DNA from: Chlorobiaceae bacterium
GTDB taxonomy: Bacteria > Bacteroidota > Ignavibacteria > UBA10030 > SZUA-254
Direction: 5' to 3'
Length of the DNA stretch: 64,000 bases
Assembly: GCA_013824245.1 (NCBI GenBank)
Contig: PNNN01000050.1
Coordinates: 1-64,000 of the forward strand
The notes beneath the pieces were generated by a model. That model had not been told where the DNA came from, did not search any database, and saw only the letters and a program-made list of their open reading frames with translations. The translations under genes were made by a program, and so were the position numbers. The stretch's first letter is position 1. Every line of letters begins with the position of its first letter. Below are positions 1 to 64,000 of this stretch, piece after piece.

Positions 1-6
1 TTCTTG

Positions 7-1125
7 TCATAAAATCACTATTTTAAAAAATACTTTTTTCCCTTCACCCGGCAATATCGGTGCTGCGAATTTCCAACCTATACTCGTTGCCTCCCCCGAA
101 CTGGACCGTTTGACATCGATTTCACTGCCATCACCACCGGCACTTTTTTCAATGTAACGCGCGCCAGCAGGGACGGGGTTATCAAGCTTAACTTCTGCCG
201 CTGCCGATGTTCCGATATTATAGTACTGTATAGTTGTTAGAACCGTATCACCCGCATTGGTTGATGGTTTATCCACCGATGTTAGTGCAACCAAATCGGG
301 ATTTGTTTTTTGTTGATTAAACAACTTTCCCAAATTCATAGCTTGCTTTAAAGCGTGTGAAGAAACACCCACGGTTGTAGCCGATATCTTTAGCGTCAAC
401 AAATTGGATGTTTTTCCACTTTCAATTTTTACAGGTGCCGATTCATAGCTGAACTTGGCTGGGTCATTCTTTCCCTTTACACTGAGTGATTTAAGATTTC
501 CTGATGAAGGAAAATTCAATACAAGAAAAGAACTGCTCTCTTTGCCATTTAAATCATCTCCAATAAAAAGAGTGTTTCCTTCGTTTAAGACCGATTTAAG
601 ATATAATCCTGTGAATCGTAATTTTACATCCACTGGATTGTCGGTTTTAAGATCAATCGAAAATACAATTATCTTACCGGCAGGCACATTCTCAGATGAA
701 ACTATTTGGATAGTTCTGTAGAATTTAAATTCTTGTTCGACCGCTTTGAATGAAAAGACAGCAACATCTTTATCGAGGGTATTGACACACTCCTGCTGAA
801 TCTTTTTCCAATCTTTCGATTCTTTTCCAAAATATTCTTCGAGAGAAATTTTTCGGATAATTTTGTTTGAAGAATTATCAATCAATTCTATCAGAGGTTG
901 TGTTAATTCTTTGTTCTTTTTGGGAAAGATTATCCCGAACGGTTTAGAATCTTTTTCGGTTCCAATTTTTCCTGAAAGGACTAAAACGCTGTTATTATTC
1001 GAAGCGGCATCTATCACGGTCGGTGCCAACACGATCATATCTCCGGCGCGGAAAGAAACCGACTGTTGAGCCACCATCATTGCCGATGATGCAAAGAAAA
1101 AAAAGAAAATTAAAAATGCTTTCAT
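7..1125 (-). CDS. Secreted protein with C-terminal DUF11-like repeat domain
   Basis: A 372-residue protein. Residues 1-20 form a signal peptide (MKAF, a run of F, then AQQ), so it is exported. Residues about 280-372 resemble one DUF11 (conserved repeat) domain: TSVDKPSTNAGDTV, then a Y-N-I-G-T segment and D-N-P-V-P-A-G. This beta-sandwich repeat is common in bacterial cell-surface proteins. Residues 30-270 match nothing I recognise. It starts 16 bp after the stop of the larger DUF11 protein at 1142-4255 on the same strand, so the two are probably co-transcribed and may work together at the cell surface. There is no T9SS sorting domain and no lipobox, so after export it may stay in the periplasm or bind a partner. 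Exact role unknown; confidence is high that it is a real gene. Confidence 0.85.
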   Translation of the reverse strand: MKAFLIFFFFFASSAMMVAQQSVSFRAGDMIVLAPTVIDAASNNNSVLVLSGKIGTEKDSKPFGIIFPKKNKELTQPLIELIDNSSNKIIRKISLEEYFGKESKDWKKIQQECVNTLDKDVAVFSFKAVEQEFKFYRTIQIVSSENVPAGKIIVFSIDLKTDNPVDVKLRFTGLYLKSVLNEGNTLFIGDDLNGKESSSFLVLNFPSSGNLKSLSVKGKNDPAKFSYESAPVKIESGKTSNLLTLKISATTVGVSSHALKQAMNLGKLFNQQKTNPDLVALTSVDKPSTNAGDTVLTTIQYYNIGTSAAAEVKLDNPVPAGARYIEKSAGGDGSEIDVKRSSSGEATSIGWKFAAPILPGEGKKVFFKIVIL

Positions 1126-1141
1126 ATTAAATCCTTATATA

Positions 1142-4100
1142 TTATTGAATTCTTACTCGATATTTTAACACTCCTCCGGCGCCCGGCCGTAAATTATGCT
1201 GAAGCGCAACATGAATTATGATTCCGTCGCACTCTGCTTCATCGCCATCCGACTGATCTGTTTTAGCGAAACCATTTAATATTACCGACTGCGGGATATA
1301 GACTGTGTATTGAGGAATTGTGTCGGTTAAAACAACATTCGTGGCAATACCGGTACCGATATTTGTAAAGGTGATCAGATATTCCACCGTATCTCCTATC
1401 GATACAATAGGTGCAGATACATTCTTGATCATAGTTATCACCGGCTTGTTTGAAACAGTGAACGACGCGCTGACAATTTCCGAGGCACCCCCACCGTTTA
1501 TGCTTGCACTATTTAGTATTGCTGAGTTATCAATTACAGTTGTATCAATAATTGCACTAAAAGTGAAGGTGATACTATCATTTGGTCCTAATGAAAATGG
1601 AGCAAAGGAAATAAGATTACCCGAAAGAATTCCACCGCCCGTTATTGATCCGGGGACAACAGATAATGATGGCGGAATTGTGTCCGTTACAGTTACAGTT
1701 TTAGCTAAAACGACAGCAGTATTTCTGACGACTATAGTGTAGCTAATCGTATCCGTTGGTATAGCGATACCACCATTTAAATCGATATAAGATTTTGAAG
1801 AAGTGGAAAAATCGACTGCGACAATTTCAACTGATGCTTGAATCCTCGAGGAATCTCCACTCGCAGTTAGTGTATCGAGATACGTTGCAAAAATTGTATC
1901 TCCGGGGCTTAAGGAATAGAGGTAATCATTGTCGATTCCGCGAGCCGCACCGAACACGGTTCCTATGCCGGAAATAAACACTCCGGAATTTACATTTGTC
2001 TCGGTATAAATAAGATTTTCAATTTCACCTTTTGAACTGATCGTTAAGAAGGTATAAGATTCAATTGTAGATGCTAAGATATTTAGATCGGCATCGGTCA
2101 ATGTGAATGTAACCGAATCACCTGCTGCAATCGCTATTGGGTTCGCGCTCAATGAAGCAGTTGCACCCGTATAAGTTGTATCATATATCGTTGCAAAAAG
2201 AGATGATCCCTGCAAATTGAATAGGTGAACAGTGTTGGTCAAAATTGTTCCGGGTGGAACTGAATTATCAATTACAACCTTATATGACAAATCATTTTGG
2301 GTTAGACCGGGAATGTTGCCGAGATTCCAAACGATTCTACCTTTCGGCGCAGGGGCGGGATCCCATGTCCCGGCGGCAGATGCAGACCCGGCGATGTATG
2401 ATGTGTTTGTTGGAAGTGTATCGATAATTTCTGTTCCTGTTGATAAAGTTGTTGAAGAATTATTGGCGTAATTTATCCGATACGTAATTGTATCATTCGG
2501 TTTAAAACGACTTCCTTCCGAAATTTTCAAAAGAATCATATCCGGTATATTCTGCGGTGTAAAAGATGCGGTAACAAACATATCAATAGTCAATGACCTG
2601 ATATGCGCCCGATTTATTGCTTGCATGCCACCAATAATGGAGGAATCAACAATTACACGGTAAATTACCGATGTGCTATCATTATTTGCAATTGTCGCGA
2701 TTGGATTGAATGTGATGATATTTCCATTGATAGTGCCGGCAGGAGATAAACTTCCCGGGACAATAATTACTCCGGATGGAAGTGTGTCTACCACATTTAC
2801 GTTCGGCGCGGAATAATTACCTGTATTTTTTATTTTTATAGTATAAGAGAGGGTATCACCAGGATTGATGTTGTTTCCATTCAAGTCGTTTAATGACTTA
2901 GTAGATTGATCAAAAAGTGGTGATAAAATATTTATTGAATCTGTAGAGGTGTTATTCCATGGTCTTCTATCAAAAAGAGAACTATAGATATGAGCCGTGT
3001 TGTAGAGTTTTGGATAATTCTCATGATTCAAGGAAACCGTAATATTTATATTCGAAATGCTAACACCGGGCGGATGGTTTCCGACATGTTGGAATATATA
3101 TTTTGGTTTCGCTGAACTATCTATCGACCATCCCGGCGCATTTATTGAAATTAAGCTTGCCCCCACCGGTAAGCTGTCAATAACTGTTATAGTACCAGTT
3201 GTATCTGGTCCATTATTGGTAACGCTTAGCGTAAAAGTGGTGATACTTCCTGCTGTAAGACTTGCTCCGCCGGAATGTGTCTTCAAAATGGAAACATCAG
3301 CCGTTGAAGTATCAGATACAGAGATTACCTCACAATTCAATAGCACCAAATCACCGCCGGATGAATATGATGAAACCGCTGATGTGTCACCGGGACTCAA
3401 ATAACTATTTAAGGTGTAACTGTCAATATCGACACCGTAAGTATTGGTCAAACCAAGTTCACTGCTTGCAGAATTAAACTGATTGTTGATTGGATTTGTG
3501 GCATCAGTAAGTACCGACCCGTTAAAATATAAATTTTCTGCAAATCCATTTAAAGAAGCTGAGTTTTCAACATCTCCTTCCCATGTGATATGAGTGAGGC
3601 GGCCCTCTACCTGATTTGATGGAACGTAAAAATTACCGGGATTAAAAGTTATAGTGCTACCTCGGAAATAATCAAATCCATCGTATATATTTATCGACCT
3701 TTTAATCTCTGCCGCTCGCTGATACACAACAACCATAGCCCACCCAGCAACAACAGCTTGAACGTCGCAGTGCGGACTGCCTGTATTTACTGTCAGACTA
3801 TCGAAAGTATAATTACCATTACCAACAGATATGACGAAAGATGTAACATCTGCAAAACCACTAAAAAATGGAAGCAGGGTCCCTGAGTTATTAAATGAGA
3901 CAGTAAATGTACGAGTAGCATTTATAACCGTATTATTCAACCGCACCCGATAATCAGGTGATGACTGATAAGAACCCGCCCAATAAAGATATGCCGCACT
4001 CACAATTCCGCCTGGAGGAACCGTTAAACGACTTGTACTTGATCGCTTCACTGTGCATGAGTTAGGATTCGCTTGTTGTCTTAATGTTCCTCCGATGACT

Positions 4101-4255
4101 GTATAATTTACTCTTCCAGAAATATTATTATAGAGAGAGACGGGAGTTTGTGAAAATATCTGAAAAATAGGTAGGAGAGTCAAAAACAATAGATATTTGA
4201 AATAAAAGAATTTGGCTGGCAAGAGAGCAATATATTTATGAAGACCCGAACTCAT
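1142..4255 (-). CDS. Large secreted multi-DUF11 repeat protein
   Basis: A 1037-residue exported protein with an N-terminal hydrophobic signal (about residues 15-36, ending IFSQTP). Residues about 40-310 resemble the DUF3344-type adhesin head (AAYLYWAGSY motif). Five DUF11-like beta-sandwich repeats follow at about 317-430, 447-560, 565-690, 815-930 and 935-1037. Each starts with a D/K-rich strand followed by x-G-D-T-x-x-Y/F-x-I-x-x-x-N-x-G and D-T-L/I-P-x-G/T. This suggests an extended stalk-like surface protein. It ends inside the last repeat without a T9SS sorting domain or membrane anchor, which is unusual beside the sorted proteins elsewhere in this window. The 372-residue DUF11 protein follows after 16 bp, so the pair is likely an operon. 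The cargo or ligand cannot be read from sequence. Confidence 0.85.
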   Translation of the reverse strand: MSSGLHKYIALLPAKFFYFKYLLFLTLLPIFQIFSQTPVSLYNNISGRVNYTVIGGTLRQQANPNSCTVKRSSTSRLTVPPGGIVSAAYLYWAGSYQSSPDYRVRLNNTVINATRTFTVSFNNSGTLLPFFSGFADVTSFVISVGNGNYTFDSLTVNTGSPHCDVQAVVAGWAMVVVYQRAAEIKRSINIYDGFDYFRGSTITFNPGNFYVPSNQVEGRLTHITWEGDVENSASLNGFAENLYFNGSVLTDATNPINNQFNSASSELGLTNTYGVDIDSYTLNSYLSPGDTSAVSSYSSGGDLVLLNCEVISVSDTSTADVSILKTHSGGASLTAGSITTFTLSVTNNGPDTTGTITVIDSLPVGASLISINAPGWSIDSSAKPKYIFQHVGNHPPGVSISNINITVSLNHENYPKLYNTAHIYSSLFDRRPWNNTSTDSINILSPLFDQSTKSLNDLNGNNINPGDTLSYTIKIKNTGNYSAPNVNVVDTLPSGVIIVPGSLSPAGTINGNIITFNPIATIANNDSTSVIYRVIVDSSIIGGMQAINRAHIRSLTIDMFVTASFTPQNIPDMILLKISEGSRFKPNDTITYRINYANNSSTTLSTGTEIIDTLPTNTSYIAGSASAAGTWDPAPAPKGRIVWNLGNIPGLTQNDLSYKVVIDNSVPPGTILTNTVHLFNLQGSSLFATIYDTTYTGATASLSANPIAIAAGDSVTFTLTDADLNILASTIESYTFLTISSKGEIENLIYTETNVNSGVFISGIGTVFGAARGIDNDYLYSLSPGDTIFATYLDTLTASGDSSRIQASVEIVAVDFSTSSKSYIDLNGGIAIPTDTISYTIVVRNTAVVLAKTVTVTDTIPPSLSVVPGSITGGGILSGNLISFAPFSLGPNDSITFTFSAIIDTTVIDNSAILNSASINGGGASEIVSASFTVSNKPVITMIKNVSAPIVSIGDTVEYLITFTNIGTGIATNVVLTDTIPQYTVYIPQSVILNGFAKTDQSDGDEAECDGIIIHVALQHNLRPGAGGVLKYRVRIQ

Positions 4256-4561
4256 TGATATCTTTCATTTTTCAACTTTCATTATTTTTTTATTCTTTAT
4301 TACTTTTCTCTTAATTACCGCTAAATCTTCGAACCAACGCATTGATATCAAATAACTTACAGTATAAATATTCGATGTTAATTTAAGTATTTACATTAAC
4401 AAATCAAATTTAAATGACAAACATATTTTTTTATGTCCATACGTTTAAATTTTGCTCGATTTTGATTCCTAACACTCGTCTTGATCGTCGTCATATCGTA
4501 ATTATTCTCGAATATGTATCTTATTGGCGAATATTATACAAAATAATTCAGGAAAAGTCAA
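4256..4561. other. Divergent AT-rich intergenic region
   Basis: About 306 bp between the minus-strand DUF11 operon and the plus-strand membrane protein. It is strongly AT-rich and must hold the start signals of both units. I see no hairpin, repeat or promoter pair good enough to assign. A purine-rich GGAAAAG stretch ends just before the GTG start at 4562. Confidence 0.5.
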
Positions 4562-5284
4562 GTGAATACCATAGAAATTCAATACAGCTACTTTAAAGAC
4601 CTTGAACGTTTGACAAAAACCGGTCTTTACAGTTATCTCTTTATTTTTGTTTGGTTTGCTATAATTTCAACAGTCGGTACAAAAAATGTTTTTTCTTTTT
4701 TTGTGAATCCGGAAACCTGCGAGGTATTTTTGATAATATTGGGGAGCATTAATCTATTTCAAGTTATCAAATTAATATCAGACAAAATTCAGTGGTTGGG
4801 GGAGTTCCATATCTGGTTGGATAATAAACTTTTTCGTTTTCTTTATAAATCGAACGAAATTATACTAAGAGAATTATTGACTCTTTTAGAGCCAAAAGAG
4901 CGATCAATTTTAGATCAATTAACAATAGATAAACGAACTTCAATTGCTCAATCTGTTTTCGCAAAATTATCTGACGATCAATCAATTTTTGCCAATCTTC
5001 TAAGAAGAGGGATCTTCCGTTCTTGGATTTGGTATTGGATCACAATGTATGGTATTTCAATATTCCTCGTTTTAACGTTGGTTTCTGCCACTAAAATGAT
5101 TTTTTTGCCCTCTCTCTATTCAAAGGTTTTATTCATATCAATAGGTTCATTCGCGGGATTGCAAATTTTTCTCGGTTTAATTTTGGGATATAATCTTATC
5201 AGGGTTACTAAAAATATCATACGCGAGATCACCGATCTTCATCGGATAGAAATTATTACATTATTAAGGGCACAAATGAAATAA
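4562..5284 (+). CDS. Hypothetical integral membrane protein
   Basis: A 240-residue protein starting at GTG 4562, preceded by GGAAAAG about 4 nt upstream. Hydrophobic segments lie near residues 20-42, 50-68, 155-178 and 195-222, with a polar, charged middle (about 75-145). I read this as two membrane hairpins around a cytoplasmic helical domain. I recognise no family motif. It is flanked by spacers of about 300 bp upstream and 140 bp downstream, so it is probably a single-gene unit. Codon use matches its neighbours, and the length and clean reading frame support a real gene. Function not assigned. Confidence 0.75.
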   Translation: MNTIEIQYSYFKDLERLTKTGLYSYLFIFVWFAIISTVGTKNVFSFFVNPETCEVFLIILGSINLFQVIKLISDKIQWLGEFHIWLDNKLFRFLYKSNEIILRELLTLLEPKERSILDQLTIDKRTSIAQSVFAKLSDDQSIFANLLRRGIFRSWIWYWITMYGISIFLVLTLVSATKMIFLPSLYSKVLFISIGSFAGLQIFLGLILGYNLIRVTKNIIREITDLHRIEIITLLRAQMK

Positions 5285-5363
5285 TCTTAATTAACAGTTT
5301 TTATTGATTTTCTTCGCTATTCTCACTTCATCACTGAACAGCCGGAACGAGGATTATCACAAT

Positions 5364-5392
5364 TTGACATAATCATCTCTATATCGTAAATT
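5364..5392 (+). promoter_or_regulatory. Sigma-70-like promoter for the SPOR-domain gene
   Basis: TTGACA (5364-5369), a 17-nt spacer and TAAATT (5387-5392). The start point would be near 5399, about 27 nt before the ATG at 5426. The -35 box is perfect and the -10 box matches 4 of 6 bases. This is prediction only. Confidence 0.5.
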
Positions 5393-5425
5393 GTTAATCA
5401 AAGATATGATTAATTCGATATTGAT

Positions 5426-5995
5426 ATGCCGCTAAATATAGAAAATAAACAGTATGTATCTGTAGACGAAGAAACAGTTCCGCAACCATTCCTCCATCAA
5501 CCCAAAAAACAATATCATCCAATTAAATATATCTTGCTTGGAGGGTTTATCATCGCAGTTACCTCCTCTACGGTATTCTTGTTATACCTTTTCTATTTCA
5601 ATTTGTACGTACCTTCGATTTCTACTGAAGCAGTTATCCCAACACCCGATTCAGAACAGATAGGAAATATCACAGAACAAAAACCTATTAGCGATGCCCA
5701 TACCAAGCAAACCTCTCCCACTGCCGATCAATCGAAAATAACGCCACAACCAACGGTTACTTTTACTACTGATTCACGATATACGGTTTACATTTCAGTA
5801 TACACGAGTAAAAAACCCGCGATAGAAGAAGTTGTTAGATGGAACGAAGCCGGTTTTGTTGCGGCAGTAGTACACGTTAAAAATAATTTTCGTGTTTCAC
5901 TTGGCAGATATAAATCTGCAATTGAAGCTCGCAATTTTGCTGTTCAATGGAGCGATGCTTTCGAATACGGTTATTGGATCGGTGTGATCGACTAA
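5426..5995 (+). CDS. SPOR domain-containing membrane protein
   Basis: A 189-residue bitopic protein. Residues about 36-58 form a single membrane helix (LGGFIIAVTSSTVFLLYLFYF). Residues 60-120 are a Pro/Thr/Gln-rich linker. Residues about 122-189 fit a SPOR domain: YTVYISVYTSKKPA, then a middle V-x-V-K-N-N-F-R-V-S-L-G-R-Y and A-x-x-F-A at the end. SPOR domains bind glycan strands stripped of peptide stems and gather at division sites, so a link to the envelope or division is likely. The N-terminal 35 residues would be cytoplasmic. It stands alone, with its own promoter-like sequence upstream. The SPOR call rests on pattern, not a search. Confidence 0.75.
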   Translation: MPLNIENKQYVSVDEETVPQPFLHQPKKQYHPIKYILLGGFIIAVTSSTVFLLYLFYFNLYVPSISTEAVIPTPDSEQIGNITEQKPISDAHTKQTSPTADQSKITPQPTVTFTTDSRYTVYISVYTSKKPAIEEVVRWNEAGFVAAVVHVKNNFRVSLGRYKSAIEARNFAVQWSDAFEYGYWIGVID

Positions 5996-6059
5996 GTTTC
6001 GTCTGAATTTTCAAATAAGTTATCTTCTCCATATCATAAATAGGGATGGCTTGATTATT

Positions 6060-6088
6060 TTGATAAAGAACGTTAGATTACAAATAAT
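6060..6088 (+). promoter_or_regulatory. Sigma-70-like promoter of the DUF362-polyferredoxin unit
   Basis: TTGATA (6060-6065), a 17-nt spacer and AATAAT (6083-6088), 5 of 6 matches in each box. The start point would be near 6095, about 30 nt before the chosen ATG at 6128. Confidence 0.5.
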
Positions 6089-6127
6089 CTCGTTCCTTCA
6101 CATAATTATAATTTGACAGGAAATTTT

Positions 6128-7036
6128 ATGGATCGAAGAACTTTTTTAGAAAAAACGATCGGCGCTTCAGTCGCCATCGGTACATACTTTGCTATCGGAC
6201 ATCCTAACAATTTATCATCTTCTCCCCTTCCATACGATCTTATCGCTATCAAGGGTGGTGAACCGGAAATTTTGTTCGACAAAGGAATCGAAGCTTTAGG
6301 CGGCATCCAATCTTTTGTGAAGAAAGGACAAAAAGTTGTTATCAAACCAAATATCGGATGGGATGTCCCTCCCAATAGAGCAGGAAATACACATCCCAAG
6401 CTGATTAAAAGAATAATAGAACATTGCAAAATAGCCGGAGCCAAAGAAATTTATGTGGTCGATCATACCTGCGACGAGTGGCAACGATGTTACAGCAACA
6501 GTGGTATCGAACGAGCTGTGAAAGATGCAGGCGGTAAGATGGCGCCGGGTAACAGTGAAAGTTATTACCATGATATAAAAATCCCAATGGGTAAGTCGTT
6601 GACCTCTTGTAAAGAACATGAATTGATTCTTGGGGCAGATGTATTTATCAATGTCCCCATACTGAAAAGCCATAGCGGTACATCGCTGACTATCGCCATG
6701 AAAAATCTTATGGGAAATGTATGGGATAGGAGATATTGGCATAAAAACGATTTACACCAGTGCATAGCCGATTTCGCAACATTCCGCAAGCCGACCCTTA
6801 ATATCGTTGACGCTTATAATGTGATGAAAACAAACGGACCAAAAGGTGTATCTATTGAAGATGTTGTAACCATGAAAGCCCAGTTAATTTCAACAGATAT
6901 TGTTGCCATCGATGCGGCTGCAGCAAAACTGTTCGGGTTGAAGCCCGAAGATATTGAGTATATTCAGATTGCATCGGATATGAAAATCGGGAGAAAAGAT
7001 CTGGGTAAGCTGAACATAAAGCGAATAAACGTGTAA
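6128..7036 (+). CDS. DUF362 domain-containing protein with twin-arginine-like signal
   Basis: A 302-residue protein of the DUF362 family, which is often encoded beside or fused to 4Fe-4S ferredoxins. I chose ATG 6128 over an in-frame TTG at 6113 because AGGA lies about 7 nt upstream and the protein then begins MDRRTFLEKTIGAS, a Tat-type leader (R-R-T-F-L followed by a hydrophobic stretch). Visible family features are VVIKPNIGW near the N-terminus, a central V-P-I-L-K-S-H segment, MKNLMGNVWDRRYWH, and the NIVDAYNVMKTNGPKG block. Tat export fits a folded, cofactor-bound protein. The next gene, 5 bp downstream, is a membrane polyferredoxin, so the pair probably forms one redox complex with DUF362 on the outer face. 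The substrate is unknown for this family. Confidence 0.85.
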   Translation: MDRRTFLEKTIGASVAIGTYFAIGHPNNLSSSPLPYDLIAIKGGEPEILFDKGIEALGGIQSFVKKGQKVVIKPNIGWDVPPNRAGNTHPKLIKRIIEHCKIAGAKEIYVVDHTCDEWQRCYSNSGIERAVKDAGGKMAPGNSESYYHDIKIPMGKSLTSCKEHELILGADVFINVPILKSHSGTSLTIAMKNLMGNVWDRRYWHKNDLHQCIADFATFRKPTLNIVDAYNVMKTNGPKGVSIEDVVTMKAQLISTDIVAIDAAAAKLFGLKPEDIEYIQIASDMKIGRKDLGKLNIKRINV

Positions 7037-7041
7037 CTCTT

Positions 7042-8595
7042 TTGAACCTCACCAAATTAAAAAAAATTCGAATAGGGGTCTCTTTATTTTTCTTTTTACT
7101 AATTAGCTTATTATTCATAGACCCAAGAAATTCATTTCCGTTAGCTGTCATAGACATCCTTTCTTCCTTACAGTTGGTACCGGCATTAATAATGTTTTTC
7201 ACATCTTTTGGTATTGCGGCGGCAGGTATATTTTTCATAATTATTCTCACGTTGCTCTTTGGACGGGTTTACTGCTCAACAATTTGCCCGCTCGGCACAT
7301 TTCAGGACATTGTCATCTACATCAAGAAGAAAATCAATAAACGTTATCGATTTTCCTACCTAAAACCATCTTATGCTTTTCATTATTTTTTTTTGGGACT
7401 CACTTTTATAAGCGTTTTAATCGGCAGTTCTATATTTTTAAATCTACTTGAACCGTTTTCAAATTATGGCAGAATTCTAACAACCCTAATAGAACCTCTG
7501 ACCACATTATTGAATAATGGCTTAGCGGCTGTTCTTTCTCGTTTTCAGATTTATTCTTTGTATGATATTCCTCTCAGGTCTGTTGAAACCGCTACATTGT
7601 TTGGCTCAATCTTCTTTTTAGTATTGATAACATATCTATCATATTTTCATGGCAGACTTTTTTGTAATTCGTTGTGTCCCGCCGGTGCTATCCTTGGATT
7701 ATTATCGCGATTAACGATTTATAAAATGACTGTTGATAAAAATACCTGCACCGAGTGCGGCGCATGCGAAAAAGTTTGTAAAGCAAATTGCATCGAAAGC
7801 AAGACAAAAAAAATAGATTTTAGCGCATGCATTGGATGTTTCAATTGTATCAAATCGTGTCCCACAGACGGAATCATCTACACACCTGCACAATATTATA
7901 AACCGATTCAAGATAAGCGATTCGATTCTTCAAGAAGATTATTTTTTCAATCGATTTCAATTCCGATTGTCGGATCAGTGATCCAAACAGCCGCCCAGTC
8001 GGATACTGTGCGAAGTGGATACTGGAACACGAAACGTAACCCGGTTTCACCGCCCGGCTCAGAAAGCATAGAGCATTATTCAACATATTGCACTGCTTGC
8101 CATCTCTGCGTCAGCGAATGTCCGACACGAGTTCTGTATCCTGCGTTCACCGAGTATGGCATGGTTGGAATATTCCAACCAAAGATGAACTACGACGCAA
8201 GTTACTGCAATTATGAATGCACTACGTGCGGTGATGTTTGCCCGACCGGTGCAATTCTTCCATTATCAATTGAGAAGAAAAAATTAGTTCAGATTGGAAA
8301 AACAGTTTTCATAAAAGATGATTGTGTGGTAGTAGCAAAGAAGAAAGATTGTGCCGCTTGCTCGGAACATTGTCCCACTAAAGCCGTCTACACAGTTCCT
8401 TATGAAGGGAAACTCAAACTACCTGAATTGAACAACGATATTTGTGTCGGCTGCGGCGCATGTGAACATGCATGCCCAACAACACCAAGAAAGGCGATCT
8501 ACGTTACTGCAAATTCAGTCCATCTTCAAGCACAAAAACCTAAAGTTCAGAAGCAAGAAAAAATTATCGACATTAAAGAGGATTTCCCGTTTTGA
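7042..8595 (+). CDS. Membrane-bound polyferredoxin (NapH/NosR-like 4Fe-4S protein)
   Basis: A 517-residue protein starting at TTG 7042, 5 bp after the DUF362 gene. The N-terminal 230 residues carry about four or five membrane helices and two C-x3-CP-type elements (CSTICPLGTF and CNSLCPAGAI), as in NapH/NosR/YccM-type proteins. Two CxxCxxCxxxC clusters follow (CTECGACEKVC and CIGCFNCIKSC). The region from about residue 345 to 500 has more cysteine groups: CTACHLCVSECP, a Y-E-C-T-T-C-G-D-V-C-P group, CAACSEHCP and CVGCGACEHACP. Such proteins pass electrons between the quinone pool and periplasmic partners. With the Tat-exported DUF362 protein upstream it looks like a two-gene electron-transfer module. 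Direction of electron flow and final partner are unknown. Confidence 0.85.
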   Translation: MNLTKLKKIRIGVSLFFFLLISLLFIDPRNSFPLAVIDILSSLQLVPALIMFFTSFGIAAAGIFFIIILTLLFGRVYCSTICPLGTFQDIVIYIKKKINKRYRFSYLKPSYAFHYFFLGLTFISVLIGSSIFLNLLEPFSNYGRILTTLIEPLTTLLNNGLAAVLSRFQIYSLYDIPLRSVETATLFGSIFFLVLITYLSYFHGRLFCNSLCPAGAILGLLSRLTIYKMTVDKNTCTECGACEKVCKANCIESKTKKIDFSACIGCFNCIKSCPTDGIIYTPAQYYKPIQDKRFDSSRRLFFQSISIPIVGSVIQTAAQSDTVRSGYWNTKRNPVSPPGSESIEHYSTYCTACHLCVSECPTRVLYPAFTEYGMVGIFQPKMNYDASYCNYECTTCGDVCPTGAILPLSIEKKKLVQIGKTVFIKDDCVVVAKKKDCAACSEHCPTKAVYTVPYEGKLKLPELNNDICVGCGACEHACPTTPRKAIYVTANSVHLQAQKPKVQKQEKIIDIKEDFPF

Positions 8596-8688
8596 ATAAT
8601 ATTATCCCGGATAACATCACTTCTGTAGTCGATCTTGATCTGATACAAAAGCTCGCTTTAGCACTTTACTTTTAGCTTTTGGTTCGCC

Positions 8689-11600
8689 TCACCTCGCCAG
8701 CAGCATTTTCTTAATCTGAACGAACGACTTCGTTTGATCGTTTATTCCGGTTGCTTCCAACTTATAAAAATATACCCCGCTTGCTACTACGCTCGCATCC
8801 CACTCTACCGAATGAAATCCTTCATCTGTTGTTTCATCAACAAGGACGGATACAATCTCTCCTAATATGTTGTAAACAGATAGACGAACTTTGCTTTCAA
8901 CAGGCAATTCGTATGCGATTGAAGTAACAGGATTGAATGGATTTGGGTAATTTTGATGTAAAATATATTCAGTCGGAATTTCACTTCGATCTATTAAAAT
9001 TAATGAAATTTTTGTGTTGTTAGGATCTAAATTATTTATTTCTCCATTTCCGGTTAATTTAACATTCCTTGTCTTTTTACCGGATTCCTGAATTTGCAGT
9101 TTAACTATCTCATCGGTAATAAAAGTTGAATTCCACTGAACATTGATAAGTGAACCCGTTCCGTTTATTTGAATCGGGAACTGTAATTGTTTGCCAATGG
9201 GAGTTGAATACGTTTCGGCAAATTGTTGAGATTTAAAACGCACATCGAATACATCTTCGGGCGGAGATGGTGGCAAATCAAATGTCAAACTCGATTCTCC
9301 ATTCTTGACGCCGTAATAGAGAGTGCGTTTCTGACCCATCTGATTTTCAAAAATAATCTCGTTAAAAGAATTCATCCGTTCTGCAATTTGAGTGGGACGA
9401 TTTTGTGCTGTTATTAAAGTCGGCGTCCAGGCAATCCTGAGTTTACCAGCCGGACTTACCTTCACCCAATAACCTCTACCCGGGAATATCGAGTCGGCAA
9501 ATGAATATCCATCATTGTATCCGAAGAAATTCGTTTGGATAGATGTTCCGATTCCGGTGATCGATGAGATGTTAATACCATGCGAGAGCGAACCGATAAT
9601 ATTCCATCCATCCACAACATCGATAGTATCTTCATAACGAGGTCTCCCTTCAACCAATACGGTTTCCGGATTTGCAAACTTCAGCCAATACCCCGAACCG
9701 GGTAACATCCGCGCGGACGACTGATAGCCACTTTCGGTATAACGATAAGCACCGCCGGTGGAACCCGGGAAAAGAACTGAGGTAGAATCGTTCACCGCAC
9801 CAACAGGATTTGAAACAAGATTCCATCTTTCAATGATTGGAATCTCTACAACTTCGGTTGGCTGAAGTACCGAAACAGTGTATGCTCTTGTGCCCGAACA
9901 ATCATTAGCATCTGTTGCATTGATGGTGAAATTAAAAGTACCCGCATAAGATAATGTTCCGGAAACTATTCCATCCGAACTTAATGTCAATCCATCAGGC
10001 AGATTACCGCTAATCATTGTAAACGAATACGGAGATGTGCCGCCGCTTGCGGTCATTATTTGTGAATAAAATTTACTGATTGAATCATCGGGTAAAATTG
10101 TTGGTGCAATAGTTATGTTCGGGCAATCAATCGTGAGTGAATATTCTCGACTTCCTGTACATAAGTTCGCATCGGTTGCAGTCGCCGTGAAAATGAACTG
10201 ACCTCGAACTGTTGGAGTGCCTGAAAGATTCCCGCCCGATGCGAGTGTAATCCCATTCGGAAGCGCTCCCGATAATACTGAATATGAATATGGAGAAACA
10301 CCACCCGTAGCAGTTATAGTTTGATTATAATAATTGTTTTGAATACCATTTGATAAACTTGTTGGTGTTAATGTAATCGTCGGACAGACGAATTCGGCAA
10401 CATTTATATCGATAGTGTCAACCCCTGATCTTGATTGAGCATCCGAAACAACTAACGGTAATTGTTTTAAACCGATTGAAGTTCCGGTTGGAACAGAAGC
10501 TTGGAAACTGAACACATTATCACCAGTCGCTACATCTCCGTTTGTACCGTCATCATAAAATTGCTGTGTGGAGCTTCCGCCAATTGCTGACAGATCACCG
10601 GTTACGGTTAAATTGGAACTTGCCGGATTGGTTCCCGGGGTTACCGCACTCGTTAGCAAAGTCGCATCCTCAATAAACACAGTCGATGGATTTGCGTTTC
10701 CCGCAATCACCGGATTGGTTGGTAAAAGTGTAGCTGACGGCGTTAGAGAGAAGTCGTCTACAGCAAGTCCATCATCAGCACCAGTTACATCTTTATCTGT
10801 CCATTTAATAAAAAATGTTGATCCATCCGTAATATTCAATCCGTTTATTGATCCGGTAATTGTTCGACGATTCGCGGAGGAATTTCCATCGAACGCACCA
10901 ATGGTTCCGCTTGTTATCGGAGTAGCAAAATCAAAAGAAGAATAGCGCGCATAAGTACCCGTTGTTAAACTTGTTGCATTGGTTGATAATTGAAATTGAA
11001 TAGTATCGGTTCTGCCCGTTGCGCCTAATCTCCACTCTTCTCCTGTATAAGATATTGTGAGAGATATAATTGTACTACCGGTACTGTTAGTGAAACTCCC
11101 ACCATAAACCGGCACCAGAGTGCTGCTCAACAATGCGCCCATTGCTCTATCGCTGCTCGATGTCGTCCCAAAACTATAACTGTCACCTGCAGTTCCCGAT
11201 CCGTTTCCTGCTGTGTAGGTTGTATTGGCATTCGATCCGGTTTCCGTAAACATCCAACCCGTTGGCATCGCACTCGATGTTCCGCTGCTTGCAAGTGTAT
11301 TAAAATCTTGTGTGTATGCTGTTCCTAATGTTGTAAGAACAATTGTATTTCCCGGATTGGAGTTAATTACAACTGAATATGGAAGAGTTCCAATGCATAA
11401 ACTTGCATCCGAAGCAGTGACGGTAAAATTATATGTTCCGGATGAACTTGGAGTACCGCTTAAAACGCCAAGCGAAGTCAAGGATAATCCGGAAGGCAGC
11501 GATCCGCTTGTTACTGAAAAAGAATATGGTGCTGTTCCACCACTGGCGGTGATTGTTTGATTGTATGCTGAACTCACCATTCCTGAAGGAAGTGTGGAAG

Positions 11601-13875
11601 GAGAAAGCGTTATTGATGGACAGCCGCCAATGATTAAAGTGTATGGCTGACTGCCTGTACAAGTATTTTGATCGGCTGCTGTAATTGCAAAATTGTATGA
11701 TCCGGATGTTATTGGTGTCCCCGATAGAATACCTCCACTGCTCAGCGAAATACCACCAGGCAATGTTCCGCTTGAAATGGAATAAGAATATGGAGTAGCA
11801 CCACCCGAAGCAATTATAGTTTGTGAATATAAATTTCCCAACGAACCGTCTGGTAATGTTGTTGGAGAAAGTGTAATTGTTGGACATGAAGAATTGTTTA
11901 TAGTTAGAATTCCTGTTGCGCTTATTGCCAATTGACCATCAGGATTTGTAACAGTGATTGTTCTTGCGCCGGTTGTAGCGTCGCTTGCGATAGATACATT
12001 AACGGTGATTGTTGTAGGATTGGTAAACGTAATACTATTGATTGTTACTCCACTACCGTTTACAACAGCATTAAGTCGATTTACAAATCCAGTTCCAGGA
12101 TCGTAAAATCCAGAACCGGAAGCTGATGTCCCCGTAACAGTTAAATTGACATTAGAAGTGCCTGTATTAACCGTTGTCGGAGAAACGCTCGATGGAATTG
12201 CCGGCGGTGGAGCCAGTAATTGCACTACGCGCAAGCCCCAAGAATTAGTTGTGTTGCAATATTCCTGGAATGTCCACATCGTCATATCATCCGCCGGATC
12301 TACAACCACCTGCGAGTAATCACCCCAGCGCTGATTATCGTTGGCTTCCACATTGTATGCTGTTGAACTCGCGAAAGCTATAGTAGGCGACTGGGTTGTT
12401 CCGAGTACATCACCAGATAATCTTCCAGCAACAGCTACTCCGGCGTAATCGCTCAAACCCGCGTAACTGCACCCTAATGCCATGTGTCCTTGTCCGCTCG
12501 CCGCAACACTTGGAATCCAGTAACCGCGCGGACTGGTTGTTGCAGAACTGAACAAAGTTCCTGATTGCTTCAATGATGGCGTGGATGATAAATTAATTAT
12601 TTCATACCATCTCGATCCGTTTCGCCCACCACTGGTTGCACCAACTCCGCTTGTGTTCACCTCGATATTATGCGCAGTCCATAAACTTATTTCTCCGGTA
12701 AGTTTATTTTTCTTCATCTGTGCTGCATACAATCTATCGTCTAATGCATCGAGGCGGCGATTGGATGCTGATCCAAGAACCACTTGTGGAATCGGATAGA
12801 CCGTTGTGGGAACCGTAAGTTCGATATTACCCGATAGTGTTGGCGTACCACCGGGATTTGTAACACGCCGTATGATTAATTTCGAAAATGTGATGGCATC
12901 AACACCAATAAAGTAACCTTCAGTTGCAGTCGGATCGTCATTATGCACACCTTGTGGTGTAAAAGGTCCGGTCGTAGAGCCGTTTGTCAATCCGCGGAAC
13001 GCAGTTACGGTTAATGAACCGGTTAACAAATCGGATTTGCGAACAATATAAACACTTGTTCCAATAAAAGCGCTTGTAACCGAATTAAAAATATTCGCAC
13101 CTATGTAAATAGCATTCGCATCTATGCCGAGTGTTGGATAATCTGCAAAACCGCCTGTATCCACATTTGGTGTCGCGCCAACCTGATCGTTCTGGAATTG
13201 AAAAAATGTGAAGCTTGATGTGTTTGTGATAGTTGATCCCGAGCTGACCGCTATTAAAACCCTATTTGCACCGGAAGCCGGCATATTGATTATTACCACA
13301 AACCATCTGCCGCTGATCCTATCATATCTAACGTGCGGATCTGTTACGTCTGCGCCGTTGCGCACCGATGTCCAGAATGTATTGTCAGAAACATCAAGTC
13401 CACCAACAGTTCCATTCTTATTAAAAACTCTAATCCTGCCATTGACGTGAATAAGAACCTGAGTCGGTCCCACATCTCCATTGCAATCCGGCGGTATGTA
13501 TCCCGATGCTTCGGAAATTTGAGTTGCCAAGAAAGATGTTCCAACTGTTTGCGGAGCCATCGCATTGTTAAGTTCGTATTGTTGAACTTCTTTCTCATTA
13601 ACAGGCCATTGAGACACTGCCGGGGCGGAAAGATTTTGCTCGGTCTTGTGCGGCAAATGATATTCTTCTCTCCTTGGTCGTATGGCGAATGGGAGCTTCG
13701 CAGATAATTCTTCGCGTTTCACGATTTGACTCACAACTTCAGTGACTCCCCTATCTCCATGCCAGGGTATGCCTACAACGCTTTTATCGTTAAGAACCTG
13801 AGAAATTGCATCTGAAAATATTATTGAATTTAGAATTATTGAAAGATTCAGAATAAATGTTACATATGATTTCAT
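8689..13875 (-). CDS. Giant secreted protein with four He_PIG-type Ig repeats and T9SS type A sorting domain
   Basis: A 1728-residue T9SS cargo protein with an N-terminal signal peptide (about 1-25). Residues about 110-560 form a beta-rich region with no family I can name. They are followed by four repeats of about 85 residues in the putative-Ig (He_PIG) style, two near 650-820 and two near 1140-1300. Each starts CP-x-I-T and carries a YxQTI/M-x-A-(S/T)-GG-x-x-PYS(Y/F) core and a G-x-L-S-G-T element. Between the pairs (about 830-1130) are a jelly-roll-like segment and a stretch ending in DTIDINVAE. The last 80 residues are a T9SS type A domain: HQNYPNPFNPV, LSVYNILGEIV, G-F-H-S-V-E-W-D and G-V-Y-F-Y-K-L. 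It is likely a surface adhesin or enzyme scaffold. No catalytic motif seen. Confidence 0.85.
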   Translation of the reverse strand: MKSYVTFILNLSIILNSIIFSDAISQVLNDKSVVGIPWHGDRGVTEVVSQIVKREELSAKLPFAIRPRREEYHLPHKTEQNLSAPAVSQWPVNEKEVQQYELNNAMAPQTVGTSFLATQISEASGYIPPDCNGDVGPTQVLIHVNGRIRVFNKNGTVGGLDVSDNTFWTSVRNGADVTDPHVRYDRISGRWFVVIINMPASGANRVLIAVSSGSTITNTSSFTFFQFQNDQVGATPNVDTGGFADYPTLGIDANAIYIGANIFNSVTSAFIGTSVYIVRKSDLLTGSLTVTAFRGLTNGSTTGPFTPQGVHNDDPTATEGYFIGVDAITFSKLIIRRVTNPGGTPTLSGNIELTVPTTVYPIPQVVLGSASNRRLDALDDRLYAAQMKKNKLTGEISLWTAHNIEVNTSGVGATSGGRNGSRWYEIINLSSTPSLKQSGTLFSSATTSPRGYWIPSVAASGQGHMALGCSYAGLSDYAGVAVAGRLSGDVLGTTQSPTIAFASSTAYNVEANDNQRWGDYSQVVVDPADDMTMWTFQEYCNTTNSWGLRVVQLLAPPPAIPSSVSPTTVNTGTSNVNLTVTGTSASGSGFYDPGTGFVNRLNAVVNGSGVTINSITFTNPTTITVNVSIASDATTGARTITVTNPDGQLAISATGILTINNSSCPTITLSPTTLPDGSLGNLYSQTIIASGGATPYSYSISSGTLPGGISLSSGGILSGTPITSGSYNFAITAADQNTCTGSQPYTLIIGGCPSITLSPSTLPSGMVSSAYNQTITASGGTAPYSFSVTSGSLPSGLSLTSLGVLSGTPSSSGTYNFTVTASDASLCIGTLPYSVVINSNPGNTIVLTTLGTAYTQDFNTLASSGTSSAMPTGWMFTETGSNANTTYTAGNGSGTAGDSYSFGTTSSSDRAMGALLSSTLVPVYGGSFTNSTGSTIISLTISYTGEEWRLGATGRTDTIQFQLSTNATSLTTGTYARYSSFDFATPITSGTIGAFDGNSSANRRTITGSINGLNITDGSTFFIKWTDKDVTGADDGLAVDDFSLTPSATLLPTNPVIAGNANPSTVFIEDATLLTSAVTPGTNPASSNLTVTGDLSAIGGSSTQQFYDDGTNGDVATGDNVFSFQASVPTGTSIGLKQLPLVVSDAQSRSGVDTIDINVAEFVCPTITLTPTSLSNGIQNNYYNQTITATGGVSPYSYSVLSGALPNGITLASGGNLSGTPTVRGQFIFTATATDANLCTGSREYSLTIDCPNITIAPTILPDDSISKFYSQIMTASGGTSPYSFTMISGNLPDGLTLSSDGIVSGTLSYAGTFNFTINATDANDCSGTRAYTVSVLQPTEVVEIPIIERWNLVSNPVGAVNDSTSVLFPGSTGGAYRYTESGYQSSARMLPGSGYWLKFANPETVLVEGRPRYEDTIDVVDGWNIIGSLSHGINISSITGIGTSIQTNFFGYNDGYSFADSIFPGRGYWVKVSPAGKLRIAWTPTLITAQNRPTQIAERMNSFNEIIFENQMGQKRTLYYGVKNGESSLTFDLPPSPPEDVFDVRFKSQQFAETYSTPIGKQLQFPIQINGTGSLINVQWNSTFITDEIVKLQIQESGKKTRNVKLTGNGEINNLDPNNTKISLILIDRSEIPTEYILHQNYPNPFNPVTSIAYELPVESKVRLSVYNILGEIVSVLVDETTDEGFHSVEWDASVVASGVYFYKLEATGINDQTKSFVQIKKMLLAR

Positions 13876-14403
13876 GAATAAACCGGAATAGTTTTGTGTA
13901 ATAATTAATTAACAATAAAAGAGGAACCATCGTTCATCGAGCGACGGTTATCAACTCGAGGGGAGATTCATCTCTGAATTATACAGAAGTTTTAAAAAAA
14001 CGGCGCAAACAGCAGGAAATCACCGTCTTATACTATTAAGGTAACAAAGTTATTTCGCTCAAACAAGAATTTAAATCACATAAATTTCGCGGCAGATGTC
14101 TTTAACTTGATTTCTTTGAACGGAGAAGAAGGGCTGTTTTCATCGCAGATGAGCGATTTGCCTCTGATGCTTGTTGGTTTTGCAATATTCGGCGATTTCT
14201 GTAATTAGGCGATGTGTAATATTAGCCAATTGATTGATGGTGAACATTCGTTTCCATCGATCTTTTATATGTTTTTTTTATTTAGATAAAGAAAATGAGA
14301 GTTTTTCACAAATCTATTTGTGTAACTTTTTTATATCTCATTCGTTCCACATGATAGTTTCTTTAACCCAACATGATTTTTAAGAATATTTGTTAGTAAA
14401 GTT
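13876..14403. other. Divergent intergenic region without a recognisable gene
   Basis: About 528 bp between two divergent surface-protein genes. I found only a weak imperfect palindrome (AACC...GGTT, about 13925-13949). There is no good promoter pair and no ORF with plausible coding character. It presumably holds regulatory DNA for both genes, or a decayed gene. Confidence 0.5.
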
Positions 14404-16575
14404 ATGAATCGATTGATAATTATTTTTTTGATTTTAATACCTCTCACGTTAATATCGGCAGAAAAATCTTTTCAGCTTAAAAAAATTAACGGCACATTGA
14501 ATATTGATGGAGTAATAGACCCTTTGTGGTCGGAAGCCGATTCGCTGAGTGATTTCATACAATTCCAACCGTATAATGGTAAAACACCAACACAAAAGAC
14601 CACCGCGAAATGCTTAACCACGGAGGATGCGCTTTATTGCCTCATGGTGTGTGTTGACGATAAGACCAGTTATCAATTGAACACCGGTGTTCTCGATAAT
14701 TATGGGGGTGATATGGTCTCGATAATGCTCGATACTTTCGGTGATAAACGAACTGCGTACAAATTTGCTGTTAACGCAGCCGGTGTACGCGGTGATTGTC
14801 GGTTGTTGGACGATGCCCGCAACCGCGACTATAGCTGGGATGGTGTTTGGTTCGCAACAAGTAAAGTTTACGATTGGGGATATATCGTTGAAATGGAAAT
14901 TCCGTACCGTTCCATTCAGTATAATGAGCAGCTCTCAGAATGGGGTTTAGATTTCGACAGATGGATTCCTGCCGCAACAGAAGATATTTACTGGTGTAAT
15001 TATGAAGAAAATGAAGGTCAACGGATTTCCAAGTTTGGTAAAATGGTTTTCGATAATTTTAAACCGAGTGTAAAAGGACTAAATTTAGAAATTTATCCGG
15101 TTGGAATTGCGAAGGCAACTTATCTTCACGACAATAAATATAAGGTTGATCCAAACGCAGGCATAGATATTTTTTATAACCCATCTCAAAAGCTGACATT
15201 TCAATTAACCGGTAACCCAGATTTCGCACAGATCGAAGCAGATCCTTTCGAGTTTAATATCTCGCGCTACGAAACATATTTTTCTGAAAGAAGACCTTTC
15301 TTCACAGAAGGAAACGAAGTCTTTTCACCATCGGGCAGACAACGCAACTCAGGATTCTACCAACCAATGGAATTATTTTACTCGCGTAGAATCGGGAAGA
15401 AACTTCCCGATGGTTCCGAAGTACCGTTAATTGCCGGATCAAAAGTGTTCGGCCGGCTTGAAGATTTTGAGTACGGAGGATTTGTCGCGATGACGGATGA
15501 AACGGAATACAAAAAAGACGAAATCTATCAAAAAGAAAATAAAGCATACTTTGGACTTGGAAGAATTAAAAAACAAATTTTAGAAAACTCTTCCCTCGGC
15601 ATTCTGGTGGCGGCAAAACACTCGGCAAATGATGATAACGGTTTTATTGATATTGATGGAGCGTTCCGCGGATCCGACTGGCAGTTCGCGTATCAACTCG
15701 CCGAATCTTTCAATGATAAACAGGGCGGCTTTGCAGCTTCAGCCGGCGGTACGATAACAAAAGAGAGTTGGTTTACCGGCATTAAAGGAAGAACAATCAC
15801 ACAAAATTTCAATGTCGATCAAATAGGGTTTGTACCATGGAAAGGTACGGCACAACTTGTTGCGCTTTCAGGACCGCGCTGGTATTATAAAGAGGGTACA
15901 ATCCGTGAAATTATGATTTATGGTGGTGGTTTTTATGGCTATGAGGATGCAGATAACGCTCCGGATTTCTCAGGATTAATCGGTTACAATATGCAGTTCC
16001 GTTCGAACTGGGGTTTTGAGATTAACTTTAATCAAGGAAAGTCCAAAGACAACGGTGTGAAATATAATTCAACCTCGGTAAATTTCTCAACATGGTTCCA
16101 TACTTCACCCAAATGGAATGGAAATATTTGGGGCGGATATGAGAAGACATATAATTTCTATCGGGGATATTTGTCTTATTATTCATGGCTCGGAAGTGAA
16201 TTCAGTTGGCGTCCGTTTAATATTTTGGGTATCGGCAGTTCCATTAATATGTTCATCGAAGGAGACCCGAATAATAATATTCAAGATATAACTTACAATA
16301 CCAGACCTTATTTCTCTTTTACGCCAATAAATGATCTGAATATCCGTTGCTATTTCGACAATGTTTTCGTTCGTTCCACCGATCGTTTTCAGCAGCTCAT
16401 TGCCGGATTCCTACTTTCATACAATTTCCTGCCGAAAAGTTGGATATATTTAGCATTGAACGAAATCCAAGACCGCGGCGATGAGTTTGATTCCGGTCTA
16501 AATTTATTGCCGAATAGAATGCACACAACAAGCAGAGCCGGAGTTCTCAAAGTGAAGTATCTTTATTACTTCTGA
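14404..16575 (+). CDS. DUF5916 outer-membrane protein with N-terminal CBM9-like domain
   Basis: A 723-residue secreted protein. After a signal peptide (1-19, ending LISAEK), residues about 25-200 resemble the carbohydrate-binding family 9 fold that heads DUF5916 proteins: INGTLNIDGVIDPLW, then DALYCLMVCVDD and V-E-M-E-I-P-Y-R-S. The rest fits the DUF5916 body, which is predicted to be a beta-barrel; FSERRPFFTEGNEVF and the aromatic C-terminal strand region (VLKVKYLYYF) are typical. Family members are widespread in Bacteroidota, and their substrates are unclear; the CBM-like head suggests glycan contact. The gene stands alone, divergent from the giant T9SS cargo gene, followed by a palindrome-rich spacer. 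The family call is firm; the function is inference. Confidence 0.85.
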   Translation: MNRLIIIFLILIPLTLISAEKSFQLKKINGTLNIDGVIDPLWSEADSLSDFIQFQPYNGKTPTQKTTAKCLTTEDALYCLMVCVDDKTSYQLNTGVLDNYGGDMVSIMLDTFGDKRTAYKFAVNAAGVRGDCRLLDDARNRDYSWDGVWFATSKVYDWGYIVEMEIPYRSIQYNEQLSEWGLDFDRWIPAATEDIYWCNYEENEGQRISKFGKMVFDNFKPSVKGLNLEIYPVGIAKATYLHDNKYKVDPNAGIDIFYNPSQKLTFQLTGNPDFAQIEADPFEFNISRYETYFSERRPFFTEGNEVFSPSGRQRNSGFYQPMELFYSRRIGKKLPDGSEVPLIAGSKVFGRLEDFEYGGFVAMTDETEYKKDEIYQKENKAYFGLGRIKKQILENSSLGILVAAKHSANDDNGFIDIDGAFRGSDWQFAYQLAESFNDKQGGFAASAGGTITKESWFTGIKGRTITQNFNVDQIGFVPWKGTAQLVALSGPRWYYKEGTIREIMIYGGGFYGYEDADNAPDFSGLIGYNMQFRSNWGFEINFNQGKSKDNGVKYNSTSVNFSTWFHTSPKWNGNIWGGYEKTYNFYRGYLSYYSWLGSEFSWRPFNILGIGSSINMFIEGDPNNNIQDITYNTRPYFSFTPINDLNIRCYFDNVFVRSTDRFQQLIAGFLLSYNFLPKSWIYLALNEIQDRGDEFDSGLNLLPNRMHTTSRAGVLKVKYLYYF

Positions 16576-16601
16576 TGAAGTGAGAAGCGGCTAACTAAAA
16601 T

Positions 16602-16786
16602 GTTTTCTCGTTACGCTGCCGAAAAACCGGTTACTCGGGAACCACAAAAATTCGCGGTGTAGCCGCGACCTTCATGGTCGCGCTTATTTGCCAACATGGT
16701 GCTGATATTACCAAAAGGGAAACTAAAATGTTCTCTCAATGGATCCCGTCTCGACCACGTCGTGACGGGATGGAGCTGGTAAACCA
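16602..16786. mobile_element. MITE-like element, left copy
   Basis: The left edge is GTTTTCTCGTTAC (16602-16614). The following bases align with the element at 17508-17648 in the same orientation: a ...CGTTACG-C... edge, an ACTCG-GGAACCAC core, and a GTGACGGGAT segment near the right end. The right terminal repeat is degraded here (GGTAAACC instead of GTAACGAGAAAAC), so the right boundary is uncertain. There is no coding capacity, so any movement would need a transposase from elsewhere. Confidence 0.4.
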
Positions 16787-17033
16787 ATTTTTTGATTAAC
16801 TAGAAACATCTGAAATATTCAGAAAATATCAGAGTCATTCCGTCCCGCTGTAAAAGCGGGATCGGAATCTATCAATGATAGACCCTGAAACGAGACTTCG
16901 TCGAGCTCAGTCGAAACGTTCAGGGTGACTCCGTGAGAATTTTTCAGAAGTTTTAACTACCTATTTTCTGGATTCCCGCCTTCGTGGGAATGACAAAGCA
17001 GGCAAAGGAGTGTTAAACAAAAGATAAAAAAAA

Positions 17034-17062
17034 TTGACTTTTTCAATCATTCCTCGTACATT
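17034..17062 (+). promoter_or_regulatory. Sigma-70-like promoter of the response regulator
   Basis: TTGACT (17034-17039), a 17-nt spacer and TACATT (17057-17062). The start would be about 24 nt before the ATG at 17093. Five of six and four of six matches. Confidence 0.5.
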
Positions 17063-17092
17063 AACGGTCATAAAATAAAGGGATGATAAATT

Positions 17093-17464
17093 ATGGAAGC
17101 AAAGCCGAAAATTTTATTTGTTGATGATGATTCTTCGCTTAAAAGGATTTTAGAAAAAATACTGCAAGATGAGGGATATAATGTAGATGTAGCCAGCGAT
17201 GGCAATACCGCTAAGGAAAAGTTACTGCTTCACGATTACGACGTAGCAATTCTCGACAACAACCTGCCGGGAATGAACGCCATTGATGTTTTAAAAGAAA
17301 TAAACCACCCGGATGTTACCGAGAAAGTAATAATGATAACGGCTGTAAACGAGGATGAACTTGCCCGCGAGGGGAAAAAACTCGGCGTGCGCGAGTTTCT
17401 TGCAAAGCCGTTCGACATGGATAAAGTTATTTCCTCCATCCAGCGTATACATTCGTTAAAATAG
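17093..17464 (+). CDS. Orphan single-domain response regulator (CheY-like receiver)
   Basis: A 123-residue protein that is only a receiver domain. The acidic pocket is D11-D12-D13, the phospho-acceptor is D55 (ILDNNLPGMN), the switch residue is T83 (IMITAV), and K105 lies in FLAKPFD. All the key residues are present, so it should be phosphorylatable. There is no output domain, so it would act by protein contact, as in CheY- or Spo0F-like relays. No histidine kinase gene is adjacent; the closest kinase-like gene (52.1-52.7 kb) lacks the acceptor histidine. It sits between two palindromic-repeat regions with matching inverted ends, has its own promoter-like boxes, and is followed by a small hairpin. 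The partner kinase cannot be inferred. Confidence 0.9.
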   Translation: MEAKPKILFVDDDSSLKRILEKILQDEGYNVDVASDGNTAKEKLLLHDYDVAILDNNLPGMNAIDVLKEINHPDVTEKVIMITAVNEDELAREGKKLGVREFLAKPFDMDKVISSIQRIHSLK

Positions 17465-17469
17465 TGCAA

Positions 17470-17488
17470 AGCGAAATGTCATTTCGCT
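17470..17488 (+). terminator. Hairpin after the response regulator
   Basis: Perfect 8-bp arms AGCGAAAT/ATTTCGCT with a 3-nt loop, 6 nt after the stop codon, followed by CTTGTATTT rather than a clean T-run. A plausible but weak intrinsic terminator. Confidence 0.45.
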
Positions 17489-17507
17489 CTTGTATTTACC
17501 CAAAAAA

Positions 17508-17648
17508 GTTCTTTCGTTACGCCAACTTAAAACTATTCACTCGAGAACCACCAAAAGTAGGCGGGTTTTCCCGGCCTGCTGCCTGCCACAGAGACGTCGG
17601 GCAGGCGAGTGTCCGGTCGCGATTAGTGACGGGATGTAACGAGAAAAC
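17508..17648. mobile_element. MITE-like 141-bp element with terminal inverted repeats
   Basis: Left end GTTCTTTCGTTAC (17508-17520), right end GTAACGAGAAAAC (17636-17648). The right end read in reverse is GTTTTCTCGTTAC, matching 11 of 13 bases of the left end and all 13 bases of the left edge of the element at 16602. The interior has an inner palindrome CTGCCTGCC...GGGCAGGC and no coding capacity. This is the pattern of a small non-autonomous transposable or palindromic repeat element. No target-site duplication was convincingly identified. Confidence 0.5.
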
Positions 17649-17907
17649 CTATTTTTGGTCAACCCTTACAAAAAACCGGCGCTCCAATATTGAAGCGCTA
17701 GATAAGCCCTCACCAATAATATTAATTACAAAGCACCAGTGTAGTAGCCGATTATTAATCGGCGTGCCCGATAATCTCATAACGACGATCTCCGCTTGAG
17801 GCGGACTAGTGGTGATCGTCTACTACAGCATAGCAAACCTTGCAAAGGTTACTTCTGCAAGATACTTTCGCAAGGTTGCACAGATTATATTGAAAACTCC
17901 TACACAA
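17649..17907. repeat. Spacer with nested palindromes
   Basis: No gene. GCGCT-cCAATATTGa-AGCGC (about 17680-17699) is a near-perfect palindrome. TGTAGTAG (17740-17747) pairs with CTACTACA (17820-17827) and encloses CCGAT-tatta-ATCGG, GACGATC/GATCGTC and TCCGC/GCGGA, so the 88-bp unit could fold as a clover-like or cruciform structure. Just beyond, AACCTT-GCA-AAGGTT is followed by a partly inverted GCAAGGTT. Confidence 0.6.
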
Positions 17908-18636
17908 TCAATTAAAATTCAGATAAAATTGCATCATAAACTTATTATACATTGAAGAGCTTAATTTCAACCCACTATAATCGCCCATGAACGCTTTAGG
18001 ACCAAATCTATACTCAACAAAGCTGTAAGGATTAAATAATAACCCGACACCAAAGGTCGCATTTTTCAAACGCAGTTTACCGTACATTTGAACGTAGAAT
18101 GGTAACACATCGAATGCACCTATGATTCGTTTATTATACCTTCCTCCGTCCATGTAAGTAAAATTACATCCGATGTTAAAAAAGGTAACTCCAATTCCTC
18201 CGATAATCTTCCGATTGAGAACGGGTATGCTATGTATAATTTCTGAATTCAGATTATACGAGACCAGACTGATAAAACCTGTATATTGTTTTACCGAATC
18301 GTAAGAAATTATTCCGTCAGAATTATATTTCAATATATGATCTTCAAAAGAAAGCCCGAGTGAATTTTCGCTTCCAATGTTGATGGATAAAATTAAATAG
18401 TCACTGAAATTGATCTCATCAATATTTTTACTGTTTTTCTTATTCCCAATCATGAACCCTTTCTGTGTAATATCTGAAAGTTTCAATTCGGTAGGGTATT
18501 TTAATTTCATCGATAGTAAACCTACCGTAAAATAACTGTTCTGATCGAATAAATTATTTTCCTTTGCAGTATCTGTTTGGCAATAAGCGCCGGTTATAAA
18601 TAATATGGATAACAAAAGGTAGATATATGTTTTCAT
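17908..18636 (-). CDS. Hypothetical secreted protein
   Basis: A 242-residue protein. ATG 18636 is preferred because AGGAG lies 5 nt upstream; a GTG two codons further up would overlap that site. Residues 1-20 form a signal peptide (MKTYIYLLLSILFITGAYCQ). The rest has alternating polar and hydrophobic strands, glycines and aromatics (GFMIGNKKNS, GIGVTFFNIG, YVQMYGKLRL, FGVGLLFNPYSF) and ends in MQFYLNFN. This is compatible with a small outer-membrane beta-barrel, but I recognise no family. It is a single gene between repeat-rich spacers. Confidence 0.75.
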   Translation of the reverse strand: MKTYIYLLLSILFITGAYCQTDTAKENNLFDQNSYFTVGLLSMKLKYPTELKLSDITQKGFMIGNKKNSKNIDEINFSDYLILSINIGSENSLGLSFEDHILKYNSDGIISYDSVKQYTGFISLVSYNLNSEIIHSIPVLNRKIIGGIGVTFFNIGCNFTYMDGGRYNKRIIGAFDVLPFYVQMYGKLRLKNATFGVGLLFNPYSFVEYRFGPKAFMGDYSGLKLSSSMYNKFMMQFYLNFN

Positions 18637-18941
18637 AGACACTCCTAGTGTTTAATTTGACAGTGTATGTAAAATGAGTGAATTTCTTGATTTAGAAAAT
18701 AGGAGATGTTTTAAACTTAAATAGCCGTTGCGGCTAATCTCTCATATATTTATATCGTTGCATTTGGGTTGCCGTGCGGAATATTTTGACGATAAAAAAT
18801 GAGAAAATTGGACGCGATTACAAATGTGCGATTCACCTGCAATGAAGCATCAACACTGGAGGTGAGTCGCACTTCTATAACCAATAAACCTCCCGAAGGT
18901 TTACCAAGATTGACAAAGCAACCTTCGGGAGGTTGCAACTA
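18637..18941. repeat. Spacer with two hairpin repeats
   Basis: GTGCGATTCACCT (18826-18838) pairs with AGGTGAGTCGCAC (18860-18872), 12 of 13 bases, with a 21-nt loop. AACCTCCCGAAGGTT (18887-18901) and AACCTTCGGGAGGTT (18920-18934) are a perfect 15-bp inverted repeat with an 18-nt loop. The second hairpin ends 8 bp from the stop codon of the LamG gene, so it could end or protect that transcript. Confidence 0.65.
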
Positions 18942-21299
18942 CTACTTCATCAGCAAAAGTTTTTTCGTTTCAGTATAAACTTGCCCTGAGCTTGTCGAAG
19001 GGTCTCCTGCTTGAATCCGATAAAAATAAACACCGCTCGTTAATCCTGCTCCATCGAATGTTACCTCGTGATATCCCGCTTCCTGTTTCTCATCCACAAG
19101 CAGTGCAACACGCTGACCGAGTGTGTTGAAAACACTTAACGTTACGTGAGCGCTCTGAGGTAAACCATACATAATGACCGTTGATGGATTGAAGGGATTG
19201 GGATAGTTTTGAGATAACGTATATGATATCGGGAGGTCAATTCCATCATTTGCTCCGGTTAGAATCATATTGCTCATCGGGCTTAGGTTATCATGTATAT
19301 CTTGAGCGCGAATACCATAATAAGAGTTTCCACTCAGCGGAGTTGAATCTGTAAAATTCGTGTCCTTTACTGTCGTAAGCCATTCAAGATTAGCTGGAGA
19401 AGAACCACGATAGATTACATATTGACGGAGATCCGTTTCATGATTTGGACTCCACCGGAGCGATGTGGAACCGGAAGCAAACGATCCAATAAGATTTACC
19501 GGGGACATAGGCGCCAGGTTATCCACTGAATAGCCACTCTCTATTTCAGAATCATAGAAAACATTAGGATCATTTGTGTGTGCAGATACGAGGAAATAAT
19601 GTTTTCCATTAGTTGTTGACATTGAGTCGTATAATGTTGTTGCGGTATAACTGTACTCATTGAACCTGTGTGCGGGCTGGTTAGCAATCCACTCCCAGGC
19701 ATAATTTGTTCCATTAACCGACGTTATTCTTTTGGCGGATCCCTTGAAATCTTTAGTGACAGAACTCATCGGGACAATACTATTTTTTCCAACCGACCCT
19801 TCTGGAATCGACCGCCAGATACTGTAATAGGGAAGTCTGTATATATTGGTGTCTAAAAAAGTCGATTCCCAATAAAGTTTCACCTTACCGCCTTGATCGT
19901 TAGGAATATCTTTAATTGTAATAAATTTAGGAGACTTGTCCCATCCACCCTCATGATACAACGCATGGATCTCATTTTCACTCAACGCACGGTTGTATAT
20001 GCGGATGTCGTCAAGTTTTCCATCTAGAAAGTTTACGTAACTTCCAGGCGTGTTTAAACCCAGTAGAAGCGCATTTGTATCTGGCGTAATAATTCCAGTT
20101 AAAGGTATACTGCTAATTTCTATGCCATTGACAAAATTCTTGGCTGTATAACCATCCCATGTTGCTGCTACGAAATACCATGATTGATAGTTGAAAGGAT
20201 TATCAAAGTGAATGCCTGTCCCCATTGTCCCTCCATTTAAAGTCATACCAATGTACGGTCCTTCCCATGTGTGATAGTGTAGGATGTACTGACCATAGCT
20301 TGATGAAGTAGACTTATTAACAATGCAGGCAGGGCCCCATATGTTGTCAAGTCCATTGAGATACACCCATCCTGACAAAGTAATCGCGGTTGTGGGTGAT
20401 TGCAGTGTTGAGGAATTCGGAACATGTACATATCCTGTTGAACCATCGAATAAGAATGCGCCATTTGCATTATCAAAACGATCTGTTGTTAGAGATACCT
20501 CACCAATAATTGTTCCATTGTTATCATTTCCGCTCTCATCGTTTGCACTGCCATTGAAAGGGTAATAAGCAATTAAATTAGGATCCCACCCACCTTCATC
20601 ATACAACGCTTTTATCTCTGATTCTGATAACGCACGGTTATATATACAGATGTCGTCTAACTTTCCGTCCAGATAGTTTACCGCCCATCCAGGAGTTTGT
20701 AATCCCAAAAGGAGGGAATTCGTATCCGGAGAAATTGTACCGCTGAAAGGAGAACTTCCTATTTTAATGCCATCAACAAATATTCTTCCTGTATCTCCGT
20801 CCCAGGTTGAGGCAATAAAATGCCATTTTTGGAAATCTAAAGGTTGAGCAAGATAAAAGCCATATCCAGATCCATTTTGATTCAATACGGAACCGGCATA
20901 AGGGCCGTTCCAATTTTGATAGCTAAGAAAGTACTGGCCATAATTTTCTGTTGTACTTTTATTTATTAAACCAATAACATTTACCAGACCTGGAAATCGG
21001 TTTATTAACACCCAACCAGAAAGCGTAATTGCAGTTGTTGGAGATTGCAGGGATGAGGAATTGGGAACCTTTATATATCCCGTTGAACCGTCATATAAGA
21101 ATGCGCCATTTGCATTGCCGAAACGATCTGTGGTCGGGGTTATACCACCGATAAGCGTCCCATTATTGTTATTGCCGCTTTCGTCATTTGCACTGCCATT
21201 AAATGGATACCAAGCAACGAGACCATCTGTTGGAATTTGTGCCAGCGAAAACGATAAAGATACAATCAGAAAGATTGCAATTGTAAAAAAATATTTCAT
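18942..21299 (-). CDS. LamG-domain T9SS cargo protein with tandem duplication
   Basis: A 785-residue secreted protein starting at ATG 21299, with AGGAGTTAACA upstream. The signal peptide ends at about residue 20 (SFSLAQ). Two LamG/concanavalin-like domains of about 215 residues follow (about 22-235 and 240-455). They are very similar: both start AWYPFNGSANDESGN or a near copy and end YNRALSE-x-E-I-x-A-L-Y-x-E-GGWD. A fibronectin-like region (about 460-690) precedes a T9SS type A domain (SQNYPNPFNPSTV, LSVFNTLGQRV, Y-H-E-V-T-F-D, G-V-Y-F-Y-R). Near the C-terminus the peptide DPSTSSGQ is encoded by a palindromic repeat lodged in frame at 18984-19002. LamG domains commonly bind glycans, so it is likely a surface adhesin. 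Confidence 0.9.
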   Translation of the reverse strand: MKYFFTIAIFLIVSLSFSLAQIPTDGLVAWYPFNGSANDESGNNNNGTLIGGITPTTDRFGNANGAFLYDGSTGYIKVPNSSSLQSPTTAITLSGWVLINRFPGLVNVIGLINKSTTENYGQYFLSYQNWNGPYAGSVLNQNGSGYGFYLAQPLDFQKWHFIASTWDGDTGRIFVDGIKIGSSPFSGTISPDTNSLLLGLQTPGWAVNYLDGKLDDICIYNRALSESEIKALYDEGGWDPNLIAYYPFNGSANDESGNDNNGTIIGEVSLTTDRFDNANGAFLFDGSTGYVHVPNSSTLQSPTTAITLSGWVYLNGLDNIWGPACIVNKSTSSSYGQYILHYHTWEGPYIGMTLNGGTMGTGIHFDNPFNYQSWYFVAATWDGYTAKNFVNGIEISSIPLTGIITPDTNALLLGLNTPGSYVNFLDGKLDDIRIYNRALSENEIHALYHEGGWDKSPKFITIKDIPNDQGGKVKLYWESTFLDTNIYRLPYYSIWRSIPEGSVGKNSIVPMSSVTKDFKGSAKRITSVNGTNYAWEWIANQPAHRFNEYSYTATTLYDSMSTTNGKHYFLVSAHTNDPNVFYDSEIESGYSVDNLAPMSPVNLIGSFASGSTSLRWSPNHETDLRQYVIYRGSSPANLEWLTTVKDTNFTDSTPLSGNSYYGIRAQDIHDNLSPMSNMILTGANDGIDLPISYTLSQNYPNPFNPSTVIMYGLPQSAHVTLSVFNTLGQRVALLVDEKQEAGYHEVTFDGAGLTSGVYFYRIQAGDPSTSSGQVYTETKKLLLMK
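18984..19002. repeat. Palindromic interspersed repeat inside a coding sequence
   Basis: CCCTGAGCTTGTCGAAGGG is a near-palindrome of a well-known kind of interspersed repeat. Here it is read in frame as part of DPSTSSGQ within the LamG protein's sorting domain. The usual domain runs directly from Y-F-Y-R-x-Q to T-K-K-L/M, so the peptide is extra. Confidence 0.65.
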
Positions 21300-21783
21300 T
21301 GTTAACTCCTAATAATATGAATAAGTAACGGTGGATTAGATATATATTTCTCGTTACAACTTGAAGGTGTTGCTGAAAATTTCTTAAAAATATTTTTATT
21401 TTTTCTGGGTGGGAGAGGCATTGTTGTAAAATCCTTAAGATTTAACGGAAAAGGGAGATTGGAGAATCGGATTAGTCGATAAGGACATAGCCAGAACTCC
21501 GACTTCTGGCTCGGCAAGCATGGATAGAAGTCGGAGTTCTACCTCGCTACAAAATCGGCAAGAATGCGAAGAAATGGGGAAAAATCGTCTGAACTGTGAT
21601 TCTCTTGATTTAGGGATTACCATGATTAAATAATACTGTAAAATGTCGCACACCTACAATTGGGCAAACAAAGAAGGTGTACGACATTTAGGTGAAAATC
21701 CCCCACCAGATGGTGGAATTTACACCAGTTGATTCTAAACCACCCAATTGTTACATTAAGATTGAGAATTAAAGGAATCGATC
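21300..21783. repeat. Spacer with hairpin repeats ahead of the toxin-antitoxin cassette
   Basis: No gene in 484 bp. AGAACTCCGACTTCT (21493-21507) and AGAAGTCGGAGTTCT (21526-21540) are a perfect 15-bp inverted repeat with an 18-nt loop. AAATGTCGCACACCT (21641-21655) pairs with AGGTGTACGACATTT (21675-21689), 14 of 15, with a 19-nt loop. Between them lies the first copy of the repeat that also follows the hicB gene. Confidence 0.7.
21586..21635. repeat. Interspersed direct repeat, upstream copy
   Basis: Begins CGTCTGAACTGTGATT and includes GGGATTACCA. It matches 37 of 41 bases of the copy at 22608-22652, in the same orientation. Between them lies the DUF433-DUF5615-hicB cassette. Confidence 0.65.
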
Positions 21784-22029
21784 ATGAGTGAACAAGAATT
21801 ATTATCCCGGATTAAGATTGTAGTGGGTGTATGTGGAGGAAGACCGACGATCCGCGGACTAAGAATTACAGTTTCAAATATATTGGAACTCCTCGCAGGG
21901 GGAATGACTGAGCGACAGATTTTAGAAGAATATCCATATTTAGAACGTGAAGATATTCAAGCATGTCTAAACTATGCTGCCCGTCTTTCATCATTTTCAA
22001 GTGAGCCATTAGCTACTACCCAGGCATGA
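21784..22029 (+). CDS. DUF433 family protein (VapB45-like antitoxin)
   Basis: An 81-residue DUF433 protein with AAGGAA about 7 nt before the ATG. Family marks are the early V-x-V-G-V-C-G-G-R-P-T-I-R-G-x-R-I-T segment, LLAGGMTERQILEEYPYL and DIQACLNYAA. DUF433 proteins contain a helix-turn-helix-like fold and are usually paired with DUF5615 PIN-like proteins as putative toxin-antitoxin systems, with DUF433 as antitoxin and regulator. The next frame starts inside its stop (ATGA overlap at 22026), as expected for such pairs, but the partner is frameshifted here. Confidence 0.85.
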   Translation: MSEQELLSRIKIVVGVCGGRPTIRGLRITVSNILELLAGGMTERQILEEYPYLEREDIQACLNYAARLSSFSSEPLATTQA

Positions 22030-22378
22030 ACTGGATCGTTGATGCTCAACTTCTTCCACGCTTGTGCAAATGGCTTAGAACAAAAGGCGATTCTTGCATC
22101 ATGTTTCCGAGCTTGCAGACGGCATACAACTCCCCGATGAAACTCTCTGGCAGTACGCAAAAAAAGAAAATCTAATAGTCATATCGAAGGATAGAGATTT
22201 TTCTGATTTTTCTCTTCTTCGTGGTTCGCCTCCTCAGGTTCTATACATCAATGTAGGTAATTGTTCGAATGATCGTCTATTATTGATATTGGAACGTGTT
22301 TGGGAGGAAACAAAAAAAGCCCTCGCGGCTGGCAATTCTTTAGTTATTGTGACACAATCTGGAATCCAAAAGTTTTAA
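22026..22378 (+). pseudogene. DUF5615 PIN-like toxin, frameshifted
   Basis: The gene begins at ATG 22026, overlapping the DUF433 stop, with MNWIVDAQLLPRLCKWLRTKG, the conserved DUF5615 start including the first acidic residue (D6). About 22 codons later the matching sequence continues in a different frame: LHHVSELADGIQLPDETLW, then VISKDRDFSDF (the second acidic site) through to 22378. One missing base (or two extra) near 22089-22094 would explain it. In the original frame the protein ends early, near 22170. This is either a true inactivating mutation, a sequence error, or less likely a frameshift site; no slippery run is visible. As read, the toxin would be inactive. Confidence 0.75.
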
Positions 22379-22396
22379 CACATACCGTATATTTAT

Positions 22397-22606
22397 ATGT
22401 TTCGTTTTGAAGTAATAATATATTGGAGCAATGATGATGACGCGTTCATTGCAGAAGTACCGGAATTGCAGGGCTGTATGGCTGACGGTAAAAGTTATCA
22501 GGAAGCATTAGCCAACGTTGAAGTTATTATCCGGGAATGGATTAAAACCGCAAAAGAATTAGGACGCCCGATTCCTCAGCCAAAAGGAAGATTGGTGTTT
22601 GCGTAA
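22397..22606 (+). CDS. HicB-family antitoxin, apparently without HicA
   Basis: A 69-residue HicB-type protein, the partial RNase H-like fold: MFRFEVIIYWSNDDDAFIAE, then VPELQGCMADGKSYQEAL, N-V-E-V-I-I-R-E-W, and A-K-E-L-G-R-P-I-P. HicB normally neutralises the small mRNA-cutting toxin HicA encoded next to it. No HicA-like ORF with its G-S-H-x-x-Y motif lies on either side, so this looks like a solitary antitoxin. There is no added DNA-binding tail. It follows the broken DUF5615 gene by 18 bp, and the repeat at 22608 begins one base after its stop codon. Confidence 0.8.
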   Translation: MFRFEVIIYWSNDDDAFIAEVPELQGCMADGKSYQEALANVEVIIREWIKTAKELGRPIPQPKGRLVFA

Positions 22607-22607
22607 C

Positions 22608-22684
22608 CGTCTGAACTGTGATTATTTTGATTTTGGGATTACCAAGATAATATTTCATGGGAATCCTATCATCCTGTAAATCGA
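22608..22684. repeat. Interspersed direct repeat, downstream copy
   Basis: Begins CGTCTGAACTGTGATT and has GGGATTACCA, matching the copy at 21586. It runs on into CCTATCATCCTGTAAATC, a phrase typical of a widespread interspersed repeat family in environmental genomes. Confidence 0.6.
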
Positions 22685-22803
22685 GGTTTGAGTACTTATA
22701 AAATGAATCAGTTGCACATTAATCCAACAATCCACTACTCCTCTTCTCCATAACTTGTCCTCCCTTCACCTTTACACCACATTCTCCCATCATTTTTTCC
22801 TTT

Positions 22804-24231
22804 TTAATTTTTACTTTTTAATTGAACTCTCGTCCATTCTTTCCGCCACACTTTACCGTCCCAGTAGCGAATACCTTTTTTGAGATTGTCGAGATATGCT
22901 TGATCTATTTTCCCTTTAAGCTTACCCTGTTGAACTAAGTCGTAATGTATCTGATCGGTTTGATTGTTTGATTTAACCCACAATGGTTTTAGATCGTGAG
23001 AAAAGAGATAATCAAAATTAAATTTATGCTTCTCATCTATCTGACTTATAGTTGTGAACCTGATCGATTTTTCATCTACAAATGAAATACCCAAGGGAGA
23101 TGGCGTTAGATATAAAAGATCGTCCATATCAGATCGCGGAAAACGAATATAAAAAAATTCCGCTTCCGATCTGGTTAAACCGAACCCGGGAGAGCATTGC
23201 GATTCTATTTTATCGACGATTTTCTTGGGATCTAAAACGGTAATCATCGGAAATTCTTGATGATTTGTATCCGATACATCATTAACACCAAAAAGAACCA
23301 GATCTTTCTTTCCATCGTTATTCACATCGAGCGCACAAAGATCCATGATAAAACCGAAATGCCAATACTCACCCAGCATGTTGCCATTTTTATCAAGCCG
23401 CGTGACAATAGACGGTGAGCGAATATTTTTTGTGAGAACGAATATTTCTTTTTCTCCCGAATTGAAATCAGCAACAAACACACCGTCGCTTGTAAAATCG
23501 TTTTGATATTCTCTATCGCGGTAATTTATAGGTCTTCCAAAAGGAATTTCTCTTAAAAGTTTTTGATCTGATGAATATATGCGTAGATAATTTCTTTTTA
23601 ACAATTCATCTTGTGGCGGCGGCAGCACGGTGAGGATTTCATTCATACCGTCATCATTAAGATCTGTTACTACCGTGGATAGTATCCTGGTTTCTACTTG
23701 CCGCTTAGAAAAAGCATCAATTTTGTTTGACGCCAACTCCCATAATTTTTGATTCTCTTTATTTTTTATCTCAAGAAAGCCGGTGGAATTGTTTAAATAA
23801 TAAGATGCCGGGTTTGTATCTGTGATTTTCTTTTCGTTGGTAAACGAACGGATTGCATCATTGAATAACCAACCGAAAGCCGCGATCATCATAAATCCGC
23901 TTGCCATTGTTACAACCGGATGGCGGCGAACAAAATAATAAATCTTAGCAAGCGGTGTGTTGGGTCGGTAGTGCACAGGCGGTGCGAACTGCGCGTAATA
24001 CGGTTTTATATGATTCCGCTGTCGTATAAGGGCTTTCTCGGCAGAAATTTCCACTGCCGGCTGTTGCTTTAACTCTTCATCAAGATCGCTGTAATATCCG
24101 CGCATCTCCTCAACAAGCGCACGACAACCGTGGCATTTGCGAAGATGTTCTTCTATCTCGTTTACCCTGTCGGCAATTTCATCTGCCTTCAGGGCGTATA
24201 ATTCTAAAGTATGTTCGTCTATATGGTGCAT
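22804..24231 (-). CDS. Zinc-finger anti-sigma-like membrane protein
   Basis: A 475-residue protein. The N-terminus (MHHIDEHTLELYAL, then EEHLRKCHGCRALVEEM) has the H-x3-C-x2-C zinc site of anti-sigma zf-HC2 domains. One membrane helix lies near residues 107-127 (VVTMASGFMMIAAFGWLF). The outer part (about 150-475) has several D-x-N-x-D-G-type calcium-binding-like loops (DLNDDGMNEI, DVNNDGKKDL), as in FG-GAP/VCBS repeats. The arrangement suggests a cytoplasmic sigma-binding end and an extracytoplasmic sensor. The gene upstream on the same strand (24429-25430) is the natural candidate for the matching sigma-like partner, though about 200 bp of spacer separates them. Confidence 0.75.
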   Translation of the reverse strand: MHHIDEHTLELYALKADEIADRVNEIEEHLRKCHGCRALVEEMRGYYSDLDEELKQQPAVEISAEKALIRQRNHIKPYYAQFAPPVHYRPNTPLAKIYYFVRRHPVVTMASGFMMIAAFGWLFNDAIRSFTNEKKITDTNPASYYLNNSTGFLEIKNKENQKLWELASNKIDAFSKRQVETRILSTVVTDLNDDGMNEILTVLPPPQDELLKRNYLRIYSSDQKLLREIPFGRPINYRDREYQNDFTSDGVFVADFNSGEKEIFVLTKNIRSPSIVTRLDKNGNMLGEYWHFGFIMDLCALDVNNDGKKDLVLFGVNDVSDTNHQEFPMITVLDPKKIVDKIESQCSPGFGLTRSEAEFFYIRFPRSDMDDLLYLTPSPLGISFVDEKSIRFTTISQIDEKHKFNFDYLFSHDLKPLWVKSNNQTDQIHYDLVQQGKLKGKIDQAYLDNLKKGIRYWDGKVWRKEWTRVQLKSKN

Positions 24232-24301
24232 TCTTATATTATATTCGTTGCAGTTAATCTATCGTGCTGAAATTACCATCTCCTCAGTGAACCTAAGTGT
24301 G

Positions 24302-24371
24302 CTTAGTGTCTTAGTGTTAAGGATTTTATTATAGCGCAAAATCAGAACATAATTACCACTAAGGCACTAAG
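24302..24371. repeat. Inverted repeat between the anti-sigma gene and its upstream neighbour
   Basis: CTTAGTGTCTTAGTG (24302-24316) pairs with CACTAAGGCACTAAG (24357-24371), 14 of 15, with a 40-nt loop. The right arm continues CACTAAATAACACAAAG, like a widespread CACTAAGGCACTAAG interspersed repeat. Confidence 0.55.
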
Positions 24372-24428
24372 ATCACTAAATAACACAAAGCAATATTTAT
24401 TTTTTAGATAACCCCACACGGGTGAGGG

Positions 24429-25430
24429 TTACACATGTTTTCTTAACTCCTTTAGTGCCTGCTTGTGCGCAATACGCGCAAGGTATTCAACCCGCGATTT
24501 ATGTTTTTTCTTGTATTCCTTCTCTGTCAGTTCAGGCATCAATGTTTTCAAACTTGTGAAGAACGACATTCTTTCGCCATCCTGCTGAATTATCGTTGCA
24601 TTCAGATTCTCTTCGATAACATCGAAATAATTTTTGAATACAAGATCATCGACCTTTCCTTTTCCAACATAAGACGGCTGATTTTCGTTCATCAACTTGA
24701 GACACACATCATGAAGAATAGCCGAAGCATCGCGCTCAGTTAAGCGGTCATCAATTGTTATTTCGGGCGAAACCTGTGCTTCGAAATAGAGCGAACGAAA
24801 TATTTTAGCGATCATCATTAATGGAACAATGCGGCTATGCACTGTTTGATCGCGCAAATACACAGACAACTTCGCCATGAGAGCAGGAATATGCTCGGAA
24901 CAATTTGCACATTGCCGCAGTTCAAGCTCAAGGTCGCTTGGCTCAACTTCCGGTAAATGCTCAAATGTTTCGCATGAGCACGGAGCGATGCACTGTTCGC
25001 CAAACCGTTCGATCTCCGTGAAATTGGTTAATGCTTCAAGTGAAAGTTTTATATTACGGAGAATTTTACCAAGCGCCGGGTCGGCTTCGTTGTATATCCG
25101 GAAAATACTTTGGTTCACACGCGCAAACACCAAACGGCGGAGGTGTGTGAGTAAATCTTTTTCAGAAATATTATCGAGGGATAAACTTTCAAAGTAAGTT
25201 TTAATCTGGATTAGATTTCCGGCGTGGTCTTGTTGGAAAAGATCGGCAATGCAATCGAGGGCAATATCGTCGGGTGGAGATTTGAAGAATTCGGTGTGTA
25301 ATCGTCCGCTACTCAGTTTTCGTTTGAGCTGAACGAGGGCAATCTTGCGGCAGAGAAAAATAAACTCATTAATAATCCGCGGCGGAGGATTTCCAGAGCG
25401 TAAATCCGTTATGAGTTGTTTGAGTTCCAT
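24429..25430 (-). CDS. Hypothetical helical protein, possible divergent sigma-like factor
   Basis: A 333-residue soluble, helix-rich protein with no signal peptide. The first 120 residues have features loosely like sigma region 2 (an early L-C-R-K-I-A-L-V-Q-L-K-R-K helix, then DIALDCIADLF), and the C-terminus (EYLARIAHKQALKELRKHV) is basic and helical. Cysteines near the centre (C-x-C-x7-P, and C-A-N-C) could bind metal. I do not recognise a family. The position just upstream of a zinc-finger anti-sigma-like protein makes a regulatory pair attractive, but this rests on context. An alternative is an unrelated conserved lineage-specific protein. Confidence 0.55.
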   Translation of the reverse strand: MELKQLITDLRSGNPPPRIINEFIFLCRKIALVQLKRKLSSGRLHTEFFKSPPDDIALDCIADLFQQDHAGNLIQIKTYFESLSLDNISEKDLLTHLRRLVFARVNQSIFRIYNEADPALGKILRNIKLSLEALTNFTEIERFGEQCIAPCSCETFEHLPEVEPSDLELELRQCANCSEHIPALMAKLSVYLRDQTVHSRIVPLMMIAKIFRSLYFEAQVSPEITIDDRLTERDASAILHDVCLKLMNENQPSYVGKGKVDDLVFKNYFDVIEENLNATIIQQDGERMSFFTSLKTLMPELTEKEYKKKHKSRVEYLARIAHKQALKELRKHV

Positions 25431-25608
25431 GCAAGCAATGGTTTTTGTTGCGTTTCCTTTTTAATTCAATAATTATATTTACTCTCTCTTAAACTGTTGA
25501 ATTTAATATAATTAAAATAGAGAAAAGGGTCAAACGTCATTGGTTCTTCGTCATTTGTCATCAGAAACAAATGACCATTGACTAATGACTACTGACAAGT
25601 AACGAATA

Positions 25609-25827
25609 TTAAAGAATTTCCACAATCTTAATCTTCCCGGTCATTCCGCGAAGAATATTAATGCTTTGTTTCGGTTTTCCGAAATATTCAGACAGCAATT
25701 CAATTACCTTTTCGTTTGCCTTGCCTTCAACCGGCGGAACGGAAACGCTCACAACGAAATTGTTCGCATCGATTTGCTTGACTTCGTTCTTCCGGGCGTT
25801 GGGTTTCACACGAACGGTAATTTTCAT
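25609..25827 (-). CDS. DUF167 family protein (YggU-like)
   Basis: A 72-residue protein covering the whole DUF167 domain: MKITVRVKPNARKNEV, then VSVSVPPVEGKANEKVIELLSEYF, KPKQSINILRG and K-I-K-I-V-E-I-L. The family is a small alpha/beta fold of unknown function found across life. It lies 37 bp downstream of purC on the same strand, separated by a hairpin that overlaps the purC stop, so the two may be transcribed together with partial termination between them. Confidence 0.9.
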   Translation of the reverse strand: MKITVRVKPNARKNEVKQIDANNFVVSVSVPPVEGKANEKVIELLSEYFGKPKQSINILRGMTGKIKIVEIL

Positions 25828-25839
25828 GGCGGCTGAGCA

Positions 25840-25872
25840 AGATGTAGTACACCTTGAAGGTGTCCTACATCT
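25840..25872. repeat. Palindrome overlapping the purC 3' end
   Basis: AGATGTAG-t-ACACCTT, GA, AGGTGT-c-CTACATCT: arms of about 15 bp with one mispair and a tiny loop. The last codons and the stop of purC lie inside it. Its arm resembles the hairpin at 21641-21689 (shared ATGTnGnACACCT), so it is probably a family member that also acts in the purC transcript. Confidence 0.6.
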
Positions 25873-26761
25873 GAACTTCTTTTCCCGTTAATTTCTTCAA
25901 CGCTTCGCGGTACAATTCGGCTGTTTTTTGAATAACCGAATCCGGCATCATCGGTCCCGGCGGTTGCTTGTTGAAATTGATTGAAAGCAAATAATCACGC
26001 ACAAATTGTTTATCATAACTATCTTGCCCGGTTCCGGGTTTGTATTTTAACGTAGACCAGAAGCGCGATGAATCGGGTGTCAATAATTCATCGATTAAAA
26101 TAAGTTGATTATCGAAGAATCCGAATTCCATTTTTGTATCTGCGATGATTATTCCTTTTGTTTCTGCGATACGCGCGGCACGTTTATAAATTTCAAGTGT
26201 GTAGGTTTTAACTTTCTCCGCTACTTCCCTCCCGATAATAGCGGCGGCTTCATCGAAAGAAATATTCTCATCGTGTCCGATTTCCGCTTTGGTTGATGGT
26301 GTAAAAATTGGTTCAGGAAGTTTTGAAGATTCCACCAATTCATCAGGCAATCTGATACCGCAGATTGATTTTGTTTTTTTGTATTCGCTCCAACCGGAAC
26401 CGGAAATATATCCGCGAACTATGCACTCAACTGCCAATGGCTTGGCTTTCTTGACAACGATACTTCTGCCGCAAAGCTGTTCTTTGTATGGCTGACATTC
26501 TTTAGGAAATTTGTCCACATCGGAAGCAACAATATGATTTGGGATAATATCCTTTACAATCTCAAACCAATAATTAGAAATTTGCGTCAACACCTTTCCT
26601 TTATCCGGAATCGGCTGAGGCATTACGACATCGAAGGCAGAAAGACGGTCGGTTGCTACGATAAGCAGATGCTCGCCTAAATCGTAAATATCGCGTACTT
26701 TTCCACGTTTTATAAACTTGAGTGAAGGAAAGTGAGTTTCATAAATTGTTGTTGAGTTCAT
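25865..26761 (-). CDS. purC: Phosphoribosylaminoimidazole-succinocarboxamide synthase
   Basis: A 298-residue SAICAR synthase, which joins aspartate to CAIR with ATP in purine synthesis. Conserved blocks are the early [14 protein letters not shown]-binding segment, [29 protein letters not shown], the [16 protein letters not shown] block, the aspartate-site [16 protein letters not shown] and [12 protein letters not shown]. The length is that of the long (about 300 residue) form found in eukaryotes and many bacteria. It starts at ATG 26761 and ends inside a palindrome. Other purine genes are not adjacent. Very secure. Confidence 0.97.
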
Positions 26762-26813
26762 GGTGATGTTATATGTAGGTTTTAGGTTTTAGGTTATTTT
26801 TACTTTTGACTTT

Positions 26814-27260
26814 TTAATTTTTAATTGATGTGTGGTCGTGTATTATTTTCCAGCTATCGCCAAACTTTCTTAGAATGAGCGTGAAGACACCTTGGGGATT
26901 GTCTTGCTCACGTTTCAATTCCCAATTGCCGAATATCCATGCAGACTTTTCTGACAATAAGTTAATCTCAAGTTTTGAGAAAACCAATTTTCCCATCTTC
27001 GCTTTTGTATCGTAGCTCTTCTTATATTTTTCGTAAGTTGCATTCCATCCCCGCTGGATATTTCCGCCGCTTGTGAAAAGCAAACTGTCCGATTTCCAGT
27101 ATCCTTCCATGTAACCGGTTAAGTCACCTTTATTCCATGCAACAGCTTGATTGTCGAGCAATTCCGCAATCTCTTTTTGCTCGTTGTTTCGGGAAACATT
27201 TTGAGCGTACAAACAAATATTGAAGCACAACAAAAATGCAGTTGCAATTCTGAATATCAT
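26814..27260 (-). CDS. Secreted NTF2-like (SnoaL/DUF4440-type) protein
   Basis: A 148-residue protein with a signal peptide (1-19, ending CLYAQN). Residues about 25-148 show the cone-shaped NTF2-like fold of DUF4440/SgcJ proteins: the A-W-N-K-G-D-L-T-G-Y-M helix, Y-W-K-S-D-S-L-L-F, F-T-L-I-L-R-K-F-G-D-S-W-K-I-I-H-D-H-T-S. Many members bind small hydrophobic ligands; no catalytic set can be assigned. The start overlaps the aat stop by 4 bp (ATGA), so the two are translationally coupled despite unrelated roles. Confidence 0.85.
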   Translation of the reverse strand: MIFRIATAFLLCFNICLYAQNVSRNNEQKEIAELLDNQAVAWNKGDLTGYMEGYWKSDSLLFTSGGNIQRGWNATYEKYKKSYDTKAKMGKLVFSKLEINLLSEKSAWIFGNWELKREQDNPQGVFTLILRKFGDSWKIIHDHTSIKN

Positions 27261-27865
27261 TTTACAAACGTCCTTTGTTTACTAATTGCTTTTTTAAGCA
27301 GGATGAGATAATCTGACCGTGGAATTTCAATCGCGCCCAAATTTTTCAGATGAGGTGTGATGAATTGAGTATCGAGCAACTGAAATTTATTTTCACGCAA
27401 GCGATTAACCAAAAAGACCAAAGCAACTTTAGAAGCATCTTTAACGCGGCTAAACATAGATTCACCGAAGAATGCGGCACCTATAGAAACACCGTACAAT
27501 CCGCCCAAAAGTTTTTCATCTTTCCATGCTTCAACACTGTGAGCATAACCAAACATAAACAGTTTTAAATAACTTTGAATAATCGTTTCCGAGATCCAGG
27601 TATCTTTTCGTTCGCTGCAACATCGCATCACCTGTTCAAATGAAGTATCTATCCTAAGATCGAAAATATTTTTATTCAATGCTTGATGCAAACTGCGTGA
27701 GATTTTTAGTTTATCCAAAGGAATAATGGCTCGCGGATCCGGAGAATACCAGCCGATTTCCCCCTCTCTCGAATCAGCCATCGGAAAATATCCGGCAGCG
27801 TAAGCCGAGATCAGAAATTCAGGATCTATAATTTTACTAACGGGTATCTGGTTTAATTTTATCAT
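27257..27865 (-). CDS. aat: Leucyl/phenylalanyl-tRNA-protein transferase
   Basis: Adds Leu or Phe from charged tRNA to proteins with basic N-termini, marking them for ClpS/ClpAP. The conserved start is I-S-A-Y-A-A-G-Y-F-P-M-A-D, followed by GWYSPDPRAIIPL, the C-C-S-E-R-K-D-T-W-I block, YAHSVEAWKDEKLLGGLYGVSIGAAFFGESMFS and L-L-D-T-Q-F-I-T-P-H-L. Two starts are possible: ATG 27889 and ATG 27865. I prefer 27865 (MIKLNQIPVS), about the usual N-terminal length, though neither has a clear ribosome site. Downstream it overlaps the NTF2-like gene by 4 bp. Secure by motif. Confidence 0.93.
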   Translation of the reverse strand: MIKLNQIPVSKIIDPEFLISAYAAGYFPMADSREGEIGWYSPDPRAIIPLDKLKISRSLHQALNKNIFDLRIDTSFEQVMRCCSERKDTWISETIIQSYLKLFMFGYAHSVEAWKDEKLLGGLYGVSIGAAFFGESMFSRVKDASKVALVFLVNRLRENKFQLLDTQFITPHLKNLGAIEIPRSDYLILLKKAISKQRTFVK

Positions 27866-27926
27866 TTTATCATTGTAACATTGATTCATTATCTAAATGA
27901 TTAAATGTTTCAATGCGTCAATTTAT

Positions 27927-29018
27927 TCAGTCACCAAAACAAACTCCAACAGCCCGAGCTGCAAGAACATGCTGTGATTCCGGCGGAACAAGCCGCTGTT
28001 TGCGGATTGCATCTTCTAACTTCACCGTAACAACATCACGCCCGCGTAAACTCACCATAGTACCGAACTCGCCGCGCGAAGCCGCCTGTAATGCCATTGA
28101 GCCATAACGAGTGCCGAGAATTCGATCGAAAGCCGACGGGCTGCCGCCACGCTGAACATGTCCGAGAACGGTAACACGTGTTTCTAATTTCGTTTCTTCC
28201 TGAATTCGTGCGGCAACAAGTTCACCGATGCCGCCTAATCGAATCGGATCGGTTCTCTTCGTATCTTTTTCTTTTACAACTATTTCACCGTCAAAAGGTT
28301 TTGCGCCCTCGGCAACGCAAATGATGCTGTAGCGCGCGCCTTTACTTCGTTTCCAAACAAAATCAAAAATTGATCCCCACTTAAAAGGTATTTCGGGAAT
28401 TAAAATTACATCAGCCCCACCCGCTAACCCTGCACCTAAAGCTATCCAGCCAGCGTACCTGCCCATCACTTCGATGACAATAACACGATGATGCGAAGAG
28501 GCGGTTGTTTGCAATCTGTCGATTGCTTCTGTTGCAACTTGTAGCGCCGAGTCGTGACCGAAAGTTATATCGGTCGCATCTAAATCATTGTCGATAGTTT
28601 TCGGAACACCAACAATGTTCATTCCCATTTGGGCAAGTTTATATGCTATATTCATCGTACCGTCGCCGCCAATGGCAATTAACGCATCAAGTCCCCATTG
28701 CCTGTAACTGTCGAGAACCATATCGGAGCAATCGGTTATTGTAACACCATTTGCTGATTCCCGTGGATAATGAAAGGGATCTCCTTTATTTGAAGTTCCT
28801 AAAATTGTTCCGCCAAGATTAATAATTCCGGTGACATCAAGTTTCGTCAGTTCACGCATGCGTCCTTCAACAAAACCCTCAAAGCCGTCTAAAATACCGA
28901 TAACGCGTGTATTAAAATACGACATCGCCGGTTTTGCAATACTGCGGATTACCGCGTTCAATCCCGGACAATCTCCACCTCCTGTTAGTATTCCAATTCT
29001 TTTCAAAGTAATCGCCAT
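27927..29018 (-). CDS. pfkA: 6-phosphofructokinase, mixed-substrate (PFK group III) type
   Basis: A 363-residue phosphofructokinase. Visible sites are ILTGGGDCPGLNAVIR (phosphate loop), GGDGT at 117-121, PKTIDND at 139-145, E-V-M-G-R-Y-A-G-W and R-G-G-S-P-S-A-F-D. GGDG at the phosphoryl-donor site points to ATP, while PKTIDND (rather than PGTIDND) is shared with PPi-type and mixed-substrate enzymes. The donor is therefore uncertain. It would convert fructose-6-phosphate to fructose-1,6-bisphosphate in glycolysis. AAGG lies about 6 nt before the ATG. It is convergent with nothing and precedes aat by about 60 bp on the same strand. Confidence 0.93.
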   Translation of the reverse strand: MAITLKRIGILTGGGDCPGLNAVIRSIAKPAMSYFNTRVIGILDGFEGFVEGRMRELTKLDVTGIINLGGTILGTSNKGDPFHYPRESANGVTITDCSDMVLDSYRQWGLDALIAIGGDGTMNIAYKLAQMGMNIVGVPKTIDNDLDATDITFGHDSALQVATEAIDRLQTTASSHHRVIVIEVMGRYAGWIALGAGLAGGADVILIPEIPFKWGSIFDFVWKRSKGARYSIICVAEGAKPFDGEIVVKEKDTKRTDPIRLGGIGELVAARIQEETKLETRVTVLGHVQRGGSPSAFDRILGTRYGSMALQAASRGEFGTMVSLRGRDVVTVKLEDAIRKQRLVPPESQHVLAARAVGVCFGD

Positions 29019-29099
29019 ATCAACCTTAATATTTCATGAAATTTGAACTGCGGAAATATACAAATTCTTCAAGAATATTTCCTGAAGAAAAACATTAAA

Positions 29100-29291
29100 T
29101 TAATTCCGAAAACGATCCGGGACATACTTCACATATAATTCCGACAATCTTCTTCTGCCGAATGTATCTAAATCTTCATCGTCGCGATCGCGTTTGCGCA
29201 ACATCTCAAAGTCGTCCAGATCACTTCCGCTCATCTTGTGGAGATAATCTCGTAACAAATCTATTATTTTATGCTGTTCAATTTTTGTCAT
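29100..29291 (-). CDS. Small hypothetical protein
   Basis: A 63-residue soluble protein starting at ATG 29291, preceded by AAGGAAAT; a longer in-frame reading from 29381 would run into the upstream gene. The sequence is highly charged (MTKIEQHKIIDLLRDYL, then D-D-F-E-M-L-R-K-R-D-R-D-D-E-D). It starts 1 bp after the stop of the membrane protein at 29293-29772, so the two are co-translated. No family recognised. Confidence 0.65.
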   Translation of the reverse strand: MTKIEQHKIIDLLRDYLHKMSGSDLDDFEMLRKRDRDDEDLDTFGRRRLSELYVKYVPDRFRN

Positions 29292-29292
29292 T

Positions 29293-29772
29293 TTAATTTC
29301 CTTGTTTGATTGATAGTAAAATCCTGTAAACGCGAACCTGCATAGTGAGTCGTGATAGAATCCCTGCAAACGTTCCAACAAAAAAATATATTTTTATCGG
29401 AACTTCATAAAAATCTATGGGAAAAAATATTTTTGATAATACGATCCCAAACACATAACCAATCCCTCCGGCTAACCACCACAAAGGTAATTGGGAAAGA
29501 TATGATAGCGTTGAAAAAGGATCGCTTATCATCGGAGAAATGATCGTAAACCAAAATCTTTCCGCACTCCAACTGAAAAACGAAATGCTCAATCCACTTA
29601 AGAGATACAGAGATATTAAATCAGATCTAAACGAGTGCCAGATGATATGATATGAAATGAGAATGAGCGATACTTCAATACCGAGCAGAATGTTCCAAAG
29701 TAACGTGCGGAAATGATGTGCCGAAAGATATGATTCATATTTAACAACGATATCGGATGTTGGGTTTACCAT
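29293..29772 (-). CDS. Hypothetical membrane protein with about four helices
   Basis: A 159-residue protein with likely helices near residues 22-44, 50-68, 93-112 and 122-142, and a basic C-terminus (RLTMQVRVYRILLSIKQG). No signal peptide or family motif. It begins 9 bp after the YrdC-type gene and is followed within 1 bp by a small charged protein, so the three genes form a tight run. Function not assigned. Confidence 0.7.
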   Translation of the reverse strand: MVNPTSDIVVKYESYLSAHHFRTLLWNILLGIEVSLILISYHIIWHSFRSDLISLYLLSGLSISFFSWSAERFWFTIISPMISDPFSTLSYLSQLPLWWLAGGIGYVFGIVLSKIFFPIDFYEVPIKIYFFVGTFAGILSRLTMQVRVYRILLSIKQGN

Positions 29773-29781
29773 CTTTGTAAT

Positions 29782-30402
29782 CTAATAATTTTCAATCATG
29801 CTAAAATCTCCGGCTCCCTCACGAATTACAACAGGATGTCCTTCGGTTAAATCGAGTATCGTCGATAATTCGAGTATGCTGTTTCCTCCATCGAGAATCA
29901 GATCGACTCTCTTTTCATAAAATTGTTTTATGGCTTCCGGATCGTTGATGATATCACCCCGTTCATCTGTAACGCTCGCGTTAAGAATCGGGTGTCCAAG
30001 TTCTTTTATGAGCGCTATACATACTTTATTATCGGGGACGCGTATGCCAACCGTTTTCCGCTTTGTAATCATGCTTTTTGGTAATTGCTTTAGGCGGCTC
30101 GCTGGCAAAATAAAAGTGTAAGCTCCCGGTATGAGTTGTTTCATCAAACGAAATGCTGTGTTCGAAACTTTTGCAAACTCGCTTATATGACTTAGATCGG
30201 AACAAACAAAACTGAACGGTTTGCTTCTGTCTTGACCTTTTAATTGGTAGATAAGCTCTATTGCGCGGGGACTAAATATACTGCATCCTATGCCATACAC
30301 TGTATCCGTCGGATAAATAATTATTCCGTCGCTCTTCAATATTTCAACCGCGCGTTTAATATGTCGAGGTTGAGGATTATCTGGATGAATTTTAAAGTAC
30401 AT
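29782..30402 (-). CDS. YrdC/YciO-type threonylcarbamoyl-AMP synthase family protein
   Basis: A 206-residue protein with the YrdC fold: G-I-I-I-Y-P-T-D-T-V-Y-G-I-G-C near the start, Y-Q-L-K-G-Q-D-R-S-K-P-F-S-F-V-C, a P-G-A-Y-T-F-I-L-P-A segment and V-G-I-R-V-P-D. The YrdC/Sua5 branch makes threonylcarbamoyl-AMP for the t6A base in tRNA. The short length and wording fit the YciO branch, whose activity is less certain. There is no C-terminal Sua5 domain. It sits 22 bp after the rmuC stop on the same strand. Both functions are plausible. Confidence 0.88.
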   Translation of the reverse strand: MYFKIHPDNPQPRHIKRAVEILKSDGIIIYPTDTVYGIGCSIFSPRAIELIYQLKGQDRSKPFSFVCSDLSHISEFAKVSNTAFRLMKQLIPGAYTFILPASRLKQLPKSMITKRKTVGIRVPDNKVCIALIKELGHPILNASVTDERGDIINDPEAIKQFYEKRVDLILDGGNSILELSTILDLTEGHPVVIREGAGDFSMIENY

Positions 30403-30423
30403 GATGAATCATCGCCAGTGATA

Positions 30424-31581
30424 TTATTTTAATTCTTTCGATGGTGGAGAATCAACAAGAACATGTTCTGTAATGCCTTCCAATTTCGCTTCGAAATGCG
30501 ACAGCTTTTTATCTGCCTCTTCATATTTTTTTCTAGAATTCTCTATATGAGTTCCGAGCGTATCAAAAACTTCACGCACTTTACCAATATCACCCTGAAG
30601 CCGTGAGAGATTTCCTAAAATTTCTTTGGCGCTGTGCTCTATATACATTCCGCGCAGTCCAAGAGCAATCACCTGAAGATAGGCGTAAAAGCTGTTTGGA
30701 GAAACCGGGATAACTTTTTTTTCAATTGCATAATTATACGCACCGGTTCCTTCGGCTAAACCCTCATCTTTGATTATGATCTCATAATAAATATTTTCAG
30801 AGGGGATATACATAAGCGCGAACGGGAATGTTCCTTCATCGGGAAGAATATATTTCGAGGCAATCGCATCGATATGTTTTTTTACATCGTTCACAAATAC
30901 TTTCTGGTACGATTTTTTTTCTGTTTCGGTTGCGGAAGATGTTAATTTTTTAAAATTCTCGAGCGGGAATTTCGAATCAACCGACACCAGACGATCTGAT
31001 GTTTTTATTACGGCATCAACCGCCTGCCCGTTTCTGAAGCGGTATTGCATTTCATAATGTCCCGCAGGTAGAACCTGCTTCAGCAAATCCTCAAGTAAAT
31101 ATTCACCTAAACCGCCGCGAAGTTTTGGCGCGCTTAGAAGCTCTTCCAATTTCGAAACACTTTGCCCCAATTCTTTTATTTCCTTCGTTGCCTGCCCAAG
31201 CTCGCCAAGATTTCTTTGCACTTCTCCAATAACCCGCGCGGCGTTATCGAGCCGGTCTCCAACATTCGACGTTTGCGATTGAATTTGCTGTGTGACTGTA
31301 TTTAACTGCTGATTAACATTCTCTGCAACTTGCTGTAACCTGCTGCCAACGTTTGTGGTTTGTGACTGTATTTGATTAGCAACGAGGGCAAGCTGGGAGT
31401 TCATTGTCTCAGTTACCTGCTGTAAACTCTGACGTACATCGGAACGCACAGATTCCACCTGTTGCTGAACCAATAAGATAGATTGATCTTTATCAGCCAG
31501 GGATGACGCTTGCTGACGCTTCAAGAAAAGAATCAATAAAACAACGCTGAGTATGGTAAGAAAAATGAGAAGAATTTCCAT
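30424..31581 (-). CDS. rmuC: DNA recombination protein RmuC
   Basis: A 385-residue RmuC-family protein. A membrane helix at residues about 3-20 is followed by a long coiled coil (about 25-150) with Gln-rich repeated heptads that occur twice (SNQIQSQTTNVGSRLQQ and T-Q-Q-I-Q-S-Q-T-S-N-V-G-D-R-L). The nuclease-like core (about 150-330) shows L-R-G-x-L-G-E-Y-L-L-E-D-L, Q-A-V-D-A-V-I-K, V-S-V-D-S-K-F-P-L and PFALMYIPSENIYYEII. RmuC limits inversions and rearrangements at short inverted repeats, which is notable beside the palindrome-rich DNA in this window, though that link is only a thought. The downstream neighbour is the YrdC-type gene. Confidence 0.93.
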   Translation of the reverse strand: MEILLIFLTILSVVLLILFLKRQQASSLADKDQSILLVQQQVESVRSDVRQSLQQVTETMNSQLALVANQIQSQTTNVGSRLQQVAENVNQQLNTVTQQIQSQTSNVGDRLDNAARVIGEVQRNLGELGQATKEIKELGQSVSKLEELLSAPKLRGGLGEYLLEDLLKQVLPAGHYEMQYRFRNGQAVDAVIKTSDRLVSVDSKFPLENFKKLTSSATETEKKSYQKVFVNDVKKHIDAIASKYILPDEGTFPFALMYIPSENIYYEIIIKDEGLAEGTGAYNYAIEKKVIPVSPNSFYAYLQVIALGLRGMYIEHSAKEILGNLSRLQGDIGKVREVFDTLGTHIENSRKKYEEADKKLSHFEAKLEGITEHVLVDSPPSKELK

Positions 31582-31736
31582 AAAAATAATTTTCAGGTAA
31601 AAATAATATTTCGCGCAGTTGTAAAATCAGAACTGAGACGACCGCTCGTGCTTCACCTACTAATCATTCCTGCCGGTGAAATCGTCGGACAATCATACAT
31701 TCATAAATTACGATTTAATCAGCATATAAAAAAATC

Positions 31737-31765
31737 TTGGATTATTTGTTCTTTCTTCATACTTT
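31737..31765 (+). promoter_or_regulatory. Possible promoter of the beta-barrel-like protein
   Basis: TTGGAT (31737-31742), a 17-nt spacer and TACTTT (31760-31765). The -10 box is weak (3 of 6). AAAGGGGA precedes the GTG start at 31800 and supports the gene start. Confidence 0.3.
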
Positions 31766-31799
31766 TAAAGGAATTTAAACAATAAAGGGGATATTCAAC

Positions 31800-33155
31800 G
31801 TGAAAGCCGTTTTTGTAAGAGCACTATTTATTTTTGTTCTTTTTGTATTTAGTTTTTCCATACCCCTCAATGCCCAGGATGTGAGTATCGGCGCTTCGCT
31901 CACTAATGATCCGAACATTTTTGATACTTACACTCCCCTGAAAGACAATGTCACCGAAATCGCGTTTGATATTTCAAAAGGAGTGGTTACCGAAAATAGT
32001 TATTTCGGTATATTTTACTCGGGCGCGCTTTCGTTGTATGAAAACTTACCTTCTCGTAATTATCAATTTCACATGGCAATGGTCGGGTATAATTATCATT
32101 TTACAAAAAAGATAGATAATGACACTTCAGAAAGTGAGGCGATGCTTTCGGACGAAGATTCAATTTCATCATCAGATGATGATACAATCGAAGCAATGAA
32201 TACAGATGACGATGTTTCAACTGCCGAAATGGAAGAAGAACCTACCGATAGTTTGGATAATTTTTTGAATATCAGATTTACCGGTGGATTGCAGTTGAAT
32301 AAGGTCGATTATGAGAGTTGGGATAATACTATTCTCGCAGGCACATCAATATTTCGCCAACCACTCGGCAGACACGCAAGCATTCGCCCTTCATACACAA
32401 TTATATACAATTCTTACCCGAATCTGACGGCGCTTACAAATATTCAACATAACATTTCACTCATTCTCGGAACAGATGTTTTACCGTTTAGTTGGTTTGC
32501 TGTAATACCAACATTTGGAGCGAAAAGTTTTCCTAACACACAAACCGATTCAATAATTTTATCAAAAGATTCCAAAAGTAAATTTGATGGGAACGGCACA
32601 ACAACGGGAAAAACTATTTCCTATAATTTAACAACACCCTCAGTAACGCAAACATCATTTACATTATTGTGGAATTACAGACCTGCACCTGCAACATATT
32701 TCACAACCAGATTTACACATTTTAACACGCCATCGTCGATAGCGCGCACTATTCCTGAACTTCGAAAGGGAGCGGCAAAAACCAATGACATGCTTATCAA
32801 AAATTCATTCGGAGAAAATGAATTATACGACGATCATTATTCATTTTCGGGGAACATAATTTCAATCGGCGTAGTGCAAGCGCTTCCACAGGAATTATCG
32901 TTTACAGGTTATTGGAAATACGAAAATAAAACGTACAGTTATGCAGCAACCGATTTTGCGGATTCTGTTATCGCCAATAATCGTGTAGACACGCGGACAG
33001 AGTTCGAGTTAAATTTTTCCAGATTATTTGAAATTACAGAAGAGACCAATTTGAGAGCAGAGATAGGATTCCATTATATAAAGAATAGTTCAAATTCTTT
33101 ATACTTCGATTTTAAGAAGAGTACATTGATGGCGGGAGTTGAGTATAGTTTTTAG
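31800..33155 (+). CDS. Hypothetical outer-membrane beta-barrel-like protein with acidic insert
   Basis: A 451-residue exported protein starting at GTG 31800 with AAAGGGGA upstream. The signal peptide is residues 1-26 (ending PLNAQD). The body has repeated beta-strand patterns with aromatic ends and finishes in MAGVEYSF, an outer-membrane-like final strand ending in F. Residues about 110-160 are a very acidic Ser/Asp/Glu-rich stretch, longer than a usual loop, and may bind cations or face outside. The gene is convergent with the exopolysaccharide operon and may be unrelated to it. No family name. Confidence 0.75.
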   Translation: MKAVFVRALFIFVLFVFSFSIPLNAQDVSIGASLTNDPNIFDTYTPLKDNVTEIAFDISKGVVTENSYFGIFYSGALSLYENLPSRNYQFHMAMVGYNYHFTKKIDNDTSESEAMLSDEDSISSSDDDTIEAMNTDDDVSTAEMEEEPTDSLDNFLNIRFTGGLQLNKVDYESWDNTILAGTSIFRQPLGRHASIRPSYTIIYNSYPNLTALTNIQHNISLILGTDVLPFSWFAVIPTFGAKSFPNTQTDSIILSKDSKSKFDGNGTTTGKTISYNLTTPSVTQTSFTLLWNYRPAPATYFTTRFTHFNTPSSIARTIPELRKGAAKTNDMLIKNSFGENELYDDHYSFSGNIISIGVVQALPQELSFTGYWKYENKTYSYAATDFADSVIANNRVDTRTEFELNFSRLFEITEETNLRAEIGFHYIKNSSNSLYFDFKKSTLMAGVEYSF

Positions 33156-33220
33156 GTTTAGAAAAAATGAATAAAATATTGATTCATTTTAATAAACTTT
33201 ACGGATTAGATTTTTTAAAA

Positions 33221-34501
33221 TTATTTTTTATTCACAGCCACATCAAACCTCTCCGTTTTCACCCATGTTCGTTTTTCTCTCTTTATTACGTCTAAATAGA
33301 TTGCTCTTCCGACAATATAAATCCACACCTGGCAATAGGTGAAATACATCAAAAATGTGAGCAGAAGATTAGAGAATTTATCTTCCCGGTCGTACGATAA
33401 AGCGAGCAATATCTCCATCAAGAAGAGAACAATGCCTACAATCCAGACGAGCGTGTAAGGTCCGGGTAAATTAATGACAACGATATTAAAAACTCCGAGG
33501 AGGAAAAGTATATCGGAACTTACAAGCGCTACAAGAAAAACATAGTAAAGAGAGAGCATGTAAAGCAATTCAACTGCGAGAAATTTATTTTTAAACGACG
33601 GGATCTCTTTCAGGAATTTTTTCCCGACATAATTGTTTCCCTGCACCCACCGCGTACGCTGTTTAATCCAAACATTCCACGATTCCGGCTCCTGTTCGTA
33701 CGTTATCGAGTATGGAACGAATTTAATGCGGTATCCTTCCATGTATATTCTAATGCTTAACTCCGAATCTTCTGTAATCGCATCTTCGTCCCATCCATTC
33801 AGCTTGTCTAAAAGACTGCGGCGGATGACAAGATTTGTTCCGGGTAGTGTGGAAATCTTGAACATCTTCCAACGCCCCGATTGCAACATAGATTGAAAAC
33901 CGAGCGTCTCAATATTTATGAAGCGTGTTAATAAGTTTCGGTTCTTGTTAATGGTGCGAAATTTACCCAACACCGCCCCAAGCGATTTATCTTGAAGCAT
34001 TTGAACCATCAAATATTTCAACGCTAAGGGGTCGGGAGTATTATCTGCATCATAAACGGCTACATACTCGGCGGTAGTTTGTTTCAAACCAAGATTGAGA
34101 GCGCGCGATTTCCCTTTGCCACCCTCACCCTTTGGTACATCATAGAGACGTAAACGAGAATCTTTGATTGCATATCCCTGAACAATCTCAGCCGTCCGAT
34201 CCGATGAACCGTCGTTGATTACAAGAATATCTAATTTATCTTCGGGGTAATCGAGATGAAGCATCGCCTCAATTGTGTAAGAGATAACCTTTTCTTCATT
34301 ATGAGCGGGAATAAGAATTGTTACTTTCGGAAAATCGAATTCCATCGTATCCACTTTTTTCTTCTCTTTCCGTGAGGATCTATAGTGGAAGAAACCTGCC
34401 ATCGTCAAAATCAACTGGTAAAAAATCATGAACCAGATGAGAATGACAGAAAGTACAAAGATAATACTGAGATCGAGTTCAAGAAGCGATCCACTTGGCA
34501 T
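33221..34501 (-). CDS. Processive family 2 glycosyltransferase (exopolysaccharide synthase, YdaM/PgaC-like)
   Basis: A 426-residue membrane GT2. I chose ATG 34501, whose A is the last base of the upstream gene's TAA stop, giving a TAATG stop-start coupling. Catalytic marks are TILIPAHNEE at the start of the GT-A domain, NDGSSD, the D-x-D (YDADNTPDP), the acidic EDSELSIRIY and the Q-R-T-R-W motif of processive synthases. One N-terminal and three or four C-terminal helices would form the export channel. It would polymerise a nucleotide-sugar-fed polysaccharide; the monomer is unknown, with N-acetylglucosamine as one option by analogy to PgaC. No PilZ domain is seen. The partner upstream is the large deacetylase-hydrolase protein. 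Confidence 0.88.
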   Translation of the reverse strand: MPSGSLLELDLSIIFVLSVILIWFMIFYQLILTMAGFFHYRSSRKEKKKVDTMEFDFPKVTILIPAHNEEKVISYTIEAMLHLDYPEDKLDILVINDGSSDRTAEIVQGYAIKDSRLRLYDVPKGEGGKGKSRALNLGLKQTTAEYVAVYDADNTPDPLALKYLMVQMLQDKSLGAVLGKFRTINKNRNLLTRFINIETLGFQSMLQSGRWKMFKISTLPGTNLVIRRSLLDKLNGWDEDAITEDSELSIRIYMEGYRIKFVPYSITYEQEPESWNVWIKQRTRWVQGNNYVGKKFLKEIPSFKNKFLAVELLYMLSLYYVFLVALVSSDILFLLGVFNIVVINLPGPYTLVWIVGIVLFLMEILLALSYDREDKFSNLLLTFLMYFTYCQVWIYIVGRAIYLDVIKREKRTWVKTERFDVAVNKK

Positions 34502-37500
34502 TAACGTTTTTCCTCTCTCGGACGCGTAAACCTGACCATCGTATAAAATCCGATAAGCATCACTCCTGAGAACATGCCGAACGCAACGATAAACCACGAA
34601 GACCAGAAACTCGTTATATCCACACCGTATGAGACAGTAGTTTCAAGAACTGCAAGAACATGATGTTCGCCGGGTGGAAGAACTGCGGTGAAGCGGCGAT
34701 GTCCGGCGAGGATAGGAACGATAGTTTCTTTGTCGTCGATATAAATATTGTATGGTCTATGGCTAAACGAAGCATAACAACGCGTCGAGCTGCTGTAACT
34801 TACTGAGACACTCCGGTTAGAATTGATCAAGCCGAGCATTTTGCCTGAGATTGTGAGTAGTTTCCCCGGTGCCGGCATTGAAGTATTAAAAAGCTCTCCT
34901 TCACTTTTATCCGCAGAAAGAATATGATTGCCGGCAGGGAGTAAAAACATTCCTCTATCGGATGTAATTCGCTCGCCGGTTGATGTTGTGAGGGCTGTAA
35001 AATTTTGGGGAAGTTCAAGCATAACCGGAAAAGGTGTAGATAGCTTCCATCCGTTAGGAATAGTTGAGATAGAAGCAGATGCGGAAGCGGCATAACTCAT
35101 CATGCGCAAATCTTGCGGGCGTATGCTCGACTCGGAATACAACGAAAATCTTTCAGCCGATGCGGCTGCAACATTAACCAGCATATAACTTTCTATCCCG
35201 GTTTGAACGAGAGTTGGAAAAATAGTCGGCTTCTTCTCATCGCGAAACTGAAGGATATTAATATCTATCATAACGGCGTCTTTTTCACCAAGCAACGATT
35301 TATATCTTTCTGCAATTACAGAGTATCTTCTTGGATCTTTCGACCACTCGCTTTGCGGATCTTCAATCTGCAGGGTAAAGTTGTATTTCTTTTTCAATTC
35401 GTTTATTCTAATCGCGTCCACTCCGTGATTTTTTCTCAGCTCCGGATTTCCAACATCATCCATAACCGTCAGCACAACATCGAAGTAGGGCTTTTCTGAC
35501 TTTACTTCCCCGATCATCATAAGAAATTCTTCATGCAGTTTCGACAATCGGTCAACCCTGTACTCTTCATAACGTTTCCACGCGTAAGCGTTCTTTTTCC
35601 AATAATATTCCGACTTCTCATCAAAAAGATTAGCCGGATCGAAACCGTAAAGTTTCTTGAACTCACTTCGTGCCGAAGGGTGCATGGGAGTCATCAAGTT
35701 CGAATTTTCCGGTCCATCGGTTCCCGCTTCAAAATATAACTCTGCAACGTTTACGCCGTCCCAATCATGTTGCAAAAGAAACGATTTGTACATATTTTTA
35801 ACTTCATTCAAACAATTACTGTCGGTTAAGGCAACAGGGAAACGCCACGATGCAATCACCGGCTCTCCGCGAAAATTTAGTTCTTTCCATTCAGGATGAT
35901 CTTTCCAGAATTTTTCTGAAACGTGCGGCGGTTCCAACCAGGCATAAACTAAAATACCATTTGCATGACAAAGCTCAATTAACCGTTTGTAATTGTAAGT
36001 CCACTTTTCATACTGGTGCCAGCCAACCGCATGAACTATCCGTATTCCATCGGCAACCCAACGTTTTACTAAATCTTCGACACTTATATTATGCCTGTAT
36101 CCGGGATCGAAAAATACTTCAAGATTTTCGCGGCGCAAGATCGGCTTCAGGTGAAAGAATGAGCGTATATATTCCATAAAATATGGAAATCTGCTGTAAC
36201 CGCCGGTGGACATAGGATCGAATCTCGTACCGAGGAAAATAAATTTTCCCTTCCCATACGTTCTGCCGATTACAACAGGTGCATCAATTTTTTCTTCACT
36301 ACAAAGTATCTCGTCTTCTGGAAGAAAATCAAATCTTGTCATTATTTCAGGGAATTTTAAAACAAGCGCATCTGAAGGATATAAATGATCCCGCATCCGG
36401 TCAATTTTTATTTTAGAATCTGTAAACTTAATTCCCAATTCTTCGGCAAGATAATTTTTACCATCGGTAACAACATTTCCTCCTTCTTCAAGAAATTGTA
36501 CGATGATATCATAATCTCTATCCCGGAGGCGTTCCACATTATTGTAAGGAACTACCACTAAATTATAACCTTGCAACGAAGGGGGAGTATCTAAACTAAG
36601 AGTATCCACTTCAATATTTAAAGATCGGAAGGCAGAGGCAAAGCTCGCCTGGTTGTTGTATGATCCGCCTTTGGCATCAGGATCCCAAAGAAGTGCAACG
36701 CGAGCAATATCATATTTCTCTTCAGATTTTAGAACATTATCCCACAAATTTTTAACATCACCTTTAAAGCGATCGAACCATGCCAATTCGATCTCTTTAA
36801 ATTCCAATGGCTCTGCAACAAAAATTTCACCGGGCAAAAGCTTGACCTGATCTTTTATCTTTCCCTGAATCCGTTCCGAAGAAACTTCGCGGAGACCGAT
36901 ATCGCCATCGGGTTGCAACAATGTCTTCCTGAAAAACTGATCATCCAATGTTATTTCATACAACTGCGAACCTGTAATCACGATATGATTATTCATCTCC
37001 ACTCGCAGGTTTAATTCTTTTACGTCGATAAAAGTGTAGCCAAGCTTTTTTACGCCGTCGACATATTCTTCTATGTATTCGATATCGATAAAAGAATGGA
37101 TGAACGCCGAGGCAAATCCGTCGCGGACGGCAAGCTGCATCTTGGCGCCTTTCAATAATTTTTGCACTGCTTCTTCTTCCACTTCGCGGTTTTCATCCAG
37201 TGGTATGTAACCGAGGTTTTCGGGCAAAAGACGCTGTCCAAAAAGATCGCGCTCGATGATATACGGAAAATATTGACTGTAATCGGGATCATCAAGAACG
37301 CACCGTTGTTCCATTGCTGTGGAGAAATATTTGGCGAAAATAGGGTAATCGTCCTGCGATGCCATATAATGAGGAGTTTCCCAGACGAGTGGATATAGAT
37401 TATTTTTCCAAAATTCCTCCAACCCCATTTTCATTTTCTTTTCAACATAAACTTTCGAATCTTCATTCAACTTACGATTCGTACTTGCGTCCCAGAATTC

Positions 37501-38457
37501 AAAATCGGTTGCTGTTGTTCCCTGATATTGGTGAGTTATTCCGTGCATGACTATGGTGGCTCCGCGAGACACCATATAACGAAGGGCATCCACCATCTCC
37601 GGTTTATCCGATAAACTAACACGTAAACCGCGGTCAGGATCAACGTAGAAAGGTACAACACCGACTAAAAATGGAACGTCTTTCGAGTTTAACGCATCAG
37701 CTACATCGCGAAGCCGCTCCGGATTTTCGAATACCGTAACATCCTCGATTCTCAGAAGAGCTCTGTGAATTTCGGCATGTGGTTGACCCAATAAATCATG
37801 AAGCATATCTGCAAAATAAATATACCGGTCTGTTTCTGTTGCCGAGGCAAACGGTGAGTCGGCGATATACATAAAGTTTTCAACTCTGATTATATACGGC
37901 ACTTCGCGCCCTGTCGCGGTTGAAAACGCTGTGGCAATAACATCGACATCATCATTTCTTAAAACATTTATAATGTTGATGTTTGGTTCGCCCTTGGTAA
38001 AATCTCTGCCGCCTGCGGTTACAATATCATAATTTGAAACTGTATCTAAGCGTTCGAATTTAAAACCGTATTTCTTAGCAAGATCATATTTCGAATCGAA
38101 ATATTCCATGCCTGTGTTCATCCACACAAGCATTTTATCCGGCGAGTAAGCTTCGCGCAAAAATTTCTCAGGCGGATCGTAACGTTTGCTGAATCCGATG
38201 AAAAATGTAATATCATAATTCTTCATCTCGTTGCTTTTGTAGGATTCTACACCTTCGATCTTGTATTCAACTTTGAAATGACCCAAGAGCATTGCAAGCT
38301 GACGGGCATCGCCACGGGCGTAGTTATTCGGAGTATCCTGTCCTTCAAATAGAATCAGAACCTTTTTCGCTTCTGATGCAAGACTGCTATTAAACAGGAA
38401 AATTAGGGGCAAGAGAAAAACAAGGAGAATATATCGTATCTTCATGTATGTAAACAT
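34501..38457 (-). CDS. Multidomain DUF2334 deacetylase-like and glycoside hydrolase-like protein (YdaL/PgaB-like)
   Basis: A 1318-residue envelope protein. Start ATG 38457 or 38445 (MKIRYILLV); the signal peptide ends near residue 27 (LAS). Residues about 30-225 form a Rossmann-like domain. Residues about 228-480 are a DUF2334 deacetylase-type domain with RIED (236-239) and the H305-x3-H309 pair (VMHGITHQYQ), which are typical metal ligands. Residues about 575-760 look like a ThuA/GATase-like domain. Residues about 770-1130 resemble a TIM-barrel hydrolase (RIVHAVGWHQYEKW, GILVYAWLEPPH, W-D-G-V-N-V-A-E-L-Y-F-E-A). One membrane helix lies near the C-terminus (FIVAFGMFSGVMLIGFYTM). Bacillus YdaL-YdaM and E. 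coli PgaB-PgaC give similar pairings. It probably trims and modifies a polysaccharide made by the coupled synthase. Confidence 0.78.
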   Translation of the reverse strand: MFTYMKIRYILLVFLLPLIFLFNSSLASEAKKVLILFEGQDTPNNYARGDARQLAMLLGHFKVEYKIEGVESYKSNEMKNYDITFFIGFSKRYDPPEKFLREAYSPDKMLVWMNTGMEYFDSKYDLAKKYGFKFERLDTVSNYDIVTAGGRDFTKGEPNINIINVLRNDDVDVIATAFSTATGREVPYIIRVENFMYIADSPFASATETDRYIYFADMLHDLLGQPHAEIHRALLRIEDVTVFENPERLRDVADALNSKDVPFLVGVVPFYVDPDRGLRVSLSDKPEMVDALRYMVSRGATIVMHGITHQYQGTTATDFEFWDASTNRKLNEDSKVYVEKKMKMGLEEFWKNNLYPLVWETPHYMASQDDYPIFAKYFSTAMEQRCVLDDPDYSQYFPYIIERDLFGQRLLPENLGYIPLDENREVEEEAVQKLLKGAKMQLAVRDGFASAFIHSFIDIEYIEEYVDGVKKLGYTFIDVKELNLRVEMNNHIVITGSQLYEITLDDQFFRKTLLQPDGDIGLREVSSERIQGKIKDQVKLLPGEIFVAEPLEFKEIELAWFDRFKGDVKNLWDNVLKSEEKYDIARVALLWDPDAKGGSYNNQASFASAFRSLNIEVDTLSLDTPPSLQGYNLVVVPYNNVERLRDRDYDIIVQFLEEGGNVVTDGKNYLAEELGIKFTDSKIKIDRMRDHLYPSDALVLKFPEIMTRFDFLPEDEILCSEEKIDAPVVIGRTYGKGKFIFLGTRFDPMSTGGYSRFPYFMEYIRSFFHLKPILRRENLEVFFDPGYRHNISVEDLVKRWVADGIRIVHAVGWHQYEKWTYNYKRLIELCHANGILVYAWLEPPHVSEKFWKDHPEWKELNFRGEPVIASWRFPVALTDSNCLNEVKNMYKSFLLQHDWDGVNVAELYFEAGTDGPENSNLMTPMHPSARSEFKKLYGFDPANLFDEKSEYYWKKNAYAWKRYEEYRVDRLSKLHEEFLMMIGEVKSEKPYFDVVLTVMDDVGNPELRKNHGVDAIRINELKKKYNFTLQIEDPQSEWSKDPRRYSVIAERYKSLLGEKDAVMIDINILQFRDEKKPTIFPTLVQTGIESYMLVNVAAASAERFSLYSESSIRPQDLRMMSYAASASASISTIPNGWKLSTPFPVMLELPQNFTALTTSTGERITSDRGMFLLPAGNHILSADKSEGELFNTSMPAPGKLLTISGKMLGLINSNRSVSVSYSSSTRCYASFSHRPYNIYIDDKETIVPILAGHRRFTAVLPPGEHHVLAVLETTVSYGVDITSFWSSWFIVAFGMFSGVMLIGFYTMVRFTRPREEKR

Positions 38458-38598
38458 ACGTTTTTATAGTTAAATAAGCAAAAGAGAATCATACTGAAAA
38501 TATTTTTCTCTTGAATCTTAGTCGGATTTTGTTAAATTGAATATAGCAGCTAATTTCCTCGCGCCCCATCGTTATTTTTTTTAAGTCGACAAATTATC

Positions 38599-41500
38599 AT
38601 GAAACTCAAGTTCTTACTATTATTGTTATCCTTCACTCAATTTGCCTTCCCGCAATGGGAATGGCAATCACCCCAACCGCAAGGTAATACACTATACAAT
38701 GTTCAATTCATAGATACATCCAACGGCTGGGCTGTTGGAGAATTCGGCACAATAATCCACTCAACAAATGGCGGTAATGACTGGACTGAACAAGAATATG
38801 GTCGCACCGATGATATTTTATATTGCAATATGATTTCAACCACAACCGGTTGGGCTGTTGGGGATAATGGGACCATTCTTTACACATCCGATGGCGGCGC
38901 AAATTGGCTCGAGCAGCAAAGTGGAATTAGCACAGGATTGAATTCCGTTTCATTTATTGACGCGATGAATGGTTGGGTAGTCGGCGATCAGGAAATTATC
39001 CTCCATACAACAGACGGTGGAATTAATTGGTTGATACAACGACAAACTTTCAATTTGATAAGTATTAATGCGGTTACATTTTTATCTCTAACAGATGGGT
39101 GGGCTGTTGGAAGTAAAGGTAGAATATTTCATACAACCGATGGCGGTACAACATGGACATCACAAGCGATTGGATCCACAACAATTACATTTCTTCATAT
39201 TGCATTTGCAGATGCCTCACTCGGTTTTATTGTTGGATCCGATGGCACACTCTACCGAACCGATAACGGGGGAACATCATGGAGTCCGATCAGCACATCC
39301 GAATCGGTAAACTTCAATCGTGTTTGCATGCTTAATACATTTGTTGGATGGATTGCCGGCGATGGTGGAAAAATTCTTCGCACACTTAACGGTGGTTTAT
39401 CATGGTCATCTTCAACAATTGCATCGGGTGAAAACTTGAATGGATTAAGCCGAGCCGGAACTAATCTCTGGTCGGTTGGTGAATATGGTAAAATAATGAA
39501 ATCTACAAATAATGGAATAAGCTGGATAAATCTTGATTCGGGAACTCGCCTGAGTATAAATTGGATCAGCTTGACTTCGAATAATACCGGTACGGCAGCA
39601 GGACAAGAAGGATTATTGCTTCGGACAACGGATAACGGTTTATCATGGCAGCAACTTACATCTCCTACTCCTGCCCTTTCGTCGTTTGGCGTTAGTATGA
39701 TAGATGAAACTCACGGCTGCGCAGTTGGGGAAGAAGGAAACATACTTCGCACAACAGACGGCACAACATGGCTTAAACAACCGAGTCCCACTACACACAC
39801 ACTTTTTGGGATCGACTTTGCGAACGAATCTGAAGGATGGATTGTTGGAGGAGACCCGGTTAATTATACCGGGATAATACTCCATACAATAAATGGCGGA
39901 GCTGATTGGTCAATTCAAAATTCATTGATGCCGCATATGGTTTACGGAGTTTCATTTGTTACCCCGCTGATTGGCTGGGTTGTTGGAGATTTCGGTATAA
40001 TTTTCAATACAACAAATGGTGGAATTTCATGGTCACCTCAAACAAGCGGTATTAACACAGTGCTTTATTGCTGTACCTTTTCCGATCAAAATAACGGATG
40101 GGCAGTTGGAGATTCGGGAAGAATTCTACACACAAGCAATGGCGGAACAACATGGGCACAGCAGAATTCCGGCTCCAATGTTATTCTCTTTTCAATTGCC
40201 AACAATGGAGCGAACGAATTGACCGCCGTTGGCGACCTTGGCACTATTCTTCATACGACGGATGGCGGAGAACACTGGTATTCAGAATATAGCAGAACTG
40301 TTTATTCACTCTATTCAATCGCAAACAACGGTAAATTCATATCTGTCGGTGATTATGGAACGTTACTCGGTTTCAACGCACCAGAACAGTTCGGAACTGT
40401 TTCCGGTGCTTTATTCTTCGATCAAAATCAAAATGGCATTAGAGATTTATCCGAAACCGGTTTAGCCGGTTGGCAAATTACAATTGCGGGTTCTCAAACT
40501 CAACAAACTACCACAGATATTAACGGCAACTTTGAATTTATAAATTTACCATTAGGCGCATATACTGTAACCCAGACTTTGCCGCCTTCATGGATAAATA
40601 CATTTCCTGGTTCTTCAAACAGCTACTCATTTTCATTAACAACTCAAGCGCTAAACTATTCTTGTCTCTTCGGAAATTATACTCCCTCAACCATCGATTT
40701 CAATCTGCGCAGCGGGTGGAACCTCATCTCAATGCCGATAAGTTTAGTTGATCCTTCGTTATCGACAATATTTCCAAATGCAATTTCGAAAGCGTTTTTC
40801 TTTGAAACCGGATATAATATGACTGACACTCTTAAGCCCGGTCCCGGATACTGGATAAAATTTCCTTTCGATTTTTCTGCATATGTGGCAGGGACACCAA
40901 TTGAGGACGATACGATCCAGGTTCAAAGCGGTTGGAATATTATTGGTTCTGTGGCAAGTCCTCTTTCAACACAATCGATCGTCAGCATACCTCCTGATAT
41001 AGTTTCATCCCGATATTTTGGTTACGCAACAAGTTATTTCGCTGCCGATACAATTATGCCCGGTAAAGGTTACTGGGTGAAGGCATCCGAGCCGGGGACT
41101 TTAATCCTTCGTCAGAATAATTCTTCTCTGCTTAAAAATCAACCTTGCTCGAACGAAATTTTATCTGGAATCAATCAGCTCATAATTTCAGATGCTGTTA
41201 ATAATTCTCAAACTCTTTATTTCTCAAACAAATCTAATATCGATTCTAAAAATTTTATTTTACCACCGGTTCCGCCCGAAGAAGGATTTGATGTTAGATT
41301 TAATAACGGATCTCAAATCTTTAATTTCTCCGATAACGAAAAAACTGCTGAAGCTAAAATCGATCTCCAAGCATATATCCCACCAGTTAAGATGGAGTGG
41401 AATATATTAGACAATCAACAAAATTATTTTTCACTCTCCAATAAACGAGGTGGAAATAAAATTGCATCTTTAAATTCAAAATCCGGTAGCGTTACAATTG

Positions 41501-41856
41501 ACAATATCGAATCGAATAATTTATATCTGAATATCGAATCCGACGGTAAACAAATACCTATTGAATATTCGCTGATGCAAAACATACCGAACCCATTTAA
41601 CCCGACGACGAATTTCCAATTTTCAATTGCCAACCTGCCTGCCGGAGCACACGGCACGCAGGCGGGTTCACAATTGACGACTTTGAAAGTCTATGATATG
41701 CTGGGCAGGGAAGTTGAAACGCTTGTAAATGAAGTGTTAAATCCAGGCACGCACACAGTTACATGGGATGCTTCGGGTTATTCGAGCGGAGTATATTTCT
41801 ATCGGTTACAGTCAGGAAAATTCACTGATGTTAAGAAGATGATATTGGCACGATGA
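38599..41856 (+). CDS. YCF48-repeat T9SS cargo protein
   Basis: A 1085-residue secreted protein. The signal peptide ends near residue 18 (AFPQWEW). From about residue 20 to 595 there are 13 complete and one shortened YCF48-type repeats, each like G-W-A-V-G-x-x-G-x-I-x-H-T-x-N/D-G-G-x-x-W. Fourteen fits two seven-bladed propellers. Next comes an SdrD-B-like domain (GALFFDQNQNGIRDLSE, about 600-690), then beta-rich segments and a T9SS type A domain (MQNIPNPFNPTT, LKVYDMLGREVETL, G-T-H-T-V-T-W-D, G-V-Y-F-Y-R). The peptide LPAGAHGTQAGS between TNFQFSIAN and LTTLKVYD is encoded by a palindrome inserted in frame. A surface or secreted scaffold role is likely; nothing suggests photosystem assembly. 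Confidence 0.87.
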   Translation: MKLKFLLLLLSFTQFAFPQWEWQSPQPQGNTLYNVQFIDTSNGWAVGEFGTIIHSTNGGNDWTEQEYGRTDDILYCNMISTTTGWAVGDNGTILYTSDGGANWLEQQSGISTGLNSVSFIDAMNGWVVGDQEIILHTTDGGINWLIQRQTFNLISINAVTFLSLTDGWAVGSKGRIFHTTDGGTTWTSQAIGSTTITFLHIAFADASLGFIVGSDGTLYRTDNGGTSWSPISTSESVNFNRVCMLNTFVGWIAGDGGKILRTLNGGLSWSSSTIASGENLNGLSRAGTNLWSVGEYGKIMKSTNNGISWINLDSGTRLSINWISLTSNNTGTAAGQEGLLLRTTDNGLSWQQLTSPTPALSSFGVSMIDETHGCAVGEEGNILRTTDGTTWLKQPSPTTHTLFGIDFANESEGWIVGGDPVNYTGIILHTINGGADWSIQNSLMPHMVYGVSFVTPLIGWVVGDFGIIFNTTNGGISWSPQTSGINTVLYCCTFSDQNNGWAVGDSGRILHTSNGGTTWAQQNSGSNVILFSIANNGANELTAVGDLGTILHTTDGGEHWYSEYSRTVYSLYSIANNGKFISVGDYGTLLGFNAPEQFGTVSGALFFDQNQNGIRDLSETGLAGWQITIAGSQTQQTTTDINGNFEFINLPLGAYTVTQTLPPSWINTFPGSSNSYSFSLTTQALNYSCLFGNYTPSTIDFNLRSGWNLISMPISLVDPSLSTIFPNAISKAFFFETGYNMTDTLKPGPGYWIKFPFDFSAYVAGTPIEDDTIQVQSGWNIIGSVASPLSTQSIVSIPPDIVSSRYFGYATSYFAADTIMPGKGYWVKASEPGTLILRQNNSSLLKNQPCSNEILSGINQLIISDAVNNSQTLYFSNKSNIDSKNFILPPVPPEEGFDVRFNNGSQIFNFSDNEKTAEAKIDLQAYIPPVKMEWNILDNQQNYFSLSNKRGGNKIASLNSKSGSVTIDNIESNNLYLNIESDGKQIPIEYSLMQNIPNPFNPTTNFQFSIANLPAGAHGTQAGSQLTTLKVYDMLGREVETLVNEVLNPGTHTVTWDASGYSSGVYFYRLQSGKFTDVKKMILAR
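41632..41668. repeat. Palindromic repeat inside the sorting-domain coding region
   Basis: AACCTGCCTGC (41632-41642) and GCAGGCGGGTT (41658-41668) pair at 10 of 11 bases with a 15-nt loop. The sequence encodes extra residues (LPAGAHGTQAG) in the T9SS domain. A related CTGCCTGCC/GGGCAGGC palindrome lies in the element at 17508-17648. Confidence 0.55.
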
Positions 41857-41979
41857 TTCTTGTAAGACCTCCGATTTATTCTCAGCTTAAACATGTAAAA
41901 AATCGGTAGTTTATAATGGATTTTTCTGATTTCATGAAAATGATTTTATTGTTATAGTGCACTTCTAAATATTTCAAAA

Positions 41980-42621
41980 ATGATTATTAAAAATATTTTC
42001 TTCTTGATAATTATCTCATCTCTTTTAGCATCATGCAAAAAGGACGATGGAATTAATAATCCGGTTAATGATTCTGAAAACAAATCCGGCTTATACGGAA
42101 CCGGCTCTTTATCATTCGAATCCGCTGACATTGACAGCGGTTTATATGCGAGCGGAAGTTACAAGCCAAGCAATGAATTTGCAAACGATACTGCCACCGA
42201 CGGCGCAGGCGGATTTATTAAAGACTCTTTGCTCTTTGGAAAAAAGATTAGCGGACTTATTGCAGGTTATGAGCATTCAATTATCAACTCAACGCTTAAC
42301 GAACAAATTCTTTTGATTGCAATATTTGATACGGCAGAAGGAATACGTTTGGGTAGTTATAATTTTTCTTATCTTAATGCAACACTTAACTCGCCGGGTG
42401 CTTACGTTTATTTTATACTAACCGATTCAATAAACTTTTTCCAGATGTTTGTCTCTAAAAATGGAAATCTTACAATCACATCATACGATGCACAAACCCG
42501 ACATGTAATCGGTAATTTTAGCGGTACACTCTTCAGCATGCCCCCGGATACATCAAGACAAATTCAGATGTCAAACGGTCTAATCGACATTTATCTCTCC
42601 GATAAATATTTTAATTACTGA
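41980..42621 (+). CDS. Hypothetical lipoprotein
   Basis: A 213-residue protein with a classical lipobox (LLASC, cysteine at about residue 19) after a hydrophobic leader MIIKNIFFLIIISS, so it is lipid-anchored. The mature part is beta-rich and polar (S-G-L-Y-G-T-G-S-L-S-F-E, F-D-T-A-E-G-I-R-L-G-S-Y-N-F) without a recognised family. It follows the YCF48 protein gene by about 120 bp and ends next to the convergent decarboxylase gene with no spacer between the two stops. It could be a surface lipoprotein, but that depends on export signals I cannot judge. Confidence 0.75.
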   Translation: MIIKNIFFLIIISSLLASCKKDDGINNPVNDSENKSGLYGTGSLSFESADIDSGLYASGSYKPSNEFANDTATDGAGGFIKDSLLFGKKISGLIAGYEHSIINSTLNEQILLIAIFDTAEGIRLGSYNFSYLNATLNSPGAYVYFILTDSINFFQMFVSKNGNLTITSYDAQTRHVIGNFSGTLFSMPPDTSRQIQMSNGLIDIYLSDKYFNY

Positions 42622-44064
42622 TCAATGACTCTGAAGTATATGTATTTTCTCTTTGAGAATTTGGATAGTTAGGTTTATTGTATCAAGGTGAGTTCGGAAA
42701 GACAAAACCGCAAGTCGTAGTGTGAATTTTCCATCGAGCATTGTTGAAGAAAGAAAAACCCTGCCGTCTTTTTGCACTTCTTTCACAAGCATCTCATTGA
42801 ATTTTTCTGCATCACCTTTTTTCGGGACGTATCGGTATGTTACAACCGAAAGATCGGGGAAAGGTCCAACTTCAAAACCTTCAATTTTCTTTATTTCATC
42901 ATAAAAATAACGGGCAAGAAGTAACTTCTCTTCAAGCGCCGCACGGAAAGGTGCAACTCCAACCAATTTAAGCGGAAGCCATAAACGTAAACCCCGAAAA
43001 TGCTTAGTTAGTTCAGGTGATATGTCGGCAGGCGATAATTCATCTTGCGCCTTGAGCGCATCTTGCATATAGTTTGCTTGATACCGGAATGAATCGAATA
43101 ATTTCTTTTTATCACGCACGAGCACTGCGCCCGATCCGTAAGGAAGAAATAATCCTTTATGCGGATCCATAACAAGTGAGTCTGCCTCTTCCATTCCCCG
43201 AAGAATTTTTTTTTCATCCTTACAAAGAACGAAGAATGCACCATAAGCCCCATCCACATGCAGCCAAAGATTATTTTGCTTCGAGATTTGCGCAATTGCC
43301 GAGAGAGGATCAACTGAACCGGTATCGGTAGTGCCGGCAGAAGCGATTATGAGAAAAGGATTAAAACCCGATTTTTTATCTGCAATAATTTGTCTCTCTA
43401 ATAATGTTGCGTCCATCCGGTAATTGGAATCCATTGGAATATACCGGAGAATACATTCTTTAAGTCCTGCGATACGGATCGCTTTATCAACAGAATGATG
43501 AACTTGTGCAGTCAGATAAATTACAGATCGATCAAAATCTTTTGCTTTTAAATTCTGTGCATCTCGCGCGGCAACAATGCCGATAAGATTAGCTATGCTT
43601 CCACCCGATGTAAGATTACCGCCCGCTGTTTTAGGAAAGCCGACAATTTCCGACATCCAATCAAGCAGCATATGTTCCATCCGAACTGCACCGGGTCCGG
43701 CAAAATAAATACCTGCGTAGCGGTTAAAAATAGCGGCGAGATAATCTCCGAGAGCCGAAAAATAAATTCCTCCGCCCGGTATGTAACCAAGATGTCCGCC
43801 AGAGGCAGGATTTAAACCGGGTCTATCGATGTTGTGTTGAATAAGATCAATAAGTGAATCGATCTCGGCTCCATTTTCGGTAATCGGTGAATCAAGAATT
43901 CCTCTTCCCTTATCCTCGGTTGAAACATATGCCGGAATAGTATAGATATTTTCGATGAACTCATCTGCATAGCGAACTATTTTTTCAAGAAGTGCTGCTC
44001 GTGTTTCGCTTGATGGTTCTAACTGGAGTGCGATGTTCTGCAGAAATTTAATACGTTCAATCAT
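42622..44064 (-). CDS. Pyridoxal-phosphate-dependent group II decarboxylase
   Basis: A 480-residue fold-type I PLP enzyme of the aromatic-amino-acid/glutamate/tyrosine decarboxylase group. Sites are the N-terminal substrate segment HLGYIPGGGIYFSALGDYLA, T-S-G-G-S-I-A-N-L, the V-H-H-S stacking histidine region (about 189-191), H-V-D-G-A-Y-G with D271 and the Schiff-base lysine K303 in M-D-P-H-K-G-L-F-L-P. The subfamily wording (H-P-x-x-G in aromatic decarboxylases versus P-H-K-G here) fits the aromatic-L-amino-acid decarboxylase branch, but the actual substrate cannot be fixed by eye. Cytoplasmic, single gene. Confidence 0.9.
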   Translation of the reverse strand: MIERIKFLQNIALQLEPSSETRAALLEKIVRYADEFIENIYTIPAYVSTEDKGRGILDSPITENGAEIDSLIDLIQHNIDRPGLNPASGGHLGYIPGGGIYFSALGDYLAAIFNRYAGIYFAGPGAVRMEHMLLDWMSEIVGFPKTAGGNLTSGGSIANLIGIVAARDAQNLKAKDFDRSVIYLTAQVHHSVDKAIRIAGLKECILRYIPMDSNYRMDATLLERQIIADKKSGFNPFLIIASAGTTDTGSVDPLSAIAQISKQNNLWLHVDGAYGAFFVLCKDEKKILRGMEEADSLVMDPHKGLFLPYGSGAVLVRDKKKLFDSFRYQANYMQDALKAQDELSPADISPELTKHFRGLRLWLPLKLVGVAPFRAALEEKLLLARYFYDEIKKIEGFEVGPFPDLSVVTYRYVPKKGDAEKFNEMLVKEVQKDGRVFLSSTMLDGKFTLRLAVLSFRTHLDTINLTIQILKEKIHILQSH

Positions 44065-44101
44065 TTAGAAAAATAATGCAATAATAATTGTATCAGATAA
44101 G

Positions 44102-44557
44102 TTACCGCTCGATTATTTCGTTGGGAAGTTCATTCGCATCATCCGATTTGCGCGGGAAATGTTTTGCCAATTCCTCGCCGACCTTTTTTACTGCGGAAGC
44201 AATTCCATCAAAAAAATTCCCTTTTTTAAAATCATCGGTCATCGAATCGGCAATCTTTTGCCACGTTCCTTCTTGAACTTTTTTATGAATCCCTTCATCG
44301 CCGATAATTTGAAATTTATGTTCAGAGAGAAGAAGTAAGATAAGTACGCCGGTTCGATCGCGTGTGTTTTGCATCCCGAGGAAATGAAATTCTTTAAGGG
44401 CAAGTTCCTGAAGTGTAAGTTTTCTTTCTTTCCACTGTCGCCGCTGCTTCAACACAACTCGAATTTCACCCGACGTGTTCTGTTCAGCTTCGGCAATCAC
44501 GCTTGCGAGCGATTGAAGCTCTGGTTTGGTTAAGTATTTCTTTCCGAATAATTCCAT
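44102..44557 (-). CDS. Small TPM domain protein
   Basis: A 151-residue protein with one TPM (TLP18.3/Psb32/MOLO-1) domain: L-A-S-V-I-A-E-A-E-Q-N-T-S-G-E-I-R-V-V, R-T-G-V-L-I-L-L-L-L-S-E-H-K-F-Q-I-I-G-D-E-G-I-H, and W-Q-K-I-A-D-S-M. There is no signal peptide. It ends the LemA-TPM-TPM run, 35 bp after the larger TPM gene. TPM proteins usually work in the envelope with LemA and proteases in stress or repair roles; a direct activity is not established. The genes also lie next to an M48 protease. Confidence 0.87.
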   Translation of the reverse strand: MELFGKKYLTKPELQSLASVIAEAEQNTSGEIRVVLKQRRQWKERKLTLQELALKEFHFLGMQNTRDRTGVLILLLLSEHKFQIIGDEGIHKKVQEGTWQKIADSMTDDFKKGNFFDGIASAVKKVGEELAKHFPRKSDDANELPNEIIER

Positions 44558-44592
44558 TTAAAAATTTTAGATTATGAAAATTACCAATAATT

Positions 44593-45366
44593 TTACCAAC
44601 TTCCGCTGGCGCCACCGCCGCCGAAACTTCCACCTCCACCGCTGAAACCGCCGAATCCACCACCACCTCTGAAACCTCCACTACTGCCACCAAACCCGCC
44701 GCCGCCGAAACCGCCCCAAAATCCCGGGAAGCCGGAACGATATCCGCTTGATCCAATTGAGCTTCTTCTTCCACTTCCGAAGATGCGTGGAAATATTTCA
44801 AAAAATAAAATCAATAATATAATGGCGATCGGTGAAAACTTCCTTACACTGTTTTGTTTTGCTTCTCCTTTAAATTCACCCTTTGTAACCGAGATAATAG
44901 CATCTACACCATCGCTGATGCCGCCGTAGAAATCTCCATCACGAAATTTCGGACCGATTATTATCCGAATAATCTGGCTTGATACTGCATCGGTTAAAAC
45001 TCCTTCCAATCCGTAACCGACTTCAATATCTATTTTCCGGTCTTCCTTTGCAATTAAAAGAAGAATTCCGTTATTTCGATCTTTCTTTCCGATTTTATTT
45101 TTCTCTGCGAAGTTAATGGCGTAATCTTTTAAATCTTCTCCCCCAAGAGAAGAAATCAACAAAACGATTACCTGATTGGAAGTTGCTTGCTCGAATTCGG
45201 CAAGAGTTTTTTCCAACGATCTTACCTCGTCAGGCGATAATGTTCCGGTCGCATCATTAACGCGTTGGTGAACAAGGGGGATTTCTTGCTGTGCGGCAGC
45301 TATTCCAATGAATAAAATAATGGAAAATATTATCAGCAATATTTTTATTACAGGACTTTTGTCCAT
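44593..45366 (-). CDS. TPM domain membrane protein with glycine-rich tail (YgcG-like)
   Basis: A 257-residue protein with a signal/anchor at residues about 8-25, a TPM domain at about 34-155 (D-A-T-G-T-L-S, Q-A-T-S-N-Q-V-I-V-L-L-I, N-N-G-I-L-L-L-I-A-K-E-D-R-K-I-D-I-E-V-G-Y-G-L-E-G), a membrane helix near 178-195, and a tail rich in Gly, Phe and Ser (GGGFGG repeats) ending G-A-S-G-S-W. This is the typical YgcG layout, often with LemA. The glycine tail is probably exposed and flexible. It follows lemA by 75 bp. Confidence 0.9.
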   Translation of the reverse strand: MDKSPVIKILLIIFSIILFIGIAAAQQEIPLVHQRVNDATGTLSPDEVRSLEKTLAEFEQATSNQVIVLLISSLGGEDLKDYAINFAEKNKIGKKDRNNGILLLIAKEDRKIDIEVGYGLEGVLTDAVSSQIIRIIIGPKFRDGDFYGGISDGVDAIISVTKGEFKGEAKQNSVRKFSPIAIILLILFFEIFPRIFGSGRRSSIGSSGYRSGFPGFWGGFGGGGFGGSSGGFRGGGGFGGFSGGGGSFGGGGASGSW

Positions 45367-45441
45367 CTATTTTTCAAATTATTATTTTTTATAATCCTTG
45401 AGAATGTCAGATTTGTCTAAATCTATTTTCAAGTGATCGAT

Positions 45442-46050
45442 TTATTTAAATGAGACTTTTGGAGCTTTCTCGGCGCCCGGCTCCGATTGGAAATATTGCT
45501 TCTGAGAAAACCCAAACATGCCGGCAAGAATCGATGTTGGGAAAGTTCTGACTTTAATATTATATTCCTGCACAACTTCATTGAACCTTTTCCGCTCAAC
45601 CGCGATGCGGTTTTCTGTTCCCTCCAGTTGGGATTGAAGCTGGAGAAAATTTTCATTTGCTTTCAGTTGAGGATAATTTTCTGCAACGGCAAGCAAGCGT
45701 GAAAGCCAGCTCCCCATCGCGTTTTGTGCCTCTTGAAATTTTTGGAAAAGCTGTGGATTGTTCAATATTTCCGGTGTTACCTGAATTTTTCCAACGCTTG
45801 CCCTTGCTGCAGCTACATTTTCAAATACTTCCTTTTCGTGTGCGGCATATCCTTTTACAACTTCAACAAGATTCGGGATAAGGTCGACACGGCGCTGATA
45901 TTGGTTCTGAACCTGCGCCCACGCCTGATTGATTCCTTCATCCGACTTCACTAACGAATTGTACATTCCGGTAACCCAACCGAAAAGCATCAACCCAATT
46001 ATGACGATACCGCCCAATACCGAAAGTAGAATGATTGTTCCTTTTTTCAT
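45442..46050 (-). CDS. lemA: LemA family protein
   Basis: A 202-residue LemA protein, with AAAGGA about 8 nt before the ATG. An N-terminal membrane helix (residues about 5-27) is followed by the coiled four-helix domain: Y-N-S-L-V-K-S-D-E-G-I-N-Q-A-W-A-Q-V, Q-Y-Q-R-R-V-D-L-I-P-N-L-V-E-V-V-K-G-Y-A-A-H-E, and F-N-E-V-V-Q-E-Y-N. Residues 170-180 (FPTSILAGMFGF) are a conserved family mark. LemA is membrane-anchored and is often found with TPM and M48 proteins, as here. Its molecular role is not defined. Confidence 0.93.
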   Translation of the reverse strand: MKKGTIILLSVLGGIVIIGLMLFGWVTGMYNSLVKSDEGINQAWAQVQNQYQRRVDLIPNLVEVVKGYAAHEKEVFENVAAARASVGKIQVTPEILNNPQLFQKFQEAQNAMGSWLSRLLAVAENYPQLKANENFLQLQSQLEGTENRIAVERKRFNEVVQEYNIKVRTFPTSILAGMFGFSQKQYFQSEPGAEKAPKVSFK

Positions 46051-46134
46051 ATAAATCCTTTAAAATGTTCGAAAATATTGTTTTCTGTGATATTTGTACA
46101 CTTAACCTAATTAAAAAAGAGGAGGTGTGCAAGT

Positions 46135-47373
46135 TCACTTGCTTATACGGCGAAGAGCGACAATTCGTTTCAATACCGGAGGATGTGAATAATGTAGGAA
46201 TACATAAAACGGATGGGGTGCGATATGAGATAGATTGTCTGCCGAAAGTTTTTTCAAAGCATTAATCATCGGTTGAGAATTATTCGTTGTTTCGGCGGCA
46301 AATCTGTCTGCGGCGAATTCATTTCGTCGTGAAATCGATTGCAAAAAGATGCCGAGCAATAATTCAATAGGTGTAAACAATAATCCAAAAAATAATAATC
46401 CGGCATACACCGAAATATTTTCCATATAAAAAGCATCGAACAATCCTTTTTCATTTAGAAAAAAGGAGAGAAGATAAAACATCACTCCGGAATGAATAAC
46501 GCTAATAATTATTCCCTGAAGAATATGTTTTAATTTATAATGACCGATTTCGTGCGCGAGAACCGCAACAAGTTCTGGGATTGTATGTTTTTCGATGAGC
46601 GTATCAAAAAGGGCGATCCGTTTATTTTTTCCGAAACCGGTGAAAAAGGCGTTCGACTTGCTGGAGCGCTTCGATCCATCTATAACAAATATATCTTTTA
46701 ATGGATAGTTTAAAGATTGTGTGTAATTCATTATTGAAGTCCGCAATTCACCATCGGCAAGTGGAGTGAATTTGTTGAACAGAGGCATAATCCATGTCGG
46801 AGCGATAAATTGAACAATAAGAATAAAAAGAGATACGGCTATCCAACAATACAGCCATGCAAATGCACCCGCATATTGGAATAATGACAGCACGCCAAAC
46901 AGCAGCGGCACTCCGAGCAGAAGCGCAAGTAACAAAGTTTTTAAAATGTCTAATACAAATGTTTTAATTGTCGTTCTGTTGAATCCGTATTGCGATTCGA
47001 TTACGAATGTGGAATATAGTTGGAACGGCAATGAAAGAATAGATCGTAACAAAATGAAAACACCGATGTATAATATTCCAGTTAGAATATTAGATAGTTG
47101 ATAATCCCGAATCAATAAATCAAGATATTGAAAACCACCGGCCAGCCAGAATAACAGAGTAATCGCCAAATCGAATGATGATTGTATAATTCCAAAGTTT
47201 GTTTTATCTCGAGTGTACGATAACGATTTTGAATAAGTTTGTTTATCATAAACCGATGTAAACTCATCATCCAGATCTCCTCGAAGTGTTTTCAAGTTCA
47301 GGAGATCGGCTGCTAAATCTAAAAGATACTCTCCAACGAGAGCGATAAGTATGATAATTCCGTAATAGTTCAT
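46135..47373 (-). CDS. M48 family membrane metallopeptidase (Ste24/CAAX protease type)
   Basis: A 412-residue integral membrane zinc peptidase. The H-E-x-x-H site is HEIGH at 274-278 (VLAHEIGHYKLKH), with the third ligand likely the E in R-R-N-E-F-A-A-D-R-F-A-A-E. Seven or so hydrophobic segments surround it, and S-N-A-F-F-T-G-F-G before the site is a Ste24 mark. It degrades or trims membrane proteins; CAAX processing proper is not expected in bacteria. Its ATG overlaps the truA stop (ATGA), and lemA follows after 84 bp, so it belongs to the envelope quality-control run. Confidence 0.93.
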   Translation of the reverse strand: MNYYGIIILIALVGEYLLDLAADLLNLKTLRGDLDDEFTSVYDKQTYSKSLSYTRDKTNFGIIQSSFDLAITLLFWLAGGFQYLDLLIRDYQLSNILTGILYIGVFILLRSILSLPFQLYSTFVIESQYGFNRTTIKTFVLDILKTLLLALLLGVPLLFGVLSLFQYAGAFAWLYCWIAVSLFILIVQFIAPTWIMPLFNKFTPLADGELRTSIMNYTQSLNYPLKDIFVIDGSKRSSKSNAFFTGFGKNKRIALFDTLIEKHTIPELVAVLAHEIGHYKLKHILQGIIISVIHSGVMFYLLSFFLNEKGLFDAFYMENISVYAGLLFFGLLFTPIELLLGIFLQSISRRNEFAADRFAAETTNNSQPMINALKKLSADNLSHIAPHPFYVFLHYSHPPVLKRIVALRRISK

Positions 47374-48170
47374 GTTTTACGGAAATGGACAGAATCTATA
47401 TTGATCACCGGTTCAAGGGTTTTGAGGCGATTTTCTCCTTGGTAATATATTTTTTCCAAAAATAAACCCGATGGCGGCGCGGTAAACTTCGCCGGTTCAT
47501 CTGATTGTGTTGACAGAAACCGAGAGATGTCGCTCAAGTCTATTTTCCCCCTGCCCACTTCAGCGAGTACGCCGACGATTTGCCTGACTTGCTTCCATAA
47601 AAAATGTGAGCCGATGATTCTGATAAGTATGAGATCGTCGCATTCTTTAATTTGAATTTCTTCTATCATCACTTTTGTTGATTTTTCTTCGGGATCGTCT
47701 GCTGTAAACGATTGGAAATTCTTCAATCCAACAAAAAGTTTAGATGCTTCCGTCATCCGCTTGAAATTCAATTTATCTTTTATCCACCAAACATATCTCT
47801 TCCCGAAAGCAGATCGTCTTCGACTAATCTGGTAAAGATAACTTCTCGCAATTGCATCGTGGCGCGCATGAAAATTTTTGTGAGTTTTTTCGACTTCAAT
47901 AACATGGATATCGGCTGGTAAATAATCATTCAATTTCATACGGATAACTTCGGGAGCAAGCATTGTTTGCACATCAAGGTGAGCAACCTGAAGTAAAGCG
48001 TGTACACCGGCATCCGTTCTGCCTGCACCGTACAGTTCCGAATCTGACGTATTGAATAATTTGCGAGACGCATCGAGCAATTCGCCTTGTACAGTCCGTG
48101 CATTTTTTTGAACTTGCCAGCCGCTGTACCGGGTTCCTTCGAATTCGATAAATAACTTAAAACGAGCCAT
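47370..48170 (-). CDS. truA: tRNA pseudouridine(38-40) synthase
   Basis: A 266-residue TruA. The catalytic aspartate is D53 in GAGRTDAGVHA. Other blocks are Y-S-G-W-Q-V-Q near the start, F-H-A-R-H-D-A-I-A-R-S-Y-L-Y, and I-G-S-H-F-L-W-K-Q-V-R-Q-I-V-G. It isomerises uridines 38-40 of the tRNA anticodon stem. The stop overlaps the M48 start by 4 bp (ATGA), and marC precedes it by only about 8 bp. Confidence 0.96.
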   Translation of the reverse strand: MARFKLFIEFEGTRYSGWQVQKNARTVQGELLDASRKLFNTSDSELYGAGRTDAGVHALLQVAHLDVQTMLAPEVIRMKLNDYLPADIHVIEVEKTHKNFHARHDAIARSYLYQISRRRSAFGKRYVWWIKDKLNFKRMTEASKLFVGLKNFQSFTADDPEEKSTKVMIEEIQIKECDDLILIRIIGSHFLWKQVRQIVGVLAEVGRGKIDLSDISRFLSTQSDEPAKFTAPPSGLFLEKIYYQGENRLKTLEPVINIDSVHFRKT

Positions 48171-48178
48171 AGATTTTT

Positions 48179-48760
48179 TTATAATTTATTTAACATTGAT
48201 GTTATACCGCTGCGTATCATCATAACAGCAATTCCGGCAAGCAAGAGCGCGGCAACTTTTCCAACCGCTTTCGATCCGGCTTTTCCTATTACTTTGTAGA
48301 TCAACTGCGATTGCATGAAGACAACGAAAACGATCAACATATTTGCGATCAACGAAAATATCGTCCATACATAACCGTATGAATCGACCAGTATAATAAT
48401 TGTTGTAAGTGCCGCGGGTCCCATAATGAGCGGGATCCCTATCGGCACAACACCAACAGACGATTCGGGATTTCTGCCTTCCTGTTTCGTGAACACTAAG
48501 TCTTGAATTGCAAGCACGAGCAGAATTACTCCGCCGCCAACACGGAAGTCGTTTTCAGTGATTCCAAGAAAAGAGAAAATAAGTTTTCCCGATAAAAGGA
48601 AAAGGATCGATAGCGCAAATGCCGCGACCGTTGCCTCAATGATTATGATTTTTCTACGTTTGTTATCAATACCATCCATCAACCCTACAAAAAACGGGAG
48701 TACACCGAAAACATCTATTGCAACAAAAAGCGGAATGAATGAAAGTAAAAAAGTTTCCAT
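48179..48760 (-). CDS. MarC family membrane protein
   Basis: A 193-residue protein with six membrane helices. ATG 48760 (METFLLSFIPL) is chosen over an upstream TTG at 48784 because of its family-like start and a GAGAAA site. Conserved marks are F-V-A-I-D-V-F-G-V-L-P-F-F near the N-terminus, the R-V-G-G-G-V-I-L-L block and V-P-I-G-I-P-L-I-M-G-P-A-A-L-T-T. MarC proteins are putative transporters with no agreed substrate; the old link to multiple antibiotic resistance was not confirmed. It precedes truA closely on the same strand. Confidence 0.9.
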   Translation of the reverse strand: METFLLSFIPLFVAIDVFGVLPFFVGLMDGIDNKRRKIIIIEATVAAFALSILFLLSGKLIFSFLGITENDFRVGGGVILLVLAIQDLVFTKQEGRNPESSVGVVPIGIPLIMGPAALTTIIILVDSYGYVWTIFSLIANMLIVFVVFMQSQLIYKVIGKAGSKAVGKVAALLLAGIAVMMIRSGITSMLNKL

Positions 48761-48817
48761 AATTTTCTCATCATTATCCGACAATTCAATATACTCTGTC
48801 TAAATTCGATTTCCAAT

Positions 48818-49708
48818 TTACCTTCTCGCAACCCATACACCCAACAGTGTCAATCCAGATCCAATAAATTGAATAAAGTAGATGTTCTCGTTCAATGCAA
48901 AATACGACGCGATCAATGCCACTACCGGAACGAGATTTCCGTAATTTGCCGTACGTCCCGGTCCAAGTTTTTGAATACCATACGACCAAATAATATTCGA
49001 CAACGCTATTGCCAAACTCCCGGAAACGATAGCCGAAAGATAATATGAAAAAGGCACCGACGACCAGTTCAATTCCATTGATGATGGAACTGCAACGAGA
49101 GTTAATCCTATCGCTCCAATAAAAAACTGAATAAAAGTAATTTGTATTGCCGAGTATTTTGTTAAAAGCGGTTTTTGCAGATTAGTGTTCAACGCCCAGA
49201 AGGCGGCAGCGGCAAGTGTTATAATATCTCCGAAAATATCTTTCCCGCCTATTTCAAGTTTCTTGCCGCTTCCTATGATAATTAATAAAATACCTGCTAA
49301 TGATAATCCCATACCGAACCAAACAGAATGTCGAATTTTTTCTTTATGGAGCCATGAATTTAAAATTATCGTCCAGAGTGGTGATGTTGCAAGTATGATT
49401 GCTGCATTTCCAGCGGTTGTCATGCTCAACCCAACGATAAATAATATCTGATAGATAACCGAAGAAACAATTCCAATTTGGAACAACCGCCCGCGATCTG
49501 CGCGTTCAATTTTTTTCCATTTCACCCTGAACAAAAATGGTACAGATAAAATGATTGAAGCAGTGATAAATCTGATACTGTTAAAAACAAATCCACCCAA
49601 TTCCGAAATGCCAAACTTCGCAATCGGATAATTTGTTCCCCATAGTATTACTACGACAAGAAGAAGTAGTTCAAATTTTCTAAGGTGGGGTTTTTTATCT
49701 TCATTCAT
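48818..49708 (-). CDS. DMT-superfamily (EamA) transporter
   Basis: A 296-residue protein with ten predicted helices and two EamA repeats (about 10-140 and 150-295). Family-type segments include W-G-T-N-Y-P-I-A-K-F-G near the start, A-A-I-I-L-A-T-S-P-L-W at the end of repeat one, and Y-L-S-A-I-V-S-G-S-L-A-I-A-L-S-N-I-I-W near the end of repeat two. It is likely an exporter or importer of a small metabolite; substrates of EamA proteins cannot be read from sequence. It follows the terminator of the pilus ATPase gene. Confidence 0.92.
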   Translation of the reverse strand: MNEDKKPHLRKFELLLLVVVILWGTNYPIAKFGISELGGFVFNSIRFITASIILSVPFLFRVKWKKIERADRGRLFQIGIVSSVIYQILFIVGLSMTTAGNAAIILATSPLWTIILNSWLHKEKIRHSVWFGMGLSLAGILLIIIGSGKKLEIGGKDIFGDIITLAAAAFWALNTNLQKPLLTKYSAIQITFIQFFIGAIGLTLVAVPSSMELNWSSVPFSYYLSAIVSGSLAIALSNIIWSYGIQKLGPGRTANYGNLVPVVALIASYFALNENIYFIQFIGSGLTLLGVWVARR

Positions 49709-49791
49709 TGAGGAATAATTTACTTAAACTTGATTATAACTCCAATTTTTCAAGAAAGAGGTTTGATTTAGCTTTGGTAACTTGGGTAGGT

Positions 49792-49826
49792 AAAAACGAA
49801 GCCCGAGGGCGGATACCCCGGGCTTC
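49792..49826 (-). terminator. Rho-independent terminator 3' of the pilus/secretion ATPase gene
   Basis: On the minus strand the stem GAAGCCC/GGGCTTC (49798-49804 with 49820-49826, extended by G-C pairs) is followed by a T-run (A at 49792-49796). It lies about 60 bp after the stop codon of the ATPase gene. Confidence 0.75.
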
Positions 49827-49831
49827 TATTT

Positions 49832-49872
49832 GGCAGCTGGGAGGGTCGCTTGTCTACGGAGCGGCCAGCGCC
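49832..49872 (-). ncRNA. GC-rich structured element between the pilus ATPase stop and terminator
   Basis: On either strand, GGC-a-GCTGG (49832-49840) pairs with CCAGC-GCC (49865-49872), enclosing GGTCGCT/AGCGGCC-type pairing (49844-49850 with 49860-49866; its outer pairs compete with the CCAGC arm). It is unusually GC-rich for this window and begins about 13 bp after the stop. With the terminator it forms a compact two-hairpin unit, so it could be a 3'UTR structure or a short RNA. I recognise no Rfam family. Confidence 0.4.
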
Positions 49873-49884
49873 AGTGGAATAATC

Positions 49885-51894
49885 TTAGTCTTCTATCAAC
49901 ATACTTTCTGCAGTTTCAACAGATGTTACTCCTTCTTTCAACAGGTCGATAGCCGATTGTCGGAGAGTATGCATACCATTCTGCATTGCCATTGTACGAA
50001 GAGCATCTTCATCAATATAGTCTCTTGATTTCAAGATAATTTTTCGCATTTCTTTGTTCATTTGCAAAGCTTCAAAAATACCAATTCTACCCCGATACCC
50101 TTTTATGCAGTGTGCACATCCAACCGGTTTATAGAATGTGGTTGACTTGATTTCTTGTTCTGTTAAACCTGAACTCATAAGAAGCTCAACATCAATTTCG
50201 TCGTCAACCATTTTGCATCGATCACACAGTTTTCGAATTAGCCGCTGCGCAACGATAATATTGATAGTGTACGCTAGCAAGAATGGCTCGATCCCCATGT
50301 TATATAATCGGGTAACTGCACTTATGGAATCGTTAGTGTGAAGAGTAGAGAAAATAAGATGACCTGTATTTGCGAGCTTAACGGCAATCTCTGCCGAAAT
50401 TTTATCGCGCATTTCACCAACCATCACAATGTCGGGATCGTGACGTAATAATCCGCGCAAAGCCCCCTCGAAATCGAGCTTGTGATTCAGTTTCACCTGA
50501 CGAACGCCTTCTATTATATATTCAACCGGGTCTTCAATGGTGATAATGTTAACGCCTGGATCCATAATATCTTTTAGTGCGGCATGTTGGGATGTTGTTT
50601 TACCGCTTCCGGTTGGTCCGGTAAAAATAACCATACCTTGGGGCCTACGAATTGATTTTCGGAAAATTTCAATTGTTCGTTTATCCATTCCGAGCGATTC
50701 TAACCCAAGAGATTCCTCGGCACCGCGGAGTATACGAATTACAATCGATTCCAATTTTGCGCGCAGATCACTTGCATAAATCGGCATGGTAGAGAACCTG
50801 AATCGAAACATTTTATTATCGATCATTCTTTGCGCAAAACCATCTTGCGAGAGAAATTTTTCGAATCGATCTAGATTCTTTGCACGATCTTTTATAACTG
50901 TGATGACCGCTTCGGCGGGTAAATCGGTTAATGCACTCCAGAGAGACAATTTGCCGTCGATACGAAAATGAAACTCGGTTCGATTTTGACTCTTGGGAAT
51001 CACATGGATATCGCTAGCGCCCGTACGAACTCCATCAACAAGCATGCTTTCTATAATATCATTGAGTTTTCCTCTTCCGATTTCGTCTTCAAGCGAGCGT
51101 TCAATTTCACGTTCAGTCTCATCTTTAGTAAGTTCAGCAAATTCCTCTTCAACATCAAGGCCAAGTTGCTTCGCTCCTTGATCGAATGCTAACTGTCGCC
51201 ACAATTCATTCCAGTTTGCGAGTGTGACATGTTTTATCTCATACTTTGGAAATTGAAGCGCGCGGGCAATTGAATGGACATCGGGATGGGTTGTATCTGG
51301 AGTGATTACAACTATTTTATCATACCCGTTTGTGAACATTTCGTACGGCAATACTTTGCGACGTACAGCCATTTCATAATAATATGGCGGCAATGAATCC
51401 AAAACCTGCCGGATAAACTGCAATTTTTCTTTGTTACCAAAACTCGGTGTAGGATCAACAGTCTCAAAAGAATAGTAGCGTGCAATGGTTTGAAATATCG
51501 TATCGCGATCCTCACCAAGCTCATCCACCAGAATATCTGTCAACCTGCGCTTATCGTTTGTGCTTCGCTGAATTTCAAGTGCCCTATTTATTTTCTCTTG
51601 CGGCACACTCCCTTTTTCTACTAACATTTGAATTAATCGCGGTGGTTGTATGCGTTTAAGGTGACTTTCATCGGTTGGCTGCACTTCGGTAACAATGTTT
51701 TGTGTCCCCTTGCTATCGAGAATAGTCTTTTCCAAATTTGCTTGATCGTTCAGATCCAAAATTTCACCGTTTTCACGTTGATTTGCAGTCAGGATAGATT
51801 CTTCCACAACTATCGCACGCTTGCCAACTATACTCCCGAACGCATTGAAGAGATTTTTTTTCACAATACTATTACTTCCATTTATCGCGGACAT
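49885..51894 (-). CDS. Type IV pilus / type II secretion ATPase (GspE/PilB family)
   Basis: A 669-residue ATPase from ATG 51894, with GAGGG 6 nt upstream; the longer reading from 51981 lacks a comparable site. The N-terminus has two MshEN-like helical repeats (R-L-I-Q-M-L-V-E-K-G-S-V-P-Q-E-K-I-N-R-A-L). The core has Walker A GPTGSGKTT, an aspartate box, H-D-P-D-I-V-M-V-G-E-M-R-D as Walker B, and the zinc-like C-D-R-C / C-A-H-C pair. It would power assembly of a type IV pilus or type II secretion pseudopilus. No other pilus genes lie in the window. A terminator and GC-rich element follow. The degenerate kinase-like protein lies upstream. Confidence 0.92.
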   Translation of the reverse strand: MSAINGSNSIVKKNLFNAFGSIVGKRAIVVEESILTANQRENGEILDLNDQANLEKTILDSKGTQNIVTEVQPTDESHLKRIQPPRLIQMLVEKGSVPQEKINRALEIQRSTNDKRRLTDILVDELGEDRDTIFQTIARYYSFETVDPTPSFGNKEKLQFIRQVLDSLPPYYYEMAVRRKVLPYEMFTNGYDKIVVITPDTTHPDVHSIARALQFPKYEIKHVTLANWNELWRQLAFDQGAKQLGLDVEEEFAELTKDETEREIERSLEDEIGRGKLNDIIESMLVDGVRTGASDIHVIPKSQNRTEFHFRIDGKLSLWSALTDLPAEAVITVIKDRAKNLDRFEKFLSQDGFAQRMIDNKMFRFRFSTMPIYASDLRAKLESIVIRILRGAEESLGLESLGMDKRTIEIFRKSIRRPQGMVIFTGPTGSGKTTSQHAALKDIMDPGVNIITIEDPVEYIIEGVRQVKLNHKLDFEGALRGLLRHDPDIVMVGEMRDKISAEIAVKLANTGHLIFSTLHTNDSISAVTRLYNMGIEPFLLAYTINIIVAQRLIRKLCDRCKMVDDEIDVELLMSSGLTEQEIKSTTFYKPVGCAHCIKGYRGRIGIFEALQMNKEMRKIILKSRDYIDEDALRTMAMQNGMHTLRQSAIDLLKEGVTSVETAESMLIED

Positions 51895-52123
51895 TTTGAC
51901 CCTCATTTCTAATAAACTATAGACATTTACAATATTAACGTAATACAATATTCCATCTTCACAGGTGACATTCAACACCAATTGTGATACAACTCATGAA
52001 GAAAGATCTATAGAATAAAAAAATCTGTGAAAAGGTAAAAAAGAGATGTTTTTATCGAGAATGGATAAGAAAGAGAGTTCCCAAAACATTTAGAAACAAT
52101 CACGAAACAAATCAGTTAACGCG

Positions 52124-52669
52124 TTATGATGATTTTTGTTCTTTCAAAACGTCTTTTGTCGATTCAATTAATTTTTGAGCTTCAAATGATTGAATATCCC
52201 GAATAGTATTATGAATTCGTTTCATGGCTCCATCAATACGATCTAGATAACGGACTATTTCAGGATCGGTTTCAAATCGTCGACGGATTTCTTGTGTGGT
52301 TATGGAAATTATTGCAAGCGGGTTGTTAACACTGTCCTGCAAAAGCATGGTGATATCATTTACAAGGGTACTATAGATTTGCTGTCGATCGAGAGCCCGC
52401 TCAATATTTCTCCTGTGGCTTTCTTCGCTTTTATATGCCTTCCTGATACGTTGAACTTGGAGCAGAGCGGCGGCGGCAAGCCATAAAAAGAACAGCGAAT
52501 CGAATTCTATCACATAATCAAGAAACGTGTGAGAACCACTCGGTTTACTGAATAAATTAAGTGATGTGAGAAGATAATAGAGATATATAATTACTGCCGC
52601 AACTATAACCGGATATTTATCGACGACACCTTTTATCTTAACCCAGATCATATTAAATATTTTTTTCAT
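52124..52669 (-). CDS. Membrane protein with degenerate histidine-kinase-like helix pair
   Basis: A 181-residue protein. Two membrane helices lie near residues 18-36 and 52-70. The C-terminal helices (about 75-170) include L-L-Q-D-S-V-N-N-P-L-A-I-I-S-I, which follows the H-box pattern of kinase dimerisation domains (H-D-x-x-N-P-L) but with Q where the phosphorylated histidine should be. No ATP-binding domain follows. It may dimerise or bind a kinase or receiver rather than carry phosphate itself. It lies upstream of the pilus ATPase gene on the same strand with about 230 bp between them, so a link is possible. Not a normal histidine kinase. Confidence 0.7.
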   Translation of the reverse strand: MKKIFNMIWVKIKGVVDKYPVIVAAVIIYLYYLLTSLNLFSKPSGSHTFLDYVIEFDSLFFLWLAAAALLQVQRIRKAYKSEESHRRNIERALDRQQIYSTLVNDITMLLQDSVNNPLAIISITTQEIRRRFETDPEIVRYLDRIDGAMKRIHNTIRDIQSFEAQKLIESTKDVLKEQKSS

Positions 52670-52693
52670 GTTCTTTCCCTTCCGAAAGATAAT

Positions 52694-53035
52694 TTAATTT
52701 TTAAAATTTAATTCCGAGCGTTTACTTGAGCAGACTTCACACGAACAATTGTCGGACAGATAATTCCATGTGTAAATTCCGGCATTGTGCCCGTCGCCCC
52801 ACGTTATCTGGACCGCGTACGAACCAACTTGATTTATTTCGTTTAAATTATATTGTTCAGGTGAATTAGTTTTTTGAGCGGGTGGAACATGATGTAATAA
52901 TATATCCTCGCCTTGACAACCGGCACAAGGGCATATGTGGCGAAGTTGTTTCAATGTAAATCTGCTTCTGTGTGCATCATTCCATTCGATTTCTATTTCT
53001 AATGGGCTGATTTTTCTGATACTTCGAGGTTGCAT
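52694..53035 (-). CDS. DUF971 domain-containing protein
   Basis: A 113-residue protein; start ATG 53035 (MQPRSIRKIS) matches the family start, and a longer in-frame reading is unlikely. DUF971 shows I-E-I-E-W-N-D-A-H-R-S-R-F, L-R-H-I-C-P-C-A-G-C-Q-G-E and W-G-D-G-H-N-A-G-I-Y-T-W-x-Y-L, followed by a C-x-C-x2-C group. It resembles the N-terminal domain of gamma-butyrobetaine hydroxylase and may bind metal; in bacteria the stand-alone form is sometimes linked to iron-sulfur proteins. Function not settled. Confidence 0.87.
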   Translation of the reverse strand: MQPRSIRKISPLEIEIEWNDAHRSRFTLKQLRHICPCAGCQGEDILLHHVPPAQKTNSPEQYNLNEINQVGSYAVQITWGDGHNAGIYTWNYLSDNCSCEVCSSKRSELNFKN

Positions 53036-53197
53036 AATATTAACGTTTTCGAACAAACATTTATTAAAATTAATAAGAGAATACAAAATTGATCAGACAT
53101 TAGCAAACCTGCTTAATTGACCGGAGACCGATATTTGCATCTACTCTCTTTTTTCACGAAATTTTCGAAGCAGAACCAATAAATAATCTATAGCAAA

Positions 53198-55774
53198 TTG
53201 AAAGAACTTTTCGTTGATATCGCCATTCCGGTTGCTGTCGATAAGCTTTTTACTTATCGCGTTCCGCCAGAATTACACTCGGCTGCCCAGCGCGGAGTCC
53301 GTGCCACAATCTCATTTGGGAAACGATCTGTAATCGGTTTAATAACAAACTTAAAAGAAACAACCGAAATAGAAAATTTAAAACCAATCAAAGATATCAT
53401 TGATGTTAAACCGATACTACCGGAAGATTTATTTCAAACTACCCGATGGATGTCGGATTATTATTTTTCTCCCTGGGGTGAAGTTTTAAAATCGGCTTAT
53501 GTTTTCAGTACGCTCAAAGATCCTAAAATTATTATTTCACGCGCAGAAACATCGTTTAAATCTGATTTCTTCGGATATGATTTGCCGCGAGAACTTCATC
53601 CTGTTTTTTCGGCAATACCTGTAAAAGGCGCAATCTCGCTTTTACAGATAAAGAGAAAACTGAAAATAAAAAATTTATCCGTTTTGCTAAAAAAACTCTC
53701 CGAGCGCGGTTTAATCACCGTCGAAGAGGCGGAGATTCGAGAAAAGGTAAAGCCCAAGTTAGAAACGATCATTGAAATTCAACGAGAATCGTTCAGCATT
53801 TGGCAAACTTGGTTAAAAGAATTTTGTTCGCAATCATCCAAGCAGCGCCAGAAACAAATTGCTGTCATACAATCCCTTTTACACTTAGATGAAAAAATCG
53901 ATTATATACCTGTCATCGAATTAATAAAAAAGACAGGTGTATCAATTTCAACAATAATATCTTTGCAGAAAAAAAATATCATTAAGCTTGGCAAACGTGA
54001 AATTCTCCGCACACCGCAGTATGAGATGTATCCATCTGCATTGGGTGCAACGGATATTATTTTGAATTCACATCAACAAAACGCGTTGAAATCATTTAAC
54101 GAAGCTATTGACCACGGAAAATATTCAACCTTCCTTCTTCACGGCATAACCGGAAGCGGAAAAACTCAGGTTTACATCGAAACAATCAAACATGTGATAA
54201 AAGCCGGCAAATCTGCAATTGTTCTGGTTCCCGAAATTTCGCTAACACCTCAAATTGTGCGCCGATTCAAATATAATCTCGGTGAAAATGTAGTTGTAAT
54301 GCACAGCAGAATGTCGGGGGGTGAACGATTCGATGCATGGAGAATGGCGTGGGGCGGAAAAACATCGGTTGTGATTGGACCACGTTCCGCAATTTTTGCT
54401 CCTCTACAAAATCTTGGTTTAATTGTAGTCGACGAAGAACATGAAGCATCCTATAAACAATTCGATCAAACACCCCGTTATCATGCACGGGATGTCGCAA
54501 TCATGCGTGCATCGTTTTCCGGTTCTGTAGTTATACTCGGATCGGCAACCCCATCGCTGGAATCGTACACGAACGCCCTCAACGGAAAATATAAATTGAT
54601 CGAATTACCTGAACGTGTGGATAACGCACAACTTCCGGAAATTAAAATTGTCGACATTGGCAAAGAGCGTTCTGAAAAATTAGAAACATACCGATTAACT
54701 CGTAAACAAGAATTTAAGAAGGATCCCGCAGCGGCAAAACTATTAAGACCCAAGCATGAATTTTCATCGGTAAGCGATTCATTAAAAGAAAAAATTCAAG
54801 ATCGACTTAATAAGAAAGAAGGGATTATACTTTTACAGAACCGCCGCGGTTTTGCCCCCTTTATTGAATGTCCGGAATGCGGATATGTGGAAATGTGCAA
54901 TAACTGTAATATTACGCTAACATATCATGAATCAAAAAAACATTTGCGGTGTCATTATTGCGGTTACGTGAAGCAATCCCCTATTTTTTGCCCAACCTGT
55001 AATTCAATCAATATTCAGTATCGTGGCTTCGGCACTCAGAGGGTTGAAGAAGAACTAAGAAAACTATTTCCAAAAGCGTCGATTATCAGAATGGATTTAG
55101 ACACCACCACAACTCGCGGCTCACACGATAGACTGTTAAAACAATTCGGCGAAGGCAAAGCTGATATCTTACTCGGCACTCAGATGGTGGCGAAGGGTTT
55201 AGATTTTTCACGCGTTACTCTGGTTGGTGTTATATCGGCAGACACTCAAATGTTATTACCAGATTTTCGGTCATCGGAGCGCACGTTTCAATTGCTGACA
55301 CAAGTTGCCGGCAGAGCCGGAAGAAGTAACCTCGCAGGCGAGGTGATAATTCAAACCTTACAACCTAAACATCCAAGCTTACAATTTGTTGTCATACATG
55401 ATTTTAAAGGTTTCTACTCCGATGAGATCACGTATAGAAGTCAACTTCAATATCCTCCATACTCGCGAATAATTTTAATCGAATTTAAAGGTAAAACAGA
55501 AACCGAAGTGATCGAATATGCAAATATGTTCGCATCTAGTATAAAGAAAAATAACGGACATTTCATCACCATGGGACCGGCAGCAGCCGTATTGACGAAA
55601 CTTCAGGGTGAATTCCGTTGGCATGTTGTTATAAAAAGTTTGCGCGGTAGTGACCCGGCAGGCAAATTCGTTCATCAAGCTCTTACCAAAACACTCCAAC
55701 ATGTTCGCGATTCACTTCGGAAAAACAAAACGGTGAAAGTGATCGTTGATGTTGACCCGGTAGGAATGATGTAA
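53198..55774 (+). CDS. priA: Primosomal protein N' (replication restart helicase)
   Basis: An 858-residue PriA starting at TTG 53198. Visible are the N-terminal 3'-DNA-binding region, Walker A GITGSGKTQVYIE, the DEAH-type box V-D-E-E-H-E-A-S-Y-K, eight zinc cysteines (C-P-E-C-G-Y-V-E-M-C-N-N-C and then C-H-Y-C, C-P-T-C) and the last helicase motif Q-V-A-G-R-A-G-R. It reloads the replicative helicase at stalled forks. The initiation codon is not supported by a clear ribosome site. No primosome partner gene is adjacent. Confidence 0.96.
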   Translation: MKELFVDIAIPVAVDKLFTYRVPPELHSAAQRGVRATISFGKRSVIGLITNLKETTEIENLKPIKDIIDVKPILPEDLFQTTRWMSDYYFSPWGEVLKSAYVFSTLKDPKIIISRAETSFKSDFFGYDLPRELHPVFSAIPVKGAISLLQIKRKLKIKNLSVLLKKLSERGLITVEEAEIREKVKPKLETIIEIQRESFSIWQTWLKEFCSQSSKQRQKQIAVIQSLLHLDEKIDYIPVIELIKKTGVSISTIISLQKKNIIKLGKREILRTPQYEMYPSALGATDIILNSHQQNALKSFNEAIDHGKYSTFLLHGITGSGKTQVYIETIKHVIKAGKSAIVLVPEISLTPQIVRRFKYNLGENVVVMHSRMSGGERFDAWRMAWGGKTSVVIGPRSAIFAPLQNLGLIVVDEEHEASYKQFDQTPRYHARDVAIMRASFSGSVVILGSATPSLESYTNALNGKYKLIELPERVDNAQLPEIKIVDIGKERSEKLETYRLTRKQEFKKDPAAAKLLRPKHEFSSVSDSLKEKIQDRLNKKEGIILLQNRRGFAPFIECPECGYVEMCNNCNITLTYHESKKHLRCHYCGYVKQSPIFCPTCNSINIQYRGFGTQRVEEELRKLFPKASIIRMDLDTTTTRGSHDRLLKQFGEGKADILLGTQMVAKGLDFSRVTLVGVISADTQMLLPDFRSSERTFQLLTQVAGRAGRSNLAGEVIIQTLQPKHPSLQFVVIHDFKGFYSDEITYRSQLQYPPYSRIILIEFKGKTETEVIEYANMFASSIKKNNGHFITMGPAAAVLTKLQGEFRWHVVIKSLRGSDPAGKFVHQALTKTLQHVRDSLRKNKTVKVIVDVDPVGMM

Positions 55775-55809
55775 CAAAAAAATCCCGATCCATAATATTC
55801 GAATCGGGA
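55775..55809 (-). terminator. Terminator of the cold-shock gene
   Basis: TCCCGAT (55783-55789) pairs with ATCGGGA (55803-55809). On the minus strand the stem is followed by a run of T (A at 55776-55782), so it ends the cold-shock gene, whose stop is at 55832. It also lies just after the priA stop and could work weakly in that direction. Confidence 0.7.
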
Positions 55810-55831
55810 ATAAATAATATCGAGACTACAT

Positions 55832-56032
55832 TCAGATTTTTATTACCTTTGCGGCTTGCAATCCCTTTGGTCCCTGCTCGATCTCGAATTGAACTTTGTC
55901 GCCCTTGTTCAAGGTTTTATAACCTTCGAATGCAATTGCCTTGAAATGCACAAAGACGTCTTCACCACTCTGACGCGAGATGAATCCAAATCCTTTAGTT
56001 CCGCTGAACCATTTCACAGTACCCTCTTCCAT
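55832..56032 (-). CDS. Cold-shock protein (CspA family)
   Basis: A 66-residue single OB-fold protein with the RNP1 motif K-G-F-G-F-I and RNP2 [32 protein letters not shown], and [10 protein letters not shown]. It binds single-stranded RNA and DNA and helps at low temperature or in stationary phase. AAAGGAAG sits before the ATG. A leader of about 300 nt with a stable hairpin precedes it, as is common for cold-regulated members. Confidence 0.96.
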
Positions 56033-56338
56033 GGAGCTTCCTTTCGTTTTGTGTTATACAATTTGTACCCAATGTTCTGATGCCGGAACTGCTTCCGGTA
56101 TCACCAGATATTTTTGGCTTTTACCGCTTCAAACCCACTGTGGATCTGTTTACCGTCTGCACAAATGTATCTCACAAATCATCGAACAGTGTTGCTTGTT
56201 CTGCAATGCTAAACCGGGTGGATCATTCGGGGATTGAATGAACACTTGGTTACAACTTGCAGCAACGGCGCAAAAGCTTGGCTACGCCATCCAGATTGGA
56301 ATATTATCCTGATCGGGACAAAAACGGTGTACGTTACT
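56033..56338 (-). promoter_or_regulatory. Long 5' leader of the cold-shock gene
   Basis: About 305 nt from the predicted start point to the ATG, with no ORF of note. CCGGAA-ctgc-TTCCGG (56083-56098) is a perfect stem loop close to the ribosome site. A long structured leader is a usual sign of temperature control in the csp family; whether this one switches with temperature is inference. Confidence 0.45.
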
Positions 56339-56345
56339 TATTTTT

Positions 56346-56374
56346 AAGATAACGATTTCGTTAGATGAAGGCAA
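56346..56374 (-). promoter_or_regulatory. Promoter of the cold-shock gene
   Basis: On the minus strand TTGCCT (56369-56374), a 17-nt spacer and TATCTT (56346-56351). A modest match that places the start near 56338. Confidence 0.35.
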
Positions 56375-56529
56375 GATTTTTTTTTGAATTTCCCGTTTTG
56401 TATTTCTTTTTCCAATGAGGTTTATTTGATTTTCCAACAAAAAATATAGAAATTGTTAATAATATCAACATCGCTGCTGGTTAATAAACATTATTATCAT
56501 TAAACATGTTGGCGCCAAAGGAGTTCAAA

Positions 56530-57012
56530 ATGGAATTTAAAATCGTTTCAATAGAAAAACCTGCCGATATGAATTTCATACTCGGTCAGGCACACTTTAT
56601 TAAAACCGTTGAAGATGCATACGAAGCTATCGTATCTACAAATCCGAATATGAAATTCGGTATCGCATTTTGTGAGGCATCGGGACCGGCTCTTGTTCGT
56701 TATATTGGCAACGATCAGAAACTAATGGAAATCGCCAAAAAAAATGCGATGGAAATCGGATGCGGACATTCATTCATCATCTTTATGGAGAATGGGTTCC
56801 CAATAAACATTCTCAATGTTATAAAAAACCTGCCGGAAGTTTGTAATATTTATTGTGCAACCGCAAATCCCGTTGAGGTTATCATCGCTGAGACCGAACA
56901 CGGCAGAGGAATTATGGGCGTGATTGACGGAATGAAATCGAAAGGAATTGAAACCGATACCGATATTAAGCATCGACAAGAATTCTTAAGGAAGATTGGT
57001 TATAAGCTTTGA
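56530..57012 (+). CDS. Adenosine-specific kinase family protein (PF04008)
   Basis: A 160-residue protein. ATG 56530 follows AAAGGAG by about 8 nt and is better than an in-frame ATG at 56506. Family marks are the conserved N-terminal V-x-I-E-K-P-x-D-M-N-F-I-L-G-Q-A-H-F-I-K-T-V-E-D, F-G-I-A-F-C-E-A-S-G, G-C-G-H-S-F, and C-A-T-A-N-P-V-E-V. The family is annotated as adenosine-specific kinase from an archaeal member; the in vivo role is unclear. Soluble, single gene. Confidence 0.92.
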   Translation: MEFKIVSIEKPADMNFILGQAHFIKTVEDAYEAIVSTNPNMKFGIAFCEASGPALVRYIGNDQKLMEIAKKNAMEIGCGHSFIIFMENGFPINILNVIKNLPEVCNIYCATANPVEVIIAETEHGRGIMGVIDGMKSKGIETDTDIKHRQEFLRKIGYKL

Positions 57013-57136
57013 GTCATAAGCGGATAGTATAAATCGTAGATCAAGATCGAACAACAAAGTACTAAGTACAAGACACTAAGTACAAAGTAGTTGAGTATTT
57101 TAGTATTTGAGATCATATTTATTAAAAGGATTTTTT

Positions 57137-57634
57137 ATGAGCAAGACGATTTTGTTGTTATCAATAATAATTTATTTAGGAATAACACTCCCCGGCTGCC
57201 AACCAAGCGATGAACAGATTCGGAAAATTGTTAAAGAAGAGCTTGCATCCACGATGGATCGAACAGCAATAACCGATGCAAATGTAATTGGACCATACAG
57301 TCCGGCACAGAAAGTCGGGAATTTTGTTTTCGTCTCCGGTCAAATCGCTCTGAATCAGGAAACCGGATTATTGGATAATCAGGATATCGAAACGGAAACA
57401 AAAAGAGTGCTTGAAAATTTAATGTTCATCTTAAGAAAAACCGGCTGCGATTCTTCAGATGTTATATCGACAAATGTCTATCTCACAGATATAAACGATT
57501 ACGCGAAAATGAACAACATCTACGGCGGATATTTTCAAGAAGGAAATTACCCGGCACGGGTTACTGTACAGGTGGCGGCGCTTCCTAAAAACGCACGCGT
57601 TGAAATCTCAGCTATCGCCTATAAATCTAAATAA
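57137..57634 (+). CDS. RidA-family protein with lipoprotein signal
   Basis: A 165-residue protein starting at ATG 57137 (AAAGGA upstream). A lipobox (L-P-G-C, cysteine at about residue 21) follows a hydrophobic leader, so it is exported and lipidated. The mature part carries the RidA fold: G-P-Y-S-P-A-Q-K-V-G-N-F-V-F-V-S-G-Q-I, D-V-I-S-T-N-V-Y-L-T-D, and Y-P-A-R-V-T-V-Q-V with the likely active arginine. Cytosolic RidA proteins hydrolyse reactive enamine/imine intermediates. A secreted lipidated version is less usual. The peptidase gene starts 10 bp later, so they are one unit. Confidence 0.9.
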   Translation: MSKTILLLSIIIYLGITLPGCQPSDEQIRKIVKEELASTMDRTAITDANVIGPYSPAQKVGNFVFVSGQIALNQETGLLDNQDIETETKRVLENLMFILRKTGCDSSDVISTNVYLTDINDYAKMNNIYGGYFQEGNYPARVTVQVAALPKNARVEISAIAYKSK

Positions 57635-57644
57635 AGGTACGGAC

Positions 57645-60290
57645 ATGAAATATTTTGTTATTCTTCTTATCTCGCTCCACAATCTTATAGCTCAACCGGT
57701 TTACAATCCACGTGTTCCTTCACCTGATAAAATTATCGGGCATGAACTTGGCGATAAATTTACATCTCACTCTCAAATTGAAAAATATATCAACACTCTG
57801 AAAGAATCGGCTCCGGATAGAATAAAAATATTTCCATACGGCGAGACTTACGAAAACAGAACACTTTACCTGCTTGCAATCAGTTCTCCTAAAAATCTTG
57901 ATCAACTTGAACAGATCAAAAATAATCAGAAAAAACTTTCCGATCCGCGCATGACCAACGAACGTGATGCCGAATCCATCATCAAATCATCCCCCGCTAT
58001 CACATGGTTGTCATACGGGGTTCATGGTAATGAAGCTTCAAGTTCGGAAGCCGCGCTTCAGGTTATATATGAACTTGCCTCGCGTACCGATGCCGAAATA
58101 ATTTCGATGCTGGAGAATGTAATAGTATTGATAGATCCATTATTAAATCCCGATGGTCACGAACGGTACGTAAATTTTCAAACAACGCGTGCGGGAAAAA
58201 AACCGGTTGAAGACCGAGCCGCCGCAGAGCACAGCGAAGATTGGCCCGGAAGCCGCTCGAACCATTATTTTTTCGATCTTAACCGCGATTGGGCATGGCT
58301 TACACAAAAAGAAACTCAGGCGCGTATTAAAATTTATCAGGAGTGGAAACCACAGGTCCATGCCGATTACCACGAGATGGGTTACAACAGTTCGTATTTC
58401 TTTTTCCCTTCATTCAAACCGGTCAATAAAAATTTACCAAAGAGCACTGTGGAGTGGGGTGAAATTTTCGGCAAGGCGAACGCGGAGGCATTCGATGCTA
58501 AGGGATGGAGTTATTGGAGCGGCGAAGTGTTCGATCTTTTTTATCCGGGTTTCGGAGATTCATGGCCCTCGCTCAACGGCGCAATCGGCATGACGTATGA
58601 ACAAGCCGGACAAGTGGGAGTTCGGGTGAAACGAAACGACGAAACTATACTCACACTTAAAGACCGCATCGAGCATCATTTCACCACTTCATTCGCAACC
58701 TTGAAAACGACTGCCGGAAATCGGGAAAAATTACTCAAAGATTATTATAGTTTTTTTAAAGATGCAATTGAAGAAGGGCGAAACGGTCCGATTAAAACTT
58801 ATATAATAGATCCGACAAAAAACCGATCTAAAGCAGAACGGATGATATCTCTCCTTCTTGAGCAAGGGATCGAAGTATCGCGAACACTTAAAGAATTTAC
58901 ATCGGAAGGGCTTCATACTTTTTTCCGGAATAAAGAAACAACTGCGAAGTTTCCAGCCAACAGCTATATCATATCACTTGAACAACCCGCTAAGCGACTT
59001 ATAAAATCATTGATGGAACAAGAACCGGCAATAAGCGATACATTTTTTTACGATATCTCTTCATGGGCATTGCCTGTTGCATTCGGTGTTGAAACATACT
59101 GGACGAACAAAAATATTCAAGTGCCGGCAGAAAGAATTCAAGCTATCTCTCCCCCATCCGGCAAAGTTTTGGTTGAACATGCCGCATACGCATACATTAT
59201 CAAGTGGAATTCCGACAATGCAATCAAAGCCGTTGTCTGGTTATTACAGCACGATTACAAAGTACATACAGCTTTAAAAGAGTTCACCAGCAACGGCGAA
59301 AAGTTTGAACGCGGCTCTATAATAATTCCGATATCGGGAAATCAAAAAAAGATTCACGAGAGCATGCAAAATATTTCAGGGCAATTCAATCTAACTATAT
59401 ACTCTGCTAAGAGCGGGTTCACCGAAAAGGGAATTGATCTCGGTTCTGATCGGGCAGTTAAACTTAAAAAGCCAAAAATAATAGTCGCGACAAACGCACC
59501 ATTATCATCCGAATCTTATGGAGCGATATGGTCAATGTTCGATAACGTCTATGGAATCGATTTTGTACCGATGAAACTTGACCGGATTAAAAACATCGAC
59601 CTTCACGATTATACAACAATAATCTTTCCAGATGATTGGGGAAAAGGTAACGGATATAGAAGTCAGCTCGATTCGGTTGCAACACAAAAAATTAAATCAT
59701 GGATCGCGAACGGCGGAACATTTATTGGCATAGAAGGGGGCGCGGCGTTTGCCTCGGCTTCGATAGGTAAAATTGCCGGCATCAAATTTAAAGAAAAGAA
59801 AAAAGGCGAAGAGAAAAAGGATGAAAAGAAGGAGGATAAAAAAGATGGAAAGAAGGAAGATAAATTATCAGACGAAGAGCTTGAAAAACGAATGACGGTG
59901 GAAGAACGCGAACGGAAACAGCGGCTTGAGTATATTCCGGGAACCATGATGCGGGTAAAGTTAGATAATTCTCATCCCCTCGGTTTCGGGTACGATTCCA
60001 TTATTACAGTTTTGAAAACTACAAATACTATGTTCGAGTTGAGCGAAAAAGGATATAATGTCGGTATTTACACCAAATCACCGCGACTCAGTGGTTACAT
60101 GTCGAAAAACAATGAGAAGATGTTGGAAGAAACACCATTCCTAATTCATGAACAGCTTGGTTCTGGAAACATCGTTCTGTTCACCGACGATCCAAACTTC
60201 CGCCTCTTTTGGGAAAACTTGAACAAATTATTTCTAAACAGCGTCTTATTGATGCCGAGCATCAGAGACGTAACGATGACGGCGGATTAG
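57645..60290 (+). CDS. Secreted M14 zinc carboxypeptidase
   Basis: An 881-residue protein from ATG 57645 (RBS AAAGGTAC), signal peptide about 1-16 (ending IAQPVY). The catalytic domain (about 25-350) has the H-x-x-E zinc pair in Y-G-V-H-G-N-E-A-S-S, the R/N-type D-P-L-L-N-P-D-G-H, and the third zinc ligand in Q-V-H-A-D-Y-H-E-M-G. The C-terminal half has no family I can name but includes a Lys/Glu-rich insert (coded near 59790-59870) with about 25 charged residues. It probably cuts peptides outside the cell or in the periplasm. The linked lipoprotein RidA suggests shared handling of amino acid products. Confidence 0.9.
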   Translation: MKYFVILLISLHNLIAQPVYNPRVPSPDKIIGHELGDKFTSHSQIEKYINTLKESAPDRIKIFPYGETYENRTLYLLAISSPKNLDQLEQIKNNQKKLSDPRMTNERDAESIIKSSPAITWLSYGVHGNEASSSEAALQVIYELASRTDAEIISMLENVIVLIDPLLNPDGHERYVNFQTTRAGKKPVEDRAAAEHSEDWPGSRSNHYFFDLNRDWAWLTQKETQARIKIYQEWKPQVHADYHEMGYNSSYFFFPSFKPVNKNLPKSTVEWGEIFGKANAEAFDAKGWSYWSGEVFDLFYPGFGDSWPSLNGAIGMTYEQAGQVGVRVKRNDETILTLKDRIEHHFTTSFATLKTTAGNREKLLKDYYSFFKDAIEEGRNGPIKTYIIDPTKNRSKAERMISLLLEQGIEVSRTLKEFTSEGLHTFFRNKETTAKFPANSYIISLEQPAKRLIKSLMEQEPAISDTFFYDISSWALPVAFGVETYWTNKNIQVPAERIQAISPPSGKVLVEHAAYAYIIKWNSDNAIKAVVWLLQHDYKVHTALKEFTSNGEKFERGSIIIPISGNQKKIHESMQNISGQFNLTIYSAKSGFTEKGIDLGSDRAVKLKKPKIIVATNAPLSSESYGAIWSMFDNVYGIDFVPMKLDRIKNIDLHDYTTIIFPDDWGKGNGYRSQLDSVATQKIKSWIANGGTFIGIEGGAAFASASIGKIAGIKFKEKKKGEEKKDEKKEDKKDGKKEDKLSDEELEKRMTVEERERKQRLEYIPGTMMRVKLDNSHPLGFGYDSIITVLKTTNTMFELSEKGYNVGIYTKSPRLSGYMSKNNEKMLEETPFLIHEQLGSGNIVLFTDDPNFRLFWENLNKLFLNSVLLMPSIRDVTMTAD

Positions 60291-60377
60291 AAAGTGGAGT
60301 AATGGAGTATTGAATAAATTTTCAATTGACTATCGATAGTTCCGACAAAATTAAAAATTAATTGGAGTACTTGATAA

Positions 60378-62039
60378 ATGAATTTAGCAGATAAAAAATC
60401 AATCAAAGCCCCGCATGGGACACAGCTTATGTGCAAGGGCTGGATACAGGAAGCAGCGATGCGCATGCTGATGAACAACCTTGATGCAGAGGTAGCTGAA
60501 AAGCCCGAAGAGCTTATTGTTTACGGCGGAACCGGGAAAGCCGCACGCAACTGGGAATGTTATGAAGCGATTATACGCAGTTTGAAATCGCTGGAGAATG
60601 ATGAAACACTTTTAATACAATCAGGAAAACCGGTGGGAATTTTTAAAACACACCTTGATGCACCACGTGTGCTGATATCAAACTCGATGTTGGTTCCGCA
60701 TTGGGCAACATGGGATGAATTCCGTCGGCTTGAGGGTTTAGGATTAACTATGTACGGACAGATGACAGCAGGCAGTTGGATTTATATCGGCTCGCAAGGA
60801 ATTCTTCAAGGAACATACGAAACATTCGCATCATGCGCCGACAGATATTTTGGTGGCTCGCTTGCAGGAAAATTTTTATTGACTGCCGGACTTGGCGGAA
60901 TGGGCGGCGCACAACCGCTTGCCGCAACTATGAACGGAGCTGCATGTCTCGCGATTGAAGTTGACCGAACTCGGATTGAGAAAAGACTCAGCACAAAGTA
61001 CGTAGATAAGATGGCTACGAGTTTGGATGAAGCATTGCGATTGATTGAAGATGGAAGATTAAAGAAAGAAGCGATTTCGGTTGCGTTGCTTGGAAATGCA
61101 GCGGATGTTCTTCCAGAGCTTGTCCACCGAGGAATCACACCGGATGTTCTTACCGACCAAACTTCTGCGCATGATACTTTGAACGGTTACGTCCCGCATG
61201 GGTTGTCATTCGAGGAAGCGCTTGCGCTCCGCAAATCTAATCCCGAAAAATATATCGCAATGTCAAGAGCTTCAATAGTAGAACATGTAAAAGCAATGAT
61301 TGAGTTGAAAAATCGCGGTGCAGTCACTTTCGATTACGGAAATAATATTCGCGGAGAAGCGCTGGCGAACGGACTGAAGAACGCATTCGATATTCCTGGA
61401 TTCGTACCGGAATATATACGTCCGCTTTTTTGCGATGGTAAAGGACCGTTCCGCTGGGCGGCACTATCGGGTGACCCGGAAGATATTTACCGAACCGACC
61501 GCGCAGTGATCGAAACATTTCCCGATAATAAACCTCTTTGCCTATGGATTGAAAAAGCTCAGAAGGAAGTGAAATTTCAAGGACTTCCTGCCCGTATTTG
61601 CTGGCTCGGCTATGGTGAGCGTGCAAAGATGGGAAAAATATTTAACGAGTTGGTTGCAAATGGTGAAGTGAAAGCGCCGATTGTTATCGGTCGCGATCAT
61701 CTCGACTGCGGCTCTGTTGCTTCACCGAACCGTGAAACCGAAAAGATGAAAGACGGCAGCGATGCGATTGCCGATTGGCCCATACTCAACGCATTGCTTA
61801 ACGCCGTTGGCGGCGCAAGCTGGGTTAGTGTTCATCATGGTGGCGGCGTTGGCATAGGAATGTCAATACATGCCGGTATGGTTGTAGTTGCAGATGGAAC
61901 TAAGGAAGCAGAAAAACGGCTTGAGCGAGTTTTAACATACGATCCGGGCATGGGAATCATTCGCCATGCTGATGCGGGCTATGAGCGTGCGATAGAAAAT
62001 GCTAAGAAGTTTGATGTAAAAATACCGATGATGAAGTAG
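60378..62039 (+). CDS. hutU: Urocanate hydratase
   Basis: A 553-residue urocanase, NAD-dependent, second step of histidine breakdown (urocanate to imidazolone propionate). Marks are the early [14 protein letters not shown] block, the [21 protein letters not shown] segment, [12 protein letters not shown] (NAD region), and [16 protein letters not shown] near the C-terminus. Full length. GGAGT sits about 10 nt before the ATG. Other hut genes (hutH, hutI, hutG) are not in the window. Confidence 0.97.
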
Positions 62040-62106
62040 AATGTTTCGGAGAATAAATAGCGCCAAAGACGAAAAGTCTAAATATCTTTATACACCAATA
62101 TTCAAT

Positions 62107-62135
62107 TTGACAATGAGTTTTGTTCTAATGATATT
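62107..62135 (+). promoter_or_regulatory. Promoter of the secreted metallopeptidase-like gene
   Basis: TTGACA (62107-62112), a 17-nt spacer and GATATT (62130-62135), with the start about 22 nt before the ATG at 62166. Perfect -35, 4 of 6 in the -10. Confidence 0.45.
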
Positions 62136-62165
62136 AAAAAGAAATTGTAGATAATATTCATACCC

Positions 62166-63305
62166 ATGTTATTCAGAAAAATCAAATACTATTTAAGATT
62201 GATATTCATCTGGGGATCGATTTACCCTGTGTTAATGAACTCACAAACAAATCCAAAATTCAATGTAAGTTTATTGCTCGATTATTCTGCGGCCGAACAA
62301 TCCATACCTTTATTTGAAGACCAACCGATCAACACACAACAAATAGCGGCGCTCCGGGGAAATCGGATTGCCGCATCAACAACCGGCTTGATTTCAGACG
62401 ACCGAAATATAACAGGAAACTTATCGAATTATCTTGATTCACTCAAGTATCACCAAATTATTTATAAAGATATCTATCACCTCGAAGAAGCCCGAAGAAG
62501 AGTTCCGGAGATTAAACAACTTCTTGAAGAATTGAAAAAGCGAAATTTCAGCAAGCGTGTAGCCGCCACTGTTGAACAAATATTTCCAAACGAGGCAGAA
62601 GTATCTATTGATATACCGGTTTTCATTGTTGCCTTTGGTCATGATAATGTTGATGCTTATGTGAGAAGAATTATCTGGCACGGCGATTATCCGGAGTTCA
62701 CTGGAGACGATAAAGGAGAGTTGACCATAGTACTTAATCTTTCAAGTGCGGTAAGATACGGATCGAATGTTGATGAACGGTTCATATCTCTTCTGGGCGT
62801 TGTTGCGCATGAAGTTTTTCACGCTGCATTTGGAAACTATAAAGAAAATTCTTCTTCATGGAAAGAATATTACAATAAAACCCAATCACCCATCAATGCA
62901 TTACTCGATCTTACCCAGAACGAGGGAATTGCATATTACCTATCCCTCGAGCAGCAGGGCAGCGGATATTTACCTCGCGATTGGCAAGAGAAAATCCGAA
63001 ATGCTTTTTCTGATTTTAATAAATATTCTTCCGCGTTATTATCCGACACGATAACTCACCATACTGCATTCAACCTGATAAGGAAAGCAAATCTGAGTGG
63101 TTACTGGGATAGTTACGGCTCAATTACAGGAATGGTTATGGCACGTGAGATTGACAGGCAAATGGGGAGAGCAGCATTAATTGAAGCTATCAGTCAAAAT
63201 CCGTTATATTTTTTTAGAAAATACAAAGAATTAGCCGGGAAAGACAGTAATTTGCCGAAATTCTCAAATCGTTTAAATTCTTATATTTTAAAGAATTCCG
63301 AGTAA
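62166..63305 (+). CDS. Secreted putative gluzincin metallopeptidase
   Basis: A 379-residue protein with a hydrophobic N-terminal leader ending near residue 25 (PVLMNSQTN). The key site is V-V-A-H-E-V-F-H-A-A-F (HExxH, near residues 215-225), and about 45 residues later L-T-Q-N-E-G-I-A-Y-Y-L, where the E fits the third zinc ligand of gluzincins. The surrounding residues resemble proteins annotated as DUF2268/DUF5700-type putative zinc proteases. The charged N-terminal part (about 70-160) is helical. Substrate unknown. It lies alone after hutU with its own promoter-like boxes. Confidence 0.75.
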   Translation: MLFRKIKYYLRLIFIWGSIYPVLMNSQTNPKFNVSLLLDYSAAEQSIPLFEDQPINTQQIAALRGNRIAASTTGLISDDRNITGNLSNYLDSLKYHQIIYKDIYHLEEARRRVPEIKQLLEELKKRNFSKRVAATVEQIFPNEAEVSIDIPVFIVAFGHDNVDAYVRRIIWHGDYPEFTGDDKGELTIVLNLSSAVRYGSNVDERFISLLGVVAHEVFHAAFGNYKENSSSWKEYYNKTQSPINALLDLTQNEGIAYYLSLEQQGSGYLPRDWQEKIRNAFSDFNKYSSALLSDTITHHTAFNLIRKANLSGYWDSYGSITGMVMAREIDRQMGRAALIEAISQNPLYFFRKYKELAGKDSNLPKFSNRLNSYILKNSE

Positions 63306-63362
63306 AATAATTCAAATACATCAAATTTTTCAAGATTAGATTTGGAGTTCAGTAGAAATTTT

Positions 63363-63391
63363 TTGTATATTCTTGCATCCTAAATTATACT
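63363..63391 (+). promoter_or_regulatory. Promoter of the gene at the right window edge
   Basis: TTGTAT (63363-63368), a 17-nt spacer and TATACT (63386-63391, 5 of 6). The start would be near 63398, about 67 nt before the GTG. Confidence 0.5.
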
Positions 63392-63464
63392 ATTTTAAGA
63401 AGATGCAACCATTGTTTTCAAGTAATCTTGGAGATCACTTCTCGTTGCACAAAGGACAATAATA

Positions 63465-64000
63465 GTGGCTAAATTTCATTTTTTTCAAAGATCAAAAGAG
63501 CGTTTAAATTTTGGTGCTCAAGGATCATATCCGGTTCATTTGATAGAAGTAACAAAAGATAAATCGGAAATCAAGCACCCTGTTAACGATTCACTTACTC
63601 GCCCTTGGTTACGGCATTATTTTCTGACTCAAATTGTTCGCGATTCAAACAATGCCGAGGATTTAATTAACCGCAATCATAATTTGATCGAAATTTTCAA
63701 AACCACTATTCCTCTTCAGGAAAATTCTTTCACCGAAAGTTTATTGAGTTCATGGCGTTTGTTTATAGACACCACATTCAAGAATGCCGATACACCGTGG
63801 TACGATTCGATAAAAAAAATATTACACACAGAACGTTTCTATGCCGCCATCGAACAGCTTGAATTAGAACCACCGGCGTCCAACCCACAACTGAAGCTTC
63901 ATTTTTACGATCATACAAAAACACTCCGGGGGTTTCCGCGTATTCCCATTAAATTATTTTTCTCGCTTCCGGGAAATGAAAGAGAAACGCTGATCGAAAT
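63465..64000 (+). CDS. Unidentified protein, cut by the window end
   Basis: An open frame from GTG 63465 (AAAGGAC about 9 nt upstream) to the window end, at least 178 residues with no stop. It begins MAKFHFFQRSKERLNFG and continues with aromatic-rich, helical sequence (W-L-R-H-Y-F-L-T-Q-I-V-R-D, S-S-W-R-L-F-I-D-T-T-F). No signal peptide, membrane helix or known motif appears in this part. The gene has its own promoter-like sequence, so it starts a new unit. Function not assigned. Confidence 0.7.
   Translation, partial: MAKFHFFQRSKERLNFGAQGSYPVHLIEVTKDKSEIKHPVNDSLTRPWLRHYFLTQIVRDSNNAEDLINRNHNLIEIFKTTIPLQENSFTESLLSSWRLFIDTTFKNADTPWYDSIKKILHTERFYAAIEQLELEPPASNPQLKLHFYDHTKTLRGFPRIPIKLFFSLPGNERETLIE

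Follow-up and report, generated by a model that had tools for sequence, protein, structure and literature searches.

The window analysed here (a stretch of 64,000 nucleotides of contig PNNN01000050.1, from a Chlorobiaceae bacterium) carries the gene of a polysaccharide synthase coupled to the gene of a 1318-aa protein, labelled BIG in this work, which raises the question of what polymer such a pair produces and how it is modified and brought to the cell surface. Both open reading frames were confirmed (Table 1). The synthase begins with an ATG at 34501, within a TAATG that overlaps the stop codon of BIG, in agreement with the start/stop coupling claimed in a preliminary description of this DNA; the 458-aa frame listed for the synthase only opens at a GTG further upstream. 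Its product matches GT2 families of Pfam down to E 1.5e-31, contains DAD, TED and QRTRW motifs (the description had named D-x-D and QRTRW) and has four hydrophobic helices according to hydropathy.

Table 1. Features of the locus (window positions; residue numbers are those of BIG)
Feature	Position	Strand	Remark
Outer membrane β-barrel, 451 aa, candidate exporter	31800..33155	+	convergent in the window
GT2 processive-type synthase, 426 aa	33221..34501	-	ATG inside TAATG overlap
BIG, 1318 aa, predicted periplasmic, inner-membrane-anchored polysaccharide-modifying protein	34501..38457	-	
C-terminal TM anchor, residues 1284-1302	34552..34608	-	conserved YGVxxTSxWSS motif before the helix
C-terminal β domain, residues ~1128-1275	34633..35076	-	model to residue 1227, rest by position
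(β/α)8 barrel, predicted glycoside hydrolase, residues ~777-1125	35083..36129	-	alignment, model, Foldseek
Second αβα domain, residues ~580-750, GH42 trimerisation-like	36208..36720	-	profile and model
Small β domain, residues ~485-551	36805..37005	-	model
DUF2334 (PF10096), predicted metal-dependent de-N-acetylase, residues 232-467	37057..37764	-	
Segment between signal peptide and DUF2334	37789..38367	-	model, alignment, HMM
Signal peptide, residues 1-28	38374..38457	-	hydropathy (hydrophobic stretch 10-28)
YCF48/PSII_BNR propeller protein, 1085 aa, T9SS-type C-terminal sorting domain	38599..41856	+	

Of 100 relatives, 50 have full-length or partial homologues of BIG. When one genome per species was scanned, 211 relatives came to light, distributed among Ignavibacteria, Bacteroidales, Acidobacteria, Elusimicrobia, Desulfobacteraceae and Spirochaetes MAGs, with the full-length architecture kept down to 32% identity across six lineages. 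The best 80 of the 211 were examined as loci. A GT2 gene lies directly downstream of BIG in 73 of the 75 loci with enough sequence, and 1 and 4 kb away from it in the remaining two. Given this adjacency and the occurrence of homologues in half of the relatives and in several phyla, the pairing is not due to chance: as had been supposed, BIG and GT2 are an exopolysaccharide (EPS) synthase/modifier pair, one that is real, ancient, widely conserved and accompanied by outer membrane partners. A general function of the locus in EPS synthesis and modification is likely; a defence role was also checked, and no sign of one was seen.

BIG consists of a signal peptide, an αβα domain, a DUF2334 domain, a β domain, a second, GH42M-like αβα domain, a TIM barrel, another β domain and one C-terminal transmembrane helix, the latter being the membrane helix reported earlier. 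The AlphaFold2 model of residues 28-1227, built with 81 homologues, is confident (mean pLDDT 90.3, pTM 0.87), and its secondary structure follows the order αβα - CE - β - αβα - (β/α)8 - β. The DUF2334 profile matches with 163.9 bits against a curated cut-off of 26 (E 4.9e-48), and the motifs first recognised as deacetylase-type proved to be strictly conserved: RIED (236-239), HGxTH (305-309), RDG (445-447) and H454 are invariant in the 81 homologues, and the metal and CE-type motifs are also invariant in an alignment of six unfused proteins. The conserved deacetylase residues, in the window numbering, are E238/D239, H305/H309, E360, R445 and H454. In place of the single ThuA/GATase-like insert of the preliminary description, there are two αβα domains, the first of which belongs to the DUF2334 unit and is present in unfused relatives too, and the second of which, in front of the barrel, has a GH42M-like stretch at residues 604-664, just under the Pfam cut-off. 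The profile of BIG, searched against the PDB, found only GH42, for this second αβα domain, and phmmer with the whole protein gave no useful PDB match; a viral fold library returned barrel matches and one archaeal-virus deacetylase. Larger versions of BIG, of 1660 aa (L107:8404-13401, L097, L139:6217-11193), have a GHL10/GHL6-like barrel in addition, placed N-terminally of the deacetylase, giving two barrels per protein and a PelA-like N-terminus.

The C-terminal TIM-barrel-like region is indeed a (β/α)8 barrel in the model. A Foldseek search of the PDB with the BIG model gave 194 matches at E<=0.001, and among the matches listed barrel glycosidases prevailed rather than folds of another kind: Cwp19 (TM 0.59 by target length), the PgaB/BpsB GH domain 6au1 (E 5.4e-8, TM 0.64 by target length), GH42 and GH36. 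Acidic residues are located after strand 4 (E906), strand 6 (E1032/D1033) and strand 8 (E1109), as well as in strand 7 (D1065), and the whole conserved set comprises W840, E842, E906, D1000, E1032, D1033, D1065, N1067, E1089 and E1109. With conserved acids at the strand ends of a (β/α)8 fold, the domain is a predicted glycosidase, and BIG unites a DUF2334 deacetylase with a glycosidase-type barrel, as the preliminary description had it. All these residues recur in stand-alone paralogues, secreted proteins of 730 aa, which consist of the second αβα domain, the barrel and the β domain and have neither deacetylase nor anchor, suggesting that the barrel is an enzyme rather than a scaffold. It might still be a module for binding or guiding the chain, in which case BIG would be only a deacetylase with accessory domains, since barrels can be non-catalytic and this one has no significant match to any named GH family of Pfam or NCBIfam. 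Such a role is, however, unlikely, because its strand-end acids are invariant in the 81 fused proteins and retained in the secreted paralogues, and because unfused systems have GH113 or DUF4434 genes at the corresponding place. The barrel is a candidate for a glycosidase family not named before, and enzymes of this type might find use against such matrices. The ~730-aa paralogues (L073, L074, L094, L116-L126) are convergent with GT2 in Bacteroidales and located elsewhere in Ignavibacteria genomes. Another secreted protein, GH42-like and of ~541 aa, adjoins the system in Acidobacteria and Desulfobacteraceae (L037, L039, L044, L058, L070, L109, L111).

The preliminary description saw no outer membrane porin beside the pair; this was not the case, since the gene next to the synthase encodes a β-barrel of exporter size. 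According to clustering of flanking genes, its family is co-directional and directly after GT2 in 15 related loci, with the gene order WecB-BIG-GT2-OMP-YCF48 in L043, L049 and L052. The AlphaFold model (pLDDT 76.9, loops disordered) is a barrel of ~16 strands that matches the folds of OprD, AlgE and the PgaA barrel 4y25; as general porins match equally well as exporters, its role in export may only be proposed. The family is diverse (about 20% identity) and is missing beside many BIG loci. On the other side of BIG, divergent and separated by a 141-bp gap, lies the gene of the propeller protein, in which numerous YCF48 repeats are combined with an SdrD_B domain and a Por secretion tail; the YCF48 family recurs at the locus in relatives. 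One acidobacterial locus (L105:4286-7971) has, between BIG and GT2, an unrelated 298-aa β-rich outer-membrane-like protein and a YVTN propeller, and this looks like a functional replacement of the barrel and YCF48 proteins. Some Bacteroidales (L078, L079, L080, L084, L087) encode a ~280-aa β-rich secreted protein before WecB, a possible alternative outer membrane partner.

The earlier observation that no c-di-GMP receptor is adjacent to the locus was correct: neither a BcsB-like partner nor a GGDEF receptor is found among the flanking window proteins scanned, both GGDEF proteins of the genome are on other contigs, and the genome has no PilZ. This would fit a pair that acts on a short glycan of the cell wall or a lipid-linked one, both synthesising and trimming it, instead of on an EPS, and DUF2334, being uncharacterised, leaves room for it. 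A short glycan is nevertheless improbable as the product, given that GT2 is of the processive type, with QRTRW and membrane helices, that an outer membrane barrel is recurrent in the operon, and that the published ydaJKLMN operon of Bacillus subtilis is responsible for an EPS, whose composition is unknown (PMC5422440, PMC13274460).

As for the substrate of the EPS pair, a WecB-type UDP-GlcNAc 2-epimerase of ~385 aa is encoded immediately upstream of BIG in 34 of 72 loci, across phyla, and the four products tested are WecB by TIGR00236 (401-502 bits, cut-off 210). wecB was also found beside BIG in four Acidobacteriota genomes and in 17 of the relatives. At a density of ~1.5 wecB genes per 3.3-Mb genome, chance proximity is well under 1% by a simple density estimate. 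A protein tree (FastTree, with long-branch warnings) places the linkage in deep lineages and in a large sister clade, with 12 changes. Since the mere presence of WecB in a genome does not discriminate (48 of 50 genomes with BIG and 42 of 50 without it; 90% of relatives), adjacency alone was used as evidence. There is no linked WecB in the window's own clade, and the single WecB of the window genome sits in an O-antigen-like cluster. One genome, 98% complete (G073), has a full-length BIG and no WecB match, which speaks against strict WecB dependence.

Fifteen DUF2334 loci outside the BIG family were covered as well. Several of them encode remote forms of 260-400 aa with neither GT2 nor WecB alongside, so the link to WecB is not general to all DUF2334 proteins. 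Unfused counterparts of BIG also occur. Comamonadaceae plasmid CP099603.1 (L129:4158-13104) has separate genes of WecB, GT2, DUF2334, an NfrA_C TPR porin and DUF4434, the last one a barrel protein; this operon is flanked by EAL and PAS genes and joins DUF2334 systems to NfrA-type export. On a Streptomyces plasmid, wecB and GT2 are oriented divergently to the genes of DUF2334 and a GH113 protein. Such unfused sets may serve as Rosetta-stone evidence, suggesting that the deacetylase and the hydrolase act on one polymer. GH113 enzymes are described as exclusively endo-mannanases (PMC7710045), and the polymer would then have the mannose configuration in the Streptomyces case. The window GT2 has ~25% identity to the Streptomyces GT2 and to PgaC and no significant match to the Comamonadaceae glycosyltransferase.

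From the association with WecB, together with the published Listeria polymer and the predicted Clostridioides difficile operon discussed below, it is proposed that the polymer is most likely ManNAc-based and partially de-N-acetylated. For the window itself this assignment is made with moderate confidence, as it rests on relatives. The same machine might instead polymerise GlcNAc into a PNAG- or chitin-like chain, with the linked WecB serving a different pathway. WecB is absent beside the loci of the window's clade, PgaC is 26% identical to GT2 over 419 aa, and PgaC_IcaA is the best named family for the synthase; its score of 172.9 bits is, however, far below the cut-off of 422.3 bits, and the equivalog was rejected. 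Moreover, no CE4/GHL13 PgaB, PgaD or TPR porin is present, WecB directly precedes BIG in lineages both deep and shallow, and the window synthase is 47-64% identical to the WecB-linked forms. GlcNAc is a rather unlikely substrate.

The reading preferred here, at a probability of about 0.6, is a synthase-dependent EPS locus with a polymer that is likely ManNAc. The inner-membrane GT2 would polymerise an N-acetylhexosamine, most likely ManNAc supplied as UDP-ManNAc by a WecB epimerase, and hand the polymer to the periplasm. There BIG, kept beside the synthase by its C-terminal helix, would strip part of the N-acetyl groups by its DUF2334 domain, and the barrel domain might cleave the chain as PgaB does with PNAG and PelA with Pel. 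Export across the outer membrane would probably be the task of the neighbouring β-barrel, and the T9SS-tailed propeller may retain the exported chain on the cell surface. Of this picture, the order of the genes, the domain content, the folds, their conservation and the recurrence of the neighbours were observed directly, whereas the enzyme activities, the substrate, the way of export and the part played by the propeller are deduced. As a tentative and somewhat doubtful extension, the loci might represent a widespread Gram-negative pathway of cationic poly-mannosamine/ManNAc EPS, with an anchored deacetylase/cutter, a TPR-less barrel exporter and a T9SS-delivered surface propeller. DUF2334 still goes under the name of a domain of unknown function. 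With its recurrent WecB and outer membrane partners, the two-gene core conserved across six lineages allows the substrate and the way of export to be predicted in a testable form, and a large number of genes that now lack annotation would gain a name.

Among known systems, PelA (CE21) and Agd3 (CE18/CBM87) have neighbouring αβα, deacetylase and β domains, PelA with a hydrolase barrel in addition (PMC12022489, PMC7229062). An αβα-CE-β order was read from the model of BIG, the fold search being dominated by the barrel, but the complete order in BIG is αβα-CE-β-αβα-barrel-β-TM. A profile search of the PDB gave no match to the solved Agd3 or PelA, only weak CE4-like ones, and no pel genes were seen at the locus. 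An operon of C. difficile, predicted to produce a partially deacetylated ManNAc-rich EPS, shares GT2, WecB, a deacetylase and a glycoside hydrolase (PMC7710045), but belongs to a Gram-positive bacterium and has a separate GH113 and a BcsB-like partner. E. coli NGR, for which a ManNAc glycan was proposed, requires WecB, NfrA and NfrB (PMC8669472) and thus has a GT2, an outer membrane protein and WecB in common with the loci described here; it is controlled by c-di-GMP and, unlike them, has no deacetylase/hydrolase fusion. Kinship of the window GT2 to NfrB was rejected (BLASTP E 0.66, not homologous at that level).

The likeness to PgaB-PgaC in logic and to YdaL-YdaM in layout, pointed out in the preliminary description, was upheld. 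As in PgaABCD, the PNAG system, deacetylase and hydrolase are combined in one periplasmic protein beside GT2, and the barrel resembles the GH domain of PgaB in its fold. In contrast to PgaABCD, BIG has DUF2334 instead of CE4, two αβα domains and a TM anchor, PgaD and the TPR porin are missing, and the polymer is probably different. By sequence BIG was rejected as a PgaB, having no CE4 or GHL13 match and only a similar barrel fold; hhalign of the BIG profile with a single PgaB sequence gave a probability of 1%, and comparisons with single GH113 and DUF4434 sequences were uninformative, single sequences being weak partners.

The listerial PssB and YdaL are presumably members of DUF2334, and B. 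subtilis was present in a DUF2334 control search, consistent with this for YdaL. In Listeria monocytogenes Pss (pssA-E) and B. subtilis ydaJKLMN, a deacetylase gene likewise lies beside that of a GT2 synthase, and a DUF2334-type deacetylase directly beside GT2, the mark of YdaLMN/Pss systems, is found in the window. Unlike these systems, the window locus lacks a BcsB-like protein and a degenerate GGDEF receptor next to the pair, its deacetylase is fused to a barrel and a TM anchor, and an outer membrane barrel is present. The Pss polymer of Listeria is built of β-1,4-ManNAc and contains galactose, and its cell-bound form disappears when the PssB deacetylase is lost (PMC6307706, PMC5422440, PMC4817252); Pss is the only chemically characterised β-1,4-ManNAc EPS in the literature searched. 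Of the suggestion that the combination of both layouts points to a distinct polysaccharide type, the combination in one protein stands, whereas the distinctness is weakened, as a ManNAc polymer of the Listeria type is a chemical precedent. The locus is thus a YdaLMN/Pss-like pair with PgaB-like processing, a variant of the known synthase-dependent EPS systems.
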